Source: Flavobacterium sp. SUN052 (GTDB lineage: Bacteria; Bacteroidota; Bacteroidia; Flavobacteriales; Flavobacteriaceae). From it: a stretch of DNA of 64,000 nucleotides. Below are positions 1-64,000 of this stretch, in pieces; the stretch's first letter is position 1, and each line of letters starts with the position of its first letter. The notes under the pieces are model-generated. The model was not told the DNA's origin. It made no database searches and saw only the letters and a list, made by a program, of their open reading frames with translations. A program made the position numbers and the translations under genes. The stretch spans positions 21,939 through 85,938 of the forward strand of contig NZ_JAPQNS010000021.1 of NCBI RefSeq assembly GCF_028867935.1. The letters are read 5' to 3'.

Positions 1-1473
1 GATACAGTGGCGGTGCTGGACTGGGATAGCCATCGGTACCTGGAGTGTTTTTTTGGCGTACCCGGCATCGGTGCTATTCTCCATACAATCAATATCCGAC
101 TGTCGCCCGCTCAAATCCTATACACCATGAATCACGCAGAAGATACCATCGTGTTGGTTCATGAGGATTTCCTGCCGATTATCGACGCCCTAAAAAGTCA
201 GCTAACCACCGTTAAAACCTACGTTCTGATAAGCGATAAAGCCTATACTGCTCCAGAAAGTATCGTTGTACCGGAAGGGTTTGCTGGTGAATATGAGTCA
301 TTGCTGGCGGGGCAATCTGATCAGTATGATTTTCCAGATTGGGACGAAAACAGCTGGGCTACAACATTTTACACGACTGGAACAACAGGTAATCCAAAAG
401 GTGTTTATTTTTCACAACGGCAGTTATTTCTTCACACAATGGGCTTGATGGCCTGTGTGTCGGCCTATGAATCGGTACCGTTCAAAGCCGCACATGATGT
501 GTATATGCCGATTACACCTATGTTCCACGTTCATGCCTGGGGATTTCCGTTTCTGGCAACCATGCTTTCAGCCAAGCAGATTTATCCAGGCCGCTACGAG
601 CCTGAACTGTTACTGAAGCTACTCCTGAAGGAGGGCGTCACCTTCTCTCACTGTGTACCAACCATTATGAACATGCTGGTGAACAGCCCGGCCGCCAAAC
701 AGTTTCAGGAGCAATTAAGCCGCTGGAAAGTTATTATTGGTGGATCTGCTCTGACAAAAGGGTTGGCTAAAGCCGCTGGTGACCTCGGCATTCAGTTATT
801 CCAGGGTTATGGCATGTCGGAAACCGCTCCGATTATGAGCATCACCTACCTGAACGAAGAGGAACGGAAATTATCGACCGACGATCAGATTGAATACCGA
901 ACTCGTGCTGGTCGAGTATCGCCATTTGTTGAAGTTCGTTTAATGGACGACGATGGTAACTTTGTGCCTCATGATGGACATTCACTGGGTGAAGTAGTGG
1001 CACGGGGGCCGTGGATGACGCAGGGCTATTACAAAGAACCCGAACGAAGCGAAGAACTATGGCGTGGCGGTTGGCTTCATACCGGCGATGTCGCCAGTAT
1101 CACACCCGATAATTGGCTTATGATTGCCGATCGGACTAAAGATGTCATAAAAACCGGTGGCGAATGGGTATCCTCGCTCGAAATTGAAGATTTATTATCT
1201 CAGCAAGCAGGTGTCGGTGAGTCGGCCGTGGTGGGCCTTCCAGATGATAAATGGGGTGAGCGACCCTACGCACTTGTGGTTGCCAAAGCCGGGGCAGAAT
1301 TATCGCCCGATACTATCCGAGCCGCTTTGCAGGCGAAAGCTGAACGGGGCGAACTCAACAAGTGGTATGTTCCCGACCGTGTGGTAGTGGTCACCGAAAT
1401 TCCGAAAACGAGTGTTGGGAAAATCGACAAAAAACGTATTCGGAGCGAAATGAAGGATATTTTATTGGGATGA
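1..1473 (+). CDS. Long-chain fatty-acid--CoA ligase (AMP-binding family), 5'-truncated by window edge
   Basis: The reading frame is open from base 1, so the true N-terminus lies outside the window; about 490 residues remain of a family usually near 540. It should activate a fatty acid with ATP and join it to CoA in the cytoplasm. Visible family motifs are the P-loop-like TTFYTTGTTGNPKGV, the PMFHVHAWGFPF segment, the YGMSETAP adenine-binding motif, the TGDVASI aspartate motif and the C-terminal GKIDKKRIR with the catalytic lysine region. Its stop codon overlaps the ATG of the following phosphodiesterase, so the two are co-translated. The precise chain length preference cannot be read; medium- or long-chain is inferred from the family. 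Confidence 0.9.
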   Translation, partial: DTVAVLDWDSHRYLECFFGVPGIGAILHTINIRLSPAQILYTMNHAEDTIVLVHEDFLPIIDALKSQLTTVKTYVLISDKAYTAPESIVVPEGFAGEYESLLAGQSDQYDFPDWDENSWATTFYTTGTTGNPKGVYFSQRQLFLHTMGLMACVSAYESVPFKAAHDVYMPITPMFHVHAWGFPFLATMLSAKQIYPGRYEPELLLKLLLKEGVTFSHCVPTIMNMLVNSPAAKQFQEQLSRWKVIIGGSALTKGLAKAAGDLGIQLFQGYGMSETAPIMSITYLNEEERKLSTDDQIEYRTRAGRVSPFVEVRLMDDDGNFVPHDGHSLGEVVARGPWMTQGYYKEPERSEELWRGGWLHTGDVASITPDNWLMIADRTKDVIKTGGEWVSSLEIEDLLSQQAGVGESAVVGLPDDKWGERPYALVVAKAGAELSPDTIRAALQAKAERGELNKWYVPDRVVVVTEIPKTSVGKIDKKRIRSEMKDILLG

Positions 1474-1976
1474 TTCGGATTGGTTTATTTTCTGACACGC
1501 ACAGCTACCTCGACGAGAGCCTGTTTACTCACTTCGACTCGTGCGACGAGCTGTGGCATGCAGGCGATGTGGGCGCTCCCGACGTAGTGGAGCGACTCAA
1601 CGTTCGCTGGCCCATGAGGATTGTGTGCGGTAATATCGATGCCAAAACGTACGACTGGCCTGTACATCAACGCTTTGAACTGGAAGGGTTAGATATTTGG
1701 ATGACGCATATTGGCGGATCTCCGCCCAAATACAACCCAGGTGTGCGACCAACGTTGCAAAAAAGCCCGCCCGATATTTTCGTTTGCGGGCACTCTCACA
1801 TTTTGAAAGTAGCCCGCGACCCTGTTCTTCGGGGGCATACAACCGAACGCTTGTTATTTCTGAACCCCGGCGCAGCGGGCCGAACGGGATTTCATCAGAT
1901 GCGCACCTGTCTACGCTTTACGCTCGATAGTGGCCAGATTCGCGACATGCAGGTAATTGAACTGGGAAAAAAGTAA
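1470..1976 (+). CDS. YfcE/MJ0936-type metallophosphoesterase
   Basis: A 168-residue calcineurin-like phosphodiesterase. All metal-binding motifs are present in order: GLFSDTH near the N-terminus, WHAGDVG, VCGNID, the HIGG histidine and FVCGHSHIL, followed by LNPGAAG. The ATG at 1470 overlaps the ligase stop (ATGA), which decides the start; the frame stays open further upstream but only antisense to family sense. Members are small cytoplasmic phosphodiesterases active on model diesters; the natural substrate is generally unknown. A strong hairpin follows directly after the stop. Confidence 0.9.
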   Translation: MIRIGLFSDTHSYLDESLFTHFDSCDELWHAGDVGAPDVVERLNVRWPMRIVCGNIDAKTYDWPVHQRFELEGLDIWMTHIGGSPPKYNPGVRPTLQKSPPDIFVCGHSHILKVARDPVLRGHTTERLLFLNPGAAGRTGFHQMRTCLRFTLDSGQIRDMQVIELGKK

Positions 1977-1982
1977 AAAGGA

Positions 1983-2005
1983 AAAGCCCGCTTTTGGCGG
2001 GCTTT
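1983..2005. terminator. Bidirectional intrinsic terminator
   Basis: A perfect 9-bp stem (AAAGCCCGC with its complement) closes a 5-nt loop, with A-rich and T-rich flanks. It lies between the convergent phosphodiesterase and cold-shock genes and can serve both. Confidence 0.8.
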
Positions 2006-2025
2006 CCTTTGTGTCGTGTGGCAAA

Positions 2026-2220
2026 TTACGCTTTTTTCACGTTCTCTGCGCTAAGACCTTTACGGCCTTCAACTACCTCGAAACTCACGATGTCATTCTC
2101 GCCGATCTGATCGATGAGGCCTGTAGCGTGTACGAATACGTCAGGACCACCTGCGTCGGGCGTGATAAAACCATACCCTTTTGACTCGTTGTAAAACTTA
2201 ACTTTCCCGGTCTGTGCCAT
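2026..2220 (-). CDS. Cold-shock domain protein (CspA family)
   Basis: A 64-residue single OB-fold nucleic-acid-binding protein. The RNP1-like KGYGFITPD and RNP2-like VFVHATGL motifs are both visible, and the length matches CspA-like RNA chaperones. It presumably melts mRNA structure in the cytoplasm. The roughly 220 bases upstream contain AT-rich sequence but no clear double-box promoter; a long regulated 5' leader is usual for this family and may be here, but no structure could be assigned. It is followed by a shared terminator. Confidence 0.93.
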   Translation of the reverse strand: MAQTGKVKFYNESKGYGFITPDAGGPDVFVHATGLIDQIGENDIVSFEVVEGRKGLSAENVKKA

Positions 2221-2440
2221 TAGAAATTAACCTGTTAATTAAAAAAACTTATACTCAAACTATGTAACAGACCTAACGCCATTCCTGTTCGTTTTGCCAC
2301 CCTAAGCCGGAATATTTAATTCCGGTTACTGATTCACAAAGCCGTCCAACTAAGGAGCTTCGCCTGTTTAGTGCGGTAAAGTACTGATTTTTAAACCGAA
2401 CTATCACAATTTCTTAAAAAAAAGTTAAGAAATAAATGAC

Positions 2441-3445
2441 TTATACGGGTATTTGCTCAAAAACAACGGCTGTTTGTCCCGATTTATCCTTAAAAGCGGC
2501 CCTCGGCTTAATATTTAAGGTCTGAAATAACTCTGCATCAGCATCCACATCGGGATTAGGAGTCGTCAAAAGTTTATCGCCCGCAAAGATCGAATTGGCC
2601 CCAGCAAGAAAACACAGCGCCTGTTCTTCGGTCGTCATTCGAACACGACCGGCCGACAGCCGTACCATGGCTTTAGGCATAATGATCCGGGCCGTAGCGA
2701 TCATTCGTACCATTTCCCATACCGATACGCGCTCCTGATCTTCGAGTGGCGTACCCTCTACTGGCACCAGTGCATTAACCGGCACCGACTCTGGGTGTTC
2801 TGGTAAAGTTGCGAGTGTGAGCAGCATCCCGATCCGATCATTGTGCGACTCACCCATGCCAATAATACCACCTGAACAAACCGAAATACCCGCCTGCCGA
2901 ACGTGGCCAAGCGTATCTAGGCGGTCGTCGTAGGTACGAGTGCTGATAATATCGCCGTAGAACTCTTCGCTGGTATCGAGGTTGTGGTTGTACGCATAAA
3001 GCCCGGCATCTTTTAGCTTCTGAGCCTGACTATCCGTAAGCATTCCGAGCGTACAGCATACTTCCAGGCCCATTGCATTCACGCCCCGGACCATGTCGAG
3101 CACCTTATCGAAATCACGGTTGTCGCGGACTTCGCGCCAGGCTGCACCCATGCAGAACCGCGAGCTTCCTGATTCTTTAGCCCGATTAGCGGCATCAAGA
3201 ACTTCATCTACCTCCATCAATTTGTGTACTTTCACATGTGTATGGTAGCGGGCTGCTTGCGGGCAGTAGGCACAATCTTCGGGGCAACCACCCGTTTTGA
3301 CCGACAACAGCGTACAAACCTGCACTTCCTGCGGATCGTGATGCTGGCGGTGAACGGTGGCAGCCTGGTAAATCAGGTCGAGAACGGGCGAGTTATAAAT
3401 AGCCGTAATTTCGGCGCGGGTCCAATCGGTACGGAGAGAAGGCAT
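2441..3445 (-). CDS. bioB: Biotin synthase
   Basis: A 334-residue radical-SAM enzyme that inserts sulfur into dethiobiotin as the last step of biotin synthesis. The radical-SAM cysteines C54, C58 and C61 are seen in [13 protein letters not shown], and the second cluster region and the conserved [18 protein letters not shown] and [11 protein letters not shown] motifs are intact. The length is typical. It stands alone: no other bio gene is in the window. A good two-box promoter lies about 54 nt upstream and reaches to the end of the neighbouring GH130 gene. Confidence 0.96.
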
Positions 3446-3498
3446 ATTAATGTGTAATGGATAACGAGTAATGGATAATTATCTAACTTCCCATCGCT

Positions 3499-3529
3499 CA
3501 AAGATACGGGCAGCTAACAGACCGCGCAA
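3499..3529 (-). promoter_or_regulatory. Bacteroidota-type promoter for bioB
   Basis: On the minus strand a TTG (3527-3529) is followed after 20 nt by TATCTTTG (3499-3506), matching the group consensus TTG-N19/20-TAnnTTTG. It is 54 nt before the bioB start and abuts the stop of the upstream GH130 gene. Confidence 0.6.
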
Positions 3530-3530
3530 A

Positions 3531-4583
3531 TTAGACTTCTATCAACTCTGCCACACCTACGCCCGAGTCAGCTGCACCGTAGTAGATCAAAATCCGGCCA
3601 TCGGGTTGCTGTACCCAGCCATTCGAGAAAACCACATTCGGGAAAAAGCCTTCCTGCTCCCAAATCAGGTCAGGGGTAAGTAATGGTGCTGTAGTTCGTC
3701 CTAACACTCGGGTAGGGTTGTTACAATCGAGCAGGGCCAGGCCAAGGCCATAACTGTGGGTCGGATCGGAACCGTGATAACAAACCAACCAGCCTTCGTC
3801 GGTGAGCATTGGCTCTGGCCCCGCCCCTATTTTTAGTGATTCCCAGTTGTTTTGCGTTGGTCCGAACAGGAATCGGTGATTCCCCCAATGAACTCCGTCG
3901 AGCGATTCGGCGAGCCACACCGAGGGCTTACCAATTTCTGATACCATTGGCCGGTGTAACATCAGGTATTTGTCGTTAACAAGGTCGGGGAAAATTACCA
4001 CGTCTTTATTGGGTGGAGCTAGCACCAGACCAACTCGCTCAACGCTTTTAAAATCGGTGGTTTTGGCTAATCCAACCGCTGGGCCATGTTCAGAAACTGC
4101 CGTGTAGGTAATCCAGTATTCGCCTTCCAAAAACGTGATGCGGGCATCCTCAATGCCGAATGCTTCGTCGGTGCGAGCGGGAAATAGAAAAGGTTTATCG
4201 TCGATTGTGAAGTGAATACCATCGTAGCTCCGGGCTAGCCGTAAATGACTAATCGAAGTGAGATACACTTTACTTGGTTCACCTTCGGAGCTGAGCGTTA
4301 CCACGCGGGGGTCATAGGGCGTGCTGGGTTCGCGGAAACGTTTTACCACTAATTGTGAAAATCCATCCCGCTCTTCCAGAACAGGAATATGCAGCCAGCC
4401 TTCATCCGCTGGATCGGGAGTTGGACCTTCAGCTACGCGCAGAAGCAGGATAATTTCGTCGCCAAACCGGCAGGCAGCTGGGTTGAATGCACCCAATACG
4501 GTAAAGCCCTCCACAGCCGGGCGTACATCTTCGGTGCGAATAATGGGCTGATCGGATAGCCGTTCTATTTTGTAGTTTTTCAT
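3531..4583 (-). CDS. Glycoside hydrolase family 130 protein (beta-mannoside phosphorylase-like)
   Basis: A 350-residue protein of the five-bladed beta-propeller GH130 family. Typical segments are GAFNPAACRFGDEIILLLRV near the N-terminus, YDPRVV, FGIEDARIT with the likely general-acid aspartate, and the C-terminal GCYHGSDP-like substrate and phosphate-binding region (here CYHGSDPTHSYGLG). Known members phosphorolyse beta-mannosides such as mannosyl-glucose or beta-1,2-mannan; a few hydrolyse. Subfamily and linkage cannot be fixed by eye. No signal peptide is seen, so it is probably cytoplasmic. No mannan-utilisation partners adjoin it. Confidence 0.85.
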   Translation of the reverse strand: MKNYKIERLSDQPIIRTEDVRPAVEGFTVLGAFNPAACRFGDEIILLLRVAEGPTPDPADEGWLHIPVLEERDGFSQLVVKRFREPSTPYDPRVVTLSSEGEPSKVYLTSISHLRLARSYDGIHFTIDDKPFLFPARTDEAFGIEDARITFLEGEYWITYTAVSEHGPAVGLAKTTDFKSVERVGLVLAPPNKDVVIFPDLVNDKYLMLHRPMVSEIGKPSVWLAESLDGVHWGNHRFLFGPTQNNWESLKIGAGPEPMLTDEGWLVCYHGSDPTHSYGLGLALLDCNNPTRVLGRTTAPLLTPDLIWEQEGFFPNVVFSNGWVQQPDGRILIYYGAADSGVGVAELIEV

Positions 4584-4702
4584 TATGGTCGAGTTAGCCG
4601 GGCCGTTTGCTCAATTCTTCTAACGCGGTCGGATTGGCTGGGTTATATGAGCCTACAAGCACAGGGAAATCCGTTTTGTTCAACCAAAACCAACAAACCA
4701 AC

Positions 4703-4963
4703 ATGAATTACCAACAAGAAAACGAGGATGTATTGGCTATTGACCCAAATCGGGGCGGTGCCGCTTTTGACGATGAGGGTTCGGGCGCAACAGCCGGATA
4801 TGGGTCTCAAGACCCTGATGCTATAGGTCGGGGCGACGATATGGACGACGATGCGCTCCTGGATGAGGATGACGACGATGATATTGCCCCAATTGGCGAC
4901 GACGACGATCTCGAAGATGACATTGATAATGACACAACCTCAACGGGACGGTCAGATTATTAA
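4703..4963 (+). CDS. Small acidic hypothetical protein
   Basis: An 86-residue protein of no recognised family. The second half is a nearly continuous run of Asp and Glu (for example DDDALLDEDDDDDIAPIGDD), giving a very low pI; Lys and Cys are absent. The ATG at 4703 is preferred because the residues encoded upstream (from 4607) do not look like protein start sequence and the acidic domain begins after MNYQQEN. A second acidic protein follows after 10 bases. It could be a disordered DNA-mimic or cation-binding protein; that is only a guess from composition. Confidence 0.55.
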   Translation: MNYQQENEDVLAIDPNRGGAAFDDEGSGATAGYGSQDPDAIGRGDDMDDDALLDEDDDDDIAPIGDDDDLEDDIDNDTTSTGRSDY

Positions 4964-4973
4964 CACCACGTAT

Positions 4974-5120
4974 ATGCAACCAAGCGAAGAAAACGAGCAG
5001 GACGATAACAACGGCACTGCCCCTGATAGTGATACTCAATCATCGGCCGCTAGTTCGTATGGAGGCCGCACTACTGAAGAAGGATCCGAGGCCCCAGAAA
5101 TGCCAGCAGAAGGGGAATGA
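4974..5120 (+). CDS. Small acidic, Ser/Glu-rich hypothetical protein
   Basis: A 48-residue open frame starting MQPSEENEQDDNNG, rich in Glu, Asp, Ser and Gly and predicted to be disordered. It begins 10 nt after the stop of the preceding acidic protein on the same strand and shares its style (Gln/Glu/Asn-rich N-terminus), suggesting a small operon or an old duplication. It has no recognisable domain. It may not be annotated by automatic callers because of its size. Confidence 0.4.
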   Translation: MQPSEENEQDDNNGTAPDSDTQSSAASSYGGRTTEEGSEAPEMPAEGE

Positions 5121-5130
5121 AGCAATGCAA

Positions 5131-5194
5131 AATGAATAATGGGTACTGAACAATGATTCTATTTTTGATCATCATTCAGCACCCATTATTCATT
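5131..5194. repeat. Long imperfect inverted repeat, AATGAATAATGG family
   Basis: Arms 5131-5157 and 5168-5194 are 27 nt each, complementary at all but a few positions around a 10-nt loop. The hairpin separates the acidic-protein operon from the convergent phosphohexomutase and could terminate both. Related words occur at 3455-3480 and 25655-25697. Confidence 0.65.
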
Positions 5195-5203
5195 TTATAT
5201 TAA

Positions 5204-6973
5204 CTATTTCAGGTTCATATCATCGATTACCCGCTGCACTTTTTCTTTTAGTGTTGCATAAACTGCGTCAAATTCATCTTTGCTATTAAGCGGTTCGTTT
5301 ACTGATACGTAGAACTTAATTTTTGGCTCTGTTCCCGATGGGCGGGCTGAAATCTTCGTACCATCGGCTGTGAAAAACTGTAGCACGTTCGATGATTCAA
5401 TTCCCATTTTGCCCGCTTCAATTGCATTTGTCTGGCCGTTCTCTGTGCGGGTCAGCGCCTTGTAGTCGTCAATACGAATGACTTCAGAACCGGCAATTTG
5501 CTTAGGTGGGTTGGCACGAAAATCGGCCATCATTTGCTGAATTTCTTCGGAGCCTGATTTACCTTTTTTGGTCAGTGATACAAGCCCTTCGTAATAGAAG
5601 CCGTTTTCCTGATACATCTCCATCAGCAAATCGAACAGACTTAGACCCTGATCTTTAGCATAGGCCGTCAGCTCAGCGATCATGGCGCAGGAGGCAATTG
5701 CATCTTTGTCGCGGACGAAATCACCAATCAGGTAGCCATAACTCTCTTCGCCCCCGGCAATAAACTGCTGCTGCCCTTCGAGTTCGCGGATTACCTGAGC
5801 AATGTATTTGAAGCCTGTTAAGGTGTTGTAACAGGGCACTCCCGCCCGCTCGCACATCCGGTCAATAAGGTCGGTGGTAACGATAGTTTTGGCAATGAAC
5901 TCTTTACCCGTCAGTTTATCAGCATCGCGCCAGGCCCGGAGCAGATAAAAAATGATAAGACTGGCCATCTGATTGCCATTGAGCAACTCAAATTCGCCAT
6001 GATGATTACGGGCACCCGCGCCAACGCGGTCTGCATCGGGATCGGTAGCCAGCACCAGATCAGCGTTCTGAGTCAGTGCCTGATCAAGTGCCAATTGCAT
6101 AGCCGCCCGCTCTTCGGGATTCGGCGATTTCACCGTCGGGAAATTGCCATCGGGCGTTGCCTGGGCCTCTACAATGCTCACATTAGTAAAACCAAGCGCG
6201 TCTAACGCCCTTGGTACCAGCGTGATTCCAGTACCGTGAATGGGCGTATAGACGATTTTCATACCCGCCTGCCGGGCAATCACGTCGGGGTTTACGGCAT
6301 TGGTTTTAATGCGTTCGATATAAGGTGCATCTACCTCTTCGTCGATCAGTTTGATCTTGTCTGGGTTTCCTTCAAACTTGATATCTTCAATTGACGTGAC
6401 TTTCTCAACCTCGTCGATAATGTTCTTGTCGTGCGGGGCCACTACTTGGGCACCGTCATTCCAATACACTTTGTAGCCATTATACTCAGGAGGGTTGTGT
6501 GAAGCCGTGACGACAATACCACTCTGGCAACCCAATTGACGGATCGCAAACGAAAGCTCAGGCGTAGGGCGTAGGCTGCTGAAAAGATAAACCTTGATGT
6601 GGTTCGCCGAGAATATGTCGGCTACCAGCCGGGCAAACTCGGGGCTCATCCGGCGGCTGTCGTGCGCAATGGCTACACTCACGTCTTCGCCGGGGAAAGC
6701 AGCATTGATATAATTGGCAAGGCCCTGCGTTGCCGCACCGACTGTGTAGCGGTTCATGCGGTTGGAGCCTACGCCGATCACCCCCCGAAGACCACCCGTA
6801 CCGAACTCCAGCGAGCGGTAAAACGAGTCGATTAGTTCAGTGGTGTTGCCGCTGTCTTGTAGTTGACGGATTGCAGTTTTAGTATTGGCATCATAAGAAC
6901 CGTCGAGCCAACGGTCGATTTCGGTCTGGGTTGTAGCGTCAATAGATGCTGTGGTCATGTCTGAATTAGTCAA
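5204..6973 (-). CDS. Phosphohexomutase (phosphoglucomutase/phosphomannomutase, alpha-D-phosphohexomutase family)
   Basis: A 589-residue cytoplasmic enzyme interconverting hexose 1- and 6-phosphates. The phosphoserine loop VTASHNPPEYNGYKVYW puts the catalytic serine at about residue 158; the metal loop DPDADRVG, the sugar-binding loop GGEESYGYL and the C-terminal phosphate-binding ARPSGTEPKIKFY are all present. The length matches the PgcA-like group (about 570-600 residues), larger than the 450-residue ManB/GlmM type. It supplies glucose-1-phosphate for polysaccharide or glycogen metabolism; no partner genes are adjacent. Confidence 0.93.
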   Translation of the reverse strand: MTNSDMTTASIDATTQTEIDRWLDGSYDANTKTAIRQLQDSGNTTELIDSFYRSLEFGTGGLRGVIGVGSNRMNRYTVGAATQGLANYINAAFPGEDVSVAIAHDSRRMSPEFARLVADIFSANHIKVYLFSSLRPTPELSFAIRQLGCQSGIVVTASHNPPEYNGYKVYWNDGAQVVAPHDKNIIDEVEKVTSIEDIKFEGNPDKIKLIDEEVDAPYIERIKTNAVNPDVIARQAGMKIVYTPIHGTGITLVPRALDALGFTNVSIVEAQATPDGNFPTVKSPNPEERAAMQLALDQALTQNADLVLATDPDADRVGAGARNHHGEFELLNGNQMASLIIFYLLRAWRDADKLTGKEFIAKTIVTTDLIDRMCERAGVPCYNTLTGFKYIAQVIRELEGQQQFIAGGEESYGYLIGDFVRDKDAIASCAMIAELTAYAKDQGLSLFDLLMEMYQENGFYYEGLVSLTKKGKSGSEEIQQMMADFRANPPKQIAGSEVIRIDDYKALTRTENGQTNAIEAGKMGIESSNVLQFFTADGTKISARPSGTEPKIKFYVSVNEPLNSKDEFDAVYATLKEKVQRVIDDMNLK

Positions 6974-7078
6974 TTGAAAAGGTATCTGTGATTTTGGGGC
7001 AAGTTACGGTGTTGTCAAGAGTCACGCAACGCGTATAGTAAATGCACCCTTTGACGAAAGTAGGAAAGATCAGATTCC

Positions 7079-8080
7079 CTACTTAAACCGCTGAATGCTA
7101 TAGCTTGATGCAGTCAGGCTAGCGGGGTTGCCGCTCATGACGGCTGCGCTTACTTCGCCAATCCGGGCGTTGAGCGTATAAATCTGATTGTTGTATTCGA
7201 CGTTCGTCGTGGGTTGTTCGTAACCTGCTTCGTCTGTTTTTATAACGCTGGCCGTACCCCAATTATCGTTACTTTGAATTTGAGTTACCCGGCTCCGGTT
7301 ATTCACCACGTATAGATCATTACCAATCAGCGTAATCCCATCAGCACCCGTCAGAGCTGGAAGACCAGTTATTTCGGTGATGGCATTGTTACTGGCTAAA
7401 TTGATTTTATACAGCTTACCAGTAGACGCTTTAGCCACGATCAGATAATTTCCGGGGTGATATACAATGCCGTTCAGACCAATTTGCCCGCTGGGGGCAG
7501 CGAATAGCGTATCGCGAGCCAGAATGCTGCTTTGTCCATCGGCCCCAACGCGGTACACTACTGGGGAGAAGGAGTCTGTCACATAAGCAACGCCCTGCGG
7601 ATCAAGCGTAACGTCGTTTGCGTAATGCTGGTTATTGGGCAAAAGAGCCGCCAGGTCAGTACGGCGCTCAACTTGGTTAGTAGCTAAGTTATACACAAAA
7701 AGTCCCGCCGTTTTGAGCTTGCTTTGGGCTGTACTTTTGCCTGATACACCCTGGTCGCCATTAACAACGTATACTTTACCGTTGAACTCCTTAATGCCAA
7801 CTGCACTGATCAGCTGGGCATCAGTGAACAGATCGGCGTAGCTTCCATTTTTATCGACAGAGCCTACTTTCCCCTGGGTTAACGATGAAACCAGAAACCG
7901 GTTGAGCACTGGTGAATATGTGATTCCTTCAGGGTATTGGCGGGCGCTTTCAAAAGCAAGACGATCGCCGTAATTGGGAGCCAATAGGTTATCGTCGCCA
8001 ATATTGCAGGATGACAGGCCGAGCAAAGCGGCAATGAGTGAAGCCGTTACCCACGAAGATAATTTAACGGATACGTTCAT
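7079..8080 (-). CDS. Lipoprotein with SMP-30/NHL-like beta-propeller
   Basis: A 333-residue protein with a lipoprotein signal (hydrophobic stretch ending LSSC, cysteine near residue 25), so probably anchored in the outer membrane or periplasm. The mature part shows repeated blades with patterns such as YPEGITYSPVLNRFLVSS, GIVYHPGNYLIVA and GADGITLIGNDLYVVNN, characteristic of SMP-30/gluconolactonase-type propellers. The catalytic metal ligands of true lactonases are not obvious, so a binding or scaffold role is as likely as an enzymatic one. The gene stands alone on the minus strand. Confidence 0.7.
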   Translation of the reverse strand: MNVSVKLSSWVTASLIAALLGLSSCNIGDDNLLAPNYGDRLAFESARQYPEGITYSPVLNRFLVSSLTQGKVGSVDKNGSYADLFTDAQLISAVGIKEFNGKVYVVNGDQGVSGKSTAQSKLKTAGLFVYNLATNQVERRTDLAALLPNNQHYANDVTLDPQGVAYVTDSFSPVVYRVGADGQSSILARDTLFAAPSGQIGLNGIVYHPGNYLIVAKASTGKLYKINLASNNAITEITGLPALTGADGITLIGNDLYVVNNRSRVTQIQSNDNWGTASVIKTDEAGYEQPTTNVEYNNQIYTLNARIGEVSAAVMSGNPASLTASSYSIQRFK

Positions 8081-8167
8081 AGTTTTGGAATATGTGTCCT
8101 CCTTAACTAATCCAGTACTCCCGTGGATTGTTTAAGCAACTCACCAAATTGCGCCTTCTGGATGTGT

Positions 8168-8629
8168 TTACACCCCAGCGGTTCTGGTCTTGCCTACCGT
8201 CGAAAGGGCTCCTTTAGGATCGCGCGTCATCTTTTTCACGAAGGTCACCCGCCTAAATCGCAACGCCGACCAGTCTTCATTTACAGCCACCATCCGCACT
8301 GGTTCAAAACCAGCGTCTCCTAATGCTGCCCAGCCCGTATCCCGGTTGAACTCGCACTGGTATTTTTTAGACGACTGTTTGGGGTACACCATCCATACAA
8401 CGGTATCACCTTCGGTATGAGCGGCTATCCACGTAGCCATTTGCTCAACCTGATCTAAGCGCTGGACAAAAGCCATCACAAAATCAGCTTGCGTTGCGGT
8501 CGTAGGGTCTTGCGAAACCGCTGCCAAAGCCTCAAAAGCGTTGGTCAATGGCGACAACTCGGCCGGAACATTCGCCAGCAGAATGTGCTGCTGGTTAGCG
8601 AGGTTTAGTTTTTTTAGGAGAACATCCAT
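8168..8629 (-). CDS. DUF3052-like protein
   Basis: A 153-residue cytoplasmic protein. The middle VVWMVYPKQSSKKYQ and the later EPVRMVAVNEDWSALRFRR correspond to the conserved WPKKSS and VDExWSGLKF-type motifs of the DUF3052 family, whose function is unknown. The N-terminus (KKLNLANQQHILLANVP) also fits the family's glycine-free version of the nucleotide-like loop. It lies between a lipoprotein gene and an ATP-grasp gene, separated from the latter by a long inverted repeat, so co-transcription is uncertain. Confidence 0.7.
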   Translation of the reverse strand: MDVLLKKLNLANQQHILLANVPAELSPLTNAFEALAAVSQDPTTATQADFVMAFVQRLDQVEQMATWIAAHTEGDTVVWMVYPKQSSKKYQCEFNRDTGWAALGDAGFEPVRMVAVNEDWSALRFRRVTFVKKMTRDPKGALSTVGKTRTAGV

Positions 8630-8654
8630 CGGTTGTTATGAAGATTGAAGATGG

Positions 8655-8762
8655 GAACGCGGATGACGCGGATGCTGCGCAACGCGGATCTCCGCAGATT
8701 TTGTCAACATAAAGAAATCCGTGAAGAATCCGCGTTGCGCAGCATCCGCGTCATCCGCGTTC
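8655..8762. repeat. Long inverted repeat with perfect 35-bp arms (CGCGGATGACGCGGATG family)
   Basis: Arms 8655-8689 and 8728-8762 are exact reverse complements over 35 nt, built from the word ACGCGGATG. The 38-nt centre is itself weakly self-complementary. It lies in the gap between two minus-strand genes. A degenerate half copy occurs at 10500-10545. Confidence 0.9.
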
Positions 8763-8771
8763 TCATTCATT

Positions 8772-10415
8772 TTAAACCAGATATCGATCTGTAATGCTCC
8801 TCGCCCGTTCGTCGGTTTCAACCAGTAACGGGTGCCGTTCAGACGACATTGCTGCCTCTAAATCAGCAATCGTATCTTTAAAAAGTAGGTTTACGGGAAT
8901 GGTATACGACTCCGAGTCGCTTTTTTGGTACACCAGCACCGGCCGTTCTTCACCGAAAGCGGCTGTCCGGTGGTAATCAGCTTTGGCTTTAAGCCAGGCA
9001 TCATCGGTTGGGCCGAAAGAAATTGTTTTTTCGGGCGCTGGGTTCGCTTTGCGTTCAGCAAGCCGGTCGTCTAGGTCGGCCAATAGTTGCTTGAGCCGGA
9101 ACGTGTCTTTACCTGTGCGAATGCGTTCGCGGAGGGATTGCCGGATCAGGTACGTCAGCGAATCGGTGAAGTTCATCCCGATTTCAGCCATCTGCTTGAA
9201 GATCAGTGATGCGGGCGACATCCCCGGAATAGTATTTGGGTCGTGCAACAGCACCTTTCCCGCTGGGGTCAGGAATCCGTCGATGCGCGAATAGACGTTG
9301 ATGCCCAATCCTTTAAACACGGCGGCCACCGACTCCTGAATCAGGCGGTTGTTTTCCAGCGATGTATCGACCGGAATCCGCTTCTTGGCAACGTTGGTTT
9401 TGTATTTTGTCTGGAAATCAAACGCTTCGGCATTATAAATTTCGGTTGGCGGCAATGCAATGGCCGTTCCATCGTCGTCCTGAATAACCCCGCACGAGAA
9501 CTCTTGGCCGCTGATAAACTCCTCGAATAGCAGATCATCTTCGGCATTTACCGAGGCAAAAACCATGTCCGAATCAGGGGCTTCCTCGGCTAGTGAATCC
9601 AGCATGCCAACCAGTTCAACGGGGCTCAGAATATAATCACCGGTATCTTCGAGCACGAGTGGGTAGCCGATGCCCGAATCCAGATTTGCGATGTCCTGCG
9701 CATATTTATCCTTGTCTTTGGCACTCATGTCGAGCCACTCGCTGGCGGGCATGCTAACCGTGAAAAAACATTTCTCTACCGCCCGACAAAAGGCATCCAG
9801 ATCGTTAGTACGAATAATTGACACGCCGATCGACGAACCCTGATGCGGAGCCTTCACCACCACGGGCAAGCCTAAATGGGACACCAGCGAAGCAAAAAAA
9901 GCACCCTTATCGGTTTGCTCCCAATCGTCGCGGCAGATAGTCGCCGTTTTTTTCTGTTGACCCGTTACCAGGGCAATCAGTTCGTTTTGGAGTATCTTGT
10001 TAATGCCAATCGCCGACCCGACCAAACCCGGTCCGGTATACGGGATTTTGTGCCATTCGAGCAGGCCCTGGATAGCACCATCCTCACAATCGGGACCATG
10101 CATGGCCAGAAATGCCATTTCGAAATGTTCTTCAAACCAATCGGGCTCAATAGCCTCCATGCCCGATTCGGCAAACACATCATCTTCGAACGATTCATCG
10201 TACACCGCAAACCCGTCGAGCGATGGCAAGCTGGCCCGGATTGATTCCTGTTGTAGAAACTCCGGCTCCACTTTATAGAAACGCCCCCAGCCGCTGACAA
10301 AAACCAGCACTGGTTCAAACAACGACTTGTCGATGCTTTCGTAGGCCGTGCGGCCCCCCATGAATGATACCTCGCGCTCACGCGACGGTCCGCCGAAGAA
10401 GATTCCTACTCTCAC
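8772..10415 (-). CDS. D-alanine--D-alanine ligase-like ATP-grasp enzyme, enlarged
   Basis: About 547 residues starting at a GTG (10415); an in-frame TTG further upstream would overlap the T-tract of a terminator, so the GTG is preferred. The N-terminal VGIFFGGPSREREVSF, the HGPDCEDGAIQGLLEWHKIP segment, PYTGPG, the ATP-grasp lysine region VVKAPHQGSSIGVS and the C-terminal DPNTIPGMSP all match Ddl ligases that join two D-alanines for peptidoglycan. It is about 200 residues longer than classical Ddl, with extra sequence in the central domain (around residues 180-250) and a C-terminal tail. GEDG is changed to CEDG. It may be a paralogue with another dipeptide substrate. Confidence 0.8.
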   Translation of the reverse strand: MRVGIFFGGPSREREVSFMGGRTAYESIDKSLFEPVLVFVSGWGRFYKVEPEFLQQESIRASLPSLDGFAVYDESFEDDVFAESGMEAIEPDWFEEHFEMAFLAMHGPDCEDGAIQGLLEWHKIPYTGPGLVGSAIGINKILQNELIALVTGQQKKTATICRDDWEQTDKGAFFASLVSHLGLPVVVKAPHQGSSIGVSIIRTNDLDAFCRAVEKCFFTVSMPASEWLDMSAKDKDKYAQDIANLDSGIGYPLVLEDTGDYILSPVELVGMLDSLAEEAPDSDMVFASVNAEDDLLFEEFISGQEFSCGVIQDDDGTAIALPPTEIYNAEAFDFQTKYKTNVAKKRIPVDTSLENNRLIQESVAAVFKGLGINVYSRIDGFLTPAGKVLLHDPNTIPGMSPASLIFKQMAEIGMNFTDSLTYLIRQSLRERIRTGKDTFRLKQLLADLDDRLAERKANPAPEKTISFGPTDDAWLKAKADYHRTAAFGEERPVLVYQKSDSESYTIPVNLLFKDTIADLEAAMSSERHPLLVETDERARSITDRYLV

Positions 10416-10455
10416 TATGCTGTTCGTGTTAGTTTGATGGGTGCAAAGAAACAAA

Positions 10456-10479
10456 AAAGCCGCCTGTTTCGGCGGCTTT
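10456..10479 (-). terminator. Intrinsic terminator of the sugar isomerase-like operon
   Basis: A 9-bp GC-rich stem (AAAGCCGCC and its complement) with a 6-nt loop is followed on the minus strand by six T residues. It ends the minus-strand transcription unit from about 13.7 kb. Confidence 0.75.
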
Positions 10480-10570
10480 GGATGTTATCTTACAAAAATG
10501 GAACGCGGATGACGCGAATGCTACACAACACGGATAAAAACGGATTCTAAGGTGAAAACAATAGAAAACT

Positions 10571-11452
10571 TTACTTCTTTAGGTTTTTCAGATAAGCAAT
10601 GCTCTGTGGCACCTGGGTATCTTCGTGATTGCTTTCGTCTTCGATGTAATAATGCTTGATGCCAACTTTTTTGGCGGCTTCTAAAACACCCGGCATATCA
10701 ATCTGACCGTCGCCCAGCACCACGTCGTTTTCGGGCGGGGTACCACCGCTGAGGTCGCCCTTTATACCTTTCTTGAGGTCTTTCAGGTGCATCAGTTTCC
10801 ACCGGCTGCCATACTTGTTCAATAACTTCACACAGTCGGCCCCGCCGTGTGTTGCCCACAAAATATCCATTTCAAATGACACATAGTTGGGGTTGGTATT
10901 TTGCACAATATAGTCGAACAAGGTGCCGTCTTTGTCTTTTACCTCAGTTGTCGGCTGGAACTCATATCCGTGGTTGTGGTAGCAAAAGGTCAGCCCATTG
11001 TCTTTCAGCACTTTCCCAACGCGGTTGAAATCTTCAACCGCTTTTTTGGCATTCTCCAGCGAGAAATTGCTCTTCTGATGAGGAATCCAGGCCACCATGA
11101 CAAACTCCGCGCCCAACGCTTTTGCCTGCTTTACCACAGCTTCGGGGTCTTTCACAATCTGCTCGTAACCCGCTCCTGTTGATGTTATTTTGATACCCCG
11201 TTCATCGAGCAGTTTTTTATACTCCTCTGGTGTCATTCCTTTGGGTGTACCGCTTTCGACTTCTTTGAAACCCAACGATTTGATCAGATCCAGCGTACCG
11301 ACAAGATCTTTAGGCATCATGTTGCGGTACGTATAGGTCTGAAGACCCAACGGAAACGTATAAACCGACTTGCCCGACTGGGCAAAAACGCTGGTAAGAC
11401 CAACAGCCAGAACACTGGTTAACAATAATTTACAAGTGGTTTTGTGTAGCAT
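10571..11452 (-). CDS. Secreted sugar phosphate isomerase/epimerase-like TIM-barrel protein
   Basis: A 293-residue xylose-isomerase-like TIM-barrel protein with an N-terminal signal peptide (hydrophobic stretch to about residue 24, cleavage near VFAQS). Family landmarks are LGLQTYTYR, FKEVESGTPKG, the metal-site segments CYHNHGYEF, SFEMDILWATHGG, WKLMHLKDL and HYYIEDE. It follows a GMC oxidoreductase by 8 nt and is therefore in its operon. Such periplasmic proteins in Bacteroidota act on keto or other modified sugars; recent work links them to 3-keto-glycoside processing, which is the inference here. Confidence 0.85.
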   Translation of the reverse strand: MLHKTTCKLLLTSVLAVGLTSVFAQSGKSVYTFPLGLQTYTYRNMMPKDLVGTLDLIKSLGFKEVESGTPKGMTPEEYKKLLDERGIKITSTGAGYEQIVKDPEAVVKQAKALGAEFVMVAWIPHQKSNFSLENAKKAVEDFNRVGKVLKDNGLTFCYHNHGYEFQPTTEVKDKDGTLFDYIVQNTNPNYVSFEMDILWATHGGADCVKLLNKYGSRWKLMHLKDLKKGIKGDLSGGTPPENDVVLGDGQIDMPGVLEAAKKVGIKHYYIEDESNHEDTQVPQSIAYLKNLKK

Positions 11453-11460
11453 AACTGGAT

Positions 11461-13188
11461 TTAAAGGTTTTTCTTTTTTAACTGTTTAACGGCATAATCG
11501 GCGGCCCGTGCCGTGAGGGCCATGTAAGTAAGCGACGGATTTTGTGTTCCCGTAGAGGTCATACAGGCCCCATCGGTCACGAACACGTTTTTGCACTGAT
11601 GGAGTTGATTCCACTCATTAAGCAACGACGTTTTGGGGTCTTTCCCCATTCTGACACCGCCCATTTCGTGAATATCGGAGCCAGGGTTTGAATGACTGTC
11701 AGATGCTTTGATATTGATGAACCCAGCCGCCGTGAACATCTCGGTCATCTGCTCCATGTAGTCCACAACCATCTTGTCGTCGTTCTCTGTCCAAACGGCT
11801 GAGGTCACCAATTGTGGGATGCCATATTTGTCTTTCAAATTTGGATCAAGGCGCACATGATTACGCTCGATTGGTATGGTTTCGCCCATCATCCAACCGC
11901 TGACATTCCAGGGGCCCAACTTCGGATTCAATAATTGTTCTTTCAGCGCAAGGCCCATCCCTTCGCGATTCTGGACCATACCACGACCTCCACCAACTCC
12001 AACGGCGTAGCCCCGTAGAAACCCGCTCGTCTCTTGCTTATGTACATTTCGGAACCGGGGAATATAACCATTGCTGGGGTTCTTACCGTCAGTCGTTTTA
12101 TCTAAAAACCCATCGAACTGAGCAGATATCTTTCCCCGGTAATTGTGCCAGGCGATGTATTTGCCCAGTAGCCCGCTATCGTTTCCTAACCCATTGGGGA
12201 ACCGACTGGATGTTGAGTTCAGCAGAATCTGATTGGAGTTCAGGGCAGAACCGTTTACAAAAATAACGTTGGCGTAAAACTCCAGCATTTCCTTCGTGTT
12301 GGCATCGACTACTCGTACTCCCGAAGCCTTACCTTTTTTCTCATCATAAATAATCGAATGCACCACGGAATGAGGGCGTAACGTCATGTTCCCGGTTTTC
12401 TCGGCCCAGGGCAGTGTAGATGAATTGCTGCTAAAATACCCGCCAAACGGGCAACCCCGCACGCACAACGACCGATGCTGGCACTTTGCCCGACCCTGCT
12501 CCGTATGAATAGGCTGCGGATCGGTAATGTGAGCGCAACGCCCCTGAATCAACTGGCGGTCGTTGTATTTTTGGGCAATAACCCCCTGTAAATGAGTCTC
12601 TACGCAGTTCAATTCGATAGGCGGCAGAAACTCGCCATCGGGTAGGTGGGGTAACCCATCTTTATTCCCCGAAATGCCAGCGAACTTTTCCACGTAACTG
12701 TACCAGGGAGCTATGTCAGCATAGCGAATAGGCCAGTCAACGGCGAATCCATCTCGGGCGGGGCCTTCAAAATCGAAGTCGCTCCAGCGTTGGGTCTGTC
12801 GCGCCCAGAGTAACGATTTGCCACCTACGTGATAGCCCCGCGTCCAGGTAAATGGCTGTTCCTCAACAAAAGGTTGTTCGTCGGGTTTAATAGCCCAGTG
12901 CAGCGTTTCTTCCCGCATGAACGAGCGAATATTACCATACTGCTCTCGTACGGCCAGCGGCACCTGGCCCCGGTGTTCAAATTCCCAGGGATTCAGATTC
13001 GCTGTGGGATAGTCAGTTACGTGTTTTACGTCCCGGCCCCGTTCGAGCACCAAGGTTTTTAAGCCTTTTCCGGTTAGCTCTTTCGCTGCCCACCCCCCGC
13101 TAATCCCCGACCCGATTACGATAGCGTCGTATCTGTTGGTAACGTGCTTAAGTGTTTTCATGCCAGCTTCAATCGCGCAAGTTTCCAT
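11461..13188 (-). CDS. GMC-family FAD-dependent oxidoreductase
   Basis: A 575-residue dehydrogenase; translation may begin at 13188 or at the ATG at 13161 (MKTLKHVTN). The FAD dinucleotide fold YDAIVIGSGISGGWAAKEL is at the N-terminus, the FAD-contact LVLERG follows, and the C-terminal GGVRMG, VTDGACMTSTGTQNPSLTYM carry the family's active-site region. A cysteine cluster CQHRSLCVRGCPFGG lies mid-protein. It overlaps the arrangement of gluconate/glucoside dehydrogenases: large flavoprotein plus a Tat-exported small subunit 12 nt upstream. It probably oxidises a sugar hydroxyl, perhaps at C3, in the periplasm. Confidence 0.88.
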   Translation of the reverse strand: METCAIEAGMKTLKHVTNRYDAIVIGSGISGGWAAKELTGKGLKTLVLERGRDVKHVTDYPTANLNPWEFEHRGQVPLAVREQYGNIRSFMREETLHWAIKPDEQPFVEEQPFTWTRGYHVGGKSLLWARQTQRWSDFDFEGPARDGFAVDWPIRYADIAPWYSYVEKFAGISGNKDGLPHLPDGEFLPPIELNCVETHLQGVIAQKYNDRQLIQGRCAHITDPQPIHTEQGRAKCQHRSLCVRGCPFGGYFSSNSSTLPWAEKTGNMTLRPHSVVHSIIYDEKKGKASGVRVVDANTKEMLEFYANVIFVNGSALNSNQILLNSTSSRFPNGLGNDSGLLGKYIAWHNYRGKISAQFDGFLDKTTDGKNPSNGYIPRFRNVHKQETSGFLRGYAVGVGGGRGMVQNREGMGLALKEQLLNPKLGPWNVSGWMMGETIPIERNHVRLDPNLKDKYGIPQLVTSAVWTENDDKMVVDYMEQMTEMFTAAGFINIKASDSHSNPGSDIHEMGGVRMGKDPKTSLLNEWNQLHQCKNVFVTDGACMTSTGTQNPSLTYMALTARAADYAVKQLKKKNL

Positions 13189-13199
13189 GTTATTGAGCT

Positions 13200-13730
13200 T
13201 TATTTCTGAGCAATTGGAGCCGGTACGCAGCCGTAGAAATGGCCGGGTATAGGGTTGTAATGTAGAAACTTGGTCATGACATATTCAGAGGTGGTGTACC
13301 CCTGAATGGTCAGGTTCTTGACCAATGCATAAAAATCTTTGCGGCTTGCTTCGGGTGATGTTTCCATCTGTCCTAGAACGTCCATCCGCTGAGTAGCATC
13401 GCAGTTCACAAACGACTGCTTAAATTGCTGATTTGCGATTGCATCCACTGTATCCAACCCAACTTTTACCGATTGCTGAACGGGTACCTCGTAACAGTCG
13501 GCCACCATTTTCTGGACAAAATCGGGCACACCAAGCGCTTTAGCACCCAAGGTATCCGAAGCGGGTATCAGCGTATCAACAATTTCAGTCAGCGTTTGAG
13601 CCTGATTCGGCTCCAGAAGAGAATGTCCTGACCGTACAGACACGTGCGTCCAGGCACTAGCCCAGGCAGGCAATGCCAGCAATCCACTCGTAGCCAGTGC
13701 AATGTGTTTGAGTGCAATTCGCCTTTCCAT
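13200..13730 (-). CDS. Gluconate 2-dehydrogenase subunit 3-like protein
   Basis: A 176-residue partner subunit, starting at the ATG at 13730 (MERRIALKHIALATSGLLAL), with a Tat-like N-terminus RR and hydrophobic stretch ending at AWASA. The central LTEIVDTLIPASDTLGAKAL is the hallmark of the gluconate_2-dh3 family. The protein normally escorts or stabilises the flavoprotein subunit, which follows after 11 nt. It heads the three-gene minus-strand operon with the GMC enzyme and the sugar isomerase-like protein. Confidence 0.88.
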   Translation of the reverse strand: MERRIALKHIALATSGLLALPAWASAWTHVSVRSGHSLLEPNQAQTLTEIVDTLIPASDTLGAKALGVPDFVQKMVADCYEVPVQQSVKVGLDTVDAIANQQFKQSFVNCDATQRMDVLGQMETSPEASRKDFYALVKNLTIQGYTTSEYVMTKFLHYNPIPGHFYGCVPAPIAQK

Positions 13731-13831
13731 GATAATACGGCTCACCGCCCGGAAGGAAGGGCAGTTCGTATTATCTAAAGATAATTGCCGGGAAAGGTTA
13801 CTATTTGTTTGAGTAGATGGTTGGTTATCTT

Positions 13832-14275
13832 TTAGGGGCCTAATCTTAATCGTCCGCCAGCACTATACAAAAGGCTGCCACCAACGCCAACATTGACCCG
13901 TTGGGCATTGCCCAGATAATCAGCCGGAACTGTGATAGAGAGATTCACCGTAACAGAGTCTGTGTCCATCATGTCCCACTGATAGGGTTGCGGTGAAATG
14001 TCGATGCCGGTATGCCCATCGTACCTGCGTGACCTACCGTTGTAATCTATCACAGCCCCCGAAGCGAGGTTGTGGTCCACGAAAAACGACAGGCCATAGT
14101 ACGAGTAATCGAGCGGTTGGCGTTGGCGAAGTGGCCAGTCGAACAGCACGGGAGTGGTGGTTTTAGTAGCAACGCGAGCCAATGCCCAGTTGGTTACCAG
14201 TATTAGTTGCACCTGCTGTTCTTCAACTACAGAAATGCAGTGCAGTGAGCCGCTGCTGCCCAAAATGAAACACAC
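13832..14275 (-). pseudogene. Probable remnant of a secreted M23-type peptidase gene
   Basis: The 147-residue frame has no plausible start or signal peptide. Residues from about 45 to 105 (FDWPLRQRQPLDYSYYGLS, FVDHN, IDYNGRSRRYDGHTGIDI, WDMMDTDSV) resemble the N-terminal part of secreted M23 metallopeptidases of Bacteroidota, which read roughly WPL, YYGIS, FVDHN, LDYNCGxRTYD, HKGTD and KMDND. The catalytic HxH half is missing; the chain ends in unrelated VGVGGSLLYSAGG. It is best read as a decayed fragment, though a short expressed domain cannot be excluded. Confidence 0.4.
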
Positions 14276-14363
14276 ATTGAGCAGCAGCGGTTAGGTGCAA
14301 GACTAGAAAGATAAGGGTGCGGAGCCTACACTGAGGGTAAAAATATTGATTATTCAGCGTTGG

Positions 14364-14798
14364 TCAATCCTTCGATTGTACCGTCCGGTAGCCAACATCC
14401 TTACCAGCTACAGTAGCATCAGAAAAGAGCTTGTAGTGTTCGGCTCCCTGCTTCGCACCGTACATTTTCTTGGTAAGCGATTCAATATCATAATCCTCCC
14501 CCACAATGTAGGGGTCCATGATAAACAGGTAAGTGTAGGTGCCATCGGCATTGGCGCGGGTGGGGTGCATAACCCGCGTTTGCTTAAATACGCGCTGACC
14601 GGTAGCCGAGAGTTTTTTGGCTCCCGGCCAAAAGATGTCATGCACAAAATGTTCGTATTGTTTTCGTTTGGTCGCCTTAACGGGGTAAGCCCAAACCACG
14701 ACGGTTTCGCCCGGTTTTGCCTGCATACGCGGAGTGGCTGGATTTTGGGCCTCGGCGGCAAAGCCACCGAGGAGCAGAAGCAGTATGAGTTTTTTCAT
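14364..14798 (-). CDS. Secreted hypothetical protein
   Basis: A 144-residue protein with a clear signal peptide (MKKLILLLLLGGFAAEAQ). The mature part (VVVWAYPVKATKRKQYEHF, VMHPTRANADGTYTYLFIMD) has the alternating strand-helix look of a dimeric alpha-beta barrel (NIPSNAP or Dabb-like fold), but no named family is recognised with confidence. It lies in a run of small minus-strand genes and likely acts in the periplasm. Confidence 0.7.
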   Translation of the reverse strand: MKKLILLLLLGGFAAEAQNPATPRMQAKPGETVVVWAYPVKATKRKQYEHFVHDIFWPGAKKLSATGQRVFKQTRVMHPTRANADGTYTYLFIMDPYIVGEDYDIESLTKKMYGAKQGAEHYKLFSDATVAGKDVGYRTVQSKD

Positions 14799-14830
14799 GA
14801 AAGTGCGGTAAACGTATACTAATCAGATAA

Positions 14831-15004
14831 TCAAACTTCTCCGCGAATGAGGGGCTTGATTCCCTCGGCCATTTCAGGCGTGACGGTTACTCCATGAACC
14901 GTGCTGGCATGTTGAGCAGCCTGTGCGAGAACTTCCTCGTCGGTGGCGGCATGAATTTCGGCGGGGCAGTCGAAGCCGACATCGCGGCATTTGAGCGTTT
15001 TCAT
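14831..15004 (-). CDS. DUF1059 family small protein
   Basis: A 57-residue protein beginning MKTLKCRDVGFDCPAEIHA, matching DUF1059: paired cysteines CRDVGFDC, then EVLAQAAQHASTVHG, then a helical tail. The ATG at 15004 gives the usual family length; the frame continues upstream without family similarity. The two cysteines and the histidines could bind metal. Function unknown. Confidence 0.8.
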   Translation of the reverse strand: MKTLKCRDVGFDCPAEIHAATDEEVLAQAAQHASTVHGVTVTPEMAEGIKPLIRGEV

Positions 15005-15074
15005 TGGAGAATGTAGTTTAATGAAAATGAAACAGATAGAGATTCCATTCGTAATTAATTGCGGGAGTAACAAT

Positions 15075-16256
15075 TCACTTGTTGAGTACTTTAAAATCGG
15101 TGTATGCTTCTACCGTATCCCATTGAAATTTCAGAGTTCCTCCCATTTTAGTTTCCTGAATCTCAATAGTGAATGGGTCTTTTGAAACAGCCAGGGGTTT
15201 AACCTGGAGCGGAACCTCTGCGAAATCACTGCCTCTATCGGGGTCGGTAGGCCACCAGATAACGTTCTTGTTGAAAATCAATCGCCATGACTGAGGTCCA
15301 GGGATGGTGTAGAGGCTATACTTGCCCGCCGGGATAATCGTTTTTCCAATCTGGATTGGATGCTGAAGCGTTAACACGGTAGCTCCGTTAGCACCCGTTC
15401 GCCAGACTGAATCGTAGGGAACGACAGCACCAAAGATTTTACGACCCCGCTTGTAGGGTCTGCTGTAATCAACACTGAGATTGCTCTGCTGAATATTTGC
15501 CGTCACGGTATCTCTGGGCGAAGGGTCGCCAATGCTAACGGCTTTGGTCATCCGTTTCGCTAGTTGGTCAATGTCAATAGGAGCCTGCTTCGTCACCAGA
15601 AAATTATAAGCCGTGCCTGTGCCATCGGTGCTGATGATTCTGCATTCAGCATCTACCTTGATTTTTGTGTATTCAATAAATGGGCCGCCAAAAAGGATCG
15701 AATCCTGTCCGGTGTACCGAACGCTGATCTTGCTTACGACGCTGGTGTTCGTCATCGTAAGCGGTCCAAGTGCTCTTTTGCCGGATTTGGCCAATCGTAC
15801 GCAATTCCATTCGATCAAGGAAAATAACGGATTGGTGCCGCCGTAAAAATCCATACTGCTGGCCGCTTGCTTCACAATGGCTTCCTGCGGCAGGTCTCTT
15901 CGGGAAACAAAAACCGTACAGGTATCATTGGCGCACACCATGGTACGGTTGAATGGAAATCGCCAGGCGGTTTTGGACGTATAGGGCAGTGAGCTATTAG
16001 CCGGGTCCATCGCCATCATGTTAAACTCCCGAATGGTTCCGTTCGGATAAAAATGCACATGGAACACCCCAATATGATTTTCAAACATTCGGAACAGCAC
16101 TTTGCCATATAGGTGGTTGTTGATCACCGTATAAGTTTCGACAAATACGGTGTCTGGCCCCATTGTTCCTACAAACGAGGCCGTATATAGTTTAGCTTGG
16201 GCCAGACACGATGTAATGGAAACTAAAACAAAGAACAAAAAGCCAACTGGTTTCAT
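15075..16256 (-). CDS. Secreted protein with C-terminal DUF2911 domain
   Basis: A 393-residue exported protein (signal peptide ending near SCLAQA). Residues about 245-385 form a DUF2911 domain, recognisable from VDYSRPYKRGRKIFG, VPYDSVWRTGANGAT, IPAGKYSLYTIP and FTIEIQETKMGGTLKFQWD; the domain is common in Bacteroidota periplasmic proteins and of unknown function. The N-terminal 240 residues form a separate beta-rich domain with no recognised family. No enzymatic residues could be identified. Confidence 0.8.
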   Translation of the reverse strand: MKPVGFLFFVLVSITSCLAQAKLYTASFVGTMGPDTVFVETYTVINNHLYGKVLFRMFENHIGVFHVHFYPNGTIREFNMMAMDPANSSLPYTSKTAWRFPFNRTMVCANDTCTVFVSRRDLPQEAIVKQAASSMDFYGGTNPLFSLIEWNCVRLAKSGKRALGPLTMTNTSVVSKISVRYTGQDSILFGGPFIEYTKIKVDAECRIISTDGTGTAYNFLVTKQAPIDIDQLAKRMTKAVSIGDPSPRDTVTANIQQSNLSVDYSRPYKRGRKIFGAVVPYDSVWRTGANGATVLTLQHPIQIGKTIIPAGKYSLYTIPGPQSWRLIFNKNVIWWPTDPDRGSDFAEVPLQVKPLAVSKDPFTIEIQETKMGGTLKFQWDTVEAYTDFKVLNK

Positions 16257-16324
16257 AAGACTGGGCTTGAAAAAATGCTGGTTCTATCGAACTGGCTAAC
16301 CGACACGTTACCCCTTTCCTTGAT

Positions 16325-16597
16325 TTACTCAGCGGTTGTCGGGTCAATAATGGTCGTGACTTCGCTAACTGAATTAGCCGGAAAGCCGCCTTGCCGGGCG
16401 TGTTCACGTACCATTTCTTCATTTGGAGCGATGTAAACGCAGTAAATTTTGTCGCCAGTCACATAGCTTTGCTGCCATTGAATCTGGGGTCCCATGGCAC
16501 TGAGAACACTACAGGAAGTTTGTGAGATGCCTTTTAGCTGGTCCGCAAATAGCTGGCCTGCTCCCGGAATTTGGCGTTCAATGAGGTACTTAGGCAT
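16325..16597 (-). CDS. DUF4242 family protein
   Basis: A 90-residue cytoplasmic protein beginning MPKYLIERQIPGAG, with IQWQQSYVTGDKIYCVYIAP and the HARQGGFPANSV motif, which define DUF4242. These are small ferredoxin-like, possibly nickel-binding, proteins of unknown role. It is on the minus strand upstream of the DUF2911 gene and downstream of a DinB gene, with 50-70 nt gaps. Confidence 0.82.
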   Translation of the reverse strand: MPKYLIERQIPGAGQLFADQLKGISQTSCSVLSAMGPQIQWQQSYVTGDKIYCVYIAPNEEMVREHARQGGFPANSVSEVTTIIDPTTAE

Positions 16598-16649
16598 AGC
16601 ATGTATGATTTAAAGTTGTTTATAGTTTATGATACGCACAACATAAAGC

Positions 16650-17240
16650 TCACCATGGGTCAAAATCGGCTTTGTTCGTGATATGAAATACCCGACTGTA
16701 TGTTCCCCGGATGTAACGAATCTGATAGCGGTGTCCCGACATATGGGTCAACTGCGTCTGAAGCAGGTTAAACACGGACACTTCAGTCCGACCTACGAAA
16801 ATCACCTTTCGGTTTAATGATTCGGGAGTCAGTGTTTTTATTAATTCAGCAGAGCGGGTGCGGGCGGCATCGAAGCGGGTTTTCAGGGCTTCTATAGTTG
16901 GTTCCTTAATAGACACGGGATTCTTATCGGTCAGGTATCGCCCCTTGTTTTCGATAGCATCGGCCATCCATTCTTCATACCAGCACAGATGCCCTACCAC
17001 CCAGCGTGCCAGATTTGATTCTGCATTTGGCCGCCAGTCAGCTTCATTCTCCGTAATACCTTTCAGATTGCCCCAAAGGTTTTTATACTCATAATTAGTC
17101 ATCGCCTGAAGGAGCGATACTGCTTTGAGCGTGAAGGAGTCGTCCTGCCCAATAGATGCGTCTATAAAGGGCAACAGAAAAGGCGAAACAGCAGACATAG
17201 CCCCTACCTGTAGGAAGTTGCGTCGAGTTTGTGGTTTCAT
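16650..17240 (-). CDS. DinB-like protein with Tat signal
   Basis: A 196-residue protein starting at the ATG at 17240 (MKPQTRRNFLQVGAMS), whose twin arginine followed by FLQVGA and a hydrophobic stretch indicates Tat export. The rest is a DinB/YfiT four-helix bundle: metal-binding histidines occur in RWVVGHLCWYEEW and in QLTHMSGHRYQIRYI. Exported DinB proteins are usual in this phylum; the function may be a metal-dependent thiol transferase by analogy. Its start lies close to the stop of the DsrE gene, so the two are probably co-transcribed. Confidence 0.82.
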   Translation of the reverse strand: MKPQTRRNFLQVGAMSAVSPFLLPFIDASIGQDDSFTLKAVSLLQAMTNYEYKNLWGNLKGITENEADWRPNAESNLARWVVGHLCWYEEWMADAIENKGRYLTDKNPVSIKEPTIEALKTRFDAARTRSAELIKTLTPESLNRKVIFVGRTEVSVFNLLQTQLTHMSGHRYQIRYIRGTYSRVFHITNKADFDPW

Positions 17241-17266
17241 GGTGAAAGAAGTTAGACGTGGAATGA

Positions 17267-17734
17267 TCAATACGTAAACATCCGGTCGCTGTCGGCAGCG
17301 AGTTGCACTAATCTGGTGGGCAGAGCAAACTCGGCGGACTTACCCTGAATGTCGGCGTCGGTCACGTTCCGAGCCTTCGACGAATTCCCCGACAGATAGA
17401 ACTTAGCACCTCCTTTAACGAGTGCATCGAAATGTTCTCGAAGCTTGCCCGTACCGAGGCCCTCTACTTTGTCGAGTTGAGCATTTTGGAGTAGGGTAAC
17501 GGCATCGCCGGCTAAAAAGAGCGAAACGGTGTGGCCTTCGGCCAGGGCGGTTTTGGCAACCAGAAAACCGAGTGCCGCTTTCGTTGGGTTGTCGGGACCA
17601 CAGGTAATGTGAACGAGAAATTTCATTGTCTTAATTGAGTTAGTTTGAGTCTGTGCATTTGCATACTGACCACAAACAGCGCCAAACAGCAGGCACATCA
17701 GAGCCATGAAAGTGAAGAGTTTTTTGACAGTCAT
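17267..17734 (-). CDS. DsrE family protein with signal peptide
   Basis: A 155-residue protein starting at the ATG at 17734; a signal peptide (MTVKKLFTFMALMCLLFGAV) ends near ANAQ. The mature part MKFLVHITCGPDNPTKAALG, HTVSLFLAGDAV, KFYLSGNSSKARNV is a DsrE/DsrF-like sulfur-relay fold. A cytoplasmic start at the internal MKFLVHI is an alternative. The usual active cysteine of DsrE is replaced by a serine in LSGNSSKAR, so sulfur transfer is doubtful. It heads a minus-strand run with DinB and DUF4242 genes. Confidence 0.78.
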   Translation of the reverse strand: MTVKKLFTFMALMCLLFGAVCGQYANAQTQTNSIKTMKFLVHITCGPDNPTKAALGFLVAKTALAEGHTVSLFLAGDAVTLLQNAQLDKVEGLGTGKLREHFDALVKGGAKFYLSGNSSKARNVTDADIQGKSAEFALPTRLVQLAADSDRMFTY

Positions 17735-18048
17735 GACAACAAGCGTGAGTTTAGGATACAGGATTGGATAAAGTCGGAAAGCGCCTTCAGAACTCATCAG
17801 AAAGTAGGCCAATGGGCAACGGAAAACCTCCTGTATTCATAAGGCTATTTTCCGCTTCCCGATTGTAGCTGACTGACGATACAAAAGCGTGGTTCCTGAA
17901 AGCGAGCCATTGCCTAACAAACGTTTTCATCAGTAAGCAAGGCTTAATTCGCCGATTAGTAAACCGGGCAAAACTCGTTTTTAACTTTTTTGTGGGCAAT
18001 ACTCATTTTTAGGTATTTTTATGCGAAACCCGTTGATATACACTACTT
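17735..18048. other. 314-bp intergenic region between divergent genes
   Basis: No gene or RNA was recognised. The region carries the divergent promoters of the DsrE gene and the PAS-LuxR regulator. Bases 17772-17904 share words with 19678-19786, the region before the propeller histidine kinase. Confidence 0.6.
17772..17904. promoter_or_regulatory. Upstream element shared with the propeller kinase gene (copy 1)
   Basis: AGTCGGAAAGCGC at 17772-17784 and, further on, TAGCTGACTGACGATACAAA at about 17866-17885 recur in the same order before the kinase gene. This suggests duplicated regulatory DNA or an old gene-end duplication. Confidence 0.4.
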
Positions 18049-18834
18049 ATGAATAATCCGCCCTCACCAACTTACCTGGATTATTTGAAGCGATTGGCTA
18101 CCCAACCACAATCCAGTGCCTCTGATTACGCCCAGTATCTGGAAGAAACCGACACCAGGTATCTGCTCTCGGAGGGCTTATCTACCGACATATTTATCCT
18201 CGATTACCGTTCTAAACAGTATCCCTACCTGAGTCCGAATACTACACGGATTATGGGCCACCCTAAAGAAGATTTTCAAGAAGGTGGTCTGGAATTCATG
18301 CTATATCATCGGCAGGATTTTGCCGTGTTCAACGAGGTCATTTTTCCTGAAGAGGTCCGTTTCATTGACCAGCATCGAACCGAAAACCTGGCTTTTTTTC
18401 GATTCTCCAAAAATTATCGCTTCCGAAACCAACAAGGTGAATACCGCACCATTCTTCAGCGAAATACCGTCATCAACGCCACCGAACAGGCAACACCCAT
18501 TGCTATTTTTGGCTCGGCAACCGACATCACCGATTTTGCCGAACCCGGGAAAGTTGTTCACCAGATTGAGCGATACGACCCGGCTAACCAACAGTGGGAA
18601 TTAATGCTCTCAAAGGTGTACTACCCTGACATTGCCCCGGAAAGCTTGTTAAGCAAACGCGAAATCGAAATCCTGAAATGGGCTGTAGAAGGCTACAGTA
18701 GCAAACAAATTGCCAGTAAACTTTTTCTGAGCGTTCATACGGTTAATACTCACCGCCGTAATATGCTTGGCAAAACCAACTGCCAGAACTCGCTGGAGTT
18801 GCTTCGATACGCTATTAAGTGTAAGCTTTTGTAA
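18049..18834 (+). CDS. PAS-domain LuxR-family transcriptional regulator
   Basis: A 261-residue cytoplasmic regulator. Residues about 40-165 form a PAS fold (IFILDYRSKQYPYLSPNTTR, YRFRNQQGEYRTILQRNTV, ATPIAIFGSATDITDF), and residues 200-260 a LuxR helix-turn-helix (LLSKREIEILKWAVEGYSSK, ASKLFLSVHTVNTHRRNML). There is no receiver domain, so it senses a ligand or redox state directly through the PAS fold. It is followed after 14 nt by an alpha/beta hydrolase gene that it probably controls. Confidence 0.88.
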   Translation: MNNPPSPTYLDYLKRLATQPQSSASDYAQYLEETDTRYLLSEGLSTDIFILDYRSKQYPYLSPNTTRIMGHPKEDFQEGGLEFMLYHRQDFAVFNEVIFPEEVRFIDQHRTENLAFFRFSKNYRFRNQQGEYRTILQRNTVINATEQATPIAIFGSATDITDFAEPGKVVHQIERYDPANQQWELMLSKVYYPDIAPESLLSKREIEILKWAVEGYSSKQIASKLFLSVHTVNTHRRNMLGKTNCQNSLELLRYAIKCKLL

Positions 18835-18848
18835 AAACTATCTCGCCT

Positions 18849-19679
18849 ATGTCAAATGCCCTTACCCATCATTCTGTGGTAGTTAACGAACTACCAATCC
18901 ATTACGTCGAAAGAACTGGTACCCATGCTACAACCATCCTTTTTGTACATGGTCGCTGTATGTCTACTCGCGTCTGGGAAAAACAATTCGAGAGCACGCT
19001 CCTTAGTCCGTATCGTCTCCTAGCGTTTGACTTGCCCGGACACGGGCTGTCTGGTCATGCAGCAGACGCGTCGGCATATAGCCTAGACAACTATAAACGA
19101 ACCTTACTGGCCCTGATCGAACATCTGGCTTTAGCTGACTTCATTCTTGTGGGACTGTCGTTGGGGGGTCACATTGTGCTACAGGCGTTGCCCAACCTGA
19201 ACGGCTGTCGGGGAGTTTTTGCTATGACCATGCCCATCAGTAAGCCGATGGAGCCCCAGCTGATGTATAACCCCAATAGCTTATCCCAACAGGCGTTCCA
19301 GTCTAATCCGGCGATGAGCGTCGTGCAGGCATATATCCGGCAGTTGCTTCGATCCTCACCAGAACATGTACCTGACTTCCTAGTAGATGACTTCAACAAA
19401 ACTGACCCAATGATTCATGCTGGACTTCTACAAAGCATACTTGATGGTGATTACGAAAACGAGCAATTGCTAATTCAAACTACCTCGGTGCCTGTTGCAC
19501 TGGTGGCTGGTGTCGACGATCAACTTCATGAGTTATCCTACATGCAAAACCCCAATCCGTCTATTTGGCGGCATCAGCCCCAGTTTGTTGGTGCAGCTGG
19601 GCATTTGCTACCGTGGGAAAACCCTACGGTAGCAAATGAGCTGCTAGCAGATTTCATCAATTATTGCGGATGGATATAG
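18849..19679 (+). CDS. Alpha/beta hydrolase
   Basis: A 276-residue cytoplasmic hydrolase. The oxyanion motif FVHGRCMSTRVWEKQF, the nucleophile elbow GLSLGGH, the acid in VAGVDDQLHEL and the terminal histidine in GAAGHLLPWENP form a complete triad. The unusual HGRC replaces the common HGFP or HGWP. Substrate unknown; esterase, lactonase or dehalogenase activity would fit. Shares a transcript with the PAS-LuxR gene upstream. Confidence 0.88.
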   Translation: MSNALTHHSVVVNELPIHYVERTGTHATTILFVHGRCMSTRVWEKQFESTLLSPYRLLAFDLPGHGLSGHAADASAYSLDNYKRTLLALIEHLALADFILVGLSLGGHIVLQALPNLNGCRGVFAMTMPISKPMEPQLMYNPNSLSQQAFQSNPAMSVVQAYIRQLLRSSPEHVPDFLVDDFNKTDPMIHAGLLQSILDGDYENEQLLIQTTSVPVALVAGVDDQLHELSYMQNPNPSIWRHQPQFVGAAGHLLPWENPTVANELLADFINYCGWI

Positions 19680-19786
19680 TCGGAAAGCGCACTCATAGAT
19701 TAACAAAAGGCATTCACCTGTAATGGGGAAAACCACGTCCATTTGATAGCTAACTGACAATACAAAGTTGAGCCTCTGAAGCGCCC
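19678..19786. promoter_or_regulatory. Upstream element shared with the PAS-LuxR gene (copy 2)
   Basis: AGTCGGAAAGCGC (19678-19690) followed by TAGCTAACTGACAATACAAA (about 19747-19766) repeats the words before the PAS-LuxR gene. Copy 2 begins inside the stop codon of the hydrolase gene and ends about 70 nt before the kinase start. Confidence 0.4.
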
Positions 19787-19856
19787 TAAACCATCCCCCG
19801 AAAGGGGTATTTTTCAGGACATTTGTGAGCCTTATTTTCGTATCAAAAAACCCACC

Positions 19857-22800
19857 ATGAACCGTAAATGGTTTAGTGTCCTGTTATGCATTCTTGCACT
19901 GGCTTCGTTAAGTGAAGCTCAAACCAAGTTTCGCTTCGATCATCTTACTATTAATCAGGGCCTTGCCAACAATATAGTATATGCCATGCTCCAGGATAGC
20001 CAGGGCTACATGTGGTTTGCTACCGACAATGGCCTTTGCAAATACGACGGCTATACCTTCACCACTTATAGAAAGAATCCGGGCGATGCACATTCGCTCG
20101 TTGGTAATTCAGTGATTTACTTGCTGGAAGGCAAAGAAGGCACCATCTGGATTGGCATGATGGGACAGGGAATCTGTAAATTTGACCGACGCACGGAACA
20201 ATTCACCTGCTACGGGCCTAACCCGTTGACGCTTACCCAGGGAACCATTGCCACGATGTGCATCGACCAGTTCGGGGATTTGTGGGTATCTAACCGTGGG
20301 GCCGAACTGCGAAGGTTTGATCCACAAACGGGCCAGTATTCACGGGTTAATTATGCCAGTCTGTTGCCTCCAACATCAGTCAATGGCAAATTGGCAACCC
20401 CACTAATAAATAACATCTACCGAGACAAAACAGGTACGATATGGGTGTGTAGTGAGGCCGGTCTGCACCGAATGAATCTGAAAACAGCTGGTAAGGGCCA
20501 GCTCCCGCACATTAGTTTTACCACTTACCGTCATGATCCTGCCAACGCTCAGAGCCTGAGCCACGATAACGTATGGGAAATTTTTGACGATCACGCCGGA
20601 CTACTGTGGCTAAGTACCCGCAATGGATTAAATCGGTTTGATCGAAAAACCGACGAGTTTACTCTTTACCAGTTTGATCTGGTTCCTTCGTCGACTCGTG
20701 CGGCATCTTATAATCATAATTTCGGCTACTTTGCTGAAGATCAACAGGGAAACCTATGGATGGGTACGTACAAAGGTCTTGTCCGGTTCGATCCGGTGCG
20801 CGCGCAATTCACGCAGTTACAGCACGACCCGGCTGAGCCATCCAGCCTAAGTGGCAATTTTGTCAGGGCAATGCTTGTAGATCGGTCTGGTTTATTGTGG
20901 ATCAGCATTTGGGGTGAAGGGGTTGACAAGACGAATCCGGGTCAGCAGCCTTTCCAGCATTACCGGCCGCTGTCCAACAATCCCGCTTCGTTAAGTAATA
21001 AGTACGTCGATGCCATTCTGGAAGACAGATCAGGAACCGTCTGGATCGGAACCGGTGATGGCCTGGACCGACTGGATAAACAAACCGGCACCTTTACGCA
21101 TTACCGGCACGACCCTCGCAAACCAAAAAGTTTGCCTCATCGCTACGTAGCTGCCCTGCTCGAAGATCACGACGGAAACCTATGGGTGGCTAGTGAGGGG
21201 GAGCTTTTCCTGTTCAATCGGCAAACCGGAGAATTTACCTCTGTTTCCAACAATACACGGCGCTATCCGGGGCTTGGTGGAAATACAAAAATCTTTGCCC
21301 TTTTTCAGGACCGGCAAGGCTTGATCTGGCTGGGAACAACCAATGGAATCAAAAGCTTCGACAGCAAAACGGGTAAAGTTGTTCATTACGCACACGATCC
21401 GCAAAACACGAAAGGTATCAGCGACCCCTGGGCCATATCGTTGCTGGAAGATAACCGTGGTAATCTGTGGGTGGGTACCGGGAGCGTAGCGCTGAATCGT
21501 CTGGATCGCAAAACCGGACTTTTCACCCATTACCGACCCAACCGTAACAAACCCGGTAGTATCACCGCCGATGCAGTACCCAGCATATTTCAGGACTCAA
21601 AAGGCAATTTGTGGTTTGGCACTTCTGGGGGTGGCCTCTGTCGATTTGACTACGACACTGAGAGCTTTCAGGCATTCACCCAAGCCGACGGCCTGGCCGA
21701 CAATTCTATATTTTCCATTCAGGAAGACAAGCAAGGTCAGCTCTGGTTAGCAACGTCCAAAGGTCTTTCCCGCTTTTCGTTCGCGACAAGGGCCTTTAGT
21801 AATTACGACGTAAATGATGGGTTGCCAAGTCATGGGTTCAGGCATGCTCATTTCATGGGGAAAGATGGTATTCTATACTTCGGTGGGGACAATGGCTTCA
21901 CATCGGTAGACCCTCGACAATTGAGAGCTAACCGCTACGGCCCTCGCGTAGTGATTACCCAGGCAAAACTGTTCGACAAGCCCATTTCCAGCAAGTTGGG
22001 AACCGGAATCATCGACTTTAACTACGACGAAAACTTCTTCTCGTTCGAGTTTGCCGCTCTGGATTTTACGAATCCGTCGAAAAACCGCTATGCTTATCAA
22101 CTGGTTGGTCTTGAAAAAGACTGGGTCTATAGTGGCTCGCGACGCTATGCCAGCTACACCAACCTCGATCCTAGAGCCTATGTTTTCCGGGTTAAGGGAG
22201 CTAATAACGATGGCGTTTGGAACGAGAAAGGTGTATCTATCCACGTTATTATTCACCCGCCCTGGTGGCAAACAATCTGGTTCAGACTATTAGCAGGTGT
22301 ATGCTTGGTTCTGATCGCGGGTGGGTCGGTTTGGATATACACACAAACCAAACTACGCAGGCAGCGCAGCAACATGACCCGCATTATCCAAACGCAGGAA
22401 ACCGAACGTCAACGCCTTGCCGCTGATCTTCACGATGACCTCGGCGGCACCCTCGCCACTATCCGCCGACGGCTATCTGACATTCGACAACGGTTGCGTG
22501 ACCCCGAAGCCGCTGAGGAAATAGATGCTCTCGAACCCTTGATTCAGAAAAGCACGCAGGATCTTCGGCGTATTGCGCACAATCTCATGCCGCCAGAATT
22601 TGAGCGAATCGGTCTGCGCCATGCGCTCGAACAGTTTGTAGAAAGCCAGCCTCCACGCCCAACCCGCTTTTCGTTCTTAGTAGCAGGAACAGAGCAGAAA
22701 CTACCGCATGATATCGAACTGAACATTTACAGGATTGTGTCGGAACTGGTACAGAATATCCACAAGCACGCACAGGCTCAACAGGCCGCCGTACAGATGC

Positions 22801-23039
22801 TTTATTATGATGACCATCTCAGTATTACCGTAGAAGATAACGGCTTGGGAAGCCGGATTGCAAAAACTGAGGGAAAGGACGTAGGGATTGGCCTAAAAAA
22901 TAGTAGCTTACGAGCAGAATACATCGGGGCGAAACTGTGGCGCGAGGTAAGTGAGAGTGGCACGCTGATCGTTCTGAATGTGCCTTATGCAACCCTGCCT
23001 GATGCCACCAGTCGAATTAACCCGAATTCTATTGATTGA
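19857..23039 (+). CDS. Two-component sensor histidine kinase with periplasmic propeller (reg_prop) domain
   Basis: A 1060-residue sensor. After a signal peptide (to about SEAQ, residue 22) come some fourteen blade repeats of the form D..GxxWxGTxxGLxRFD, a double-propeller sensor, then a Y_Y_Y immunoglobulin-like domain (NRYAYQLVGLEKDWVYSG), one membrane helix at about 806-828, a HisKA_3 dimerisation helix with the phosphoacceptor in LAADLHDDLGGTLAT (His about 859), and an ATPase domain ending DNGLGS and GIGLKNSSLRAEY. No receiver or AraC domain is fused, unlike gut hybrid systems; instead a separate NarL-type regulator overlaps its 3' end. Glycan or small-molecule sensing is inferred. Confidence 0.95.
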   Translation: MNRKWFSVLLCILALASLSEAQTKFRFDHLTINQGLANNIVYAMLQDSQGYMWFATDNGLCKYDGYTFTTYRKNPGDAHSLVGNSVIYLLEGKEGTIWIGMMGQGICKFDRRTEQFTCYGPNPLTLTQGTIATMCIDQFGDLWVSNRGAELRRFDPQTGQYSRVNYASLLPPTSVNGKLATPLINNIYRDKTGTIWVCSEAGLHRMNLKTAGKGQLPHISFTTYRHDPANAQSLSHDNVWEIFDDHAGLLWLSTRNGLNRFDRKTDEFTLYQFDLVPSSTRAASYNHNFGYFAEDQQGNLWMGTYKGLVRFDPVRAQFTQLQHDPAEPSSLSGNFVRAMLVDRSGLLWISIWGEGVDKTNPGQQPFQHYRPLSNNPASLSNKYVDAILEDRSGTVWIGTGDGLDRLDKQTGTFTHYRHDPRKPKSLPHRYVAALLEDHDGNLWVASEGELFLFNRQTGEFTSVSNNTRRYPGLGGNTKIFALFQDRQGLIWLGTTNGIKSFDSKTGKVVHYAHDPQNTKGISDPWAISLLEDNRGNLWVGTGSVALNRLDRKTGLFTHYRPNRNKPGSITADAVPSIFQDSKGNLWFGTSGGGLCRFDYDTESFQAFTQADGLADNSIFSIQEDKQGQLWLATSKGLSRFSFATRAFSNYDVNDGLPSHGFRHAHFMGKDGILYFGGDNGFTSVDPRQLRANRYGPRVVITQAKLFDKPISSKLGTGIIDFNYDENFFSFEFAALDFTNPSKNRYAYQLVGLEKDWVYSGSRRYASYTNLDPRAYVFRVKGANNDGVWNEKGVSIHVIIHPPWWQTIWFRLLAGVCLVLIAGGSVWIYTQTKLRRQRSNMTRIIQTQETERQRLAADLHDDLGGTLATIRRRLSDIRQRLRDPEAAEEIDALEPLIQKSTQDLRRIAHNLMPPEFERIGLRHALEQFVESQPPRPTRFSFLVAGTEQKLPHDIELNIYRIVSELVQNIHKHAQAQQAAVQMLYYDDHLSITVEDNGLGSRIAKTEGKDVGIGLKNSSLRAEYIGAKLWREVSESGTLIVLNVPYATLPDATSRINPNSID

Positions 23040-23646
23040 TGATCACCGACTGTTCAACGATGGTCTGAAGAGTTTGCTCGACGAACAGCCCAACCTTAGC
23101 GTATGCGGACAGGTCTTTAGAGCGCCAGAAGCCCTTTCGGCTATTCAGCGTACTAACCCTCATCTCATTCTGTTAGACGCTAATTTGCAGGGGACTAATG
23201 GCATCGATTTGGGTCGCCAAATTATAACTGATTTTCCTGGTGTTCGAGTTTTAATGCTCACAATGTACAATCAGCCCAAATTGATTGAAGAGGCTCATCG
23301 AGTAGGCTTACACGGTTATCTTCTCAAAGACACGTCTACGGCTGAGTTGTTGAAGGGTATCCAGACGGTACTGTCGGGGAGTACTTATTTTGATCCGCGT
23401 ATCAGCAACCCATTACCACCCGCCGACGATCCATTCGGCGATGACTTTGCCAAACGACTTAACCTGACTTTCCGCGAAGTAGAAATTATCCGGCTTATTC
23501 GGGAGGGTCTCAGTACCGAGCAAATTGCGGACCGGATTCATGTTGGTCACGAAACAGTGAAGACCCACCGCAAAAACATTTATTTCAAGTTGAATATCAA
23601 CAAAGTAACTGATTTGATCCAGTTTGCTATTCGTAATGGAATCTAA
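23002..23646 (+). CDS. NarL/FixJ-type response regulator
   Basis: A 214-residue regulator starting at the ATG at 23002 (MPPVELTRILLIDDHRLF), inside the kinase gene's last 38 bases, so translation is coupled. The receiver has the DD acid pair, the phospho-acceptor aspartate in LILLDANLQG, the conserved T in LMLTMY and the lysine in YLLKDTS; a LuxR helix-turn-helix follows (LTFREVEIIRLIREGLSTEQ, ETVKTHRKNIYFKL). It is the cognate partner of the propeller kinase. Starts at 22978 or 22987 are possible. Confidence 0.93.
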   Translation: MPPVELTRILLIDDHRLFNDGLKSLLDEQPNLSVCGQVFRAPEALSAIQRTNPHLILLDANLQGTNGIDLGRQIITDFPGVRVLMLTMYNQPKLIEEAHRVGLHGYLLKDTSTAELLKGIQTVLSGSTYFDPRISNPLPPADDPFGDDFAKRLNLTFREVEIIRLIREGLSTEQIADRIHVGHETVKTHRKNIYFKLNINKVTDLIQFAIRNGI

Positions 23647-23650
23647 ACAC

Positions 23651-23986
23651 TTATAAGTCAGCTTCTATTTCCGTAAATTGATTGGTCGGTATCTTCGCAA
23701 GCAGTTCAACTAATTTGGGGAGTATGGATTGTATATTAGGATAACGGTTTGTCTTTATCTTCAGCAAGATTACGTTAACACTAAACTTGCTGAAATTCTG
23801 CTGATGAACAAGATTTCTATCGGAAGTAATCAGAACATCAAAGCCGTTAAGTGTGAGTAAACCCAATAAAGCCCCGTTCTTTTGACCGTTCCAACCCATT
23901 TCCCGAGCTGTACTTGCGTCGTGACCTTGCTCTAAAAGTCTAAATTTTAGCCGTTTAGGCAAATTCTCGTCAAGCAAAATCTTCAC
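23651..23986 (-). CDS. DUF5615 PIN-like toxin
   Basis: A 111-residue Mut7-C/PIN-like protein (MKILLDENLPKRLKFRLLEQ, HDASTAREMGWNGQKNGALL, DVLITSDRNL), the family of DUF5615 ribonuclease-like toxins, with conserved acidic residues D6, E7 and D in TSDRN. It starts with GTG overlapping the stop of the DUF433 partner (GTGA), which marks translational coupling. Convergent to the response regulator with only 4 nt between stops. Confidence 0.85.
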   Translation of the reverse strand: MKILLDENLPKRLKFRLLEQGHDASTAREMGWNGQKNGALLGLLTLNGFDVLITSDRNLVHQQNFSKFSVNVILLKIKTNRYPNIQSILPKLVELLAKIPTNQFTEIEADL

Positions 23987-24201
23987 GCTTTCGCTTGGTC
24001 AATAACACTGAGTTTTGCCATCTCTAAAAGAGCATGCACTTGGTCTCTGCTAACGCCTGGGAAGTCGTCGAAAAATATATCAATAGAATCCCCCTCTTCA
24101 AGATGGTCGAAAAGAGTTTGAATAGGTACACGAGTTCCCCGAAAAACAGGGGTACCCCCCATTAACTCGGGGTCAACATTGATTATTTCTTTAGCAGTCA
24201 T
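23983..24201 (-). CDS. DUF433 antitoxin
   Basis: A 72-residue helix-turn-helix antitoxin starting at the ATG at 24201 (MTAKEIINVDPELMGGTPVF). The motif GGTPVFRGTRVPIQTLFDHL and the short acidic EEGDSIDIFFDDFP define DUF433. It precedes and overlaps the DUF5615 gene, a known type II toxin-antitoxin pairing that should be autoregulated by the antitoxin. Confidence 0.87.
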   Translation of the reverse strand: MTAKEIINVDPELMGGTPVFRGTRVPIQTLFDHLEEGDSIDIFFDDFPGVSRDQVHALLEMAKLSVIDQAKA

Positions 24202-24215
24202 TATTGATAAAATCA

Positions 24216-24482
24216 TTAAGCGAAGGCTGTAATGTTTACTGCTTCTACTTTTTTGATTTCGGGTACAGCCCGCAGAATCGTCTCCTCTAAACCACCTTTA
24301 AACGTCATGGCCGACATGGGGCAGCTGCCGCATGAACCAAGCAATTCGAGCCGAGCTACCCCCTCGTCTGAAACATCCAGCACCTTTACGTTGCCGCCAT
24401 CTGCTTCGAGGTAAGGTCGCATAGAGTCGAGCGCCCGCTCAACGCGTTCTTTCAGTTCGTTATTGGTGTCTGTAGCTATCAT
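24216..24482 (-). CDS. NifU C-terminal domain Fe-S scaffold protein
   Basis: An 88-residue Nfu-type protein: ALDSMRPYLEADGGNVKVLD and the cluster-binding LLGSCGSCPMSAMTFKGG with its CxxC. It carries and hands on a 4Fe-4S cluster in the cytoplasm. It is encoded 56 nt after an Mrp/ApbC gene on the same strand, a pairing common in this group, indicating a joint role in Fe-S delivery. Confidence 0.93.
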   Translation of the reverse strand: MIATDTNNELKERVERALDSMRPYLEADGGNVKVLDVSDEGVARLELLGSCGSCPMSAMTFKGGLEETILRAVPEIKKVEAVNITAFA

Positions 24483-24538
24483 TCGTTTGCTCCTAGTTCG
24501 TTAGTAAAATTACGCGGCATCAGGGGAAAAGCCAAATC

Positions 24539-25648
24539 TTACATTCGTTGAATCTCAACTCGCTTCGTTTGGTCCAAGCTGGCATTGCGAATAGCCACCT
24601 GTTGAGCCAGGGCTTCAGCAGCTGAACGGAAGGCATCAGCCGCCACGGGCTCGCCATTAATGACAACCGGCTGGCCTTCGTCGCCCGCTTCGCGAATACC
24701 CTGAACAAGCGGAATTTGGCCTAAAAGCGGCACACCAAATTTGTCGGCAAGAAGTTGGCCCCCACCCTTTCCAAAAATCTGGTAACGATGAGTAGGTAGT
24801 TCAGCGGGCGTAAACCAGGACATATTTTCGATTACGCCAAGTACGGGCACATTAATTTGCGGCTGTCGGAACATAGACAATCCCTTGATAGCGTCGGCCA
24901 AAGCCACTTTTTGGGGAGTGGTTACGATGATAGCTCCTGTTACCGGTACAGTTTGTACTAATGTCAGGTGAATATCACTGGTGCCCGGAGGCAAGTCGAT
25001 AAGCAAATAATCCAGCTCGCCCCAACTTGTATCAGCAAAGAATTGCCGAAGTGCCTGACTAGCCATTGGGCCTCTCCAGACCACAGCGCTGTCGGGCGGT
25101 GTAAGGAAACCAATAGACATTATTTTGATGCCATATTGTTGAATCGGCTGGAGCATGTTCTTTCCATCAATTTGGGCAACACCGGGCTGCAACTCTTCAG
25201 CACCAAACATTACCGGCATAGATGGGCCGAAAATATCGGCATCAATAATGCCCACCTTCGCACCAGAGCGATGCAATGCCACTGCCAAATTCGCAGTGAC
25301 GGTTGATTTACCAACTCCCCCTTTACCCGATGACACCGCAATGATGTTTCGCACACCCGGCAATACTGGGGCTGCCATCCTCGTGGACGTAACATCGGCG
25401 GTTAAATTGACCTTCACTTCAATTGTGGGGCCAATATGGGTATGAATAGCATCGACACACCGCTTCCTGATTAATTCTTTGAGCGGACAGGCAGGAGTAG
25501 TCAGCACTACTGTGAACATGACCTGGTCGATACCCAGTTCAATATCGGTAATCATGTTGAGCGACACGAGGTCGCGCTTGAGATCCGGCTCTTCAACGTG
25601 GCTCAGAGCCGCCAACACGGATTCTTTGGAGAGTTTGTAGTCAGACAT
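24539..25648 (-). CDS. mrp: Mrp/NBP35 family Fe-S cluster carrier ATPase
   Basis: A 369-residue P-loop protein starting at the ATG at 25648 (MSDYKLSKESVLAALSHVEE). An N-terminal MIP18/DUF59 domain occupies residues 1-90 with the CPL cysteine (TTPACPLKEL); the deviant Walker A of Mrp proteins, AVSSGKGGVGKSTVTANLAV, follows, then the DADIFGPSMP switch and YLLIDLPPGTSD. The CxxC of the carrier domain is not obvious, so cluster binding may depend on other residues. Precedes the NifU gene. Confidence 0.9.
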   Translation of the reverse strand: MSDYKLSKESVLAALSHVEEPDLKRDLVSLNMITDIELGIDQVMFTVVLTTPACPLKELIRKRCVDAIHTHIGPTIEVKVNLTADVTSTRMAAPVLPGVRNIIAVSSGKGGVGKSTVTANLAVALHRSGAKVGIIDADIFGPSMPVMFGAEELQPGVAQIDGKNMLQPIQQYGIKIMSIGFLTPPDSAVVWRGPMASQALRQFFADTSWGELDYLLIDLPPGTSDIHLTLVQTVPVTGAIIVTTPQKVALADAIKGLSMFRQPQINVPVLGVIENMSWFTPAELPTHRYQIFGKGGGQLLADKFGVPLLGQIPLVQGIREAGDEGQPVVINGEPVAADAFRSAAEALAQQVAIRNASLDQTKRVEIQRM

Positions 25649-25654
25649 GGAGGT

Positions 25655-25697
25655 TATGGACAATGAACATCGTTCATTCCACATTATTCATTATACA
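25655..25697. repeat. AATGAATAATGG-family repeat at the Mrp/GSCFA junction
   Basis: ACATTATTCATTATACATTG and neighbouring palindromic words overlap the end of the GSCFA gene and the upstream region of mrp. It resembles the repeats at 3455-3480 and 5131-5194. Confidence 0.5.
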
Positions 25698-26672
25698 TTG
25701 TTCCAACCGCGTCCGCACCTCGGCAAGTTCCACCGACACATCGATTCCGGCAGGTAGAGCCTGTAATCGGGCTAATATATGGGTCAGAAACCGACGATGC
25801 GAACTGGTTTGTCCGTAAAGCGGGCGATGCGCCAGTGCTTTTTTAATACTAGACCACTCGCCAACGAACGCGCGAAGGTCGGCATCAAATGCACTTTGGG
25901 CAAACTTTTCGACAATATAGTCCTGAGCCTGCGCATTGGGATGAATCATATCGGCCTCATAAAACCGATAATCGCGCAGGTCGTCCTGCATGATCTCAAA
26001 AGCCGGAAAATAATGCACACAGTCGTTCCAGACGGTCAGTTCATGAGCCAGCAACCGAAGAGCGGCTTTACTCACTGAATTAAGCGGCAGAGTATCGCGT
26101 GTATGGCGCACAGGACTAACGGTCAACAGCACCTGCAAACGTGGATTTGCCCGACGCAGTATCCGCAACAACATATTGAATTCAGCGCGGAGGTGGTCGA
26201 TCTGATACAGGTATTTCTCGAATTGATGCCCCGGCATTTTATGGCAGTTGGCTACTACCTGCTCCGTCTCGATATGTCGATACACAACTGCCGAACCCAT
26301 TGTAAGCATCAGCCAATTAGCATTGCGAAGGGCCGTGCCAGTTTCAGACAATACAACCATCAATCGGTTTTTCAACTCCTCGCGCGAGTGCGCCCAGTAC
26401 GACGAATGAAAATCATGATGAAACCAGATACCATCCCGTTCTACGTACAACCGTTCGTCGGGCAGTTGATCACGCAGCGACATGACCAAGAGTTTGCTAA
26501 TCGACACCGGATTGAAAACCGTCCCGAATGGGTTGTTTGTTACGGCCAGCTTGTAGTCGGCCAATTGGCCACCAATAACCTCCGCAAAGCAGGAGCCAAC
26601 CGTCACAATTTGGTCGTTAAGACCAATCGAAACGGACAGTGTTGAGGGGGCGAGTTCTGTGTGAAATTGCAT
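25674..26672 (-). CDS. GSCFA domain protein
   Basis: A 332-residue protein starting at the ATG at 26672 (MQFHTELAPSTLSVSIGLND). GSCFAEVIGGQLADYKLAVTN gives the family its name and supplies the catalytic serine of an SGNH-like esterase fold; LTVSPVRHTRDT and the EADMIHPNAQAQDYI with the DxxH pair complete it. Family members are probably acyl or acetyl esterases. The C-terminus runs into a palindromic repeat. Follows a terminator for the upstream gene. Confidence 0.9.
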   Translation of the reverse strand: MQFHTELAPSTLSVSIGLNDQIVTVGSCFAEVIGGQLADYKLAVTNNPFGTVFNPVSISKLLVMSLRDQLPDERLYVERDGIWFHHDFHSSYWAHSREELKNRLMVVLSETGTALRNANWLMLTMGSAVVYRHIETEQVVANCHKMPGHQFEKYLYQIDHLRAEFNMLLRILRRANPRLQVLLTVSPVRHTRDTLPLNSVSKAALRLLAHELTVWNDCVHYFPAFEIMQDDLRDYRFYEADMIHPNAQAQDYIVEKFAQSAFDADLRAFVGEWSSIKKALAHRPLYGQTSSHRRFLTHILARLQALPAGIDVSVELAEVRTRLEQCIMNNVE

Positions 26673-26687
26673 ACTTTTTAAACAAAA

Positions 26688-26710
26688 AAACGGCCCTGAA
26701 AGGTCCGTTT
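26688..26710 (-). terminator. Terminator after the Uma2 gene
   Basis: A 10-bp stem with one mismatch (AAACGGCCCT against AGGTCCGTTT) is followed on the minus strand by a T-tract. It separates the Uma2 and GSCFA genes. Confidence 0.7.
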
Positions 26711-26751
26711 CATGCAATTATTTTCACCTTACAACCTCTTGTATATCAAGC

Positions 26752-27411
26752 CTATAATAACAAAACAAGAGCCTCTATACTGGCCTGTTCGTTGAACACT
26801 GCCCGCACCGAAATCCTGAAGCCAGCAACCTGTTTACAGTCGATAAAATCATCGACCGAGAATGTGCCTACGTGTTCATATTCTTCCAGTTCCGGATCGA
26901 GAAAATACTGTTCGACTGTTTGTTTGCCAGGGTTTACCAACCAATATTCACTTACTCCGTGGGCGGCATAATCCGTAAATTTGATCCCGCGATCACGTTT
27001 GGCAGTTCCTTTCGAGAGCACTTCGACAATGAAATCTGGCGCCGGATGCTGCATCTGTTCGCTTGTAAACGCATCCGCTTTTTCGGCTCGCCAAAAGCAA
27101 ACATCGGGTTCGTAATCGTTTCGGGTAAGCGAAATAAGTGCTTTTTCTGATGCTACACGGCCCAGTTTATTTTTGATAGCGTAAGCGCTTAATAACCGAT
27201 AAAGATTGCCAACTGTCGTCCAATGGCGTTCTTTCACGGGCGAATTCATAATGATTTTGCCATTAATAAATTCGGCCTTTTGGTCTTCGCTAACGGTGTC
27301 ATAGAAAATACGCCTTTCTTCGGCTTCCACCTTGAGAGCCACTTGAGCCTCTTCAATTAGAAGTGGCAGATTTGGGGCTTCCATAAGTTGTTCCAGATCG
27401 AGCGTGGCCAT
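26752..27411 (-). CDS. Uma2 family endonuclease-like protein
   Basis: A 219-residue protein of the Uma2 (DUF820) PD-(D/E)XK fold. The nuclease-like residues are in EPDVCFW, PDFIVEVLSKGTAKRDRGIK and VSEYWLVNP. Uma2 proteins occur in several copies per genome in Cytophagales and cyanobacteria; a biological role has not been established, and mobile-element association is suspected. Preceded by a -7 element TATATTTG. Confidence 0.9.
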   Translation of the reverse strand: MATLDLEQLMEAPNLPLLIEEAQVALKVEAEERRIFYDTVSEDQKAEFINGKIIMNSPVKERHWTTVGNLYRLLSAYAIKNKLGRVASEKALISLTRNDYEPDVCFWRAEKADAFTSEQMQHPAPDFIVEVLSKGTAKRDRGIKFTDYAAHGVSEYWLVNPGKQTVEQYFLDPELEEYEHVGTFSVDDFIDCKQVAGFRISVRAVFNEQASIEALVLLL

Positions 27412-27428
27412 AGCGAATTGTGTTTATA

Positions 27429-27436
27429 CAAATATA
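27429..27436 (-). promoter_or_regulatory. Putative -7 promoter element of the Uma2 gene
   Basis: TATATTTG on the minus strand matches TAnnTTTG and lies 18 nt before the start codon. A TTG at the right upstream distance is missing. Confidence 0.4.
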
Positions 27437-27442
27437 CAAAAA

Positions 27443-27478
27443 AACGGACCCGACTGCCTGTGAGCAATCGGGTCCGTT
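27443..27478 (-). terminator. Terminator of the rpsF-rpsR-rplI operon
   Basis: An 11-bp perfect stem (AACGGACCCGA and complement) with a 14-nt loop and T-rich minus-strand tail directly follows rplI. Confidence 0.8.
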
Positions 27479-27504
27479 ACTTGGTGTCGCGTCGGTGTTT
27501 GTGA

Positions 27505-27948
27505 CTATTCAGCCGCTACAACCTCAACGTTTACTTTATGCTTAACCTCTTTATGAAGGTCGAGCGAAGCCTGGTAAGTACCGAGCGTCTTTACATCGTC
27601 GATAGTGATCTTCTTCCGATCAACGTCAAATCCTTTTGCACGCAAGGCATCAGCAATTTGAATGCTGGTTACCCGACCAAAGATTTTGCCGCTTTCACCT
27701 GCTTTCGCTGGAATCGTCAGCACCATTTCACCGATCTGATCAGCAATTGCCTGTGCATCGCTTTTGATCTTTTCAGCTTTGTGAGCAGCCTGACGAATGT
27801 TCTCGGTGATCATTTTCTTGTTCGAGTCACTCGCCATCATCGCATACCCCTGAGGAATCAGGTAGTTGCGGCCGTAACCTGGCTTCACCGACACAGTGTC
27901 GTTTTTATAGCCTAAGCCGGCAATATCAGTTTTGAGAATGATGTCCAT
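27505..27948 (-). CDS. rplI: 50S ribosomal protein L9
   Basis: 147 residues beginning MDIILKTDIAGLGYKNDTVSV, with VKPGYGRNYLIPQGYA and the long connecting helix that separates the two L9 domains. Last gene of the rpsF-rpsR-rplI operon, 3 nt after rpsR, followed by a strong terminator. Binds 23S rRNA near the L1 stalk and helps translation fidelity. Confidence 0.97.
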   Translation of the reverse strand: MDIILKTDIAGLGYKNDTVSVKPGYGRNYLIPQGYAMMASDSNKKMITENIRQAAHKAEKIKSDAQAIADQIGEMVLTIPAKAGESGKIFGRVTSIQIADALRAKGFDVDRKKITIDDVKTLGTYQASLDLHKEVKHKVNVEVVAAE

Positions 27949-27951
27949 TTT

Positions 27952-28203
27952 TTATTTCAGTGAATCGCCTACGTACGGTAAAATAGCAATATGACGGGCA
28001 CGCTTAACAGCCTGACCCACTTTCCGCTGGTACTTCAGGCTAGTGCCTGTTAACCGCCGGGGCAAAATTTTGCCCTGCTCGTTGAGCAGTTTCAGCAGGA
28101 AGTTCGCGTCTTTGTAGTCGATGTACTTGATACCGGCTTTCTTAAAGCGACAGTATTTTTTGCGGTTCTCGGATTTCGAGACTGATTCGTTCTGTAAGCT
28201 CAT
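27952..28203 (-). CDS. rpsR: 30S ribosomal protein S18
   Basis: 83 residues with [40 protein letters not shown] and [10 protein letters not shown]. Middle gene of its operon, 2 nt after rpsF. S18 pairs with S6 on the small-subunit platform. A single N-terminal cysteine (KYCRF) means a zinc-free form. Confidence 0.97.
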
Positions 28204-28205
28204 AA

Positions 28206-28577
28206 TTATTTGGCCTCCTCGGTTTCGGCTTGTTTTTTCTTACCCACTAAACCTTTACGCTTGCGCTCGTTATAGTCAACGGCGTGTTTGTCCAATGCAA
28301 CCACCAGGTGACGCAGTATACGCTCATCGCGCAGGTACTCCGTGTTTAGGGCGGCTACAATTGTACCGGGAGCCTTGAACTCAAACAGGTAGTAATACCC
28401 TGTGTTTTTGTGCTGAATCGGGTAGGCCAGTTTCTTAAGGCCCATGTTGTCTTCGTGAACAAGCTCCGCACCATTATCGGTCAGCACTTTGCGGAACTTA
28501 TCAACGGTGTCCTTCATCTGAATCTCAGATAAAACGGGAGTTAAAATGAACACCGTTTCGTAGTTCTTTGGGAACAT
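28206..28577 (-). CDS. rpsF: 30S ribosomal protein S6
   Basis: 123 residues beginning [20 protein letters not shown]; ferredoxin-like fold with [20 protein letters not shown] and [14 protein letters not shown], and a basic C-terminal tail. First gene of the operon. A TACCTTTG -7 element is 28 nt upstream. S6-S18 feedback on the leader is known in other phyla; none can be shown here. Confidence 0.97.
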
Positions 28578-28605
28578 TATTTGTAAACAGTTTAAAATGA
28601 GGGTG

Positions 28606-28613
28606 CAAAGGTA
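28606..28613 (-). promoter_or_regulatory. -7 promoter element for rpsF operon
   Basis: TACCTTTG on the minus strand fits TAnnTTTG and lies 28 nt before rpsF, just after the stop of the upstream coiled-coil gene. No well-spaced TTG was seen. Confidence 0.5.
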
Positions 28614-28621
28614 AGAAAAAA

Positions 28622-29563
28622 TTATTTAACAGTAAACTCCCCTTCACCAATTTTAAAACCCTCGGCATAAACTTCTACCACATGCCGCCCCTCATTGAAA
28701 CGTTGCGCCCCACGACCATACACAAAATCGATCTGCTGGCGCCTGTTGTTGAACTGAATAGACTGGGAAGCCGTGTAAACCATTCCTTTTCCGTTGTACG
28801 TGAACTCACCCGAGCCCGTAGCCATGTCGGACACAACGGCACCAGTGGGGTCTAGTATGCGGATATACACTGTTTTCTCGTTTTGTTGAGCCAGTGCATT
28901 TTCCCCCAGCCGAAACGAGACCTTTACTTTTTCTAATCGCTTGGCTTTGTAGCTACCTCCATCATTCTCTTTTCCCCGCGAATTGAGTGCATTAATCGAT
29001 ATATTCTCAGCCCGGAGTGCGGATGCCAGCGTTACTTTTTGTTCGAGTTCGCGGTTTCGTGATGAATACGTGATGACAGAGTCGGAAAGGGCCTGCTTTT
29101 CACCACGTAATCCCGTATTTTCTTCGGTCAATGTTTTATTCTGCGCCGTCAGAATGCCGTTTTCTTTCTGCAAGCGGAGAATTTCCGAATCTTTCTGCGA
29201 CAGCAACGACTCGTACTCACGAATTCGGGTAGTGTATTTACGGTCGTCGAAGTTATTTACGTTGCGGAGGTTGCGCTTATCGATTTCCAGTTGGTCTTTC
29301 ACTTTCAACAATGAATCGATGTTACCACCTAATTTCTGAATCTCCGCAATTTTAAGATCTAGCTGTGCTGAGATAGAGTCTAACTTGGATTTGGTCGCTA
29401 GTACTTCTTCCGTCTTGGCGGCAATGGTAACGTCTTTAGTTTTACCCATTTCGCGCTCCTGATACCAGAAGTACAGTTGCAATACATTTAGCCCGACCAG
29501 CACGAGCAGCGCTACAATAAGATAGTTACGTCCATTATTTCTTTTTTCGGGTCGAGGCTCCAT
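28622..29563 (-). CDS. Membrane-anchored coiled-coil protein
   Basis: A 313-residue protein with an N-terminal basic segment, one membrane helix at about 14-33 (YLIVALLVLVGLNVLQLYFW) and a long coiled coil over residues 40-180 rich in Leu, Glu, Lys and Ser heptads. The C-terminal 100 residues form a beta domain (VKVSFRLGENALAQQNEKTV, GRHVVEVYAEGFKIGEGEFT). The start places the N-terminus inside the cell and the coiled coil in the periplasm. No family name is recognised; widely conserved next to ribosomal genes in Cytophagales is a possibility only. Confidence 0.75.
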   Translation of the reverse strand: MEPRPEKRNNGRNYLIVALLVLVGLNVLQLYFWYQEREMGKTKDVTIAAKTEEVLATKSKLDSISAQLDLKIAEIQKLGGNIDSLLKVKDQLEIDKRNLRNVNNFDDRKYTTRIREYESLLSQKDSEILRLQKENGILTAQNKTLTEENTGLRGEKQALSDSVITYSSRNRELEQKVTLASALRAENISINALNSRGKENDGGSYKAKRLEKVKVSFRLGENALAQQNEKTVYIRILDPTGAVVSDMATGSGEFTYNGKGMVYTASQSIQFNNRRQQIDFVYGRGAQRFNEGRHVVEVYAEGFKIGEGEFTVK

Positions 29564-29702
29564 GCTGTAAAAGTTATAGGATATTGTACACAGTACGCAG
29601 GATAACGGCTAAAGCAGTCTCAATATCCCGTGTATATCCAAAATCTAACGACTAACGTCCATTTTGGTGAAAAACTACGCGATTCGCTACAGAACTCAAA
29701 CC

Positions 29703-29710
29703 TATCTTTG
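29703..29710 (+). promoter_or_regulatory. -7 promoter element of the YggS-like gene
   Basis: TATCTTTG matches TAnnTTTG and lies 20 nt before the ATG at 29731, implying a very short leader and supporting that ATG over the GTG at 29725. Confidence 0.5.
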
Positions 29711-29730
29711 CAAAATCTTCTTTTGTGTAC

Positions 29731-30396
29731 ATGACATCTGTCCGGGAAAACATCGCTCAGATTGAGCAAAAAATTGGAGGGAAGGCAAAATTAATAGCCG
29801 TTACGAAAACCAAACCTATTCCTCTGCTCCAGGAAGCGTATGATGCAGACTGTCGTGATTTCGGCGAAAATCGGGTGCAGGAAATGGCTGAAAAACAGCC
29901 TCAACTACCCGCCGATATTCGCTGGCATCAAATCGGGCATCTTCAAACAAATAAGGTCAAGTACATTGCCCCGTTTGTGGCGTTGATTCACTCGGTGGAT
30001 AGTTTGTCTTTGCTCAAGGAAATCAACAAGCAAGCCGCCAAACATGGCCGTGTCATTGATTGTCTGCTTCAGGTTTTTATCGCCGAAGAAGACACTAAGT
30101 TTGGACTCTCGCCCGATGAGGCCCGCGTTTTAGTACAAAGTCAAGAACTCGAAGCATTAACTAATGTTCGCGTTGTTGGGCTAATGGGCCTGGCTACCAG
30201 TACCGACAATGAAACGCAGGTGCAGCAGGAGTTTAGGGGTTTGAAACAATTGTATGACGAGCTAGCATTGGTTAAACGAGCCAACGTAACTTTTTCGGAG
30301 CTTTCGATGGGTATGAGTGGCGATTATGAATTGGCCATTGCTGAAGGTAGTACAATGGTTCGGGTGGGTAGTGCAATTTTTGGATCAAGACTATGA
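29731..30396 (+). CDS. YggS/PROSC family PLP homeostasis protein
   Basis: A 221-residue alanine-racemase-like barrel that binds pyridoxal phosphate without a known catalytic role. The PLP lysine is in LIAVTKTKPI; FGENRVQEM, WHQIGHLQTNKV, GLMGLAT and ELSMGMSGDYELAI are the signature segments. Its stop overlaps the next gene by 4 nt (ATGA), so it is coupled to a DUF423 membrane protein. Confidence 0.93.
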   Translation: MTSVRENIAQIEQKIGGKAKLIAVTKTKPIPLLQEAYDADCRDFGENRVQEMAEKQPQLPADIRWHQIGHLQTNKVKYIAPFVALIHSVDSLSLLKEINKQAAKHGRVIDCLLQVFIAEEDTKFGLSPDEARVLVQSQELEALTNVRVVGLMGLATSTDNETQVQQEFRGLKQLYDELALVKRANVTFSELSMGMSGDYELAIAEGSTMVRVGSAIFGSRL

Positions 30397-30770
30397 AATT
30401 TTTCATTCAAACGGGGGCTCTGCTGGGCCTTGTTGGTGTAGCATTGGGCGCCTTTGGGGCCCATGCATTACGCAAAATATTAGACGAAACGGGCCGTGCG
30501 GCTACGTTTGAGACAGCTGTAAAGTACCAGTTTTATCATGCCCTTGCTATCGTTCTGGTGGGAGTTCTGATGCAACTAATGAGTCAAAACCCACTGGCCT
30601 TAAAATGGCTCAACTATGCCGGGTTATCGTTCCTTGGCGGAACATTGATTTTCTCCGGGTCGCTCTATATCCTGTGTTTTACGGGGATTACCTGGCTGGG
30701 GGCTATCACCCCCATTGGTGGGGTGCTGATGATTGCGGGCTGGGCGTTGCTGTGGTGGGGGGTTAAATAG
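30393..30770 (+). CDS. DUF423 (YgdD-like) membrane protein
   Basis: A 125-residue inner-membrane protein with about four membrane helices (residues 6-25, 45-65, 72-95, 102-122). GALLGLVGVALGAFGAHALR and YQFYHALAIVLVG are the DUF423 signature. The function is unknown. Translationally coupled to the YggS-like gene; convergent with rodA, 5 nt between stops. Confidence 0.9.
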   Translation: MKFFIQTGALLGLVGVALGAFGAHALRKILDETGRAATFETAVKYQFYHALAIVLVGVLMQLMSQNPLALKWLNYAGLSFLGGTLIFSGSLYILCFTGITWLGAITPIGGVLMIAGWALLWWGVK

Positions 30771-30775
30771 GAGTT

Positions 30776-32056
30776 TCAGTTCCTTGCCATCATACTTGAG
30801 CGTCTTGAATCGAGCTTCAGAAAGATGAACAACAGTATCGAAAACGACCAGAGGGAGGAACCGCCGTAACTGAAAAACGGCAGTGGAATTCCGATGACAG
30901 GCATCAAACCAATGGTCATTCCGATGTTCACCATAAAGTGAAAGAACAAAATTCCAGCCACGCAATAGCCGTAAACGCGGGTGAATTTGCTCCGTTGCTT
31001 TTCGGCCAGAACTACAATCCGCGATAATAAACCCAGGAAGAGCGCAATGACAACGGCGCTACCCATAAAGCCGTGTTCTTCACCGATAGTACAGAAAATA
31101 AAGTCAGTGCTTTGTTCAGGTACGAAATCGAATTTGGTTTGGGTACCTTCCAGAAAACCCTTACCCTGTAGTCGCCCCGACCCAATAGCGATTTTGGCCT
31201 GCGTCACGTTCCAGCCCACACCTAGTGGATCAATGTTGGGGTTCACCAATACTTTGATCCGGTTTTGCTGGTGTCGCTGTAGCACGTTGTTCACAAAGAA
31301 ATCGACACCCGTCACAAATACCATCATACCCGCAATCACAACCCCCATACTGATAAAGGTGCGTACATTACGGTTATAGCGTGGCATCAACAGCACAAAC
31401 GCCCCGGCAACAGCAACTAGTCCAAAGAATATATATAGCTTCGGAAAGACTAATGCCAGTACAAACAAGGCCGCCAGTGCAATACCCGTAGCCGGAATCC
31501 AGCCAGGCAGGCCTTCCCGGTAGAGCATAATTGCGAAGGCGGCAAACACCAGTGTCGAACCCGTTTCGTTGGAAGCAATGATCAGAATAGCGGGCAGTCC
31601 GATGATCCCAGCAATGGTTAACAAGTTGTTTTGCTTGTTAATATTCATGCCCGGCACGTCCAGAAACTTAGCCAAAGCCAGGCTTGTAGCCACTTTTGCA
31701 AACTCAGCCGGCTGAAGGGTGAATGACCCAAATTTAAACCATGATCGCGACCCGTTTATGTTTGATCCTATCACCAGCACCAACAGCAACATCAGGATCA
31801 TGAACCCGTAAAAAACGTAGGCAAACGAGTCGTAGAATTTGTGGTGAATAGCTAGCACACATATCACCAGAATGACCGTTGTTCCAATCCACATCAACTG
31901 CTTACCAGCATTGGTCGATAGATCGAACAAACTGGTGTTAGCTTCGGGACTGTAAACGGCCGCATATACGTTGAACCAGCCCATCAGTACGCAGCCGATG
32001 TACAGCGCGACGGTGAGCAAGTCAATATTTTGAGAAAAAGGATCGTTACGTGACAT
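30776..32056 (-). CDS. rodA: Rod shape-determining glycosyltransferase RodA
   Basis: A 426-residue SEDS-family polytopic membrane protein with about ten helices. Signature segments are GSRSWFKFGSFTLQPAEFAK with the conserved catalytic-site region, and the C-terminal IPLPFFSYGGSSLWS. It polymerises lipid II glycan strands during elongation with its partner PBP2, whose gene lies directly upstream (49 nt). Confidence 0.95.
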   Translation of the reverse strand: MSRNDPFSQNIDLLTVALYIGCVLMGWFNVYAAVYSPEANTSLFDLSTNAGKQLMWIGTTVILVICVLAIHHKFYDSFAYVFYGFMILMLLLVLVIGSNINGSRSWFKFGSFTLQPAEFAKVATSLALAKFLDVPGMNINKQNNLLTIAGIIGLPAILIIASNETGSTLVFAAFAIMLYREGLPGWIPATGIALAALFVLALVFPKLYIFFGLVAVAGAFVLLMPRYNRNVRTFISMGVVIAGMMVFVTGVDFFVNNVLQRHQQNRIKVLVNPNIDPLGVGWNVTQAKIAIGSGRLQGKGFLEGTQTKFDFVPEQSTDFIFCTIGEEHGFMGSAVVIALFLGLLSRIVVLAEKQRSKFTRVYGYCVAGILFFHFMVNIGMTIGLMPVIGIPLPFFSYGGSSLWSFSILLFIFLKLDSRRSSMMARN

Positions 32057-32104
32057 GGTTACGGTGAGCAGTAGCAGTGATCAGCCAACAGTATTTCAAA
32101 CGTT

Positions 32105-34096
32105 TCACTGCCCGCCACCTGCTGGTGACTGCTGGTTGTTTGCTGTTCGTTGTTCGTTGTTCACTGAAGAAGCCATCATCGGCTTTTGAGCTTTGCGAGC
32201 TGTATCTTTCCGGATGGTATCAGGTTTGCGAAAATGGGGTGGTTGTTTGGGGCCTTTATAGCCAGGCAACATCGACAAAGGTGGCATCAGGTTTTGCTTC
32301 TTCACGTGCTCATCGAGCTTAACAGCTTCCGTTTTGCGTTTCAGATAGCGCTCGGCAATCAAAGCCGCCACTGGACCCGCTGCTGAACCACCCCAACCCC
32401 CATATTCCACAAATACAGCAATCGCAATTTTAGGGTTGTTCATCGGAGCAAACCCGATAAAAATAGAGTGGTCGTATTTATGGCCAAACTTGGCATTCTG
32501 CGAAGTTCCCGTTTTGCCACACAGGTCGATACCTTGAATATCAGCCATTTTATTGACCGTTCCGGCTACCACAGCCATGCGCATTCCCTCAATAACGGGC
32601 AAGTAATACTTGTAGTCAATGTCGGTTTGGTGTTTTTCCAGGTATTGTTGGGGCACACCCTGACCAACACGTCCGAAGCCTTTTACGTAATGGGGAGGAA
32701 TATACCAGCCCCGGTTCGCAATCGTGGCCGCTAAGTTGACCAGCTTGAGGGGGCTAATGAGCAGCTCCCCTTCACCAATACTGAGCGAATAGATGTTCGA
32801 GAATTTCCAGCGGTTTTCGCCCCCATACACATGGTCGTACGTATCCACATCGGGCAGGTTCCCTTTCAGTTCACTTGGTAAATCCACCCCAAGTTTCTGA
32901 CCAATGCCAAACTTTACCGTTGCTTCGTGCCATTCGTGCAACCCAATAGCCGATGCCTTGAATGTATTCGGGTTGTTGTTATGATAAATGTATTTACGAA
33001 AGACGTTGTAGAAGTAGGGGTTGCACGAATTCTGCACGGCTCCCCGCAGGTTGTTACCACCCCGGCAGTGGCAACGCATAGGCGAACCACTATGGCCGTA
33101 GAACGTATTCGTGAAAAGTGACCCCTGCTGTTGGGCAATGAGCGCCTGGATGAGTTTAAACGTTGACCCAGGCCGATAACTGGCCATAATTGGGCGGTTG
33201 ATCAGTGGCTTATACGGGTCGCGCAACAGCTTGACGTAATTTTTAGAAAAGTGTCTGCTCGATAATAAATTGGGATCGTAGGTAGGCGCCGATACGGAGA
33301 CCAAAATCTCCCCTGTAGCAGGTTCAACGGCAAGCACGGCCCCAATACGGTTTTGCATCAGGCTGTCAGCATATCGTTGTACGTCAACGTCAATACCTGT
33401 GTACAGATTTTTACCAGCTACGGCTGTTGTATCATACAACCCATTTTTGAACGAACCTTTGGCCACACCCCTCACGTTCTGCATCACGAATTTAACGCCC
33501 CGCTTACCGCGTAGTTCCTCTTCGTATTGCTCCTCCAGTCCATTATGCCCCACATAATCACCTTGACGGTAGTACGGAAACTCCTGGTTCTCTAACTTTT
33601 TCTTGCTGATTTCTGACACATAACCCAGCGCATTGGCTAAAGTATGAGCTGGGTATGTTCGCATGGAGCTCATCCGCGGTTCAAAACCCCGGTAATCAAC
33701 AAGGGCATCCTGAATACGGGCAAAGTCCTCTTTAGACAGTTGCCGCATAAACAACGATGGCTTTACATACGAGTAATCTTTAGCGAATTGCATGATACTG
33801 TCGAACTCCGGGCGGGTCATCTCCATCATCCGGCAAAAAGCAGCCGTATCGGGGATGCGCACCTGTTTGGGCGTTACGTACAGATCATAAACTGGCGTGT
33901 TGTAGACGATGAGTTTTCCGTTGCGGTCGTAAATCTGACCACGATACGGAATTTCGATCACTCGTTTGATCGAGTTATTCGATGATTCGAGCGAATAACT
34001 GTCGTCTAAAATCTGAAGATAAAATAGGCGGGACAGATATATCAGCCCGACGAGGCAGAAAACCCCGATGATGATATATTTACGATTCTCTAACAT
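32105..34096 (-). CDS. mrdA: Penicillin-binding protein 2
   Basis: A 663-residue transpeptidase. A membrane helix spans about 7-26; the PBP dimerisation region has VIEIPYRGQIYDRNGKLIVY; the transpeptidase motifs are SYRPGSTFKL (SxxK), the SCN of AVQNSCNPYFYN and CGKTGTSQN. It crosslinks elongation-phase peptidoglycan with RodA. The final 17 residues or so (NNEQRTANNQQSP) come from a low-complexity DNA repeat rather than from conserved protein. mreBCD are not adjacent. Confidence 0.95.
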   Translation of the reverse strand: MLENRKYIIIGVFCLVGLIYLSRLFYLQILDDSYSLESSNNSIKRVIEIPYRGQIYDRNGKLIVYNTPVYDLYVTPKQVRIPDTAAFCRMMEMTRPEFDSIMQFAKDYSYVKPSLFMRQLSKEDFARIQDALVDYRGFEPRMSSMRTYPAHTLANALGYVSEISKKKLENQEFPYYRQGDYVGHNGLEEQYEEELRGKRGVKFVMQNVRGVAKGSFKNGLYDTTAVAGKNLYTGIDVDVQRYADSLMQNRIGAVLAVEPATGEILVSVSAPTYDPNLLSSRHFSKNYVKLLRDPYKPLINRPIMASYRPGSTFKLIQALIAQQQGSLFTNTFYGHSGSPMRCHCRGGNNLRGAVQNSCNPYFYNVFRKYIYHNNNPNTFKASAIGLHEWHEATVKFGIGQKLGVDLPSELKGNLPDVDTYDHVYGGENRWKFSNIYSLSIGEGELLISPLKLVNLAATIANRGWYIPPHYVKGFGRVGQGVPQQYLEKHQTDIDYKYYLPVIEGMRMAVVAGTVNKMADIQGIDLCGKTGTSQNAKFGHKYDHSIFIGFAPMNNPKIAIAVFVEYGGWGGSAAGPVAALIAERYLKRKTEAVKLDEHVKKQNLMPPLSMLPGYKGPKQPPHFRKPDTIRKDTARKAQKPMMASSVNNEQRTANNQQSPAGGGQ

Positions 34097-34154
34097 GAGA
34101 CAAGTTTCCGGAAATCCAAGCTACGCAGCACTAAGTGCATAATCAAACCCAATA

Positions 34155-34162
34155 CAAAGTTA
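34155..34162 (-). promoter_or_regulatory. -7 promoter element of mrdA-rodA
   Basis: TAACTTTG on the minus strand, 58 nt before the mrdA start, fits TAnnTTTG; the upstream TTG box is not clear. Confidence 0.4.
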
Positions 34163-34216
34163 ACCAGAAGTATAGGGTATATATGGATAGACGGTAAATT
34201 TTTTACAAAAGCTCCT

Positions 34217-35227
34217 TTACCACCCCTTCGCCGTCGTTTTGATGCGGCAGAGGTAACCGTCAGCGGTGATATAAAGGGTGCCACCATTGTCGCCCCAGCC
34301 ACAATTAGCCGTTGCCTGCCCCGTATCGATCCGGCCTAACAGGGTTCCATCAGGGGCAATAATGAGCACACCACCGGGGCCAGTGCTCCAGATGTTGCCG
34401 TCACGGTCGGTTTTGATTCCGTCGGGGAGGCCGGGCAGATTTTGCTTTATTAATGGCATTGCGTCGAAAAGTAGCCGCCCCTTCCCTACTGAGCCGTCGG
34501 CCTGCATAGGGTACGCCATAATCACCGGCCGGGCGGGGTCCGACTGCGCCACATAAAGCGTTTTCTCATCCGGCGAGAAGGCGAGACCGTTGGGTCGGGT
34601 GAGGTCGTCAATGACCAGTTTGATACTGGCGGGTTTGCCGTTTTCGGCGAGCGTTGCCCGGTAGATTCCGAAAATGGGCGTTTCGCGGGTGGGATCAGCC
34701 TCTTTTTTGGCAAGTCCGTAAGGCGGGTCAGTAAAGTAGTAGCTGCCGTTGCTGTGTACCACCACATCGTTGGGTGCGTTGAATCGCTTTCCCTCAAAGT
34801 TATCGGCCACGGTGCGTTTGCCACCTCCACTCAGCGGCATTACCGACACACGCCGGTCTCCGTGTTCGCAGAGAACAAGCCGCCCTTTGCTATCGAGGGT
34901 AAGGCCGTTGGAACCGGGTTCGTCGCTGTACTCGCCCGCTCCTGTGTAGCCTGATGGTTTCAGAAAGGTGGATAATCCGTCTTTTTCCGTCCACTTGAAA
35001 ATGGTGTTTTGGGGGACATCGGAAAAGAGCAAATAGCCCCCATCTTTCACCCAAATTGGTCCTTCGGCCCAAACGAATCCGCTGGCAAGAACCTCTATTT
35101 TAGCAGTTGCCGGAATCAGTTTATCAAGTCGGGGATCGGCGCGAACGACCTGTCCGATAGTAGGGTAAGTCTGTGCCTGAGCGGTGAGGGCTAAACAGGC
35201 TAAGGAAGCAAGCAGGAGTGTTTTCAT
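34217..35227 (-). CDS. Secreted SMP-30/gluconolactonase family protein
   Basis: A 336-residue six-bladed propeller with a signal peptide (MKTLLLASLACLALTAQAQ). Metal ligands of the lactonase family are visible: the glutamate in VWAEGPIWV, the asparagines in GSNGLTLDSKG and TRPNGLAFSPDEKTL, and the aspartate in PDGIKTDRDGNIWST. It probably opens sugar lactones in the periplasm, a step that would suit products of sugar dehydrogenases such as the GMC system in this window; that link is inferred. Confidence 0.9.
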   Translation of the reverse strand: MKTLLLASLACLALTAQAQTYPTIGQVVRADPRLDKLIPATAKIEVLASGFVWAEGPIWVKDGGYLLFSDVPQNTIFKWTEKDGLSTFLKPSGYTGAGEYSDEPGSNGLTLDSKGRLVLCEHGDRRVSVMPLSGGGKRTVADNFEGKRFNAPNDVVVHSNGSYYFTDPPYGLAKKEADPTRETPIFGIYRATLAENGKPASIKLVIDDLTRPNGLAFSPDEKTLYVAQSDPARPVIMAYPMQADGSVGKGRLLFDAMPLIKQNLPGLPDGIKTDRDGNIWSTGPGGVLIIAPDGTLLGRIDTGQATANCGWGDNGGTLYITADGYLCRIKTTAKGW

Positions 35228-35294
35228 GAAATAACGATCAGGAATTTAGGACATACAAGTTTACACATTTTGGCGCATCCTAAGCGACGAAACG

Positions 35295-35325
35295 TTGACG
35301 ACCTTATCGGTTTGACTTAATTTTG
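35295..35325 (+). promoter_or_regulatory. Bacteroidota-type promoter of the DUF5916 gene
   Basis: TTG at 35295-35297, 20 nt, then TAATTTTG at 35318-35325. The nearest ATG downstream is at 35344, 18 nt after the -7 element. Confidence 0.65.
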
Positions 35326-35343
35326 TCGTTTATCCGTTATCGT

Positions 35344-37611
35344 ATGCCCCACCGCTACCTTCTGTTTTTCTTATTTTTATCAAATACCGTTCTCGCCCAA
35401 ACCGACGCTGTCATTTTTGCCCCTGACTCGATCCGGCGAACGGTAAAAGCTACTCGTACTCAGTTACCAATCCGAGTTGATGGCCGGTTAGATGATGCCG
35501 CCTGGAAAAATGCCCTGCCAACCGGTCAATTTGTGATGGTAGAGCCCAAGCAAGGCAACGCTGTCAATCACGATACCGAAGTGCGGGTGCTCTATAGCCC
35601 TCAATACCTGTACATCGGGGCATTCTGCCGAGATTCAGCCGGTCGGAGAAGCATTCGTGCCACTGATTTTCGACGCGATTTTAACCAACGGGCGCACGAC
35701 TTTTTTGCTATTGCCATTGACGGATTCAGCGACCGGCGTAACGCCATGATGCTGTCTACAAACCCTTACGGTACCCAGCGCGATTTGCTTTCCTTCGATG
35801 ATGTGCTCTATGACACTGACTGGGATGGCCTTTGGCGCGTTCGAACTATGCGTTCTGATTCAGGCTGGACGGCCGAGTTCGCGATTCCCTGGCAGACGCT
35901 CCGTTATCCCAAATCGTCTGACTCAACCCAGACCTGGGGAATCAATTTCTCGCGCACCCGGCGCATGACCAACGAGCAGTCGGGCTGGTCGCGCTACCCG
36001 CGCGCATTCAGTGCGTTGCGAATGGCTTATGCCGGACAAGTAAGCGGTTTGCAACCACCCCCGCCTTCTCCCAATATCCGGGTACAACCCTATGTGCTAA
36101 CTTCATTTGACCGCTACCGAAGCACGGGCGTAGGCTCGCCATCCGAAAAAACGACCCGCGACGAAATGGTGAAGTTTGGCGGAGAGCTGAAATGGGCCAT
36201 TAATCCTAATACGGTGTTGGACTTGACAGCCAACACCGACTTTGCCCAAGCTGATGCAGACCGGCAGGTAAACAACGTGACTCGTTTTTCGGTGTTTTTC
36301 CCCGAACGGCGGCAATTTTTTCTCGAAAATGCCAGCTTGTTTGGCGCTGGATTAAGCCCTAGTCCCGATTTATCAGGCGGTTCCATGCGGATTCAGCCAT
36401 TTTTTAGCCGTAGCATTGGCCTTGACAACTTCGGTAATCCCATCCCGATTGATGCAGGGGCCCGGTTGGTGTACCGATCGTTGAAACGCAACTTCGGAGG
36501 CCTTCTAATGCGGCAGCGCGGTACCGACCAAAGCCCGGCCACAACCTTTGCCGTGGGGCGTTACTCTCAAAACTTTGGGACGCAAAACCGCATTGGGGGC
36601 TTATTCACCGTTCGGCAGCAAAGCGACTTGAGTATGGGGGTAGATTCGGTACGGCCCGGCGTCACAAATCTTGTAGGGGCTATTGATGGCTTTTTCCGGT
36701 TCAACGAATCGCACTCGCTCAGTACCATGCTGATTCAGTCGGCGTCGACGGATGGTCGGGATCGGGGTATGGCCGGGTATGCTCAATACTATTACACCAC
36801 CAACCAATGGAAAATCTGGTGGACACAATCGGTGGTGACCAAAAATTTCAACCCGGCGGTTGGGTTTGTTTCGCGGGGTGATGTGATTGCTACCACACCC
36901 GGTGTTTTCTGGTATAATCGGGGGCGATGGATTCCATTCAAGAAAGTCATTCGGGCTTTCGAGCCGGGGGTTACTGTTGAACTGTATCATCAGGCCTCTA
37001 CCAGAAAACTTACTGAGCAGGTAATTAGCTTCAATCCGATCTGGTTTAACTTTCAACGGGGTGGCTATTTCGGCGTTATCATAAACCCAACCAAGCAAAA
37101 CCTGACCGAAGCCTTTCAACCGTTGGGTGTCCGCATTGCTCCGGGAGTATATCATTACACGCGTTATCAATACTGGAACGCCAGTGATCCTTCACGTAAG
37201 CTTTCGTACACCGCCAACTATGAAACAGGGCGCTATTACAACGGCAGACTCGGTACGCTCGACTTTACTTTACGATACGCTCCCCTACCCCATATCTCGC
37301 TGGCCGGGCGCTGGGTCCGGAATCAGTTTCGCAACGTAGGTGAGGAACCCACCAGCCCAGCCGTCGACTTGTATTCGATTGAAGGGCGGTTGGCTCTGAA
37401 TCCGCGTCTGCAACTGATTGGGTTTTATCAGCAAAACATCACCGATGGGCAACGGCTCAACGCCCGCGACACCTATAATATCAGGCTGGCCTGGGAGTAT
37501 CGCCCTCTTTCGTTTTTGTATGTGGTATTCAACCGGCGGGCTACCAACAGCCTCGCCCGGCAGGATGAGCAACACGTAATTGCGAAACTGAGCTACCTGA
37601 AGCAATTTTAG
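35344..37611 (+). CDS. DUF5916 protein with N-terminal carbohydrate-binding (CBM9-like) domain
   Basis: A 755-residue exported protein: signal peptide to LAQT (about residue 20), then a CBM9-like domain (RVDGRLDDAAWKNALPTGQF, VRVLYSPQYLYIGAFCRDS) up to about residue 220, and a C-terminal DUF5916 beta-barrel-like domain rich in alternating aromatics and terminating in LSYLKQF, an outer-membrane-barrel style end. The ATG at 35344 is chosen because a two-box promoter ends just upstream. Role unknown; outer-membrane localisation is inferred. Confidence 0.88.
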   Translation: MPHRYLLFFLFLSNTVLAQTDAVIFAPDSIRRTVKATRTQLPIRVDGRLDDAAWKNALPTGQFVMVEPKQGNAVNHDTEVRVLYSPQYLYIGAFCRDSAGRRSIRATDFRRDFNQRAHDFFAIAIDGFSDRRNAMMLSTNPYGTQRDLLSFDDVLYDTDWDGLWRVRTMRSDSGWTAEFAIPWQTLRYPKSSDSTQTWGINFSRTRRMTNEQSGWSRYPRAFSALRMAYAGQVSGLQPPPPSPNIRVQPYVLTSFDRYRSTGVGSPSEKTTRDEMVKFGGELKWAINPNTVLDLTANTDFAQADADRQVNNVTRFSVFFPERRQFFLENASLFGAGLSPSPDLSGGSMRIQPFFSRSIGLDNFGNPIPIDAGARLVYRSLKRNFGGLLMRQRGTDQSPATTFAVGRYSQNFGTQNRIGGLFTVRQQSDLSMGVDSVRPGVTNLVGAIDGFFRFNESHSLSTMLIQSASTDGRDRGMAGYAQYYYTTNQWKIWWTQSVVTKNFNPAVGFVSRGDVIATTPGVFWYNRGRWIPFKKVIRAFEPGVTVELYHQASTRKLTEQVISFNPIWFNFQRGGYFGVIINPTKQNLTEAFQPLGVRIAPGVYHYTRYQYWNASDPSRKLSYTANYETGRYYNGRLGTLDFTLRYAPLPHISLAGRWVRNQFRNVGEEPTSPAVDLYSIEGRLALNPRLQLIGFYQQNITDGQRLNARDTYNIRLAWEYRPLSFLYVVFNRRATNSLARQDEQHVIAKLSYLKQF

Positions 37612-37633
37612 CTTGAATACAGAAGCACAAAAA

Positions 37634-37658
37634 AGGCCCCTGTTCAGCACAGGGACCT
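37634..37658 (-). terminator. Terminator for the Tyr/Gly-rich protein gene (also within the DUF5916 3' region)
   Basis: A 10-bp stem with one mismatch (AGGCCCCTGT and AGGTCCCTGT on the other strand) is followed on the minus strand by six T. It lies between convergent genes. Confidence 0.7.
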
Positions 37659-37683
37659 CGATCATGATTGGTGAGATTGGAGC

Positions 37684-38220
37684 TTATCGACCGCCGTTAT
37701 ATGAGCCATAAGGACCAGAACGACGATACGGATCGTTACCATTTGGCTGGCCGTACCCCGGTTGGCCGTATCCCCGGCGACCATACTGACCGCGAGGAGG
37801 TTGCACTCGGCTCAGGACAATAGACCGTTGCTGGGGAGTCATTACGCTCAGCATATCGCCGAATTTCTGCTGCTGCATCTGACGGAAACGAGGATCACGT
37901 TGGTCGACCCGGAAACGATCGTAGTAATTATCGATCCGCTCCAGTTCGCGACGCTGGCTACGGCTCAAATTAAGCTCGTCGCGCCAGTGACCTCTCCAGA
38001 ATTCGTGATCAGACTGAAAGTCGTTGTAGCCGTACCCATCCCAGTTGCGGTTACGCCAGTCGTTGTTATTCCGGTCATAGCCATACCGATCGTTGCCATA
38101 GCCGGGCTGGTTATAACCAGGTTGATTGTTGTCGTAACGGTTACCGTTTTGGGCAGAAGCAAGGCTAGCAACTAATAAAAAGCTAGCGGCAAAAAGGGCA
38201 ATTTTGTTCGTGTAGTTCAT
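37684..38220 (-). CDS. Secreted Tyr/Gly/Asn-rich protein with Spy/CpxP-like helical core
   Basis: A 178-residue protein: signal peptide to LASAQ (about residue 23), a disordered stretch of GYxNDRYGYDRNN-type repeats, a helical core (ELNLSRSQRRELERIDNYYD, MLSVMTPQQRSIVL) that resembles LTxxQ-type Spy/CpxP chaperones, and a C-terminal repeat GQYGRRGYGQPGYGQP. Periplasmic stress or metal-related role by analogy only. Standing alone, followed by a terminator. Confidence 0.7.
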   Translation of the reverse strand: MNYTNKIALFAASFLLVASLASAQNGNRYDNNQPGYNQPGYGNDRYGYDRNNNDWRNRNWDGYGYNDFQSDHEFWRGHWRDELNLSRSQRRELERIDNYYDRFRVDQRDPRFRQMQQQKFGDMLSVMTPQQRSIVLSRVQPPRGQYGRRGYGQPGYGQPNGNDPYRRSGPYGSYNGGR

Positions 38221-38295
38221 GGCAGAATTTGTTGTTTACTGGTCAAATCTGCCGATTAGATTGTACGCAAAAGAAAAGGTTTAATTCAACTTTTC

Positions 38296-38330
38296 AGAGA
38301 TGACATCTTGGTTTGAAAGATGTCATCTCT
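38296..38330. repeat. Palindromic repeat, AGAGATGACATCTT family
   Basis: Perfect 14-bp arms (38296-38309 and 38317-38330) with a 7-nt loop, just after the stop of the MG2/TonB-plug gene (minus strand), where it may act as terminator. The same word occurs twice inside the S9 peptidase gene at 53194-53256. Confidence 0.85.
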
Positions 38331-38336
38331 ATGTGC

Positions 38337-40847
38337 TCAATCAACCTGAACTTCTGTTTTTCCAGAACCCATTTTGCCGCTTACGGTTGCACCTTCAGCA
38401 ACAATCCGAAGCTTGGTTTTAGCATCTGAGGCAAAGAATCTGACGGTTGCTTTTCCGTCAGCCCCGGTGGTTACCATAGGTGCCCAATGCAGCGTAGCCC
38501 GGTAATCGGGCCGGACATGTTCGGGCTTTTTCTGGTCATATTGAGGAGCATAAAACTCGCGCACAGGAGCATAGCCAATGATACGGGTTGCCAGCGTACC
38601 AGGTGATTTATCATTGGTGAGATCGTAACTGGGAGAACCACGCTTTGTTAACACATTAATAACTCCCCCTGCTCCATTAGACCCGGCCATGATACTGGCT
38701 CCACCGCCGGTTAATACATCTACTGCATCGATATCATTCACCGAAAGGCTCATGAGTGCGTCTTTACTGGAATGCATCCCATCCATAAAAAAAGCCGGTT
38801 CGATAGCACCCTGAAAATTAGCGGCTCCCCGAATCTGCACCGTTGCGTTATAACCCGAGCCCGACACCTGAACCCCAGCCAGCCGACTTCGGATCACATC
38901 CAGAAACGTCTGGGCACCGCCCGTAATCATGGGGTCAAACTTAACCGTTTTGTCAGGCGTCGAATAGAGCATCCGGCGCGTATCGCGGACGGGTTCACGT
39001 TTGGCTTTCACTGTTACGGCTTGAAGGAGTACCTCGTTATTGCGCTTGATCTGTCGCTCAATTTCCAGGTATTCGTTGGTCCGCTTCAAAAACTCGGCAA
39101 GTTCATCCGGTCCAAGCAGCAGGGAGTTATACGGAACTTTGGTAATGCGAACGGTTGGTTTGGTCAGCTGATCGAGTGTGATCGTATAGTTTCGGTTACC
39201 GCCTTTTTGAGCGAGTGCCTGAATAAAAACGCCGGTCGAGTCGTAAAAATCCATACCAGTGGTCATAAACCGGCCCATTTCGTCGGCCTGGCCCATCATC
39301 ATGGATCGAGTACTATCCTTTTTCATGAGCAGAAAGGTCATCATCACATTTTCGGCCGGTTTGTTGTTGGGCCGGCTCACTTGTCCTGAAAACAATAGCC
39401 CATCTTCCACCACATACTTGGGGGCGGGTATGGTTTCTTTCAGCACGTCGGGCCAGGTAAACCGTCGCCATCCCTGAGTCATCATCAGCCAGTCGAGTTG
39501 TTGGACCCGGTTAGTATTGGCGTCGTCGAAATAAGCACCAGGCTGTTCTACAGTCCCGGTGAGGTCAGAGGTGAGCAGCAAGTGAGAAACGAGCGTACCG
39601 GGATTTTCTTCAAAAGTAGGGGCAAGTTTCTCGTCGGTTGCGGCCAGCGAGAGCATCGTTTCAACGGGTTTTCCTTCTGGATCTGTAATAGTAACGTCTA
39701 CGTCAACAGCTTCACGGGGTTTGTAGGTGGCTTTGCTGGATGTCAGTTTTACCATCAGCCGATCTTTTTGATCAATGAACACGAGCCGCTCACAAACCGG
39801 CACATTCTTCTCGTCGAACAACGTCAATTGAGCAATCCCATCCGGGAATTTTTCACGAGGAATCTGAATCAGAAAGGCCTTCTTAGTCAGGGGTGCCTGA
39901 GCAGCATGAATGATCATTCCCCGCGTCTGGGCAATCAGGGTGATCCGCCCGGCACTGGACCCAGCTTCAATTGGAATACTTTTATTGTGCTGCACAAACA
40001 CCTTTATGTTGCTGGGGTTGCTGACATTATCTACTGTCAACACATAACCCAATGGCTGAACAGAAGGCATGGGGTACGTGAAAAACTTTTGAGTCCCGGA
40101 AGCACGCGCAAAAACGGTGTAGGTCTGATTCGGCTCCGGCGTTATAGAAAATGTACCCATACCCCGGTGTAAACTGCTAAAGCCCATCACCGTATCGTTC
40201 TGATTATTTAGCACAAAGCCGTCAATATCCAACCCGATACCCAACGAACTGATCGCTTTAAATGCAATGCGGCTGTTGAGTCCCAGCACCAACTGACCGC
40301 CTTCGGGCAACAGTTGCAGGTCGGGCCGGGCTGCCGGTACGCCGGTCCGAGTCAGCCTTTGATCAACTTTTGCAGACCGATCGGGGGCATCGTCAGCCCG
40401 AAGCAGCGTCAGTTTTTTAGTAAAATAGTAGTCAGTCGGGAAGTTTCGCATCCAGCCAGTGTAGGCTCGAAGCAGATATGTACCGGTGGGTAACGAGTCG
40501 GGCAGGGCCAACTGACCGGGAGCCTGACCTTTGGTAGCTTTCAGCTTAATTTCTCGTACAACGCGGCTGGTTTCAGTATTCACTAAATCAACATACAGCA
40601 CCCGGCTGGCCGAATCGATACCATGGCTGATTCCTTCAAACAAATACCCCTTAAGCCAGATTGTTTCACCGGGAACATAGTTGTCACGGTCGGTCTGTAT
40701 GTATACTTTTTCGGTAGGGAGCTGTTGGTTGTAAGCGGCTAATTTTTCGACAAGTGTAGTTACAAAAGGGTCGTCAGTGGCGCGGAAGGCTGTAAAGCCA
40801 ATGGTAAGAACAAAAAAAACAACTAATAATGGCTGGATACGGGGCAT
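38337..40847 (-). CDS. MG2-domain and TonB-plug-domain protein
   Basis: An 836-residue exported protein starting at the ATG at 40847 (MPRIQPLLVVFFVLTIGF). The N-terminal half has an alpha-2-macroglobulin-like MG2 domain (PTEKVYIQTDRDNYVPGETI, LPTGTYLLRAYTGWMRNF); around residues 650-770 is a TonB-dependent-receptor plug (VRDTRRMLYSTPD, RLAGVQVSGSGYNATVQIRG, DIDAVDVLTGGGASIMAGS, GGVINVLTKRG); the end (TTGADGKATVRFFASD) is another beta domain. No 22-strand barrel follows. Such proteins in Bacteroidota are of unknown function, possibly surface-polymer transport or adhesion. Confidence 0.85.
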   Translation of the reverse strand: MPRIQPLLVVFFVLTIGFTAFRATDDPFVTTLVEKLAAYNQQLPTEKVYIQTDRDNYVPGETIWLKGYLFEGISHGIDSASRVLYVDLVNTETSRVVREIKLKATKGQAPGQLALPDSLPTGTYLLRAYTGWMRNFPTDYYFTKKLTLLRADDAPDRSAKVDQRLTRTGVPAARPDLQLLPEGGQLVLGLNSRIAFKAISSLGIGLDIDGFVLNNQNDTVMGFSSLHRGMGTFSITPEPNQTYTVFARASGTQKFFTYPMPSVQPLGYVLTVDNVSNPSNIKVFVQHNKSIPIEAGSSAGRITLIAQTRGMIIHAAQAPLTKKAFLIQIPREKFPDGIAQLTLFDEKNVPVCERLVFIDQKDRLMVKLTSSKATYKPREAVDVDVTITDPEGKPVETMLSLAATDEKLAPTFEENPGTLVSHLLLTSDLTGTVEQPGAYFDDANTNRVQQLDWLMMTQGWRRFTWPDVLKETIPAPKYVVEDGLLFSGQVSRPNNKPAENVMMTFLLMKKDSTRSMMMGQADEMGRFMTTGMDFYDSTGVFIQALAQKGGNRNYTITLDQLTKPTVRITKVPYNSLLLGPDELAEFLKRTNEYLEIERQIKRNNEVLLQAVTVKAKREPVRDTRRMLYSTPDKTVKFDPMITGGAQTFLDVIRSRLAGVQVSGSGYNATVQIRGAANFQGAIEPAFFMDGMHSSKDALMSLSVNDIDAVDVLTGGGASIMAGSNGAGGVINVLTKRGSPSYDLTNDKSPGTLATRIIGYAPVREFYAPQYDQKKPEHVRPDYRATLHWAPMVTTGADGKATVRFFASDAKTKLRIVAEGATVSGKMGSGKTEVQVD

Positions 40848-40921
40848 GGTGGTATGTTTTCCGTGGAAAACAATCAGATCTAAATTTTCGCCCATAAATT
40901 AGCAAAAAATAGTAACCGAAT

Positions 40922-41569
40922 ATGACTTCCTCTTCACAAAAAATAGCATTGGTTCTTGGTGCAACCGGACTTATTGGAAACCAGTTAACGCACAAACTTT
41001 GCCAATCGGCTTATTATGAACGGGTAAAAGTATTGGTGCGGAAACCCTTGGGATGGCAGCATCCGCGCTTACAGGAAATCCAGTTTGATTTCGACCGGCC
41101 CAACGGCTTACTCACCCAGGCCGACGATATTTTTTGCTGCCTTGGCACCACTATGAAAAAGGCAGGTTCTAAAGAAGCATTCCGCAAAGTCGATTATCAA
41201 TACCCAATGGACATTGCCCGCCTTGGCCGCGAACAGGGTGCCACTCAATTTGCCCTTGTTTCGTCAATGGGTGCCGACCCCAAATCTATGTTTTTCTACA
41301 ACCGTGTGAAGGGCGAATTAGAGCGTGACCTGAATTTTCTGAATTACCGTACTCTTCTCATTTTCAGACCATCGTTGCTGCTGGGTAAGCGTTCGGAGTC
41401 GCGTCTGGGCGAGAAAATTGGGGAGGGCGTGATGAAGTTACTAAACCCATTGATTCCGGCTAAATACAAAGCCATCGAGTCAGATACGGTTGCCGAAGCG
41501 ATGTGTGCCAAAACGCAGCAAGGCCTCACTGGGCGGCACGTGTTCGAGTCCGATGCCATTGGGGTGTAG
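40922..41569 (+). CDS. NAD(P)-binding atypical short-chain dehydrogenase (HTATIP2-like)
   Basis: A 215-residue Rossmann-fold protein beginning with IALVLGATGLIGNQL; later features are DDIFCCLGTTMKKAGSKEAF, FALVSSMGADPKSMFFYNRV with the Ser and the YNRVK-type lysine, and FRPSLLLGKR. This pattern belongs to the extended or atypical SDR group near human HTATIP2. The substrate is unknown. Monocistronic; divergent from the MG2 gene. Confidence 0.88.
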   Translation: MTSSSQKIALVLGATGLIGNQLTHKLCQSAYYERVKVLVRKPLGWQHPRLQEIQFDFDRPNGLLTQADDIFCCLGTTMKKAGSKEAFRKVDYQYPMDIARLGREQGATQFALVSSMGADPKSMFFYNRVKGELERDLNFLNYRTLLIFRPSLLLGKRSESRLGEKIGEGVMKLLNPLIPAKYKAIESDTVAEAMCAKTQQGLTGRHVFESDAIGV

Positions 41570-41621
41570 GGATTTATGAACCGGTGCTAAGCGCTGAACC
41601 GGAATACTAATCGTTTACGTT

Positions 41622-41629
41622 TAGTTTTG
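41622..41629 (+). promoter_or_regulatory. -7-like promoter element close to the ATPase gene
   Basis: TAGTTTTG fits TAnnTTTG but ends only 2 nt before the ATG at 41631. If used, transcription would start at about 41636 and translation from 41655 or 41658. Confidence 0.4.
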
Positions 41630-41630
41630 T

Positions 41631-43022
41631 ATGGTTTTTGATCCTGCCCTTTCTATGATGCGCAAAGCAACCCGAATGGAAGAAATCGACGCGGCTGTTA
41701 ACAAGTTCGAACCAGTCACGCCCGATCATGAGTTTTATGTCAATTTCGAAAATTTGCGCGGCAATTTTCAAGAGCGCCGGGTTATGCGAATTCTGAATGC
41801 TATCCCTAAAAATGGGAAGTACCACTTTGACTATCAACCTAATCGTTATAATAAAACGCTGCTGTTTCTGGCCGGAATGCGTGGGTCAGGCAAAACCTCA
41901 GAGCTAGCAAAATACTGCCAACTACTTGACTCACCAGATTGCTTTTTCGTGGTGACCTGCAATGTGGATACAGATCTTGATCTGAATAACATGCAGTACA
42001 TGGACATTCTGATCTTTCAGTTAGAAAAGCTTCTGGAGAAAGCCCAAGATCGTGGTTTGGAGTTAGACCAGTCGATTATCGATAGCCTTGAAATTTGGTT
42101 TCAGGAGCGGGTAAAAGAAATTAATCGAAGCCTGAAAACGGAGGGTAGCGCAGAATTAGAAATTGGAAATGATGACTCGTTCTCTGTAGCGGGATTATTG
42201 GGGAAACTGATTGGTGTCACTGGCAAACTTAAAGCGGGGCTCTCAGGCAGTTATGAACGCGCTGAAGCCATTCGTACCAACATTAAGAATCGGTTTCCAG
42301 ACTTCGCCGTAAAATTCAATACGTTTATTGAGCAGACCAATCAGCAACTCCGCAAGGAAGGTAAGGGGCAGGAGGTGTTGTTTATAGTAGACGGTCTGGA
42401 GAAAACGATGACTGCTGAAACACGCCGTAAAATCATTCTGGACGAATCCAACCGGATTAAGGAAATCAAAGCCAACACTATTTTCACGCTGCCCATTGAG
42501 TTGATGAAAGAACGGGTTAGCCTAGAAAATTTTAGTGAGGTAGTTCCGTTTCCGTTTGTCAAGATTGTAGAACGGGATGGAACCGTTGTACAAAAAGCCA
42601 TTGAACGGTTTGAAGAATTTGTTTGCAAACGGGTAGCTAAATCGCTCTTCGATTCGGTCGATACAATTCATCTGGCTATTCATTTTAGTGGAGGCTCACC
42701 CCGACAACTACTCCGAATCATTGAACAGGCGACATGGGAGTTGGACGACGACGCTCAACAAATCACGAAGGAAGCTATTGAACGAGCTATTGACCAAATG
42801 GGTACATCGACCGCCCGCTATCTGGTACCTGCTGAATTTGAATTATTAAAAACTATAAAAGCTGATTTTGAGGCTGGGCAGTCAATTGGTTTCAGCGGTG
42901 ATATTCAGAAATTGTTGGAAGAGGGAGTCCTTTTTGAGTACAACGATGGAACTGACAAACGGGCAAACCCGGTACTCGAACGATCTAAATTGTACCAGTA
43001 TCGTGTTTTAGGGCAAGTCTGA
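41631..43022 (+). CDS. P-loop ATPase of an ATPase-TPR gene pair (AAA/STAND-like)
   Basis: 463 residues from the first ATG; a start at 41655 would give 455. Walker A is FLAGMRGSGKTSE (about 79-91), Walker B is VLFIVDGLEKT (about 247-257), a further GxP motif HFSGGSPRQLLRIIEQATWE (about 350) resembles sensor 2 of AAA or ORC-like ATPases and the STAND superfamily. A glycine-rich segment (AGLLGKLIGVTGKLKAGLSG) at about 190-210 is inserted between the two Walker motifs. No signal peptide. The stop overlaps the start of a TPR gene (TGATG), so the products are translationally coupled and probably act together. Target unknown. Confidence 0.8.
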   Translation: MVFDPALSMMRKATRMEEIDAAVNKFEPVTPDHEFYVNFENLRGNFQERRVMRILNAIPKNGKYHFDYQPNRYNKTLLFLAGMRGSGKTSELAKYCQLLDSPDCFFVVTCNVDTDLDLNNMQYMDILIFQLEKLLEKAQDRGLELDQSIIDSLEIWFQERVKEINRSLKTEGSAELEIGNDDSFSVAGLLGKLIGVTGKLKAGLSGSYERAEAIRTNIKNRFPDFAVKFNTFIEQTNQQLRKEGKGQEVLFIVDGLEKTMTAETRRKIILDESNRIKEIKANTIFTLPIELMKERVSLENFSEVVPFPFVKIVERDGTVVQKAIERFEEFVCKRVAKSLFDSVDTIHLAIHFSGGSPRQLLRIIEQATWELDDDAQQITKEAIERAIDQMGTSTARYLVPAEFELLKTIKADFEAGQSIGFSGDIQKLLEEGVLFEYNDGTDKRANPVLERSKLYQYRVLGQV

Positions 43023-44524
43023 TGGAAGCCGATTTTGCTCGCGAACTCCGCTTGCTTACCAACTCATTGCGGTATCCCACGTTTCGCTTTATTGTAATTG
43101 GGCATAACCGCAAAAGCATCATTACTGATGTGACTGCCCATATTCGGGCCGCTTACCCCGACCGACCTTATCACGAACTCCGGCTATCAGGCAAAACATA
43201 CCGGGAAATCATTGATTCGCTGAAGGGTTTTCAGGCAGGAATCGTCGTCATCCCCGATTTTGACTGGCTCTTTCAACCTGGCAATGAAGATGTATGCATA
43301 GGCTTCAATCAACGCCGGGATGCATTAGCTAAATTACCCATTGCCTTGCTTTGTTTTGTTGAACCAAGTGGTTACACTAATCTGCCTAAACGACTCCCAG
43401 ATTGGTGGTCGTTGCGATCTTTAGATTTGGAATTCCAGCAGGAGACAGCAGATGAAATACCCCAATTTATAAATTCAGAGCTAGAAAAATCTTCACTTGG
43501 CGGGCAGACGAAAGAAGAGAAAGAAGCAGAAATTGAGCGGCTTTTGGAACAGTTGAATACTGTTGAACCAGGCAATAAAAAGTTACTTTTATTGCTCAAT
43601 GACCAAATTGCCTCTCTATTTTATGATCTATCTCGTTATGACGAAGCAAAAAGTCATTGGAATGCAAGTCTGGCGTTTGCCCGTGAGACCGGTGATATCC
43701 AAGGGGAAGGAATTACACTCAATAACATTAGCCAGATTTATCGAGCCCGGGGAGATTTCGAAACGGCCCTGACCTATCTAAAACAGAGCCTGAGCATCCA
43801 ACAGAAAATCGGTGATACCCAAGAGGAAGGAACCTCCCTCAACAACATTAGCCAGATTTATCAAGCCCGGGGAGAATACGAAACAGCACTGACCTATCTG
43901 AAACAGAGTTTGGGTATAGCACAGCAAATCGGTGATACCCAAGGGGAAGGAACCACCCTCAATAACATTAGCCAGATTTATCGAGCCCGAGGAGATTTCG
44001 AAACGGCCCTGACCTATCTAAAAGACAGCCTGAGCATCCGACAGAAAATCGGTGATATCCAAGGGGAAGGAACCACCCTCAATAACATTAGCCAGATTTA
44101 TAAAGCCCGGGGAGATTATGAAACGGCTCTGACCTATCTAAAAGACAGCCTGAGCATCCGACAGAAAATCGGTGATACCCAAGGGGAAGGAACCACCCTC
44201 AATAACATTAGCCAGATTTATCAAGCCCGGGGAGATTACGAAACGGCCCTGACCTATCTGAAGCAGAGCCTGAACATCCGACAGCAAATCGGTGATAAAA
44301 GTGGCGAGGCTACAAGCTTGCATAATATAGGAGCAATCTACTTTGAGCAAAATCAGGACTTTGAGAAGGCCCTTCCGTTTCTCTGGCGAGCTTTCTCAAT
44401 TTTCAAACAACTTGGTTCTCCAAGTGCTAATGGCACACTCCAATATCTCAACATCATTCGCCAACAAATCGGTGAAGAACGCTACAATCAACTGTTGCAA
44501 TCACTACCCGAAACCCCAGATTAA
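43022..44524 (+). CDS. TPR protein coupled to a P-loop ATPase
   Basis: A 500-residue cytoplasmic protein. Residues 1-150 form a domain with RFIVIGHNRKSIITDVTAHI (a decayed P-loop in appearance), AGIVVIPDFDWLFQP and the QRRDALAKLPIALLCFVEP, LPDWWSLRSLDLEFQ segment, a pattern that I know from N-terminal domains of STAND-type TPR proteins. Residues 150-215 are a charged linker; from residue 224 come five almost identical 40-residue TPRs (consensus GDTQGEGTTLNNISQIYRAR then a second half), then a sixth divergent unit and a helical end. It begins 1 nt before the ATPase stop. Partner recognition by the TPR face is inferred. Confidence 0.8.
   Translation: MEADFARELRLLTNSLRYPTFRFIVIGHNRKSIITDVTAHIRAAYPDRPYHELRLSGKTYREIIDSLKGFQAGIVVIPDFDWLFQPGNEDVCIGFNQRRDALAKLPIALLCFVEPSGYTNLPKRLPDWWSLRSLDLEFQQETADEIPQFINSELEKSSLGGQTKEEKEAEIERLLEQLNTVEPGNKKLLLLLNDQIASLFYDLSRYDEAKSHWNASLAFARETGDIQGEGITLNNISQIYRARGDFETALTYLKQSLSIQQKIGDTQEEGTSLNNISQIYQARGEYETALTYLKQSLGIAQQIGDTQGEGTTLNNISQIYRARGDFETALTYLKDSLSIRQKIGDIQGEGTTLNNISQIYKARGDYETALTYLKDSLSIRQKIGDTQGEGTTLNNISQIYQARGDYETALTYLKQSLNIRQQIGDKSGEATSLHNIGAIYFEQNQDFEKALPFLWRAFSIFKQLGSPSANGTLQYLNIIRQQIGEERYNQLLQSLPETPD
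43691..44290 (+). repeat. Five tandem 120-bp TPR-coding repeats, followed by a divergent sixth
   Basis: Units begin at 43691, 43811, 43931, 44051 and 44171, each opening GGTGATA and containing AACATTAGCCAGATTTAT; the units differ from one another at only a few positions. Each codes for one 40-residue repeat. The divergent sixth unit starts at 44291. Recent expansion or gene conversion is implied. Confidence 0.9.
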
Positions 44525-44642
44525 TAGGGGCTAATTCATTGACCTACGGATTGGCAGATTACAAATCCACCGTACAATCACCACTAATCACCAATTCAGC
44601 GCACTCAACATTTTTTTGGCATCGCTGGCGCCAATTGCCGCG

Positions 44643-44650
44643 TATGTTTG
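44643..44650 (+). promoter_or_regulatory. -7 promoter element of sppA
   Basis: TATGTTTG fits TAnnTTTG, 40 nt before the sppA start; the best TTG (44616-44618) is four or five nt too far upstream. Confidence 0.35.
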
Positions 44651-44690
44651 TTAGATAGACAGTCTCTTCTACCAATAAGACAATTCATAC

Positions 44691-46454
44691 ATGCGTCAGT
44701 TCCTGAAATACGTTTTGGCCACCCTCGTCGGATTATTCATTTTCGGCTTTGTTGGTTTCCTGCTCCTGATAGGTCTTAGCGCGGCTTTTTCGTCGGGCGA
44801 CAAGACTGTAGTAAAATCGAATTCCGTTCTGCGACTTAATCTGGACAATCCCATTCGCGAACAGGGGGTTGATAACCCCTTCAAAGCGTTTGAACCACTC
44901 AACTCCGATGGCGATGTACTGGGCCTCATCGAGATTCGGCAGGCGCTGGAAAAAGCAAAAGACGATGACAACATCAAGGGTATTTACCTCGAATCGCAAT
45001 ACCCACAAGCTGGTTGGGCAACCATTGAGGAAGTCCGTAATGCGCTGATCGACTTCAAGAAGTCGAAAAAATTTGTGTACTCTTATAATGAAGTGATGAC
45101 CGAAAAAGGCTATTATCTGGCCTCTGTAGCGGATAAAGTGTACATGAATCCGGCTGGTGATCTCGAATGGAACGGCCTCGATGCAGAATTGACTTTTTTT
45201 AAAGGCACGCTCGACAAGCTGGGCATCAAGCCTGAAATCTTCAAAGTAGGCGATTTCAAAAGTGCGGTGGAGCCATTCATCCGCGAGAACATGAGCGATC
45301 CCAACCGCTTGCAGGTGAAGTCGTTCCTGTCGTCGATCAACAACCATATGGTAGCTGAAATCGCGAAAAGCCGTGGTCTCCGCGCCGACTCACTGCAACG
45401 CTACGCCGACAACTTGACGATTCAAACACCAGCCGACGCCCTGAAGCACAAACTGATCTCAAACGTAGGCTATCAGGATGAACTGGAAAGTCTGATCAAG
45501 AAAGAACTGGGCATTGCTGAAAAGAAAAAGGTCGATTACGTTTCGCTGGGCAAATACAGCGATGCAGAATCAACAGACGATGGTGAAAGCAACAGCAGCA
45601 AAAACCGCATCGCCGTGATTATTGCTTCGGGCGACATTAACTCGGGCAAGAGCGACGATAACAGCATCGGCTCGGAAACAGTAGCCGAAGAGATTCGCAA
45701 AGCTCGGATGGACGAGAAAGTGAAAGCCATTGTTCTCCGTGTTAATTCGGGCGGGGGCAGCGCGCTGGCTTCAGATGTGATGCAGCGTGAAGTTGATTTG
45801 GCCCGCAAGGCGAAACCCGTCATTGGATCAATGTCTGATTATGCGGCTTCAGGTGGGTATTATATGCTGATGGGTTGTACCAAAATCATGGCGCATCCTA
45901 ACACCATCACCGGTTCCATTGGCGTATTCTCGCTGTTGTTCAACACCGAGACTTTCTTTAAGGACAAACTCGGCGTAACCTACGACCGTGTATTAACCAA
46001 CGCCAACTCTGATTTCCCATCGGTAACGCACGAGATGTCGCCGTTTCAGAAACAGACATTACAGCGCAGCACCGAGCGTATCTACCGGGTATTTACCGGT
46101 AAGGTAGCGGCAGGTCGTAAACTCCCTATCGATAGTGTTCTGGCCATTGCATCAGGTCGGGTTTGGACAGGTTCGCAAGCCAAAGCCAACGGCCTGGTCG
46201 ACGAATTGGGTGGCTTGGACGATGCCATTAAACTGGCCGCTAAAACCGCTAAACTTGGCGATGACGATTACAAGGTGAAGTATCCCCGGAAAAAGGATTT
46301 CGTGGAGAAATTGCTGAGTTCAATGAGCGACAGCGAAGACACCAAGATACAGACTCAGTTGGGCTATTTGGCTCCGTACGTAAAATACCTCCAGAAACTC
46401 AAAACGATGGAGGGCGTTCAGGCTCGGCTACCGTTCGAAATGGAGATTCGATAA
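44691..46454 (+). CDS. sppA: Signal peptide peptidase SppA (67-kDa type)
   Basis: A 587-residue S49-family membrane peptidase that degrades cleaved signal peptides. Membrane anchor at 5-33; two tandem S49 domains. The catalytic lysine sits in [19 protein letters not shown] and the nucleophile serine in [11 protein letters not shown], as in the double-domain E. coli enzyme. It has its own -7 element and is followed by a strong terminator. Confidence 0.95.
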
Positions 46455-46468
46455 TTGATTCTTGATAG

Positions 46469-46512
46469 TTTGATTTTCTGGAAAGGGTCAGCGGCTTCGC
46501 TGGCCCTTTTTT
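46469..46512 (+). terminator. Terminator of sppA (copy A of a duplicated element)
   Basis: The stem AAAGGGTCAGCG and its near complement (one G-T pair) close a 4-nt loop GCTT, followed by eight T. The element from TTTGATTTTCTGGA onward has a second copy at 48651-48694. Confidence 0.8.
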
Positions 46513-46523
46513 TTCTCCGTAGC

Positions 46524-47951
46524 TTATCGGGTATACAGTGATCCTTTAGCAATAGTTGACTCGTATTCATAGTTGATTGTCTCCAGAAATTTCCCTGTCA
46601 CCCAACCAATATCAGAATTCCTGATAAAGACGAATCGTTTAGCGGTTGGTGCATCAGCATAAGACCGAAATGTAGCTTCGAGCAACAACGCCCCCACAAT
46701 AAGTTGCTTTTGTGTTAGTTGATTTTGTACGCTACGAACATCTATCTCGGCTTTGTCGCGGATGTCACGATCCGTAATGTAATTCAGGTTCGGCTGAATC
46801 AAAGCGCTATAATCGTTGAGAGCCCGTTGCTTAAACAGTTCGACATCGGCCAGTGTAATTGGTACGGCAGTTGTCAGAATTTTTTCGGGATGCAGATACG
46901 TTACCAATGCCAGGGCAATTGCTCCGCCCACACCCACCGTTCGGCGGTGGCGCAACCCATCAAGCGCAGGAACAAGACTCGAGTCAGCAATGGCTTCGAT
47001 AATACGTTGTGCTTCTTGTTTAAACGCATTCAAATCGGTAAATTTTTCAGCGTCAATCTGATCGAGCACTGTGTTGATACCTATCGGTGAGCTATTGTAG
47101 TTAAACGACTTAGCCATCGGGCTAACGCCTTTGTCGAAGTAGCCACACATAATTGTATTAAGTCCAATATTAAGGGCCGAGGTAGTAGGCCACACCTTAC
47201 GGGGAATAGCGCCAATAGTAAACAATTCGGCTTCCCGAGCAGTCGTGAGGGTTGTGTCGATCCGCAAATTTGCCCCTTTGGGTAACACACTAGCCAACTG
47301 ATCGTAAAGACGATCTTTATCGGTCTGGCTCAATTTTCTACCAGTTGTTACCTCGCTGCTAAACACGATGAAAACCCGTTCGTTCGGAATGTTATAGCGT
47401 TGGATGGAATCAAGACAAGTTTTGAGGGCAATCTGTCCTTTCTGGAGCGAAGTTGAGGCATTGGCCATTAAACTAAGGTCGGGTACGTTGATGACCGAAC
47501 GAATATCTTTTTCGTAAAAATCACTTTCGTACTGAGTCTTTAAAATAGCCAGTTTCACCTCATTTGCCCCAATCTGAATACCCGCATATACGTTTTTACC
47601 CGAGATCTGACGGATGACTTCGTTAACCCCCCACGCACTGGCTACGTATTTGAGTTTAGCATACTGCGACCGGGCCAGTTCCAGATAAGGTATCGCCAGC
47701 TCGTATTCTTCCAGGTCCTTATAGGAAAGGCCCAACAATTCGTTGGTTGCGGCTTCCCAATATAGACTCTTCGACTCGACAGCTGGCAAAGCCCGTTTGA
47801 GCAGACTAATTGACTCCTCAGATTTGTTGACCTCACGCAATGTGTTGGCCAACTTGATGTAATGGATAGCCTGATTGACCGAATGGGCTTGCTGAGCAAA
47901 CCCTGATTTTACACTAACAGCAATCAGAAGAATAAGTAGTACGTATTTCAT
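46524..47951 (-). CDS. Secreted protein with TPR and Ppx/GppA-like ASKHA domain
   Basis: A 475-residue protein with a signal peptide (to GFAQQ, about residue 21). Residues 25-115 form a helical repeat of TPR type (AANELLG, LEEYELAIPYLELARSQY pattern). From about 120, YAGIQIGANEVKLAILKTQ looks like the phosphate-1 loop of actin-like ATPases, AREAELFTIGAIP matches the EAE motif of Ppx/GppA and RRTVGVGGAIALAL the phosphate-2 loop. Export of such a fold is unusual because the periplasm lacks ATP; polyphosphate or nucleotide binding cannot be shown. Encoded with a small secreted protein (24 nt upstream) against the strand of its neighbours. Confidence 0.65.
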   Translation of the reverse strand: MKYVLLILLIAVSVKSGFAQQAHSVNQAIHYIKLANTLREVNKSEESISLLKRALPAVESKSLYWEAATNELLGLSYKDLEEYELAIPYLELARSQYAKLKYVASAWGVNEVIRQISGKNVYAGIQIGANEVKLAILKTQYESDFYEKDIRSVINVPDLSLMANASTSLQKGQIALKTCLDSIQRYNIPNERVFIVFSSEVTTGRKLSQTDKDRLYDQLASVLPKGANLRIDTTLTTAREAELFTIGAIPRKVWPTTSALNIGLNTIMCGYFDKGVSPMAKSFNYNSSPIGINTVLDQIDAEKFTDLNAFKQEAQRIIEAIADSSLVPALDGLRHRRTVGVGGAIALALVTYLHPEKILTTAVPITLADVELFKQRALNDYSALIQPNLNYITDRDIRDKAEIDVRSVQNQLTQKQLIVGALLLEATFRSYADAPTAKRFVFIRNSDIGWVTGKFLETINYEYESTIAKGSLYTR

Positions 47952-47974
47952 AGGTAGAGAATTGGGGGGAGGTG

Positions 47975-48457
47975 TTACTTTGACTGTCTTTTTCTGTTCA
48001 GAACCCGCTCAAGATCACTGAGCTCACCATCGTTTTCTGGGTGAGTGTTAGAGGAAAGGGTTTGTCTTACTACAGGAATATTAGTCGCCTTTGGAGGCAC
48101 AATGAGGCTTTCTTGCCGATATATAGTCTTGTAGACCAGTATGGAAAGGCTAGTTGTAATAGCCTCCTGATGCAAAGTGCCTGCTGATTGCTTCTCCGAT
48201 GAAGACGATGAGTCGGAATCGATAAAAGCAATATTTACCGGCTTTGTCTTGACAGGCTCAATGATCTCATAACTAGTAGCAAACCGGAGGGTATCATCCA
48301 GTGACAGACTTCGGGATATTGGCTCGATGGGCGGGCGGTCCTGAATTTTCCGTGCGAAAAGCGCTCCTTTTTTGGGGGTTGATGGCTGAGCCATGAGGCT
48401 GCCCGAACATAGAATACACCACAACAGAACCTGTTGGGCAGAGGGAAATGCGGCCAT
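47975..48457 (-). CDS. Secreted hypothetical protein
   Basis: A 160-residue protein with a signal peptide ending near SLMAQ (residue 24) and a mostly disordered, Ser-rich mature part (DSDSSSSSEKQSAGT). No domain recognised. It lies 24 nt before the TPR/Ppx-like gene and likely forms an operon with it, which is the only clue to function. Confidence 0.6.
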   Translation of the reverse strand: MAAFPSAQQVLLWCILCSGSLMAQPSTPKKGALFARKIQDRPPIEPISRSLSLDDTLRFATSYEIIEPVKTKPVNIAFIDSDSSSSSEKQSAGTLHQEAITTSLSILVYKTIYRQESLIVPPKATNIPVVRQTLSSNTHPENDGELSDLERVLNRKRQSK

Positions 48458-48650
48458 AAATTGGCTAAGTAATTATGGGTTATCAATGGGTTAATACCTG
48501 CGTATTAAAACTACATACGATGTTTCGACACCCATAGATTTACCTGAATGTAAGTATTCATTACCCCATTTAGGCAGTGTATTACTGAGCGATGAAGCTC
48601 CCTGATCCTATTTCCATTTGACATAAAGATCAGACAGTGGTTCTTGGCAC

Positions 48651-48694
48651 TTTGATTTTCTGGAGAGAGTTAGCGGCTTCGCTAGCCCTTTTTT
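48651..48694 (+). terminator. Degenerate terminator-like element (copy B)
   Basis: TTTGATTTTCTGGA is followed by a hairpin GTTAGCG, loop GCTT, CGCTAGC and seven T. It matches 46469-46512 at all but about four of 44 positions, with one compensatory pair change in the stem. It sits just upstream of the AraC gene rather than after a gene on its strand. Confidence 0.65.
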
Positions 48695-48698
48695 TGTG

Positions 48699-48706
48699 TA
48701 GTTTTG
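48699..48706 (+). promoter_or_regulatory. -7 promoter element of the AraC-type gene
   Basis: TAGTTTTG fits TAnnTTTG, 17 nt before the ATG at 48724, and begins right after the terminator copy. It supports that ATG against the in-frame ATG or GTG further upstream. Confidence 0.45.
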
Positions 48707-48723
48707 AATCAACTGAGCATACG

Positions 48724-49923
48724 ATGCAATCACTTCCTCTTCGCTTCGATTTATTTGCGCTGATCATTCTGCTGGGTGTTGCTCAGGGCGTTTTTTTGGG
48801 TGCCTCTTTTCTGGCGGGGGTACGGGGGCAACGTGTGGCCAATCGGTGTTTGGGCTTGCTGATGCTGGCCTTGTCTGGCGTTCTGGGCGAAATATGGCTC
48901 GAATACACCAATTACATGTTTCGGACGCTGATCATAATCGACTTCGCCGAACCGCTCAATTTTGCTTTGGGGCCTCTTTTCTTCTTTTTCGTATTCGGCC
49001 GGATTTATCATCGGCTACCCCGGCGCTGGGGCTGGCACCTGATTCCATTCGGGATCTGGCTGGTTAACTCCATTACGTGGCTTTATCAACCCATCACGTT
49101 CAAATACAATTCTTATGTTGGTGCCTGGCATCCTGAGTTGTCGTTTGTCAAAACGGTTCACTACATCGCAGATGATGATTTTACAGGTTTGCGGGGCTAC
49201 ATCAACGAACTGACACTATTTAGCTGTCTGATTTATACAGCCTGGTCAATCTGGATCATCGCCCGAATCTACAGGGAACAAAACGTGTCGTTTTGGAGTC
49301 GTTCGAATAACAATTCATTATCGTTGCTGCGTAACCTGAGTCTTTTGAATGCGGTGCTGCCGTTTCTCATCGCCATTATTAAAGCCCAATTCCACGAAGA
49401 CCTCGGCGATCATATTCTGGCCAGTTACATTACCCTTACAATCTACGCAACTAGTTTTATGGTCCTTCGCGGCTCCAGTTTTTTTCGACACGAGCCACCT
49501 GCCATACCTGATGCAGAGCCAACCCTGTCGGTAGTTGAGCCAAAGAAAAAGTACGAAAAATCAGCGTTGTCGCCCGAGGTTGAGGAAGCGATTCTGACTA
49601 GGCTAAAGCACCTGACCAGTACCGAAAAGCTATACCTTGATAGCAGCCTATCGCTACCAAAATTAGCGGACCGGCTCGGTACCTCTTCGCACTACGTTTC
49701 ACAAGTGTTGAACGACCGCCTGGGGCAAACTTTTTTCGACTGGCTAGCCGCACATCGTATTGCAGAAGCCCAGCAGCTGTTAAACGACCCAGCTACGGCA
49801 CACCTGAAAATAGAGGAGATTGCCGAACGGGTTGGCTACAATGCCCCTTCCGCATTTCATACGGCCTTTAAGCGTATTGCGGGCCAAACGCCGGCTTCGT
49901 TCCGGTCGGCACGAACTTCGTAA
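48724..49923 (+). CDS. AraC-family regulator with N-terminal membrane domain
   Basis: A 399-residue protein starting at the ATG at 48724. About seven membrane helices fill residues 8-235 (for example LFALIILLGVAQGVFLGASF and LLNAVLPFLIAIIK), then a linker and an AraC helix-turn-helix pair (LSLPKLADRLGTSSHYVSQV, RIAEAQQLLNDPATAHLKIE, RVGYNAPSAFHTAFKRIAGQ). Membrane-bound AraC proteins are widespread in Bacteroidota and probably transduce an extracellular signal directly to DNA. The following acyltransferase gene is the likely target. Confidence 0.9.
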   Translation: MQSLPLRFDLFALIILLGVAQGVFLGASFLAGVRGQRVANRCLGLLMLALSGVLGEIWLEYTNYMFRTLIIIDFAEPLNFALGPLFFFFVFGRIYHRLPRRWGWHLIPFGIWLVNSITWLYQPITFKYNSYVGAWHPELSFVKTVHYIADDDFTGLRGYINELTLFSCLIYTAWSIWIIARIYREQNVSFWSRSNNNSLSLLRNLSLLNAVLPFLIAIIKAQFHEDLGDHILASYITLTIYATSFMVLRGSSFFRHEPPAIPDAEPTLSVVEPKKKYEKSALSPEVEEAILTRLKHLTSTEKLYLDSSLSLPKLADRLGTSSHYVSQVLNDRLGQTFFDWLAAHRIAEAQQLLNDPATAHLKIEEIAERVGYNAPSAFHTAFKRIAGQTPASFRSARTS

Positions 49924-49977
49924 CTATCGGCAGATGGCGATTCCTGTAGCGTAGGCAGCACTTTTGTGACGTAATTT

Positions 49978-51201
49978 TTGACTCATCAAAAAATCAACGC
50001 AACCGTGGAATCGCCAGCCCAACCCTCTATCCAAAACCCAGTACTCCTCACCCGAACCCGCCGTTACGATCTCGACTGGCTGCGTATCATTGCCATTCTG
50101 ACGCTGCTGTTTTACCACACAGGCATGATTTACGTGTCGTGGGGATGGCACATCAAGAGCGCCGAACACAGCCAGCCAATGGAAGAAGTCATGCGCTGGC
50201 TGCATCGCTGGCGAATGCCGCTGCTGTTCTTTATTTCGGGAGCAGGTACATTTTTCGCCTTACAACGCCGGTCTTACGGCGCCTATGCCGGGGAGCGATT
50301 CCGGCGGTTGTTTGTGCCGCTGGTCTTTGGTATGTTCGTGATTGTGCCCCCGCAGATTTACATAGAATGGTTATTTCGGGGCCGGTTTTCGGGGAGTTAT
50401 ATCGACTTTTATCCCAACGTTTTCGGATTTCAACCGTATAAAGATGGTGGTACGGGGGGCGCTTTCAGTTGGCATCACCTTTGGTTTATCTGCTACCTGT
50501 TCTTTTATTCTCTGTTGAGTATTCCCGTCTTTCGGTGGCTAAAAAGCGACGCCGGGAGTCGGTTCACCAACTGGGTAGGCAAGCTCATTTCCCGGCCGGG
50601 TGGAGCATTATGGCTGGTTGTACCTATACTTCTAAACGACGTTATACTAGGGGGCTTTTTCCCCAATGAAACCCACGCCCTATTCGACGATTGGGCATAT
50701 TTCATGAAAAACCTGCTGCTGTTCTGGTATGGTTTTCTGCTAATCAGCCGTCGCGAATTCTGGCAAACCATTACCGATCAACGTCGGGCATTTTTGTGGG
50801 CCACACTTATTTGTACAATCTTGCTGTACGGCTCACGAGCCTTGTATGGAGAAGAAGCGATTGACTCAACGGCGTTATCCCGTACCTTATACAGCTTCAA
50901 TTCAATTGGCCTTACCTGGTTTTCGGTGCTAATGACGGTTGCATACGGTTACCATTATCTGAATGTAAACCGCCCCATTCTTCACCACCTGACCGAAGCC
51001 GTTTACCCGTTTTATATTCTTCACCAGACAGTAATTGTGCTGATTGGGTATTGGGTACTGAAACAGACATCGCTGGGGGTTTACGACGGCTTCTTGCTTG
51101 TTAGTTTTTCAACCCTGCTGGTTTGTGCGTGCCTGTACTGGTTCCTGATTCGACCATTTAGATTAACAAGGATATTATTTGGTGTTAAAGCAAGAAAATA
51201 G
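49978..51201 (+). CDS. Membrane acyltransferase (Acyltransferase_3 family)
   Basis: A 407-residue polytopic protein; the start is TTG at 49978 or GTG at 50005, neither with a visible ribosome site. The N-terminal RRYDLDWLRIIAILTLLFYH with the catalytic histidine, then about ten helices, define the family (OafA/OpgC-like). Members O-acylate sugars in surface polysaccharides or small glycans. Lies 54 nt after the membrane AraC gene and may be regulated by it. Confidence 0.9.
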   Translation: MTHQKINATVESPAQPSIQNPVLLTRTRRYDLDWLRIIAILTLLFYHTGMIYVSWGWHIKSAEHSQPMEEVMRWLHRWRMPLLFFISGAGTFFALQRRSYGAYAGERFRRLFVPLVFGMFVIVPPQIYIEWLFRGRFSGSYIDFYPNVFGFQPYKDGGTGGAFSWHHLWFICYLFFYSLLSIPVFRWLKSDAGSRFTNWVGKLISRPGGALWLVVPILLNDVILGGFFPNETHALFDDWAYFMKNLLLFWYGFLLISRREFWQTITDQRRAFLWATLICTILLYGSRALYGEEAIDSTALSRTLYSFNSIGLTWFSVLMTVAYGYHYLNVNRPILHHLTEAVYPFYILHQTVIVLIGYWVLKQTSLGVYDGFLLVSFSTLLVCACLYWFLIRPFRLTRILFGVKARK

Positions 51202-51283
51202 TGTTTTATAGCACTAATGAATATATAAGAGGAAAGATAATTTGCCGCTTTTCGCTATTTTCGGGCAAACACAAACACTTCTC

Positions 51284-54200
51284 ATGTTTCGATTTCTCTT
51301 CTTACTGTGCGCGGTAACCACGGCTGGCTTGGCTGTTGCCCAAACTACCGTGCCCTCCCCGATCGCTAAACGCCCGCTCAATGCCAATGATTATGACCGT
51401 TGGCAAAGCGTGCGGCTCGAAAAATTGTCGAATAACGGCCAATGGATTTCGTACCAGATTGACCTTCAGGAAGGCGATGGAATGCTCAACGTGGCCGAGC
51501 GTGGTTCAGCAACACCTAAATACCGTTTCCCCCGTGGGTACGATGCCCGTTTCTCGGCCGACAGCCGGTTTTTGGTGGCCAAACTAAAAGCGCCCTTGGC
51601 CGACACTCGTAAGGCAAAACTCAAAAAGAAAAAACCCGACGAGATGCCAAAAGACAGTTTGGTGATGGTTGAGCTGGCTTCGGGTAAAGTCACTAAGTTT
51701 CCAAATGTCAAATCGTACAATCTCGGTAAAGAAAGCGGTTCGTGGGTCGCTTTTTTGCAGGAACATAAAGAAGACAAACCAGCGCCCAGAGCAACAGCGG
51801 CCAGAGACTCGGTCAGCAGACCAGCGGCAACACCAACAGCATCAGGCACAGGATTGGCTAGCCGGAGGGCTGTTCCCAAAAAACCCAAAGGCGATGATCT
51901 TGTGTTGCTGAACATGGTTGATGGTTCTCGGCAAATGGCTCGATATGTGTCGAGTATGGCCATATCAGATAATGGAAAGACAGTGGTTTATACCCGCGAA
52001 TCGGTGCTGGATACCCTGAAAGCGGGCGATGTGCTTTTACCCGGCGTATTTACGTTCCGCACCGATACCAAGCAGACGGAAGTGATTGACACAACCGGAC
52101 GGCACAAGGTGTACAAAGGCCTTGCGACTGACAAAACAGGCGGTCAGGTAGCCTGGATGGCCTCGGCCGACTCAGCAGGAGCCGACCAGAAATCGTTTCG
52201 GTTGTATTACAAGAACCTAGCTGGAACAGCACCAACCCCACCGGCCAGCAAGCGAAGCAAATCGAAACAGCCCGTAGTAGCCGTGGCAACTGGCGGGCGC
52301 ATATTGGTAGCTGACACCACAACGGCGGCCTTACCAAAGGGCTGGTCGGTAAACGAATTTGCCCCCGTGCGTTTCTCTGAAGACGGAAAACGCCTGTATT
52401 TCGCGACGTCGCCGGTTCCACCACTCATTAAAAAAGACACCCTGACACCCGACGACGAAAAGGTAAAAATGGATGTCTGGACCTGGACCGATTCGCGCTT
52501 GCAGCCGATGCAGCAAAAGCGTCTGAAAGAAGAAAAAGAGCGTGGTTATGCCACGGTGTATGATCTGGCAACAGGCACCGTGACACCCCTGGCCTCGCGC
52601 GAGGTTCCAACCGTACCCATTGACTACAAAAACAACTCCCGCTACTGGCTGGGCATCAGCGATATGCCTTATCAGGTGTCGAGCTCGTGGGACCCCGGCC
52701 ACACCGATTTGTATTTGATCGACAGTCATAACGGGAAGAAAACCAAGATTGCCAATGATATTATGGCATCCGAAACACGGCTGTCGCCCGATGGCAAGTA
52801 TGCTTATTGGTTCGATGAACGCGACACCCTCTGGCGGGCCTGGTCAATTACGGAAAACAAACGGATTGATCTCACACGGGGCCTCCCCCACAAGTTTTTC
52901 GATGAAGAGCACGATACCCCGAGTCTGCCCGGTAGTTATGGTTCTGCTGGCTGGACAACCAACGACCGCTATTTCTGGGTCTACGACCGCTACGACATCT
53001 GGCAACTCGACCCAACGGGCCGTGAGAAACCCCGCAACCTGACCAATGCCTGGGGCCGCACCAACAAAGTTCGCCTTCGCCGGGTAGACTTCGACCCTGA
53101 AGAGCGCGACATCGATCCCAACACTGATCTGTATCTGACTGGCTTCTGGGAAAGCGATAAGCATACGGGTATTTTGCGGCAGCGGGCATCTAAAGAGATG
53201 ACATCTCTGGGACAGGCTTCCTCAAAACAAAGTCAATCCGCAGAGATGTCATCTCTGAACAGAGTAGCTTCCAGTGGTCCAAAGACAATTGCGCCAACCG
53301 GCACCATTCAGATTCTGATGAACAGCCAACACCGGTATTTTGGTATAAACAAAGCGAAAAACTCGCCGACTATGACCTTCTACCGGGGGAATTTTCAGGA
53401 GCCTATCAACCTGTTCCAAACGGACTCAACTTTTGCTACTCAGCAGCAACTGACCCGTGTAAACCCACAACAGGACAGCATTCGGTGGGGATCTGTGGAA
53501 TTGGTGAAGTGGACCGGTACCAACGGCGTTCCCCTCGAAGGGCTGCTCTACAAACCGGAAGATTTCGATCCAAAAAAGAAATACCCAATGTTGACGTATT
53601 TCTACGAGCGGAGTGCCGAAACACTCCCCGATTATAAGGCTCCCGCTCCTAGCCGCTCGACCATCAATATTCCGTACTGCGTTTCGAACGGCTACATGGT
53701 GTTTGTGCCCGATATTGTTTACACAACTGGTAATCCAGGCCAGAACGCCTATGATTGTATTGTACCGGGTGTCTTGAGCCTACTCAACAAGGGGTTTGTA
53801 GATCGTGACCGGCTGGGTATTCAGGGCCAGAGTTGGGGTGGCTATCAAACGGCTTACGTTATTACCAAGACCAACTTATTCAGAGCAGCAATGGCCGGAG
53901 CGATCGTGGCCAACATGACCTCAGCCTACGGTGGTATTCGGTGGGGAACGGGTCTCGTACGACAGTTTCAGTACGAAAAAACCCAGAGTCGCATCGGTGG
54001 AACGCTCTGGGAAAAGCCGATGAACTACATTGAAAACTCACCCCTGTTCTACGCTGACCGGGTGCAAACGCCCCTTATGCTGATGCACAACGATGCCGAC
54101 GGATCCGTCCCCTGGTATCAGGGCATTGAAATGTTCACGGCCCTCCGCCGGTTGAATAAGCCCGTGTGGATGGTGGTTTATAATGGCGAAGACCATAACC

Positions 54201-54343
54201 TGGTACAACGTCATAACGCCAAAGATTTAGGCATCCGGATGTACCAGTTCTTCGATCACTATCTAAAAGATGCGCCCATGCCTGCCTGGATGAAAGAGGG
54301 CCGCAGCGCCGTAGAGAAAGATCGGGGAGAAATGAAGTACTGA
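51284..54343 (+). CDS. S9-family prolyl-oligopeptidase-like peptidase, secreted
   Basis: A 1019-residue peptidase starting at the ATG at 51284 with a signal peptide to AVAQT (residue 20). The N-terminal propeller has low-complexity inserts, for example the Ala/Pro/Arg-rich stretch at about 165-200. The C-terminal alpha/beta hydrolase domain carries the triad: the nucleophile in GIQGQSWGGYQTAY, the aspartate in HNDADGSVPW and the histidine in NGEDHNLVQR. At about 637-658 (KEMTSLGQASSKQ, SAEMSSLN) the sequence derives from two copies of a palindromic DNA repeat, apparently inserted in frame in a loop. Confidence 0.93.
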   Translation: MFRFLFLLCAVTTAGLAVAQTTVPSPIAKRPLNANDYDRWQSVRLEKLSNNGQWISYQIDLQEGDGMLNVAERGSATPKYRFPRGYDARFSADSRFLVAKLKAPLADTRKAKLKKKKPDEMPKDSLVMVELASGKVTKFPNVKSYNLGKESGSWVAFLQEHKEDKPAPRATAARDSVSRPAATPTASGTGLASRRAVPKKPKGDDLVLLNMVDGSRQMARYVSSMAISDNGKTVVYTRESVLDTLKAGDVLLPGVFTFRTDTKQTEVIDTTGRHKVYKGLATDKTGGQVAWMASADSAGADQKSFRLYYKNLAGTAPTPPASKRSKSKQPVVAVATGGRILVADTTTAALPKGWSVNEFAPVRFSEDGKRLYFATSPVPPLIKKDTLTPDDEKVKMDVWTWTDSRLQPMQQKRLKEEKERGYATVYDLATGTVTPLASREVPTVPIDYKNNSRYWLGISDMPYQVSSSWDPGHTDLYLIDSHNGKKTKIANDIMASETRLSPDGKYAYWFDERDTLWRAWSITENKRIDLTRGLPHKFFDEEHDTPSLPGSYGSAGWTTNDRYFWVYDRYDIWQLDPTGREKPRNLTNAWGRTNKVRLRRVDFDPEERDIDPNTDLYLTGFWESDKHTGILRQRASKEMTSLGQASSKQSQSAEMSSLNRVASSGPKTIAPTGTIQILMNSQHRYFGINKAKNSPTMTFYRGNFQEPINLFQTDSTFATQQQLTRVNPQQDSIRWGSVELVKWTGTNGVPLEGLLYKPEDFDPKKKYPMLTYFYERSAETLPDYKAPAPSRSTINIPYCVSNGYMVFVPDIVYTTGNPGQNAYDCIVPGVLSLLNKGFVDRDRLGIQGQSWGGYQTAYVITKTNLFRAAMAGAIVANMTSAYGGIRWGTGLVRQFQYEKTQSRIGGTLWEKPMNYIENSPLFYADRVQTPLMLMHNDADGSVPWYQGIEMFTALRRLNKPVWMVVYNGEDHNLVQRHNAKDLGIRMYQFFDHYLKDAPMPAWMKEGRSAVEKDRGEMKY
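53194..53256. repeat. Inverted pair of AGAGATGACATCTCT repeats within the S9 peptidase gene
   Basis: AGAGATGACATCTCT at 53194-53208 and its reverse complement at 53242-53256, 33 nt apart; the total of 63 nt keeps the reading frame. The same word forms the intergenic hairpin at 38296-38330. Confidence 0.85.
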
Positions 54344-54373
54344 TAATCTCCCGGCAGCGGCCGACCGCCCCGG

Positions 54374-54490
54374 CCCCTCTCCTTGTGAAGGAGAGGGGTG
54401 TCTTATCAGTCTTACTTCTGTTTGTTCAACGTCTCCTCTCTTTCGCAAGGTAGACGTTGATATCTCCCCTCTCCTTGCGAAGGAGAGGGG
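54374..54490. repeat. Palindromic repeats CCCCTCTCCTTnnnAAGGAGAGGGG, two copies with a nested inverted repeat between
   Basis: Copies 54374-54398 and 54466-54490 each have 11-bp arms with a 3-nt centre. Between them, CAACGTCT (54428-54435) and AGACGTTG (54452-54459) form another inverted pair. They lie between the convergent S9 peptidase and DUF1573 genes. Confidence 0.85.
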
Positions 54491-54504
54491 CAGGGGTGAG
54501 GTAG

Positions 54505-54897
54505 TTACTGTGCTGCGGCCACCACTTCACCCTTAAACGACAGCGTGACAGTGCCACCTTCGGCGTTTGAATCCACGGAGATTGTTTTATTGAACGCTCC
54601 CATAGCCGCTGCGTTATATACTCCTTTGATTTCACCGGTACCGCCGGGCATAATTGGTTCTTTAGTGTAGGTCACGTTGGTGCAGCCACACGAACCACGG
54701 GCACCTGTTACGATGAGTGGCTCTTTACCTTTGTTGGTAAACGTGTAAGAGATAGAAACGGGCTTGTTTTGGGGAATCTTGCCTAAATCCTGAGTGGTAG
54801 CTTTCCAGTCAAAAGCGGCCATCATACCTGAACCGGCCAGAACAAGGGTAGCGGCTGTCATTAGCAAAGCCACCGAGAATAGAATAGTGCGTTTCAT
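54505..54897 (-). CDS. DUF1573 domain protein, exported
   Basis: A 130-residue protein with a signal peptide (MKRTILFSVALLMTAATLVLAG). The DUF1573 signature is VSISYTFTNKGKEPLIVTGA, then ARGSCGCTNVTYTKEPIMPG with a CxC pair, then SVDSNAEGG. The fold is an immunoglobulin-like domain of the periplasm; the role is unknown. A TACGTTTG -7 element lies 53 nt upstream. The ATG at 54897 is favoured; the frame continues far upstream without protein-like features. Confidence 0.88.
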   Translation of the reverse strand: MKRTILFSVALLMTAATLVLAGSGMMAAFDWKATTQDLGKIPQNKPVSISYTFTNKGKEPLIVTGARGSCGCTNVTYTKEPIMPGGTGEIKGVYNAAAMGAFNKTISVDSNAEGGTVTLSFKGEVVAAAQ

Positions 54898-54949
54898 GTG
54901 TGTTTTTTGTGTTTGAAAAAGTTGAATCTGAATCGGAACATGTTCGATA

Positions 54950-54957
54950 CAAACGTA
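54950..54957 (-). promoter_or_regulatory. -7 promoter element of the DUF1573 gene
   Basis: TACGTTTG on the minus strand fits TAnnTTTG, 53 nt before the start codon. No well-placed TTG was found. Confidence 0.4.
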
Positions 54958-55032
54958 CGGCCCGATTCTGCACGGCCTTGTTAACGGCTTGCTAACGTTT
55001 GTTAATGAGATGTTAACGGAACAGCGAAAGCG

Positions 55033-55105
55033 TGAAAGAGCGAGAGAGTGAAAGAGCGAATTGCCGTACTTTGCTTCACACTTTCTCTTTCTCACTTTCA
55101 CATTC
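55033..55105. repeat. Low-complexity inverted repeat GTGAAAGAGCGAGAGAGTG family before a kinase gene
   Basis: GTGAAAGAGCGAGAGAGTGAA on one side and CACTTTCTCTTTCTCACTTT on the other are roughly complementary across an AT-GC mixed loop, just before the kinase start at 55106. Confidence 0.6.
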
Positions 55106-56368
55106 ATGTCCCGTCGCCTGATTCGTATTCTTGTCATCCTGTCTGTGCTGTCGATGATCGGCATTCTGGCGGTACAGGCCGTTTGGGTCAGAAAAGCGTA
55201 TGCACTGCGCGACCGCCAATTCCGGCAGTCGGCATTTATAGCGTTGCAGGAGGTTGCCGACGAGGTGGCGCGCATGAACCGGATAACCCAAACCAAATAC
55301 GACGTCACTCAACTCTCGGCTGACTATTTCATTGTCAATACTGAAGCTCCTATTGACCCAGTCACCCTGGAACACCTCATCCAAGTGTCGATGCGGAAAC
55401 ACCATCTGATCACCGATTTTGAGTACGGCATCTACAATTGCGAAAGCGACAAAATGGTCTACGGGGCCTATATTGGCACTTCAGCCGCCCGGATGCCAGT
55501 GCGGTCAACTCTCCCCAAATTTGATCGATTCACTTATTATTTCGGAATTCGCTTTCCGCAACAGGCCATTTTTGCTGTGGGACAATTAGAGGGCTGGCTT
55601 TGGTCAACGGGGGCAGTAGTGTTGCTGGTGCTGGTGTTTGGCTATACGCTCAGCATTGTTTTGCAGCAACGGCGCCTAACCGAAGTACAGCAGGATTTTA
55701 TCAATAATATCACCCACGAGTTGCAAACTCCTGTTTCGACCATTCGCATTGCGGCTGATGTATTAGGCCAGGACAGCATTCGGCAACAACCTGACCGTTG
55801 GCGACAGTACACCCGCATTCTGAATGAAGAAAGTCAGCGGCTGCAACGCCAAATTAATAACGTGCTACAGCTATCCCGGTCGCAGCATACGGGATTCTCG
55901 CTCAACTTAGCTACCGTCGATTTGCACGAGGTACTGTCCACAGTCGCAACGTCGAACCGAGCCAAACCAGTTGGCGAGTTGATACATCTGGACTTACAAG
56001 CTACCAACGCCCACATTCAGGCCGACCGGTACCATCTCGAAAATGTCATCAACAACCTAATCGACAACGCGCTGAAATATCAAAAAACAGATTCTAATGC
56101 ACCTGTACCTGAAGTCTGGCTGCGTACCCGAACCGTTGGCAATGGTCTGGAATGGTCGGTGCAGGACAATGGCATCGGAATTGCTCCAGAGCATCATAAG
56201 GCCATTTTCAAACAGTTCTTTCGTGTACCAACCGGTAAAGTCCATGACACAAAGGGCTTTGGTTTAGGTTTGTACTATGTTCAGCAGGTTGTGCGGGCGC
56301 ACGGCTGGAAAATTACCCTGAAAAGCACGTTGGGAGAAGGCAGTACGTTTATTATTAAAGTACCTTGA
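55106..56368 (+). CDS. Sensor histidine kinase (HisKA type)
   Basis: A 420-residue kinase starting at the ATG at 55106. One membrane helix (about 5-30), a periplasmic sensor of roughly 130 residues without a recognised domain, a second helix (about 165-190), then the H-box NNITHELQTPVSTIRIAADV with the phosphoacceptor His, N-box NVINNLIDNALKYQ, DNGIGIAPEH and GFGLGLYYV. No HAMP domain is obvious. The partner regulator starts in its stop codon. Confidence 0.93.
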   Translation: MSRRLIRILVILSVLSMIGILAVQAVWVRKAYALRDRQFRQSAFIALQEVADEVARMNRITQTKYDVTQLSADYFIVNTEAPIDPVTLEHLIQVSMRKHHLITDFEYGIYNCESDKMVYGAYIGTSAARMPVRSTLPKFDRFTYYFGIRFPQQAIFAVGQLEGWLWSTGAVVLLVLVFGYTLSIVLQQRRLTEVQQDFINNITHELQTPVSTIRIAADVLGQDSIRQQPDRWRQYTRILNEESQRLQRQINNVLQLSRSQHTGFSLNLATVDLHEVLSTVATSNRAKPVGELIHLDLQATNAHIQADRYHLENVINNLIDNALKYQKTDSNAPVPEVWLRTRTVGNGLEWSVQDNGIGIAPEHHKAIFKQFFRVPTGKVHDTKGFGLGLYYVQQVVRAHGWKITLKSTLGEGSTFIIKVP

Positions 56369-57075
56369 AAGCATCGATCCTCTACGTCGAAGACGACGTG
56401 AATCTAGGTTTTGTCACGAAGGACAATCTCGAACTGGCCGGATTCTCGGTAACGCACTGCTTAACCGGCAGTGAAGCTCTCGACTGTTTTGAGTCGGGTC
56501 GGTTCGATCTGTGCCTGCTCGATGTGATGTTGCCCCATACTGATGGTTTTGCGCTGGCCCGGCATATTCGCTCGCTGGATACCCACATACCCGTTCTGTT
56601 TTTGAGTGCCCTTAATAGCAAAGACGACCGCCTTCAAGGGCTCCGGCTCGGTGCCGATGATTACCTGACGAAACCCTTCAGCATTGAGGAACTGTTACTC
56701 AAAATCGAGGTTTTCCTGAAACGCTCATCGAGTCGCCCAACCAGTCAAGCACCTGCCCCTACCCTACCAGTTCCCCCATCACTCGCTGTTGGTAGCTATC
56801 AGTTTGACCCCACAAACGGGCGACTCATCCGCGCCGGAACCGTCCAGACGCTCACCCAGCGCGAAGCCGAAGTACTGGCCTATTTGCTATCCCGGCCCAA
56901 TTCGCTCGTCCGGCGCGATGATATTCTGCGGGCCATATGGGGCGACAACGACTACTTCATGGGTCGCAGCCTCGACGTGTTCATCTCCCGGCTCCGCAAA
57001 CGCTTGATCGACGATCCCAGCATCCAGATCGACAGTCGACATGGGATGGGGTTTGTGTTACGGATGGGAGTATAG
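56365..57075 (+). CDS. OmpR-type response regulator
   Basis: A 236-residue regulator with the TTG start overlapping the kinase stop (TTGA), so strongly coupled. The receiver has the acidic DD in YVEDDVNLG, the phosphoacceptor in LCLLDVMLPHTDG, the conserved LFLSALN and the lysine in DDYLTKPF; a winged helix follows (LTQREAEVLAYLLSRPNSLV, VFISRLRKRLIDDPSIQ). A proline- and threonine-rich linker separates the two. Confidence 0.94.
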   Translation: MKASILYVEDDVNLGFVTKDNLELAGFSVTHCLTGSEALDCFESGRFDLCLLDVMLPHTDGFALARHIRSLDTHIPVLFLSALNSKDDRLQGLRLGADDYLTKPFSIEELLLKIEVFLKRSSSRPTSQAPAPTLPVPPSLAVGSYQFDPTNGRLIRAGTVQTLTQREAEVLAYLLSRPNSLVRRDDILRAIWGDNDYFMGRSLDVFISRLRKRLIDDPSIQIDSRHGMGFVLRMGV

Positions 57076-57103
57076 GTTTACTACATCAGTGCTGGTTTAT
57101 CTG

Positions 57104-57111
57104 TATCTTTG
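57104..57111 (+). promoter_or_regulatory. -7 promoter element of the VapB-like gene
   Basis: TATCTTTG fits TAnnTTTG and lies 18 nt before the antitoxin start. No clear TTG upstream. Confidence 0.4.
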
Positions 57112-57129
57112 TAAAAACGGCTGAAAGCA

Positions 57130-57342
57130 ATGGACACAGTATTAATTGAACTCAAACACGAGAAAGCCCGCGCCCTGTTGCAAGACTTAGAAGCCATGAA
57201 TATCATTCGGGTGGTTCAACCGGCCCAACCCATTTCCGAGGGTATAGCAGCCCGTTTTGCTGGATCTATTCCGGCAGAAGAAGCAGATCGGCTCAATGAA
57301 TATATCAAACAAAGCCGTGACGAATGGGAGCGACCTATTTGA
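57130..57342 (+). CDS. Putative antitoxin of a VapBC-like pair
   Basis: A 70-residue protein (MDTVLIELKHEKARALLQDL) with a short beta strand and helical C-terminus (AEEADRLNEYIKQSRDEWER). It overlaps the PIN toxin gene by 19 nt, as antitoxin genes commonly do, and its size and position support the call; no DNA-binding family is named. It has its own -7 element. Confidence 0.7.
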   Translation: MDTVLIELKHEKARALLQDLEAMNIIRVVQPAQPISEGIAARFAGSIPAEEADRLNEYIKQSRDEWERPI

Positions 57343-57704
57343 TAGATACAAATGCCGTTTCAGACTTTCTTGGTGCAAAGCTTTCCCACAACGGTATGGC
57401 ATTCATGATGGAGGTAGTAAGTTCGGGCCCTAGCCTGTCTGTCATGAGCCGAGTTGAACTATTAAGTTTCATTTCTCCTTACACACCTCAATTCCGCGAA
57501 TTCATTCAGTATTCTGTGGTTTATGATCTAACTGAAGATATTATTCTTCGAACAATTGCCCTCCGTAAATCGCGACGCATAAAAATCCCAGATGCTATTA
57601 TTGCAGCTACTGCCTTGGTTTATGACCTGACATTGATAACCCACAACCTAGTTGATTTCACAGGTATTCCTAGCCTGAAATTATTAGATGCACATGAGCG
57701 ATAA
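57324..57704 (+). CDS. VapC-like PIN-domain toxin
   Basis: A 126-residue PIN ribonuclease: the first acid in YLIDTNAVSDF, the second in SRVELLSF, and the third and fourth in KIPDAIIAATAL and HNLVDF. PIN toxins of type II pairs cut tRNA or rRNA when the antitoxin is lost. The start overlaps the upstream gene by 19 nt. Confidence 0.85.
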   Translation: MGATYLIDTNAVSDFLGAKLSHNGMAFMMEVVSSGPSLSVMSRVELLSFISPYTPQFREFIQYSVVYDLTEDIILRTIALRKSRRIKIPDAIIAATALVYDLTLITHNLVDFTGIPSLKLLDAHER

Positions 57705-57770
57705 GCTCGCTCGGCGCAAGGTATACAACACCACACTTTCGCTTTAGAAAGCACACAACCTACTTTCATA

Positions 57771-58751
57771 ATGCTCGTTCGTTTTTTCAGCTTTTGTCTC
57801 TTCGTTTCTTTTCTTCCCAGCGCCAACGCGCAAACATCAACCAAATCGGCGTCTGGCAATCCCGTTTTTCCGGGTTGGTACGCCGATCCTGAAGTGGCTG
57901 TTTTCAACAAACAATACTGGATTTATCCGACTTATTCGGCCAAATTCAATGAGCAGGTCTACATGGATACGTTCTCGTCACGCGACCTCGTTACCTGGAC
58001 CAAGCATAATCGCATCATCGACACTACGGCTGTGAAATGGGCTAAACGAGCCATGTGGGCACCTGCTGTGATCGAAAAAGATGGTAAATACTTCCTATTT
58101 TTTGGAGCAAATGACGTCCATGAAGGCGAAATTGGTGGCATTGGCGTGGCTGTAGCCGACAAACCCGACGGACCATTTCGCGATTACCTCGGCAAGCCCC
58201 TAATCGGCCAGATTCACAATGGTGCTCAGCCTATTGACCAGTTTGTCTTTCAGGATAAAGACGGGCAATATTATATGATTTATGGTGGCTGGCGGCATTG
58301 TAACATCGCCAAACTGAACGCCGACTTTCGTGGCTTTACTCCCTTTGCCGATGGTAAGACATTCCACGAAATGACGCCCAAGGGTTATGTGGAAGGCCCG
58401 TTCATGTTCGTTCGGAAGGGGAAATATTACTTCATGTGGTCGGAGGGTGGCTGGACCGGACCCGATTATTCAGTTGCTTACGGGGTAGCCGACTCACCGT
58501 TTGGCCCATTTGAGCGCGTTGGGAAAATTCTGCAACAAGACCCCAAAGTAGCTACTGGCGCCGGACACCATTCGGTGCTTCAAATACCCGGAACGGATGA
58601 GTGGTACATTATCTACCACCGTCGGCCACTCACCGAAACCGATGGTAACCACCGCGAAACCTGTATCGACCGTATGGAATTCGATGAAAAAGGAGCGATA
58701 AAACCAGTACGGATTACAGTTGAAGGGGTAAAAGCCCGGCCCATAAAGTGA
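57771..58751 (+). CDS. Glycoside hydrolase family 43 protein, secreted
   Basis: A 326-residue five-bladed propeller with a signal peptide ending at NANAQ-like (ANAQT, residue 22). The catalytic acids of GH43 are seen in GWYADPEV (general base D), PIDQFVFQDKDGQYYMIYGG (pKa aspartate) and YVEGPFMFVRKGKYY (general-acid E). Substrate is probably an arabinan or xylan side chain; subfamily unknown. Not in a polysaccharide-utilisation locus in this window. Confidence 0.92.
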   Translation: MLVRFFSFCLFVSFLPSANAQTSTKSASGNPVFPGWYADPEVAVFNKQYWIYPTYSAKFNEQVYMDTFSSRDLVTWTKHNRIIDTTAVKWAKRAMWAPAVIEKDGKYFLFFGANDVHEGEIGGIGVAVADKPDGPFRDYLGKPLIGQIHNGAQPIDQFVFQDKDGQYYMIYGGWRHCNIAKLNADFRGFTPFADGKTFHEMTPKGYVEGPFMFVRKGKYYFMWSEGGWTGPDYSVAYGVADSPFGPFERVGKILQQDPKVATGAGHHSVLQIPGTDEWYIIYHRRPLTETDGNHRETCIDRMEFDEKGAIKPVRITVEGVKARPIK

Positions 58752-58845
58752 CCGTCCCAACCGTGCAGCTGGCCAAAGTTTATGCTGAGATTGATTTAAA
58801 AAATTGAAATCAATAATGCCTTATACCAAATAGACCTTATTTCCG

Positions 58846-58875
58846 TTGGCTCTTTGGCCATTTCGGTTATTTTTG
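58846..58875 (+). promoter_or_regulatory. Bacteroidota-type promoter of the secreted propeller gene
   Basis: TTG at 58846-58848, 19 nt, then TATTTTTG at 58868-58875. Start codon at 58911 is 35 nt further, which rules out the in-frame start at 58854. Confidence 0.65.
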
Positions 58876-58910
58876 CACAAACTCCCCAAAACGATATAGT
58901 ACCCTTTAAC

Positions 58911-60188
58911 ATGAAAAAACAAAGTTTTGCAATTGCTCTGTCCCTGCTGGCCGGTGGCGCAATGGCCCAGCAAGGTCCCATTCAATTTACAGCCAAGAGT
59001 ATTGTAGCCCTCTCGGATGCCGACATGGCGGCTTCAGCTATGGTCGACGGAAACCTCCTCAAAGACAAGGGCACCAAAGACGCACTAACTACTATTGGTT
59101 TCCCCCTCGACCGGAGCGGAGCCAATATCTTCACCTCTGTGGTGTCAAACTCAATGACGTTGTTTGATAAAGTTCTGGCCGTATCGAACAATGGCAAACT
59201 GGCATTTGTGGTAGAAGGCCGTGGCCAAACCGGCGACAGTCTGACTACTTTGAAAGATGGTCTGAATGGCCTCCCCGGCAGCACTAAAATGTTCACGGTT
59301 GATCTTAGCGCAGGTAAACCAGCCGTGAAATATGGTTTCGCAGTCGGTGTGAATCCAACCGCCGTAACCATTAATCCAACGGGCAATAGCCTGATTGTGG
59401 CTTCGGCTGACCCCGGCAAGGAACTCCGCATTGTAGAAGTTGACGGTACTGGTAAACCAACCCGCATTCTGACGGCAGCTTCGCCAGTCCCAAATGCTGT
59501 CATTACCGACTTAGCCTGGCACCCGGGCGGCCAGTTTGTAGCCTACACCATTGCTGCAACGGGCGAAGTTGGTTTGATGAAGTATGCTATGGACGCTACC
59601 AAAAAACCAAACCTGACTCCTCACGGCAAAACCGTAAAAGTGGGCACCATGCCGGGGGCCGGTAAGTTCAACACCGATGGAAGTACGTTTGTAATTGTTG
59701 ATTCTAAAAAAGCAGCTGGTGCGTCGGGAACGGGTGCTGGTGAGCTATTTGCCATTCAGTTCAGCACAGACGATACGCCAGGCGAACACAAAATTTTATC
59801 GCAAGCCGCCACAGGCGAAGGCCCTCAGAGCGTAGCCATTAGCCCTGATGGTTCAGTGGTAGTGGTGGTTAACGCTGGTCAGTCGTACCAGCCCTTTGGA
59901 AATGCTGCTGTGGGCAAAAGCTCCCTGACGACGTATTCGTTAGGAAAAGATGGCAAACTGACTCAGTCAGCCGATTATCCGTTTGAAGGAATTGCTCCAC
60001 AAAGTGTTGACTTTGATCGTTCGGGTGACGCGATTGCCGTAGCTGTTCCTGAGTATCTCGATTACGGAATGCGGAACGGTGGTATCGAGTTCTGGAAAGT
60101 AACAAAAGGCGACAAACCGACACTGGCCAAACAAGCTGGTCGCATTAGCCTCACACGCGGTTGCCACGCAATCAAAGTAATTCCTTAA
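58911..60188 (+). CDS. Secreted beta-propeller (lactonase/YVTN-like) protein
   Basis: A 425-residue protein starting at the ATG at 58911 with a signal peptide ending at AMAQQ. Repeats of the YVTN/lactonase type recur (TVDLSAGKPAVKYGFAVGVN, SVAISPDGSVVVVVNAGQSY, SVDFDRSGDAIAVAVPE). No catalytic residues of 6-phosphogluconolactonase can be picked out, so it may only bind. A strong double-box promoter drives it; a long hairpin terminates it. Confidence 0.8.
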   Translation: MKKQSFAIALSLLAGGAMAQQGPIQFTAKSIVALSDADMAASAMVDGNLLKDKGTKDALTTIGFPLDRSGANIFTSVVSNSMTLFDKVLAVSNNGKLAFVVEGRGQTGDSLTTLKDGLNGLPGSTKMFTVDLSAGKPAVKYGFAVGVNPTAVTINPTGNSLIVASADPGKELRIVEVDGTGKPTRILTAASPVPNAVITDLAWHPGGQFVAYTIAATGEVGLMKYAMDATKKPNLTPHGKTVKVGTMPGAGKFNTDGSTFVIVDSKKAAGASGTGAGELFAIQFSTDDTPGEHKILSQAATGEGPQSVAISPDGSVVVVVNAGQSYQPFGNAAVGKSSLTTYSLGKDGKLTQSADYPFEGIAPQSVDFDRSGDAIAVAVPEYLDYGMRNGGIEFWKVTKGDKPTLAKQAGRISLTRGCHAIKVIP

Positions 60189-60216
60189 GCCTAGACGCTG
60201 GGTTTTAGATATTGGA

Positions 60217-60270
60217 CGGTACAGAAAAACCGGCTGGTCCCTGATGGAACCAGCCGGTTTTTCTGTACCG
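60217..60270. terminator. Bidirectional terminator with 22-bp perfect stem
   Basis: Arms 60217-60238 and 60249-60270 are perfectly complementary, including internal A/T runs that serve as T-tracts for both strands. It lies between convergent genes (propeller and MFS). Confidence 0.9.
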
Positions 60271-60301
60271 TGGACTTGCAGTCCGCGAGCCGCGCCAGCG
60301 G

Positions 60302-61558
60302 CTAATTACCAGCCGCCTGAAAATCCGCACTGCGTTTTGTTGGGTCGATCCGTAACCAGAGCAACGCACTTACCGTCAGGCAACCAGCAATCAGAAACAG
60401 GGGTAAATTGTAATCATTGGTGCGCTCAACCAGAGTGCCAAAGATGATGGTGATGAAAAAGCCGCCCAACTGTCCGGCGAAGTTCATAGACCCGGTCACG
60501 CTACCCGAGTTACGTTGACCAATATCCACGCATACCGCGAACGCTACGGGCAAAGCCAGATCTTTGAGCAATACGCAGGTTGCCAACAGATAGCCCGCCG
60601 TTTGATTATCAGTGGCCAGGCCTGCCAGGGCAAAACACAGTGCAGACGAACCCAAACCGCCTACTCCTACCGCTCGACGACCAATTTTAAGGCCATATTT
60701 TTTCGTCAGGAAATCGCTCAACAAGCCGCCAACCACGCAACCGATAGCGCCCAGAAAATACGACAGCGAAATAAAGTTCTTGGTTTGATCTTCGCTCATA
60801 CCGCGCCCCTCCTGAAAATACACCGACGACCAGTTAGTGAAGAAATAGGAGCCATAAAAGAACAAATGGCACATCAGCATCAGCGCCCATAAGTTTGGGT
60901 CGCGGATGATTGTGCGCCAGGGTATCTGGTGATCGTTGGGTTTGATTGACCGACTCGACTCAATGAGAGCTACTTCCTGAGGAGCAACGCCACTCTTGTC
61001 GCGGGGCTCATCGCGATACCACAAATACCAGCCGAATGCCCACAGCACACCTACACCCCCAAGCACCGCAAAAGCCCAGCGCCAGCCCGCCCAATGCACC
61101 AGCGGAATCACCAACAGAGGGGTAAGTGCTCCACCAATGCGCCCGGCTGCCCAAATCACTGACTGTGCCCGACCAACCTCAACGGCCGGAAACCAGCGGG
61201 CAATCACAATCGATGCATTCGGATAGGCACCGGCTTCGCCCATACCAAACAGAAATCGTACGACTAACAGATACAGAAAATTGATGGCTGTGCCAGTCAG
61301 CGCTGTAAAGGCCGACCACCACACCACAACCCGCGTCAGAACACGCCGGGGTCCAGAACGGTCGCCCATAGCGCCGGTTGGAATTTCAAACAAGGCATAA
61401 GCGAGGGAGAAAGCCCCCAAAATCCAACCAAATTGTTCGTTGTTGAGGCCTAAATCGGCTTTTACATATTTGCTGACCACGTTCATGCATACGCGGTCGA
61501 GAAAGGTAATCGTAGAAAGCAGGAATAAAACAGATAGGACGCGGTAGCGATAGGGCAT
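60302..61558 (-). CDS. MFS transporter (anion:cation symporter-like)
   Basis: A 418-residue transporter with about twelve membrane helices, beginning MPYRYRVLSVLFLLSTITFL. Family motifs are the DRVCMNVVS start, GAMGDRSGPRRVLTRVVVWW between helices 2 and 3, and FLFGMGEAGAYPN. The pattern resembles the anion:cation symporter group (glucarate, sialate or hexuronate transport). It starts 12 nt after the stop of an ABC ATPase gene and so is likely co-transcribed with it. Confidence 0.9.
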   Translation of the reverse strand: MPYRYRVLSVLFLLSTITFLDRVCMNVVSKYVKADLGLNNEQFGWILGAFSLAYALFEIPTGAMGDRSGPRRVLTRVVVWWSAFTALTGTAINFLYLLVVRFLFGMGEAGAYPNASIVIARWFPAVEVGRAQSVIWAAGRIGGALTPLLVIPLVHWAGWRWAFAVLGGVGVLWAFGWYLWYRDEPRDKSGVAPQEVALIESSRSIKPNDHQIPWRTIIRDPNLWALMLMCHLFFYGSYFFTNWSSVYFQEGRGMSEDQTKNFISLSYFLGAIGCVVGGLLSDFLTKKYGLKIGRRAVGVGGLGSSALCFALAGLATDNQTAGYLLATCVLLKDLALPVAFAVCVDIGQRNSGSVTGSMNFAGQLGGFFITIIFGTLVERTNDYNLPLFLIAGCLTVSALLWLRIDPTKRSADFQAAGN

Positions 61559-61570
61559 AGAAAAATGAGT

Positions 61571-62296
61571 TTAGGCAAAAAAATCTCGTACAAAATCATT
61601 GGCGGGTTGATTGACAAGCTCATCAGGAGGCCCAATCTGCACAATTCGACCGGCGTCCATCAGCGCTACTCGATCACCGAGTTCGAGGGCTTCCTGTATA
61701 TCGTGCGTTACCAGCACAACGGTTGTTTCCTGCAATTCGCTGATGCCGAACAGTTCGCGCCGAACGTGCCGACGGGTGTACGGGTCTAAAGCGCCAAAAG
61801 GTTCATCCATCAACACTACGGGAGGCTTCACCGCCAACGCCCTGGCCAGCCCAATACGCTGACGTTGTCCGCCACTTAGGTCAGCGGGGTATCGAGTCAG
61901 CAAGTCAGCGGGGAGCCGAAGCAGATCGAGTAGCTCGCGGGTGCGCTGCTCAATCCGATCCGACTCCCAATAAAGCAGGCGTGGCACCGCGCCAATGTTC
62001 TGGGCTACTGTATAATGCGGAAACAAACCAGCTTCCTGCATTACATAACCAATGCTGCGCCGGAGCGTAGGTGCGTCGGCCTGCCTCACATCCTTGCCGT
62101 CGATCAAGACGGTACCACTAGTAGGTTCGATAAGCCGATTCAGCATTTTGAGCGTGGTTGTTTTACCGCATCCGCTCGTACCAGCCAGTACCAGCGTTTC
62201 GCCCGGTTGTACGGTGAAAGTCACATTATCGACTACAGCCCGCCGGTTACCGAGCCCATCTTCGTACTGTTTAGTGAGGTTACTTATTTGAATCAC
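61571..62296 (-). CDS. ABC transporter ATP-binding protein (OpuCA/ProV-like)
   Basis: About 241 residues from a GTG at 62296; a TTG at 62326 would also be in frame. Walker A is LAGTSGCGKTTTLKM, the Q-loop YVMQEAGLFPHYTVAQNI, signature LSGGQRQRIGLARAL, Walker B VVLMDEPFGALDP and H-loop LVTHDIQEAL. The NBD resembles osmoprotectant transporters but no CBS domains, permease or binding protein is nearby. The gene precedes an MFS gene. Confidence 0.88.
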   Translation of the reverse strand: MIQISNLTKQYEDGLGNRRAVVDNVTFTVQPGETLVLAGTSGCGKTTTLKMLNRLIEPTSGTVLIDGKDVRQADAPTLRRSIGYVMQEAGLFPHYTVAQNIGAVPRLLYWESDRIEQRTRELLDLLRLPADLLTRYPADLSGGQRQRIGLARALAVKPPVVLMDEPFGALDPYTRRHVRRELFGISELQETTVVLVTHDIQEALELGDRVALMDAGRIVQIGPPDELVNQPANDFVRDFFA

Positions 62297-62304
62297 TACT
62301 TTTG
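62297..62304 (+). promoter_or_regulatory. -7 promoter element of rnhA
   Basis: TACTTTTG fits TAnnTTTG, 14 nt before the ATG at 62319. It overlaps the start of the divergent ABC ATPase gene. Confidence 0.4.
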
Positions 62305-62318
62305 TGGAAAAATGGTTT

Positions 62319-62951
62319 ATGGCCAAAAAACCTAAATTCTACGTCGTCTGGCGCGGACGACAAACAGGCGTTTTTGATTCCTGGGACGACTGTAAAGCCC
62401 AGACTCACGGCTTCGACAAGGCGTTGTACAAATCGTTCGACAGCAAAGCGGAGGCCATCAAAGCGTTTCGCGACAAGCCTCATGAACACATCGGCACCAC
62501 TACGCCAAAAACCAAAACTACGGCCAACCGCCTTTTTGTTGGTAATCCACTCGAAGACAGTCTAGTGGTCGATGCGGCTTGGAACACGGCTACTGGCGAC
62601 ATGGAATATCAGGGCATATATCTGGCTACCCGCCAAAAACTGTTCCTGATGGGTCCCTACGCCGATGGCACCAACAATATCGGTGAATTTCTGGCTATTG
62701 TCCACGCGCTGGCGCTGTTACATCAGAAAGGTAGTAACATTCCTGTCTATTCGGATTCACGCACGGCCATCAGTTGGGTAAAAAAGAAAATGGCTAACAC
62801 CAAACTCGAAGCTACTTCCCGCAATGCCGTGCTATTTGACCTTATCGACCGCGCTGAGAAATGGCTCAAAACGCACACATTCGCTAACCCAATTTTGAAA
62901 TGGGAAACAACATACTGGGGCGAAAACCCCGCCGATTTTGGGCGAAAATGA
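62319..62951 (+). CDS. rnhA: Ribonuclease HI with N-terminal viroplasmin (hybrid-binding) domain
   Basis: A 210-residue enzyme beginning MAKKPKFYVVWRGRQTGVFD, the viroplasmin/caulimovirus VI-like RNA-DNA hybrid-binding domain (KAQTHGFDKALYKSFDSKAE), followed by an RNase H fold from about residue 70. The acidic residues are in VVDAAWNTATGDMEYQG, NIGEFLAIVHALALL and VYSDSRTA. It removes RNA from hybrids. Its stop overlaps the start of the beta-lactamase-like gene by 4 nt (ATGA). Confidence 0.92.
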   Translation: MAKKPKFYVVWRGRQTGVFDSWDDCKAQTHGFDKALYKSFDSKAEAIKAFRDKPHEHIGTTTPKTKTTANRLFVGNPLEDSLVVDAAWNTATGDMEYQGIYLATRQKLFLMGPYADGTNNIGEFLAIVHALALLHQKGSNIPVYSDSRTAISWVKKKMANTKLEATSRNAVLFDLIDRAEKWLKTHTFANPILKWETTYWGENPADFGRK

Positions 62952-63841
62952 CTGGTCACGATGGTCATTGGGTAGTAGCCATTATGGCCATTGTATTGCT
63001 TAGTGCTAACCAGCCGAAAAACTCAACGACCAATTACCCAATGGCCAATGACTCTATAACCGCTTACCTACAACGGTTGCCGCCTACCGTTCGGGTCAGC
63101 ATGGCGCTGGAATCGTTGGTCGACAGCAGCGTTCACTTTTACCACAGGGCCGACGAACGGGTACCATCAGCCAGCATCATCAAACTACCCATTATGGTAG
63201 CGGCTATGGCGGCAGCCAACGAAGGGCGTCTGGATCTGGAAGAGATTCATATTTTGACCGATTCCGAAATAGTAGGCGGAGATGGGATTTTGAAGACCTA
63301 CCCCAACCGGAGCCGTCTTAGCTACACGGACCTTATTCGGCTGATGATTTCAATCAGCGATAATACAGCTACGAATATCCTGATCAATGACCTTAGCCAG
63401 GAGGCAATCAACGCCCGAATGCGCGCCATTGGCCTCACCAAAAGCCAGCTGAATCGCGTTATGATGGACACTTTAGCGGCTAAACAAGGGCGCGAAAATC
63501 TCGTAACCGCTCGGGAAATGAACCAGTTACTGACCAAAATCTTCCGGCACGAACTGCTTACTCCCCCGCTGTGCGAGCAAATGCTCAACATGCTCAAACA
63601 GAATGAAGACACGCTGACCATTCCCAAGTTATTGCCTCGCTTGCCTTCCGGAAAATCCATTGCCATAGCGCATAAAACGGGTACGCTTTCCTATGTCCGG
63701 GGTGATGTGGGTATTGTTTATGCCGATCATCCGTTCGTGCTGTCGGTCTTAGTGGAAAACGCAGGGACAAATGCCGCTGGGGAAAAAATAATTGCCGAAC
63801 TAGCATCGCTTGCTTTCCGATTAGTTGGCAGAGCACATTAA
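62948..63841 (+). CDS. Class A beta-lactamase-like serine hydrolase
   Basis: A 297-residue protein starting in the rnhA stop (ATGA), with a signal-type hydrophobic stretch (VVAIMAIVLLSANQ). The SxxK motif is in PSASIIKLPIM, SDN in ISISDNTATN, and KTG in IAHKTGTLS. The omega-loop region (LNRVMMDTLAAKQG) lacks the expected glutamate of the Ambler class A deacylation site, so strong beta-lactam hydrolysis is doubtful; a peptidase or transpeptidase-like role is likely. Translationally coupled to RNase HI. Confidence 0.85.
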   Translation: MTGHDGHWVVAIMAIVLLSANQPKNSTTNYPMANDSITAYLQRLPPTVRVSMALESLVDSSVHFYHRADERVPSASIIKLPIMVAAMAAANEGRLDLEEIHILTDSEIVGGDGILKTYPNRSRLSYTDLIRLMISISDNTATNILINDLSQEAINARMRAIGLTKSQLNRVMMDTLAAKQGRENLVTAREMNQLLTKIFRHELLTPPLCEQMLNMLKQNEDTLTIPKLLPRLPSGKSIAIAHKTGTLSYVRGDVGIVYADHPFVLSVLVENAGTNAAGEKIIAELASLAFRLVGRAH

Positions 63842-64000
63842 TGCGCTACTTACCTTTTTATCTAAATCAATAAATAATGAAGCTGTTTAAACTTTACGAA
63901 AAATCCCCAAAGGAGTGAGAATTTTGAGGTGCGAACTTCAAATAAACACTACAATGGGGATCATGGACAAAGGTATGATTGAGACGTGGATTATACCACA
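63842..64000. other. Window end, 159 bp: intergenic DNA and the first codons of an unrecognised gene
   Basis: From 63954 an open frame reads MGIMDKGMIETWIIP before the window ends; the N-terminus faintly resembles IS5-type transposases. No inverted terminal repeat could be confirmed. Confidence 0.3.
63954..64000 (+). CDS. Partial open frame, possible transposase N-terminus
   Basis: Begins at ATG 63954 (or 63963) and runs off the window; only 15 residues are visible. The WIIP stretch after MDKGMIE recalls the LLPHL start of some IS5-family transposases of Bacteroidota. This is a weak similarity from memory, with no second line of evidence. Confidence 0.25.
   Translation, partial: MGIMDKGMIETWIIP

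Follow-up and report, generated by a model that had tools for sequence, protein, structure and literature searches.

Two adjacent genes of Flavobacterium sp. SUN052, one coding for a P-loop ATPase and the other for a TPR protein, raise the question of whether a receptor of the STAND type can be divided between two polypeptides, and whether such a pair acts in biological conflict. We analysed these genes within a 64,000-nucleotide stretch of DNA (the window), in which they and all features located below lie on the plus strand.

The two gene products

Gene A (41631..43022, 463 aa) was assigned from its ORF, its relatives and its predicted fold as an ORC/Cdc6-STAND-like P-loop ATPase. Gene B (43022..44524, 500 aa) codes for a predicted degenerate AAA+ domain followed by a TPR array and a C-terminal cap. 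Both ORFs are intact and, as a preliminary description of this DNA had stated, they share one base (TGATG) at 43022. Gene A starts at the position of ORF residue 10 in 15 of 20 aligned relatives and at residue 9 in one close relative; its true start is therefore probably at 41655-41658.

The three motifs attributed earlier to the first protein are all present. The Walker A sequence GMRGSGKT occupies residues 82-89 (41874..41897), and the pattern GxxxxGK[ST] was found in each of the 91 A proteins checked. The Walker B region FIVDGLE (residues 251-257; 42381..42401) is represented by the pattern hhh[DE][DNG][LF][DE] in 87 of the 91, and GGSPRQLL (residues 354-361; 42690..42713), which may correspond to sensor-2, by GGxxRxL in 80. 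The best listed fold matches of the predicted A structure were TnsC, ORC/Cdc6 and archaeal AAA+ proteins, and the model has an ORC/Cdc6-TnsC-STAND-like AAA+ core. The predicted fold supports the earlier view of A as a STAND/ORC-like ATPase. Near the C-terminus the model contains one helix and two strands that could form a winged helix. This feature, together with the TnsC and ORC/Cdc6 matches at the top of the fold comparison, would suit a DNA-loading pair in which A would load onto DNA, targeted by B as TnsC is by TnsD or TniQ, an interpretation that we consider improbable.

Profile searches placed A less precisely. The HMM comparison suggested in the preliminary description gave no curated STAND profile (NACHT, NB-ARC, nSTAND) above its cut-off, and the window protein drew Pfam matches below cut-off alone, of the AAA and NACHT type (AAA_22, AAA_14, AAA_16, NPHP3_N, NACHT). 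The Pfam family KAP_NTPase, for which at least 20 bits are needed, was not listed for window A at E <= 1; two cyanobacterial relatives of A score 24.8 and 24.7 bits with it. In NCBIfam the two best profiles show weak local similarity to A and both stay far under their cut-offs: DS41_1_antiphage (NF053860) with 27.9 bits against 370, and the P-loop ATPase Sll1717 family (NF047389) with 25.6 bits against 75, the best of five A relatives scanned reaching 44.1 bits with the latter. DS-41 was rejected as the parent family of A on this score, and its cut-off was reached in none of 198 genomes of the phylum. Gene A had no match in PADLOC and none among phage records at E 1e-5. When 5.8 billion proteins were searched, 7998 candidates were scored and 595 of them qualified as relatives of A (E <= 0.001), 120 of these being listed.

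The N-terminal domain of B (the N-domain, about residues 1-138; 43022..43435) is predicted to have a five-stranded AAA+ alpha/beta core. Neither a Walker A motif nor a lid was observed in the model, and the Walker A pattern was found in 0 of 54 N-domains. The domain fits a P-loop-type core that has lost Walker A and lacks the lid bundle, and it is predicted to be a degenerate, catalytically dead AAA+ domain. Both fragments noted earlier in the second protein, QRRDALAKLPIALL and DWWSLRSL, were found. Three residues, N96 and R99 in FNQRRD (residues 95-100; 43304..43321) and D127 in LPDWWSLRS (residues 125-133; 43394..43420), are invariant in 54 of 54 aligned N-domains, an invariance that is partly circular for L040-L045 because these distant N-domains were spotted by eye and afterwards added to the alignment. 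R132, just ahead of the last strand, is kept in 37 of the 54.

When 1202 stop-to-stop ORFs from distant and control loci were searched with a profile built from 31 close N-domains only, all five of the L040-L045 partners were recovered, that of L043 weakly (0.011). The top 21 matches are all ORFs linked to A, counting L139, linked to an A remnant, and L146, which lies one gene further on. Below these come the first ORFs without a link to A: two orphans with weak scores, at E = 0.058 and E = 0.14, and a control ORF at E = 0.28. Two partners rank lower still, that of L134 at E = 0.36 and that of L092 at E = 0.41, and the profile misses three more (L088, L089 and L090) at E <= 1. Searched by itself, the window N-domain has no Pfam match at E <= 5, and B residues 1-165 used as a query found 39 relatives among the 5.8 billion proteins.

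Unlike in single-chain STAND proteins, motor and repeats sit on separate polypeptides, the repeats being encoded by gene B. To that extent the idea of a STAND protein cut over two genes stands, but the N-domain of B is, by prediction, a second AAA+ domain, degenerate and without Walker A. On these predictions the pair combines an active and an inactive NTPase and is not simply one STAND protein split in two.

Conservation and distribution of the gene pair

A genome scan found 37 loci related to A. Of the 31 close loci (at least 41% identity), 30 could be tested, L024 being set apart by a contig end that cuts A, and all 30 have an N-domain ORF directly downstream. The pairing is more than chance because B follows A in every testable close locus, and the coupling of the two genes proposed in the preliminary description, with the conserved pairing that a neighbourhood survey was to look for, is borne out. 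With longest-ORF starts, A and B overlap by 1-71 nt in 28 of the 30 loci and are separated by 1 and 3 nt in the other two. At L039 the open ORF covers only the second half of A. Five of six distant loci (25-28% identity to A) have a downstream ORF that we read as N-domain-TPR; the distant locus L044 is cut by a contig end. No third gene recurs in at least three loci, as judged by blastp clustering of stretches of up to 7 kb per side.

At the scale of the phylum, A-type matches occur in 18 of 395 genomes and 6 of 170 genera, a lower bound, as six further genomes with A are absent from that list. An N-domain partner lies downstream of A in 16 of 21 places and is absent in five, all of them in family f18, which is also home to the Chlorobiaceae contigs L012 and L013. 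At L091 and L100, A is followed by a metallophosphatase-NACHT-FGE protein without the N-domain, and at L097 by an ORF starting like that of L091; a short stub is what follows A at L094 and L099. With the N-domain as the query in 390 genomes we obtained 31 places, 24 strong (E < 1e-30) and 7 weak. A stands directly upstream in 22 of the strong places (in one it is frameshifted and in two cut by the contig); in the other two the end of A is at a contig edge or A has shrunk to about 30 codons. Five of the 24 (G502, G584, both of G525, and G377) are, judging from length and sequence, the contigs of L013, L012, L016, L036 and L021. Three of the weak places, from three genomes, were examined; each holds an N-domain-TPR ORF with housekeeping genes as neighbours, and the fetched stretch contains no A. 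Homologues occurring singly in housekeeping loci had been named beforehand as evidence against a module. The close relatives, with 30/30 paired, are not of this kind; weak orphan N-domain-TPR genes do exist.

The pair is spread over several phyla. When 47 A proteins were placed in a tree, the gammaproteobacterial L023 and L037 fell within a supported group that otherwise consists of Bacteroidota, and another such group contained two sequences from Chlorobiota; as many of the records are metagenome bins, some contigs may be misplaced.

The second expectation of the neighbourhood survey, enrichment in defence islands, found no clear support: PADLOC detected no clear excess of defence genes in the flanks of 14 window-clade loci compared with control stretches. 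The flank set comprised 107 of 109 ORFs (one ORF of 2202 aa and one overlapping the end of the partner gene were left out), and the control set 107 of 127 ORFs from stretches of G000, G525, G261 and G377, where one long ORF and the last listed part, including one whole G377 stretch, were omitted to equalise numbers. The control is loose because only G525 is known to supply both sets. Counted per family, the flanks gave matches to 17 families at E <= 1e-15 and the control stretches to 14. PDC-S03 (two members), PDC-M37B, PD_DExK and DolB (one each) are among those seen in the flanks alone, and several of the families common to both sets look like general helicase models. Five window ORFs around the pair have no PADLOC match.

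Two further observations concern the surroundings of these loci. Three f18 loci, picked by eye and without a control, have ORFs of restriction type close by: HsdM_N near L132, MmeI behind the L139 partner and SWI2/SNF2 upstream in L133. Close to the L011 pair lie relatives, at 72% and 52% identity, of another gene pair of the window, 30 kb from A and B (11461-13745).

Flanks without a clear excess of defence genes and neighbours that PADLOC does not match would agree with a regulatory or signalling role outside conflict, either as an ATP-driven scaffold or as a transcription switch of the MalT type, a role that we think unlikely. Against it stands the patchy occurrence of A, found in 6 of 170 genera (a lower bound), and in 1 of 100 genomes at the family scale and 1 of 150 at the genus scale, where the kinship label looks odd. 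Copies are carried on plasmids, and the immediate neighbours differ between loci, those of the window pair being unmatched at the loci of Fibrisoma and Spirosoma (L009-L011).

Array turnover and variable modules

The tandem TPR array of B (43690..44297) was delimited by Tandem Repeats Finder with a period of 120 bp, 5.1 copies and 88% matches, and contains five clear TPR units of 40 residues. The units had been called near-identical. The array is real, but the wording was slightly strong, since pairwise identities among the five are 73-93% for protein and 82-94% for DNA. In 10 of 10 unit pairs dN is smaller than dS, and positive selection between repeat units was not detected. Behind the array lies the C-terminal cap (44297..44521), which is still recognisable in close relatives with different arrays. 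B matches six PADLOC models; the best is a TPR model (5.1e-46), and the other five matches are weak and located within the array or extend into it. TPR_MalT and AfsR-type TPR models also match the array, which would again suit a regulatory switch.

Arrays turn over while the domain in front of them stays constant. Five relatives of B (P0121-P0125) have N-domains that are 95-99% identical, yet after the linker identity falls to 40-54% in 7 of the 10 pairs and is 77-94% in the other three. This divergence supports the variable repeat array proposed at the outset; repeat assembly is a caveat because the five come from contigs of 1.4-7.8 kb (sources all ena or lgn) and one protein is only 281 aa long. 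Mean DNA identity between units is 89% inside the window array and 96% inside that of Fibrisoma (L009), while units of the two arrays are on average 70% identical. Units that are alike within and unlike between arrays give the picture termed concerted evolution for fungal NLR repeats in the part of that work available to us (PMC4986451). According to the same source, fungal NLRs likewise have internally conserved arrays that turn over by concerted evolution, but they are single-protein receptors, unlike the A-B pair, and positive selection has been reported for them where none was detected in the window array.

The C-terminal modules of B vary. At L032, B consists of the N-domain and NB-ARC, and at L093, L096 and L101 of the N-domain, TPRs, metallophosphatase, NACHT and FGE-sulfatase. 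The L093 N-domain as a query gave 12 proteins; metallophosphatase, NACHT and FGE are among the precomputed domains of 11, and the twelfth has no FGE listed. A scan for the [YF]xDD motif near the FGE-bearing loci gave no ORF taken for a reverse transcriptase. Seven cyanobacterial plasmids, three of them predicted to be conjugative, carry a relative of A (22-23% identity) with an N-domain ORF next after it in six and one gene later in Calothrix. Matches listed for these N-domain ORFs include nSTAND1 and WD40 at L144 and L148 and WD40 at L145 and L147; at L143 the N-domain stands by itself (153 aa). On the Calothrix plasmid A is followed by a fusion of an A-like ATPase with TIR (TIR_2, E = 1.5e-33) and, third in order, by a protein in which two N-domains in tandem precede the beginning of nSTAND1, where the stretch ends. 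The N-domain had been called typical of STAND-type proteins, and indeed its family elsewhere precedes NB-ARC, NACHT or nSTAND1 within one protein. That no effector was visible holds for the window pair, but distant relatives do have TIR and metallophosphatase. These fusions (TIR, metallophosphatase-NACHT-FGE, nSTAND1-WD40) and the array turnover speak further against a purely regulatory pair, which the missing cis effector in the window would favour.

Known systems and a model for the pair

No paper in the literature searched was recognised as describing the A-B pair, but "undescribed", as it was first called, is only partly safe, since a two-gene system of active and inactive STAND proteins, nSTAND2, is already published (PMC8195603). 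In the portion of that source consulted, nSTAND2 is a mobile two-gene operon that pairs an active STAND with an eroded one; the eroded partner carries variable modules, of which GT4 or HEPN are the commonest, and a hetero-ring is proposed for the two. It is the closest published design, as far as descriptions can be compared: adjacent genes for an active and an eroded NTPase, with variable fusions on the latter. The pair could accordingly be nSTAND2 itself or another described inactive-STAND system in which TPRs replace GT4 or HEPN, but we give this identity a low probability. GT4 and HEPN are absent among the Pfam matches listed for the B proteins scanned, which bear TPR, NB-ARC, metallophosphatase-NACHT-FGE or nSTAND1-WD40 instead. 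The available text also places nSTAND2 near CR-ATPases, Dap3 and RNA12 (PMC8195603), whereas the best listed fold matches of A are TnsC, ORC/Cdc6 and archaeal AAA+ proteins, a difference that is still compatible with nSTAND2.

Inactive NTPases proposed to be sensors are also described, in the sections consulted, for iSTAND of the MoxR-vWA ternary systems and for BrxB/BrxF of BREX (PMC7159879, PMC12839542, PMC8195603). Like these, the N-domain is, by prediction, an inactive P-loop NTPase with lost Walker motifs and a reduced C-terminal helical bundle; unlike in MoxR-vWA and BREX, no third gene recurs beside the pair in our blastp clustering. The N..R...D signature finds no mention in those sections. 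Bacterial NLR-like STAND proteins such as Avs and bNACHT, as presented in the consulted part of PMC10907252, share with the pair a STAND/ORC-type motor and a variable C-terminal sensor, for example TPRs; in the pair, motor and repeats are on two proteins, presumably joined by the dead AAA+ domain, and the window has no cis effector. By domain content, B proteins of some distant relatives, with metallophosphatase and NACHT together, resemble DS-8, a metallophosphatase-NACHT protein validated as an anti-phage system in an E. coli study; in the excerpt consulted, DS-8 is a single-gene system, unlike the two-gene pair (PMC13092281).

The reading that we prefer, with a probability of roughly 0.55, is that A and B are two subunits of an NLR-like, immune-type conflict module in which the sensor B licenses the motor A; the pair is probably related to immune receptors, with its parts divided between two polypeptides. 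A would be an active ATPase motor of the ORC/Cdc6-STAND type, and B a catalytically dead AAA+ domain joined to a variable repeat array that may sense a protein of an invader or some other non-self protein. The dead domain would dock on A, with N96, R99 and D127 as the interface, and B would perhaps supply an arginine to A in trans. Docking would license A for ATP exchange or hydrolysis, and the two proteins would assemble into a mixed ring that leads to the response. The enzyme that carries out this response may, in distant relatives, be TIR on an A-like protein or metallophosphatase on B. The window pair shows no such enzyme, so it would need either a partner from another locus or an action of the winged-helix-like C-terminus of A on nucleic acid. 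Counting against a conflict module are the lack of a cis effector, of a PADLOC match for A and of a clear defence excess in the flanks, as well as the orphan N-domain-TPR genes, the 5 of 21 A places without a partner, and dN < dS.

More tentatively, and with rather less confidence, the N-x2-R ... D domain may be a general docking module. One ORC-like motor would then serve under interchangeable NLR-type receptors (TPR, NB-ARC, TPR-metallophosphatase-NACHT-FGE or nSTAND1-WD40), each switching it on in trans with the invariant arginine. This would be a bacterial helper/sensor NLR split, in outline like paired plant NLRs. The degenerate AAA+ domain with this signature is not named in the sources searched.

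The logic of two genes for an active and an inactive STAND protein is known from nSTAND2, and the pair shows this logic with other modules and a putative immune function. If our reading is right, bacteria possess an immune-type receptor divided between two proteins, in which a dead AAA+ domain connects, like a plug, a motor that stays constant to sensors that are exchangeable and change fast. Unassigned TPR proteins of Bacteroidota, Chlorobiota, Chloroflexota, Pseudomonadota and Cyanobacteriota would be tied to NLR biology, and an N-x2-R ... D domain adjoining an ORC-like ATPase would be a marker for more such systems. The role of inactive STAND-like domains would then become directly testable.

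Partner proteins of gene A

At three loci (L093, L096 and L101), the gene downstream of A, the ORC/Cdc6-STAND-like ATPase gene of the pair, encodes a partner protein of 1569-1588 aa that combines the N-domain (predicted to be a degenerate AAA+ domain lacking Walker A) with TPR, metallophosphatase, NACHT and FGE-sulfatase domains. The protein encoded downstream of A in L091 and L100 resembles these partners but does not have the N-domain, and the same apparently holds for L097. On plasmid4 of Calothrix sp. NIES-4101 (L146), an operon-like gene set at 4929-11218 contains the A ATPase, a TIR domain fused to an A-like ATPase, and a single protein in which two degenerate AAA+ N-domains in tandem precede the start of nSTAND1.

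Neighboring genes and apparent decay of the pair

Restriction-type ORFs adjoin three relatives in family f18, namely HsdM_N in L132, SWI2/SNF2 in L133 and MmeI in L139. In L094 (4709-6633) the partner gene has shrunk to a stub and is adjoined by a DDE transposase ORF, an apparent decay of the pair. In L140, L141 and L142, a weak orphan N-domain-TPR gene adjoins an asd-like housekeeping gene and, in two of the three, also a coaD-like one (both named by eye); A was absent from the stretch examined around each orphan.

Kinship of the pair and the window genome

The window genome measures 8.1 Mb, the listed genomes of its assigned genus 2.4-5.7 Mb; the GC content of the window is 49%. Two adjacent window genes (11461-13745), 30 kb from the A-B pair, have relatives that are 72% and 52% identical in Spirosoma spitsbergense (L011, 11837-14213), where they lie close to that locus's own A-B pair. 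The closest relatives of the window's pair are found in Fibrisoma and Spirosoma, and against this kinship and the difference in genome size the genus placement of the window genome looks odd.
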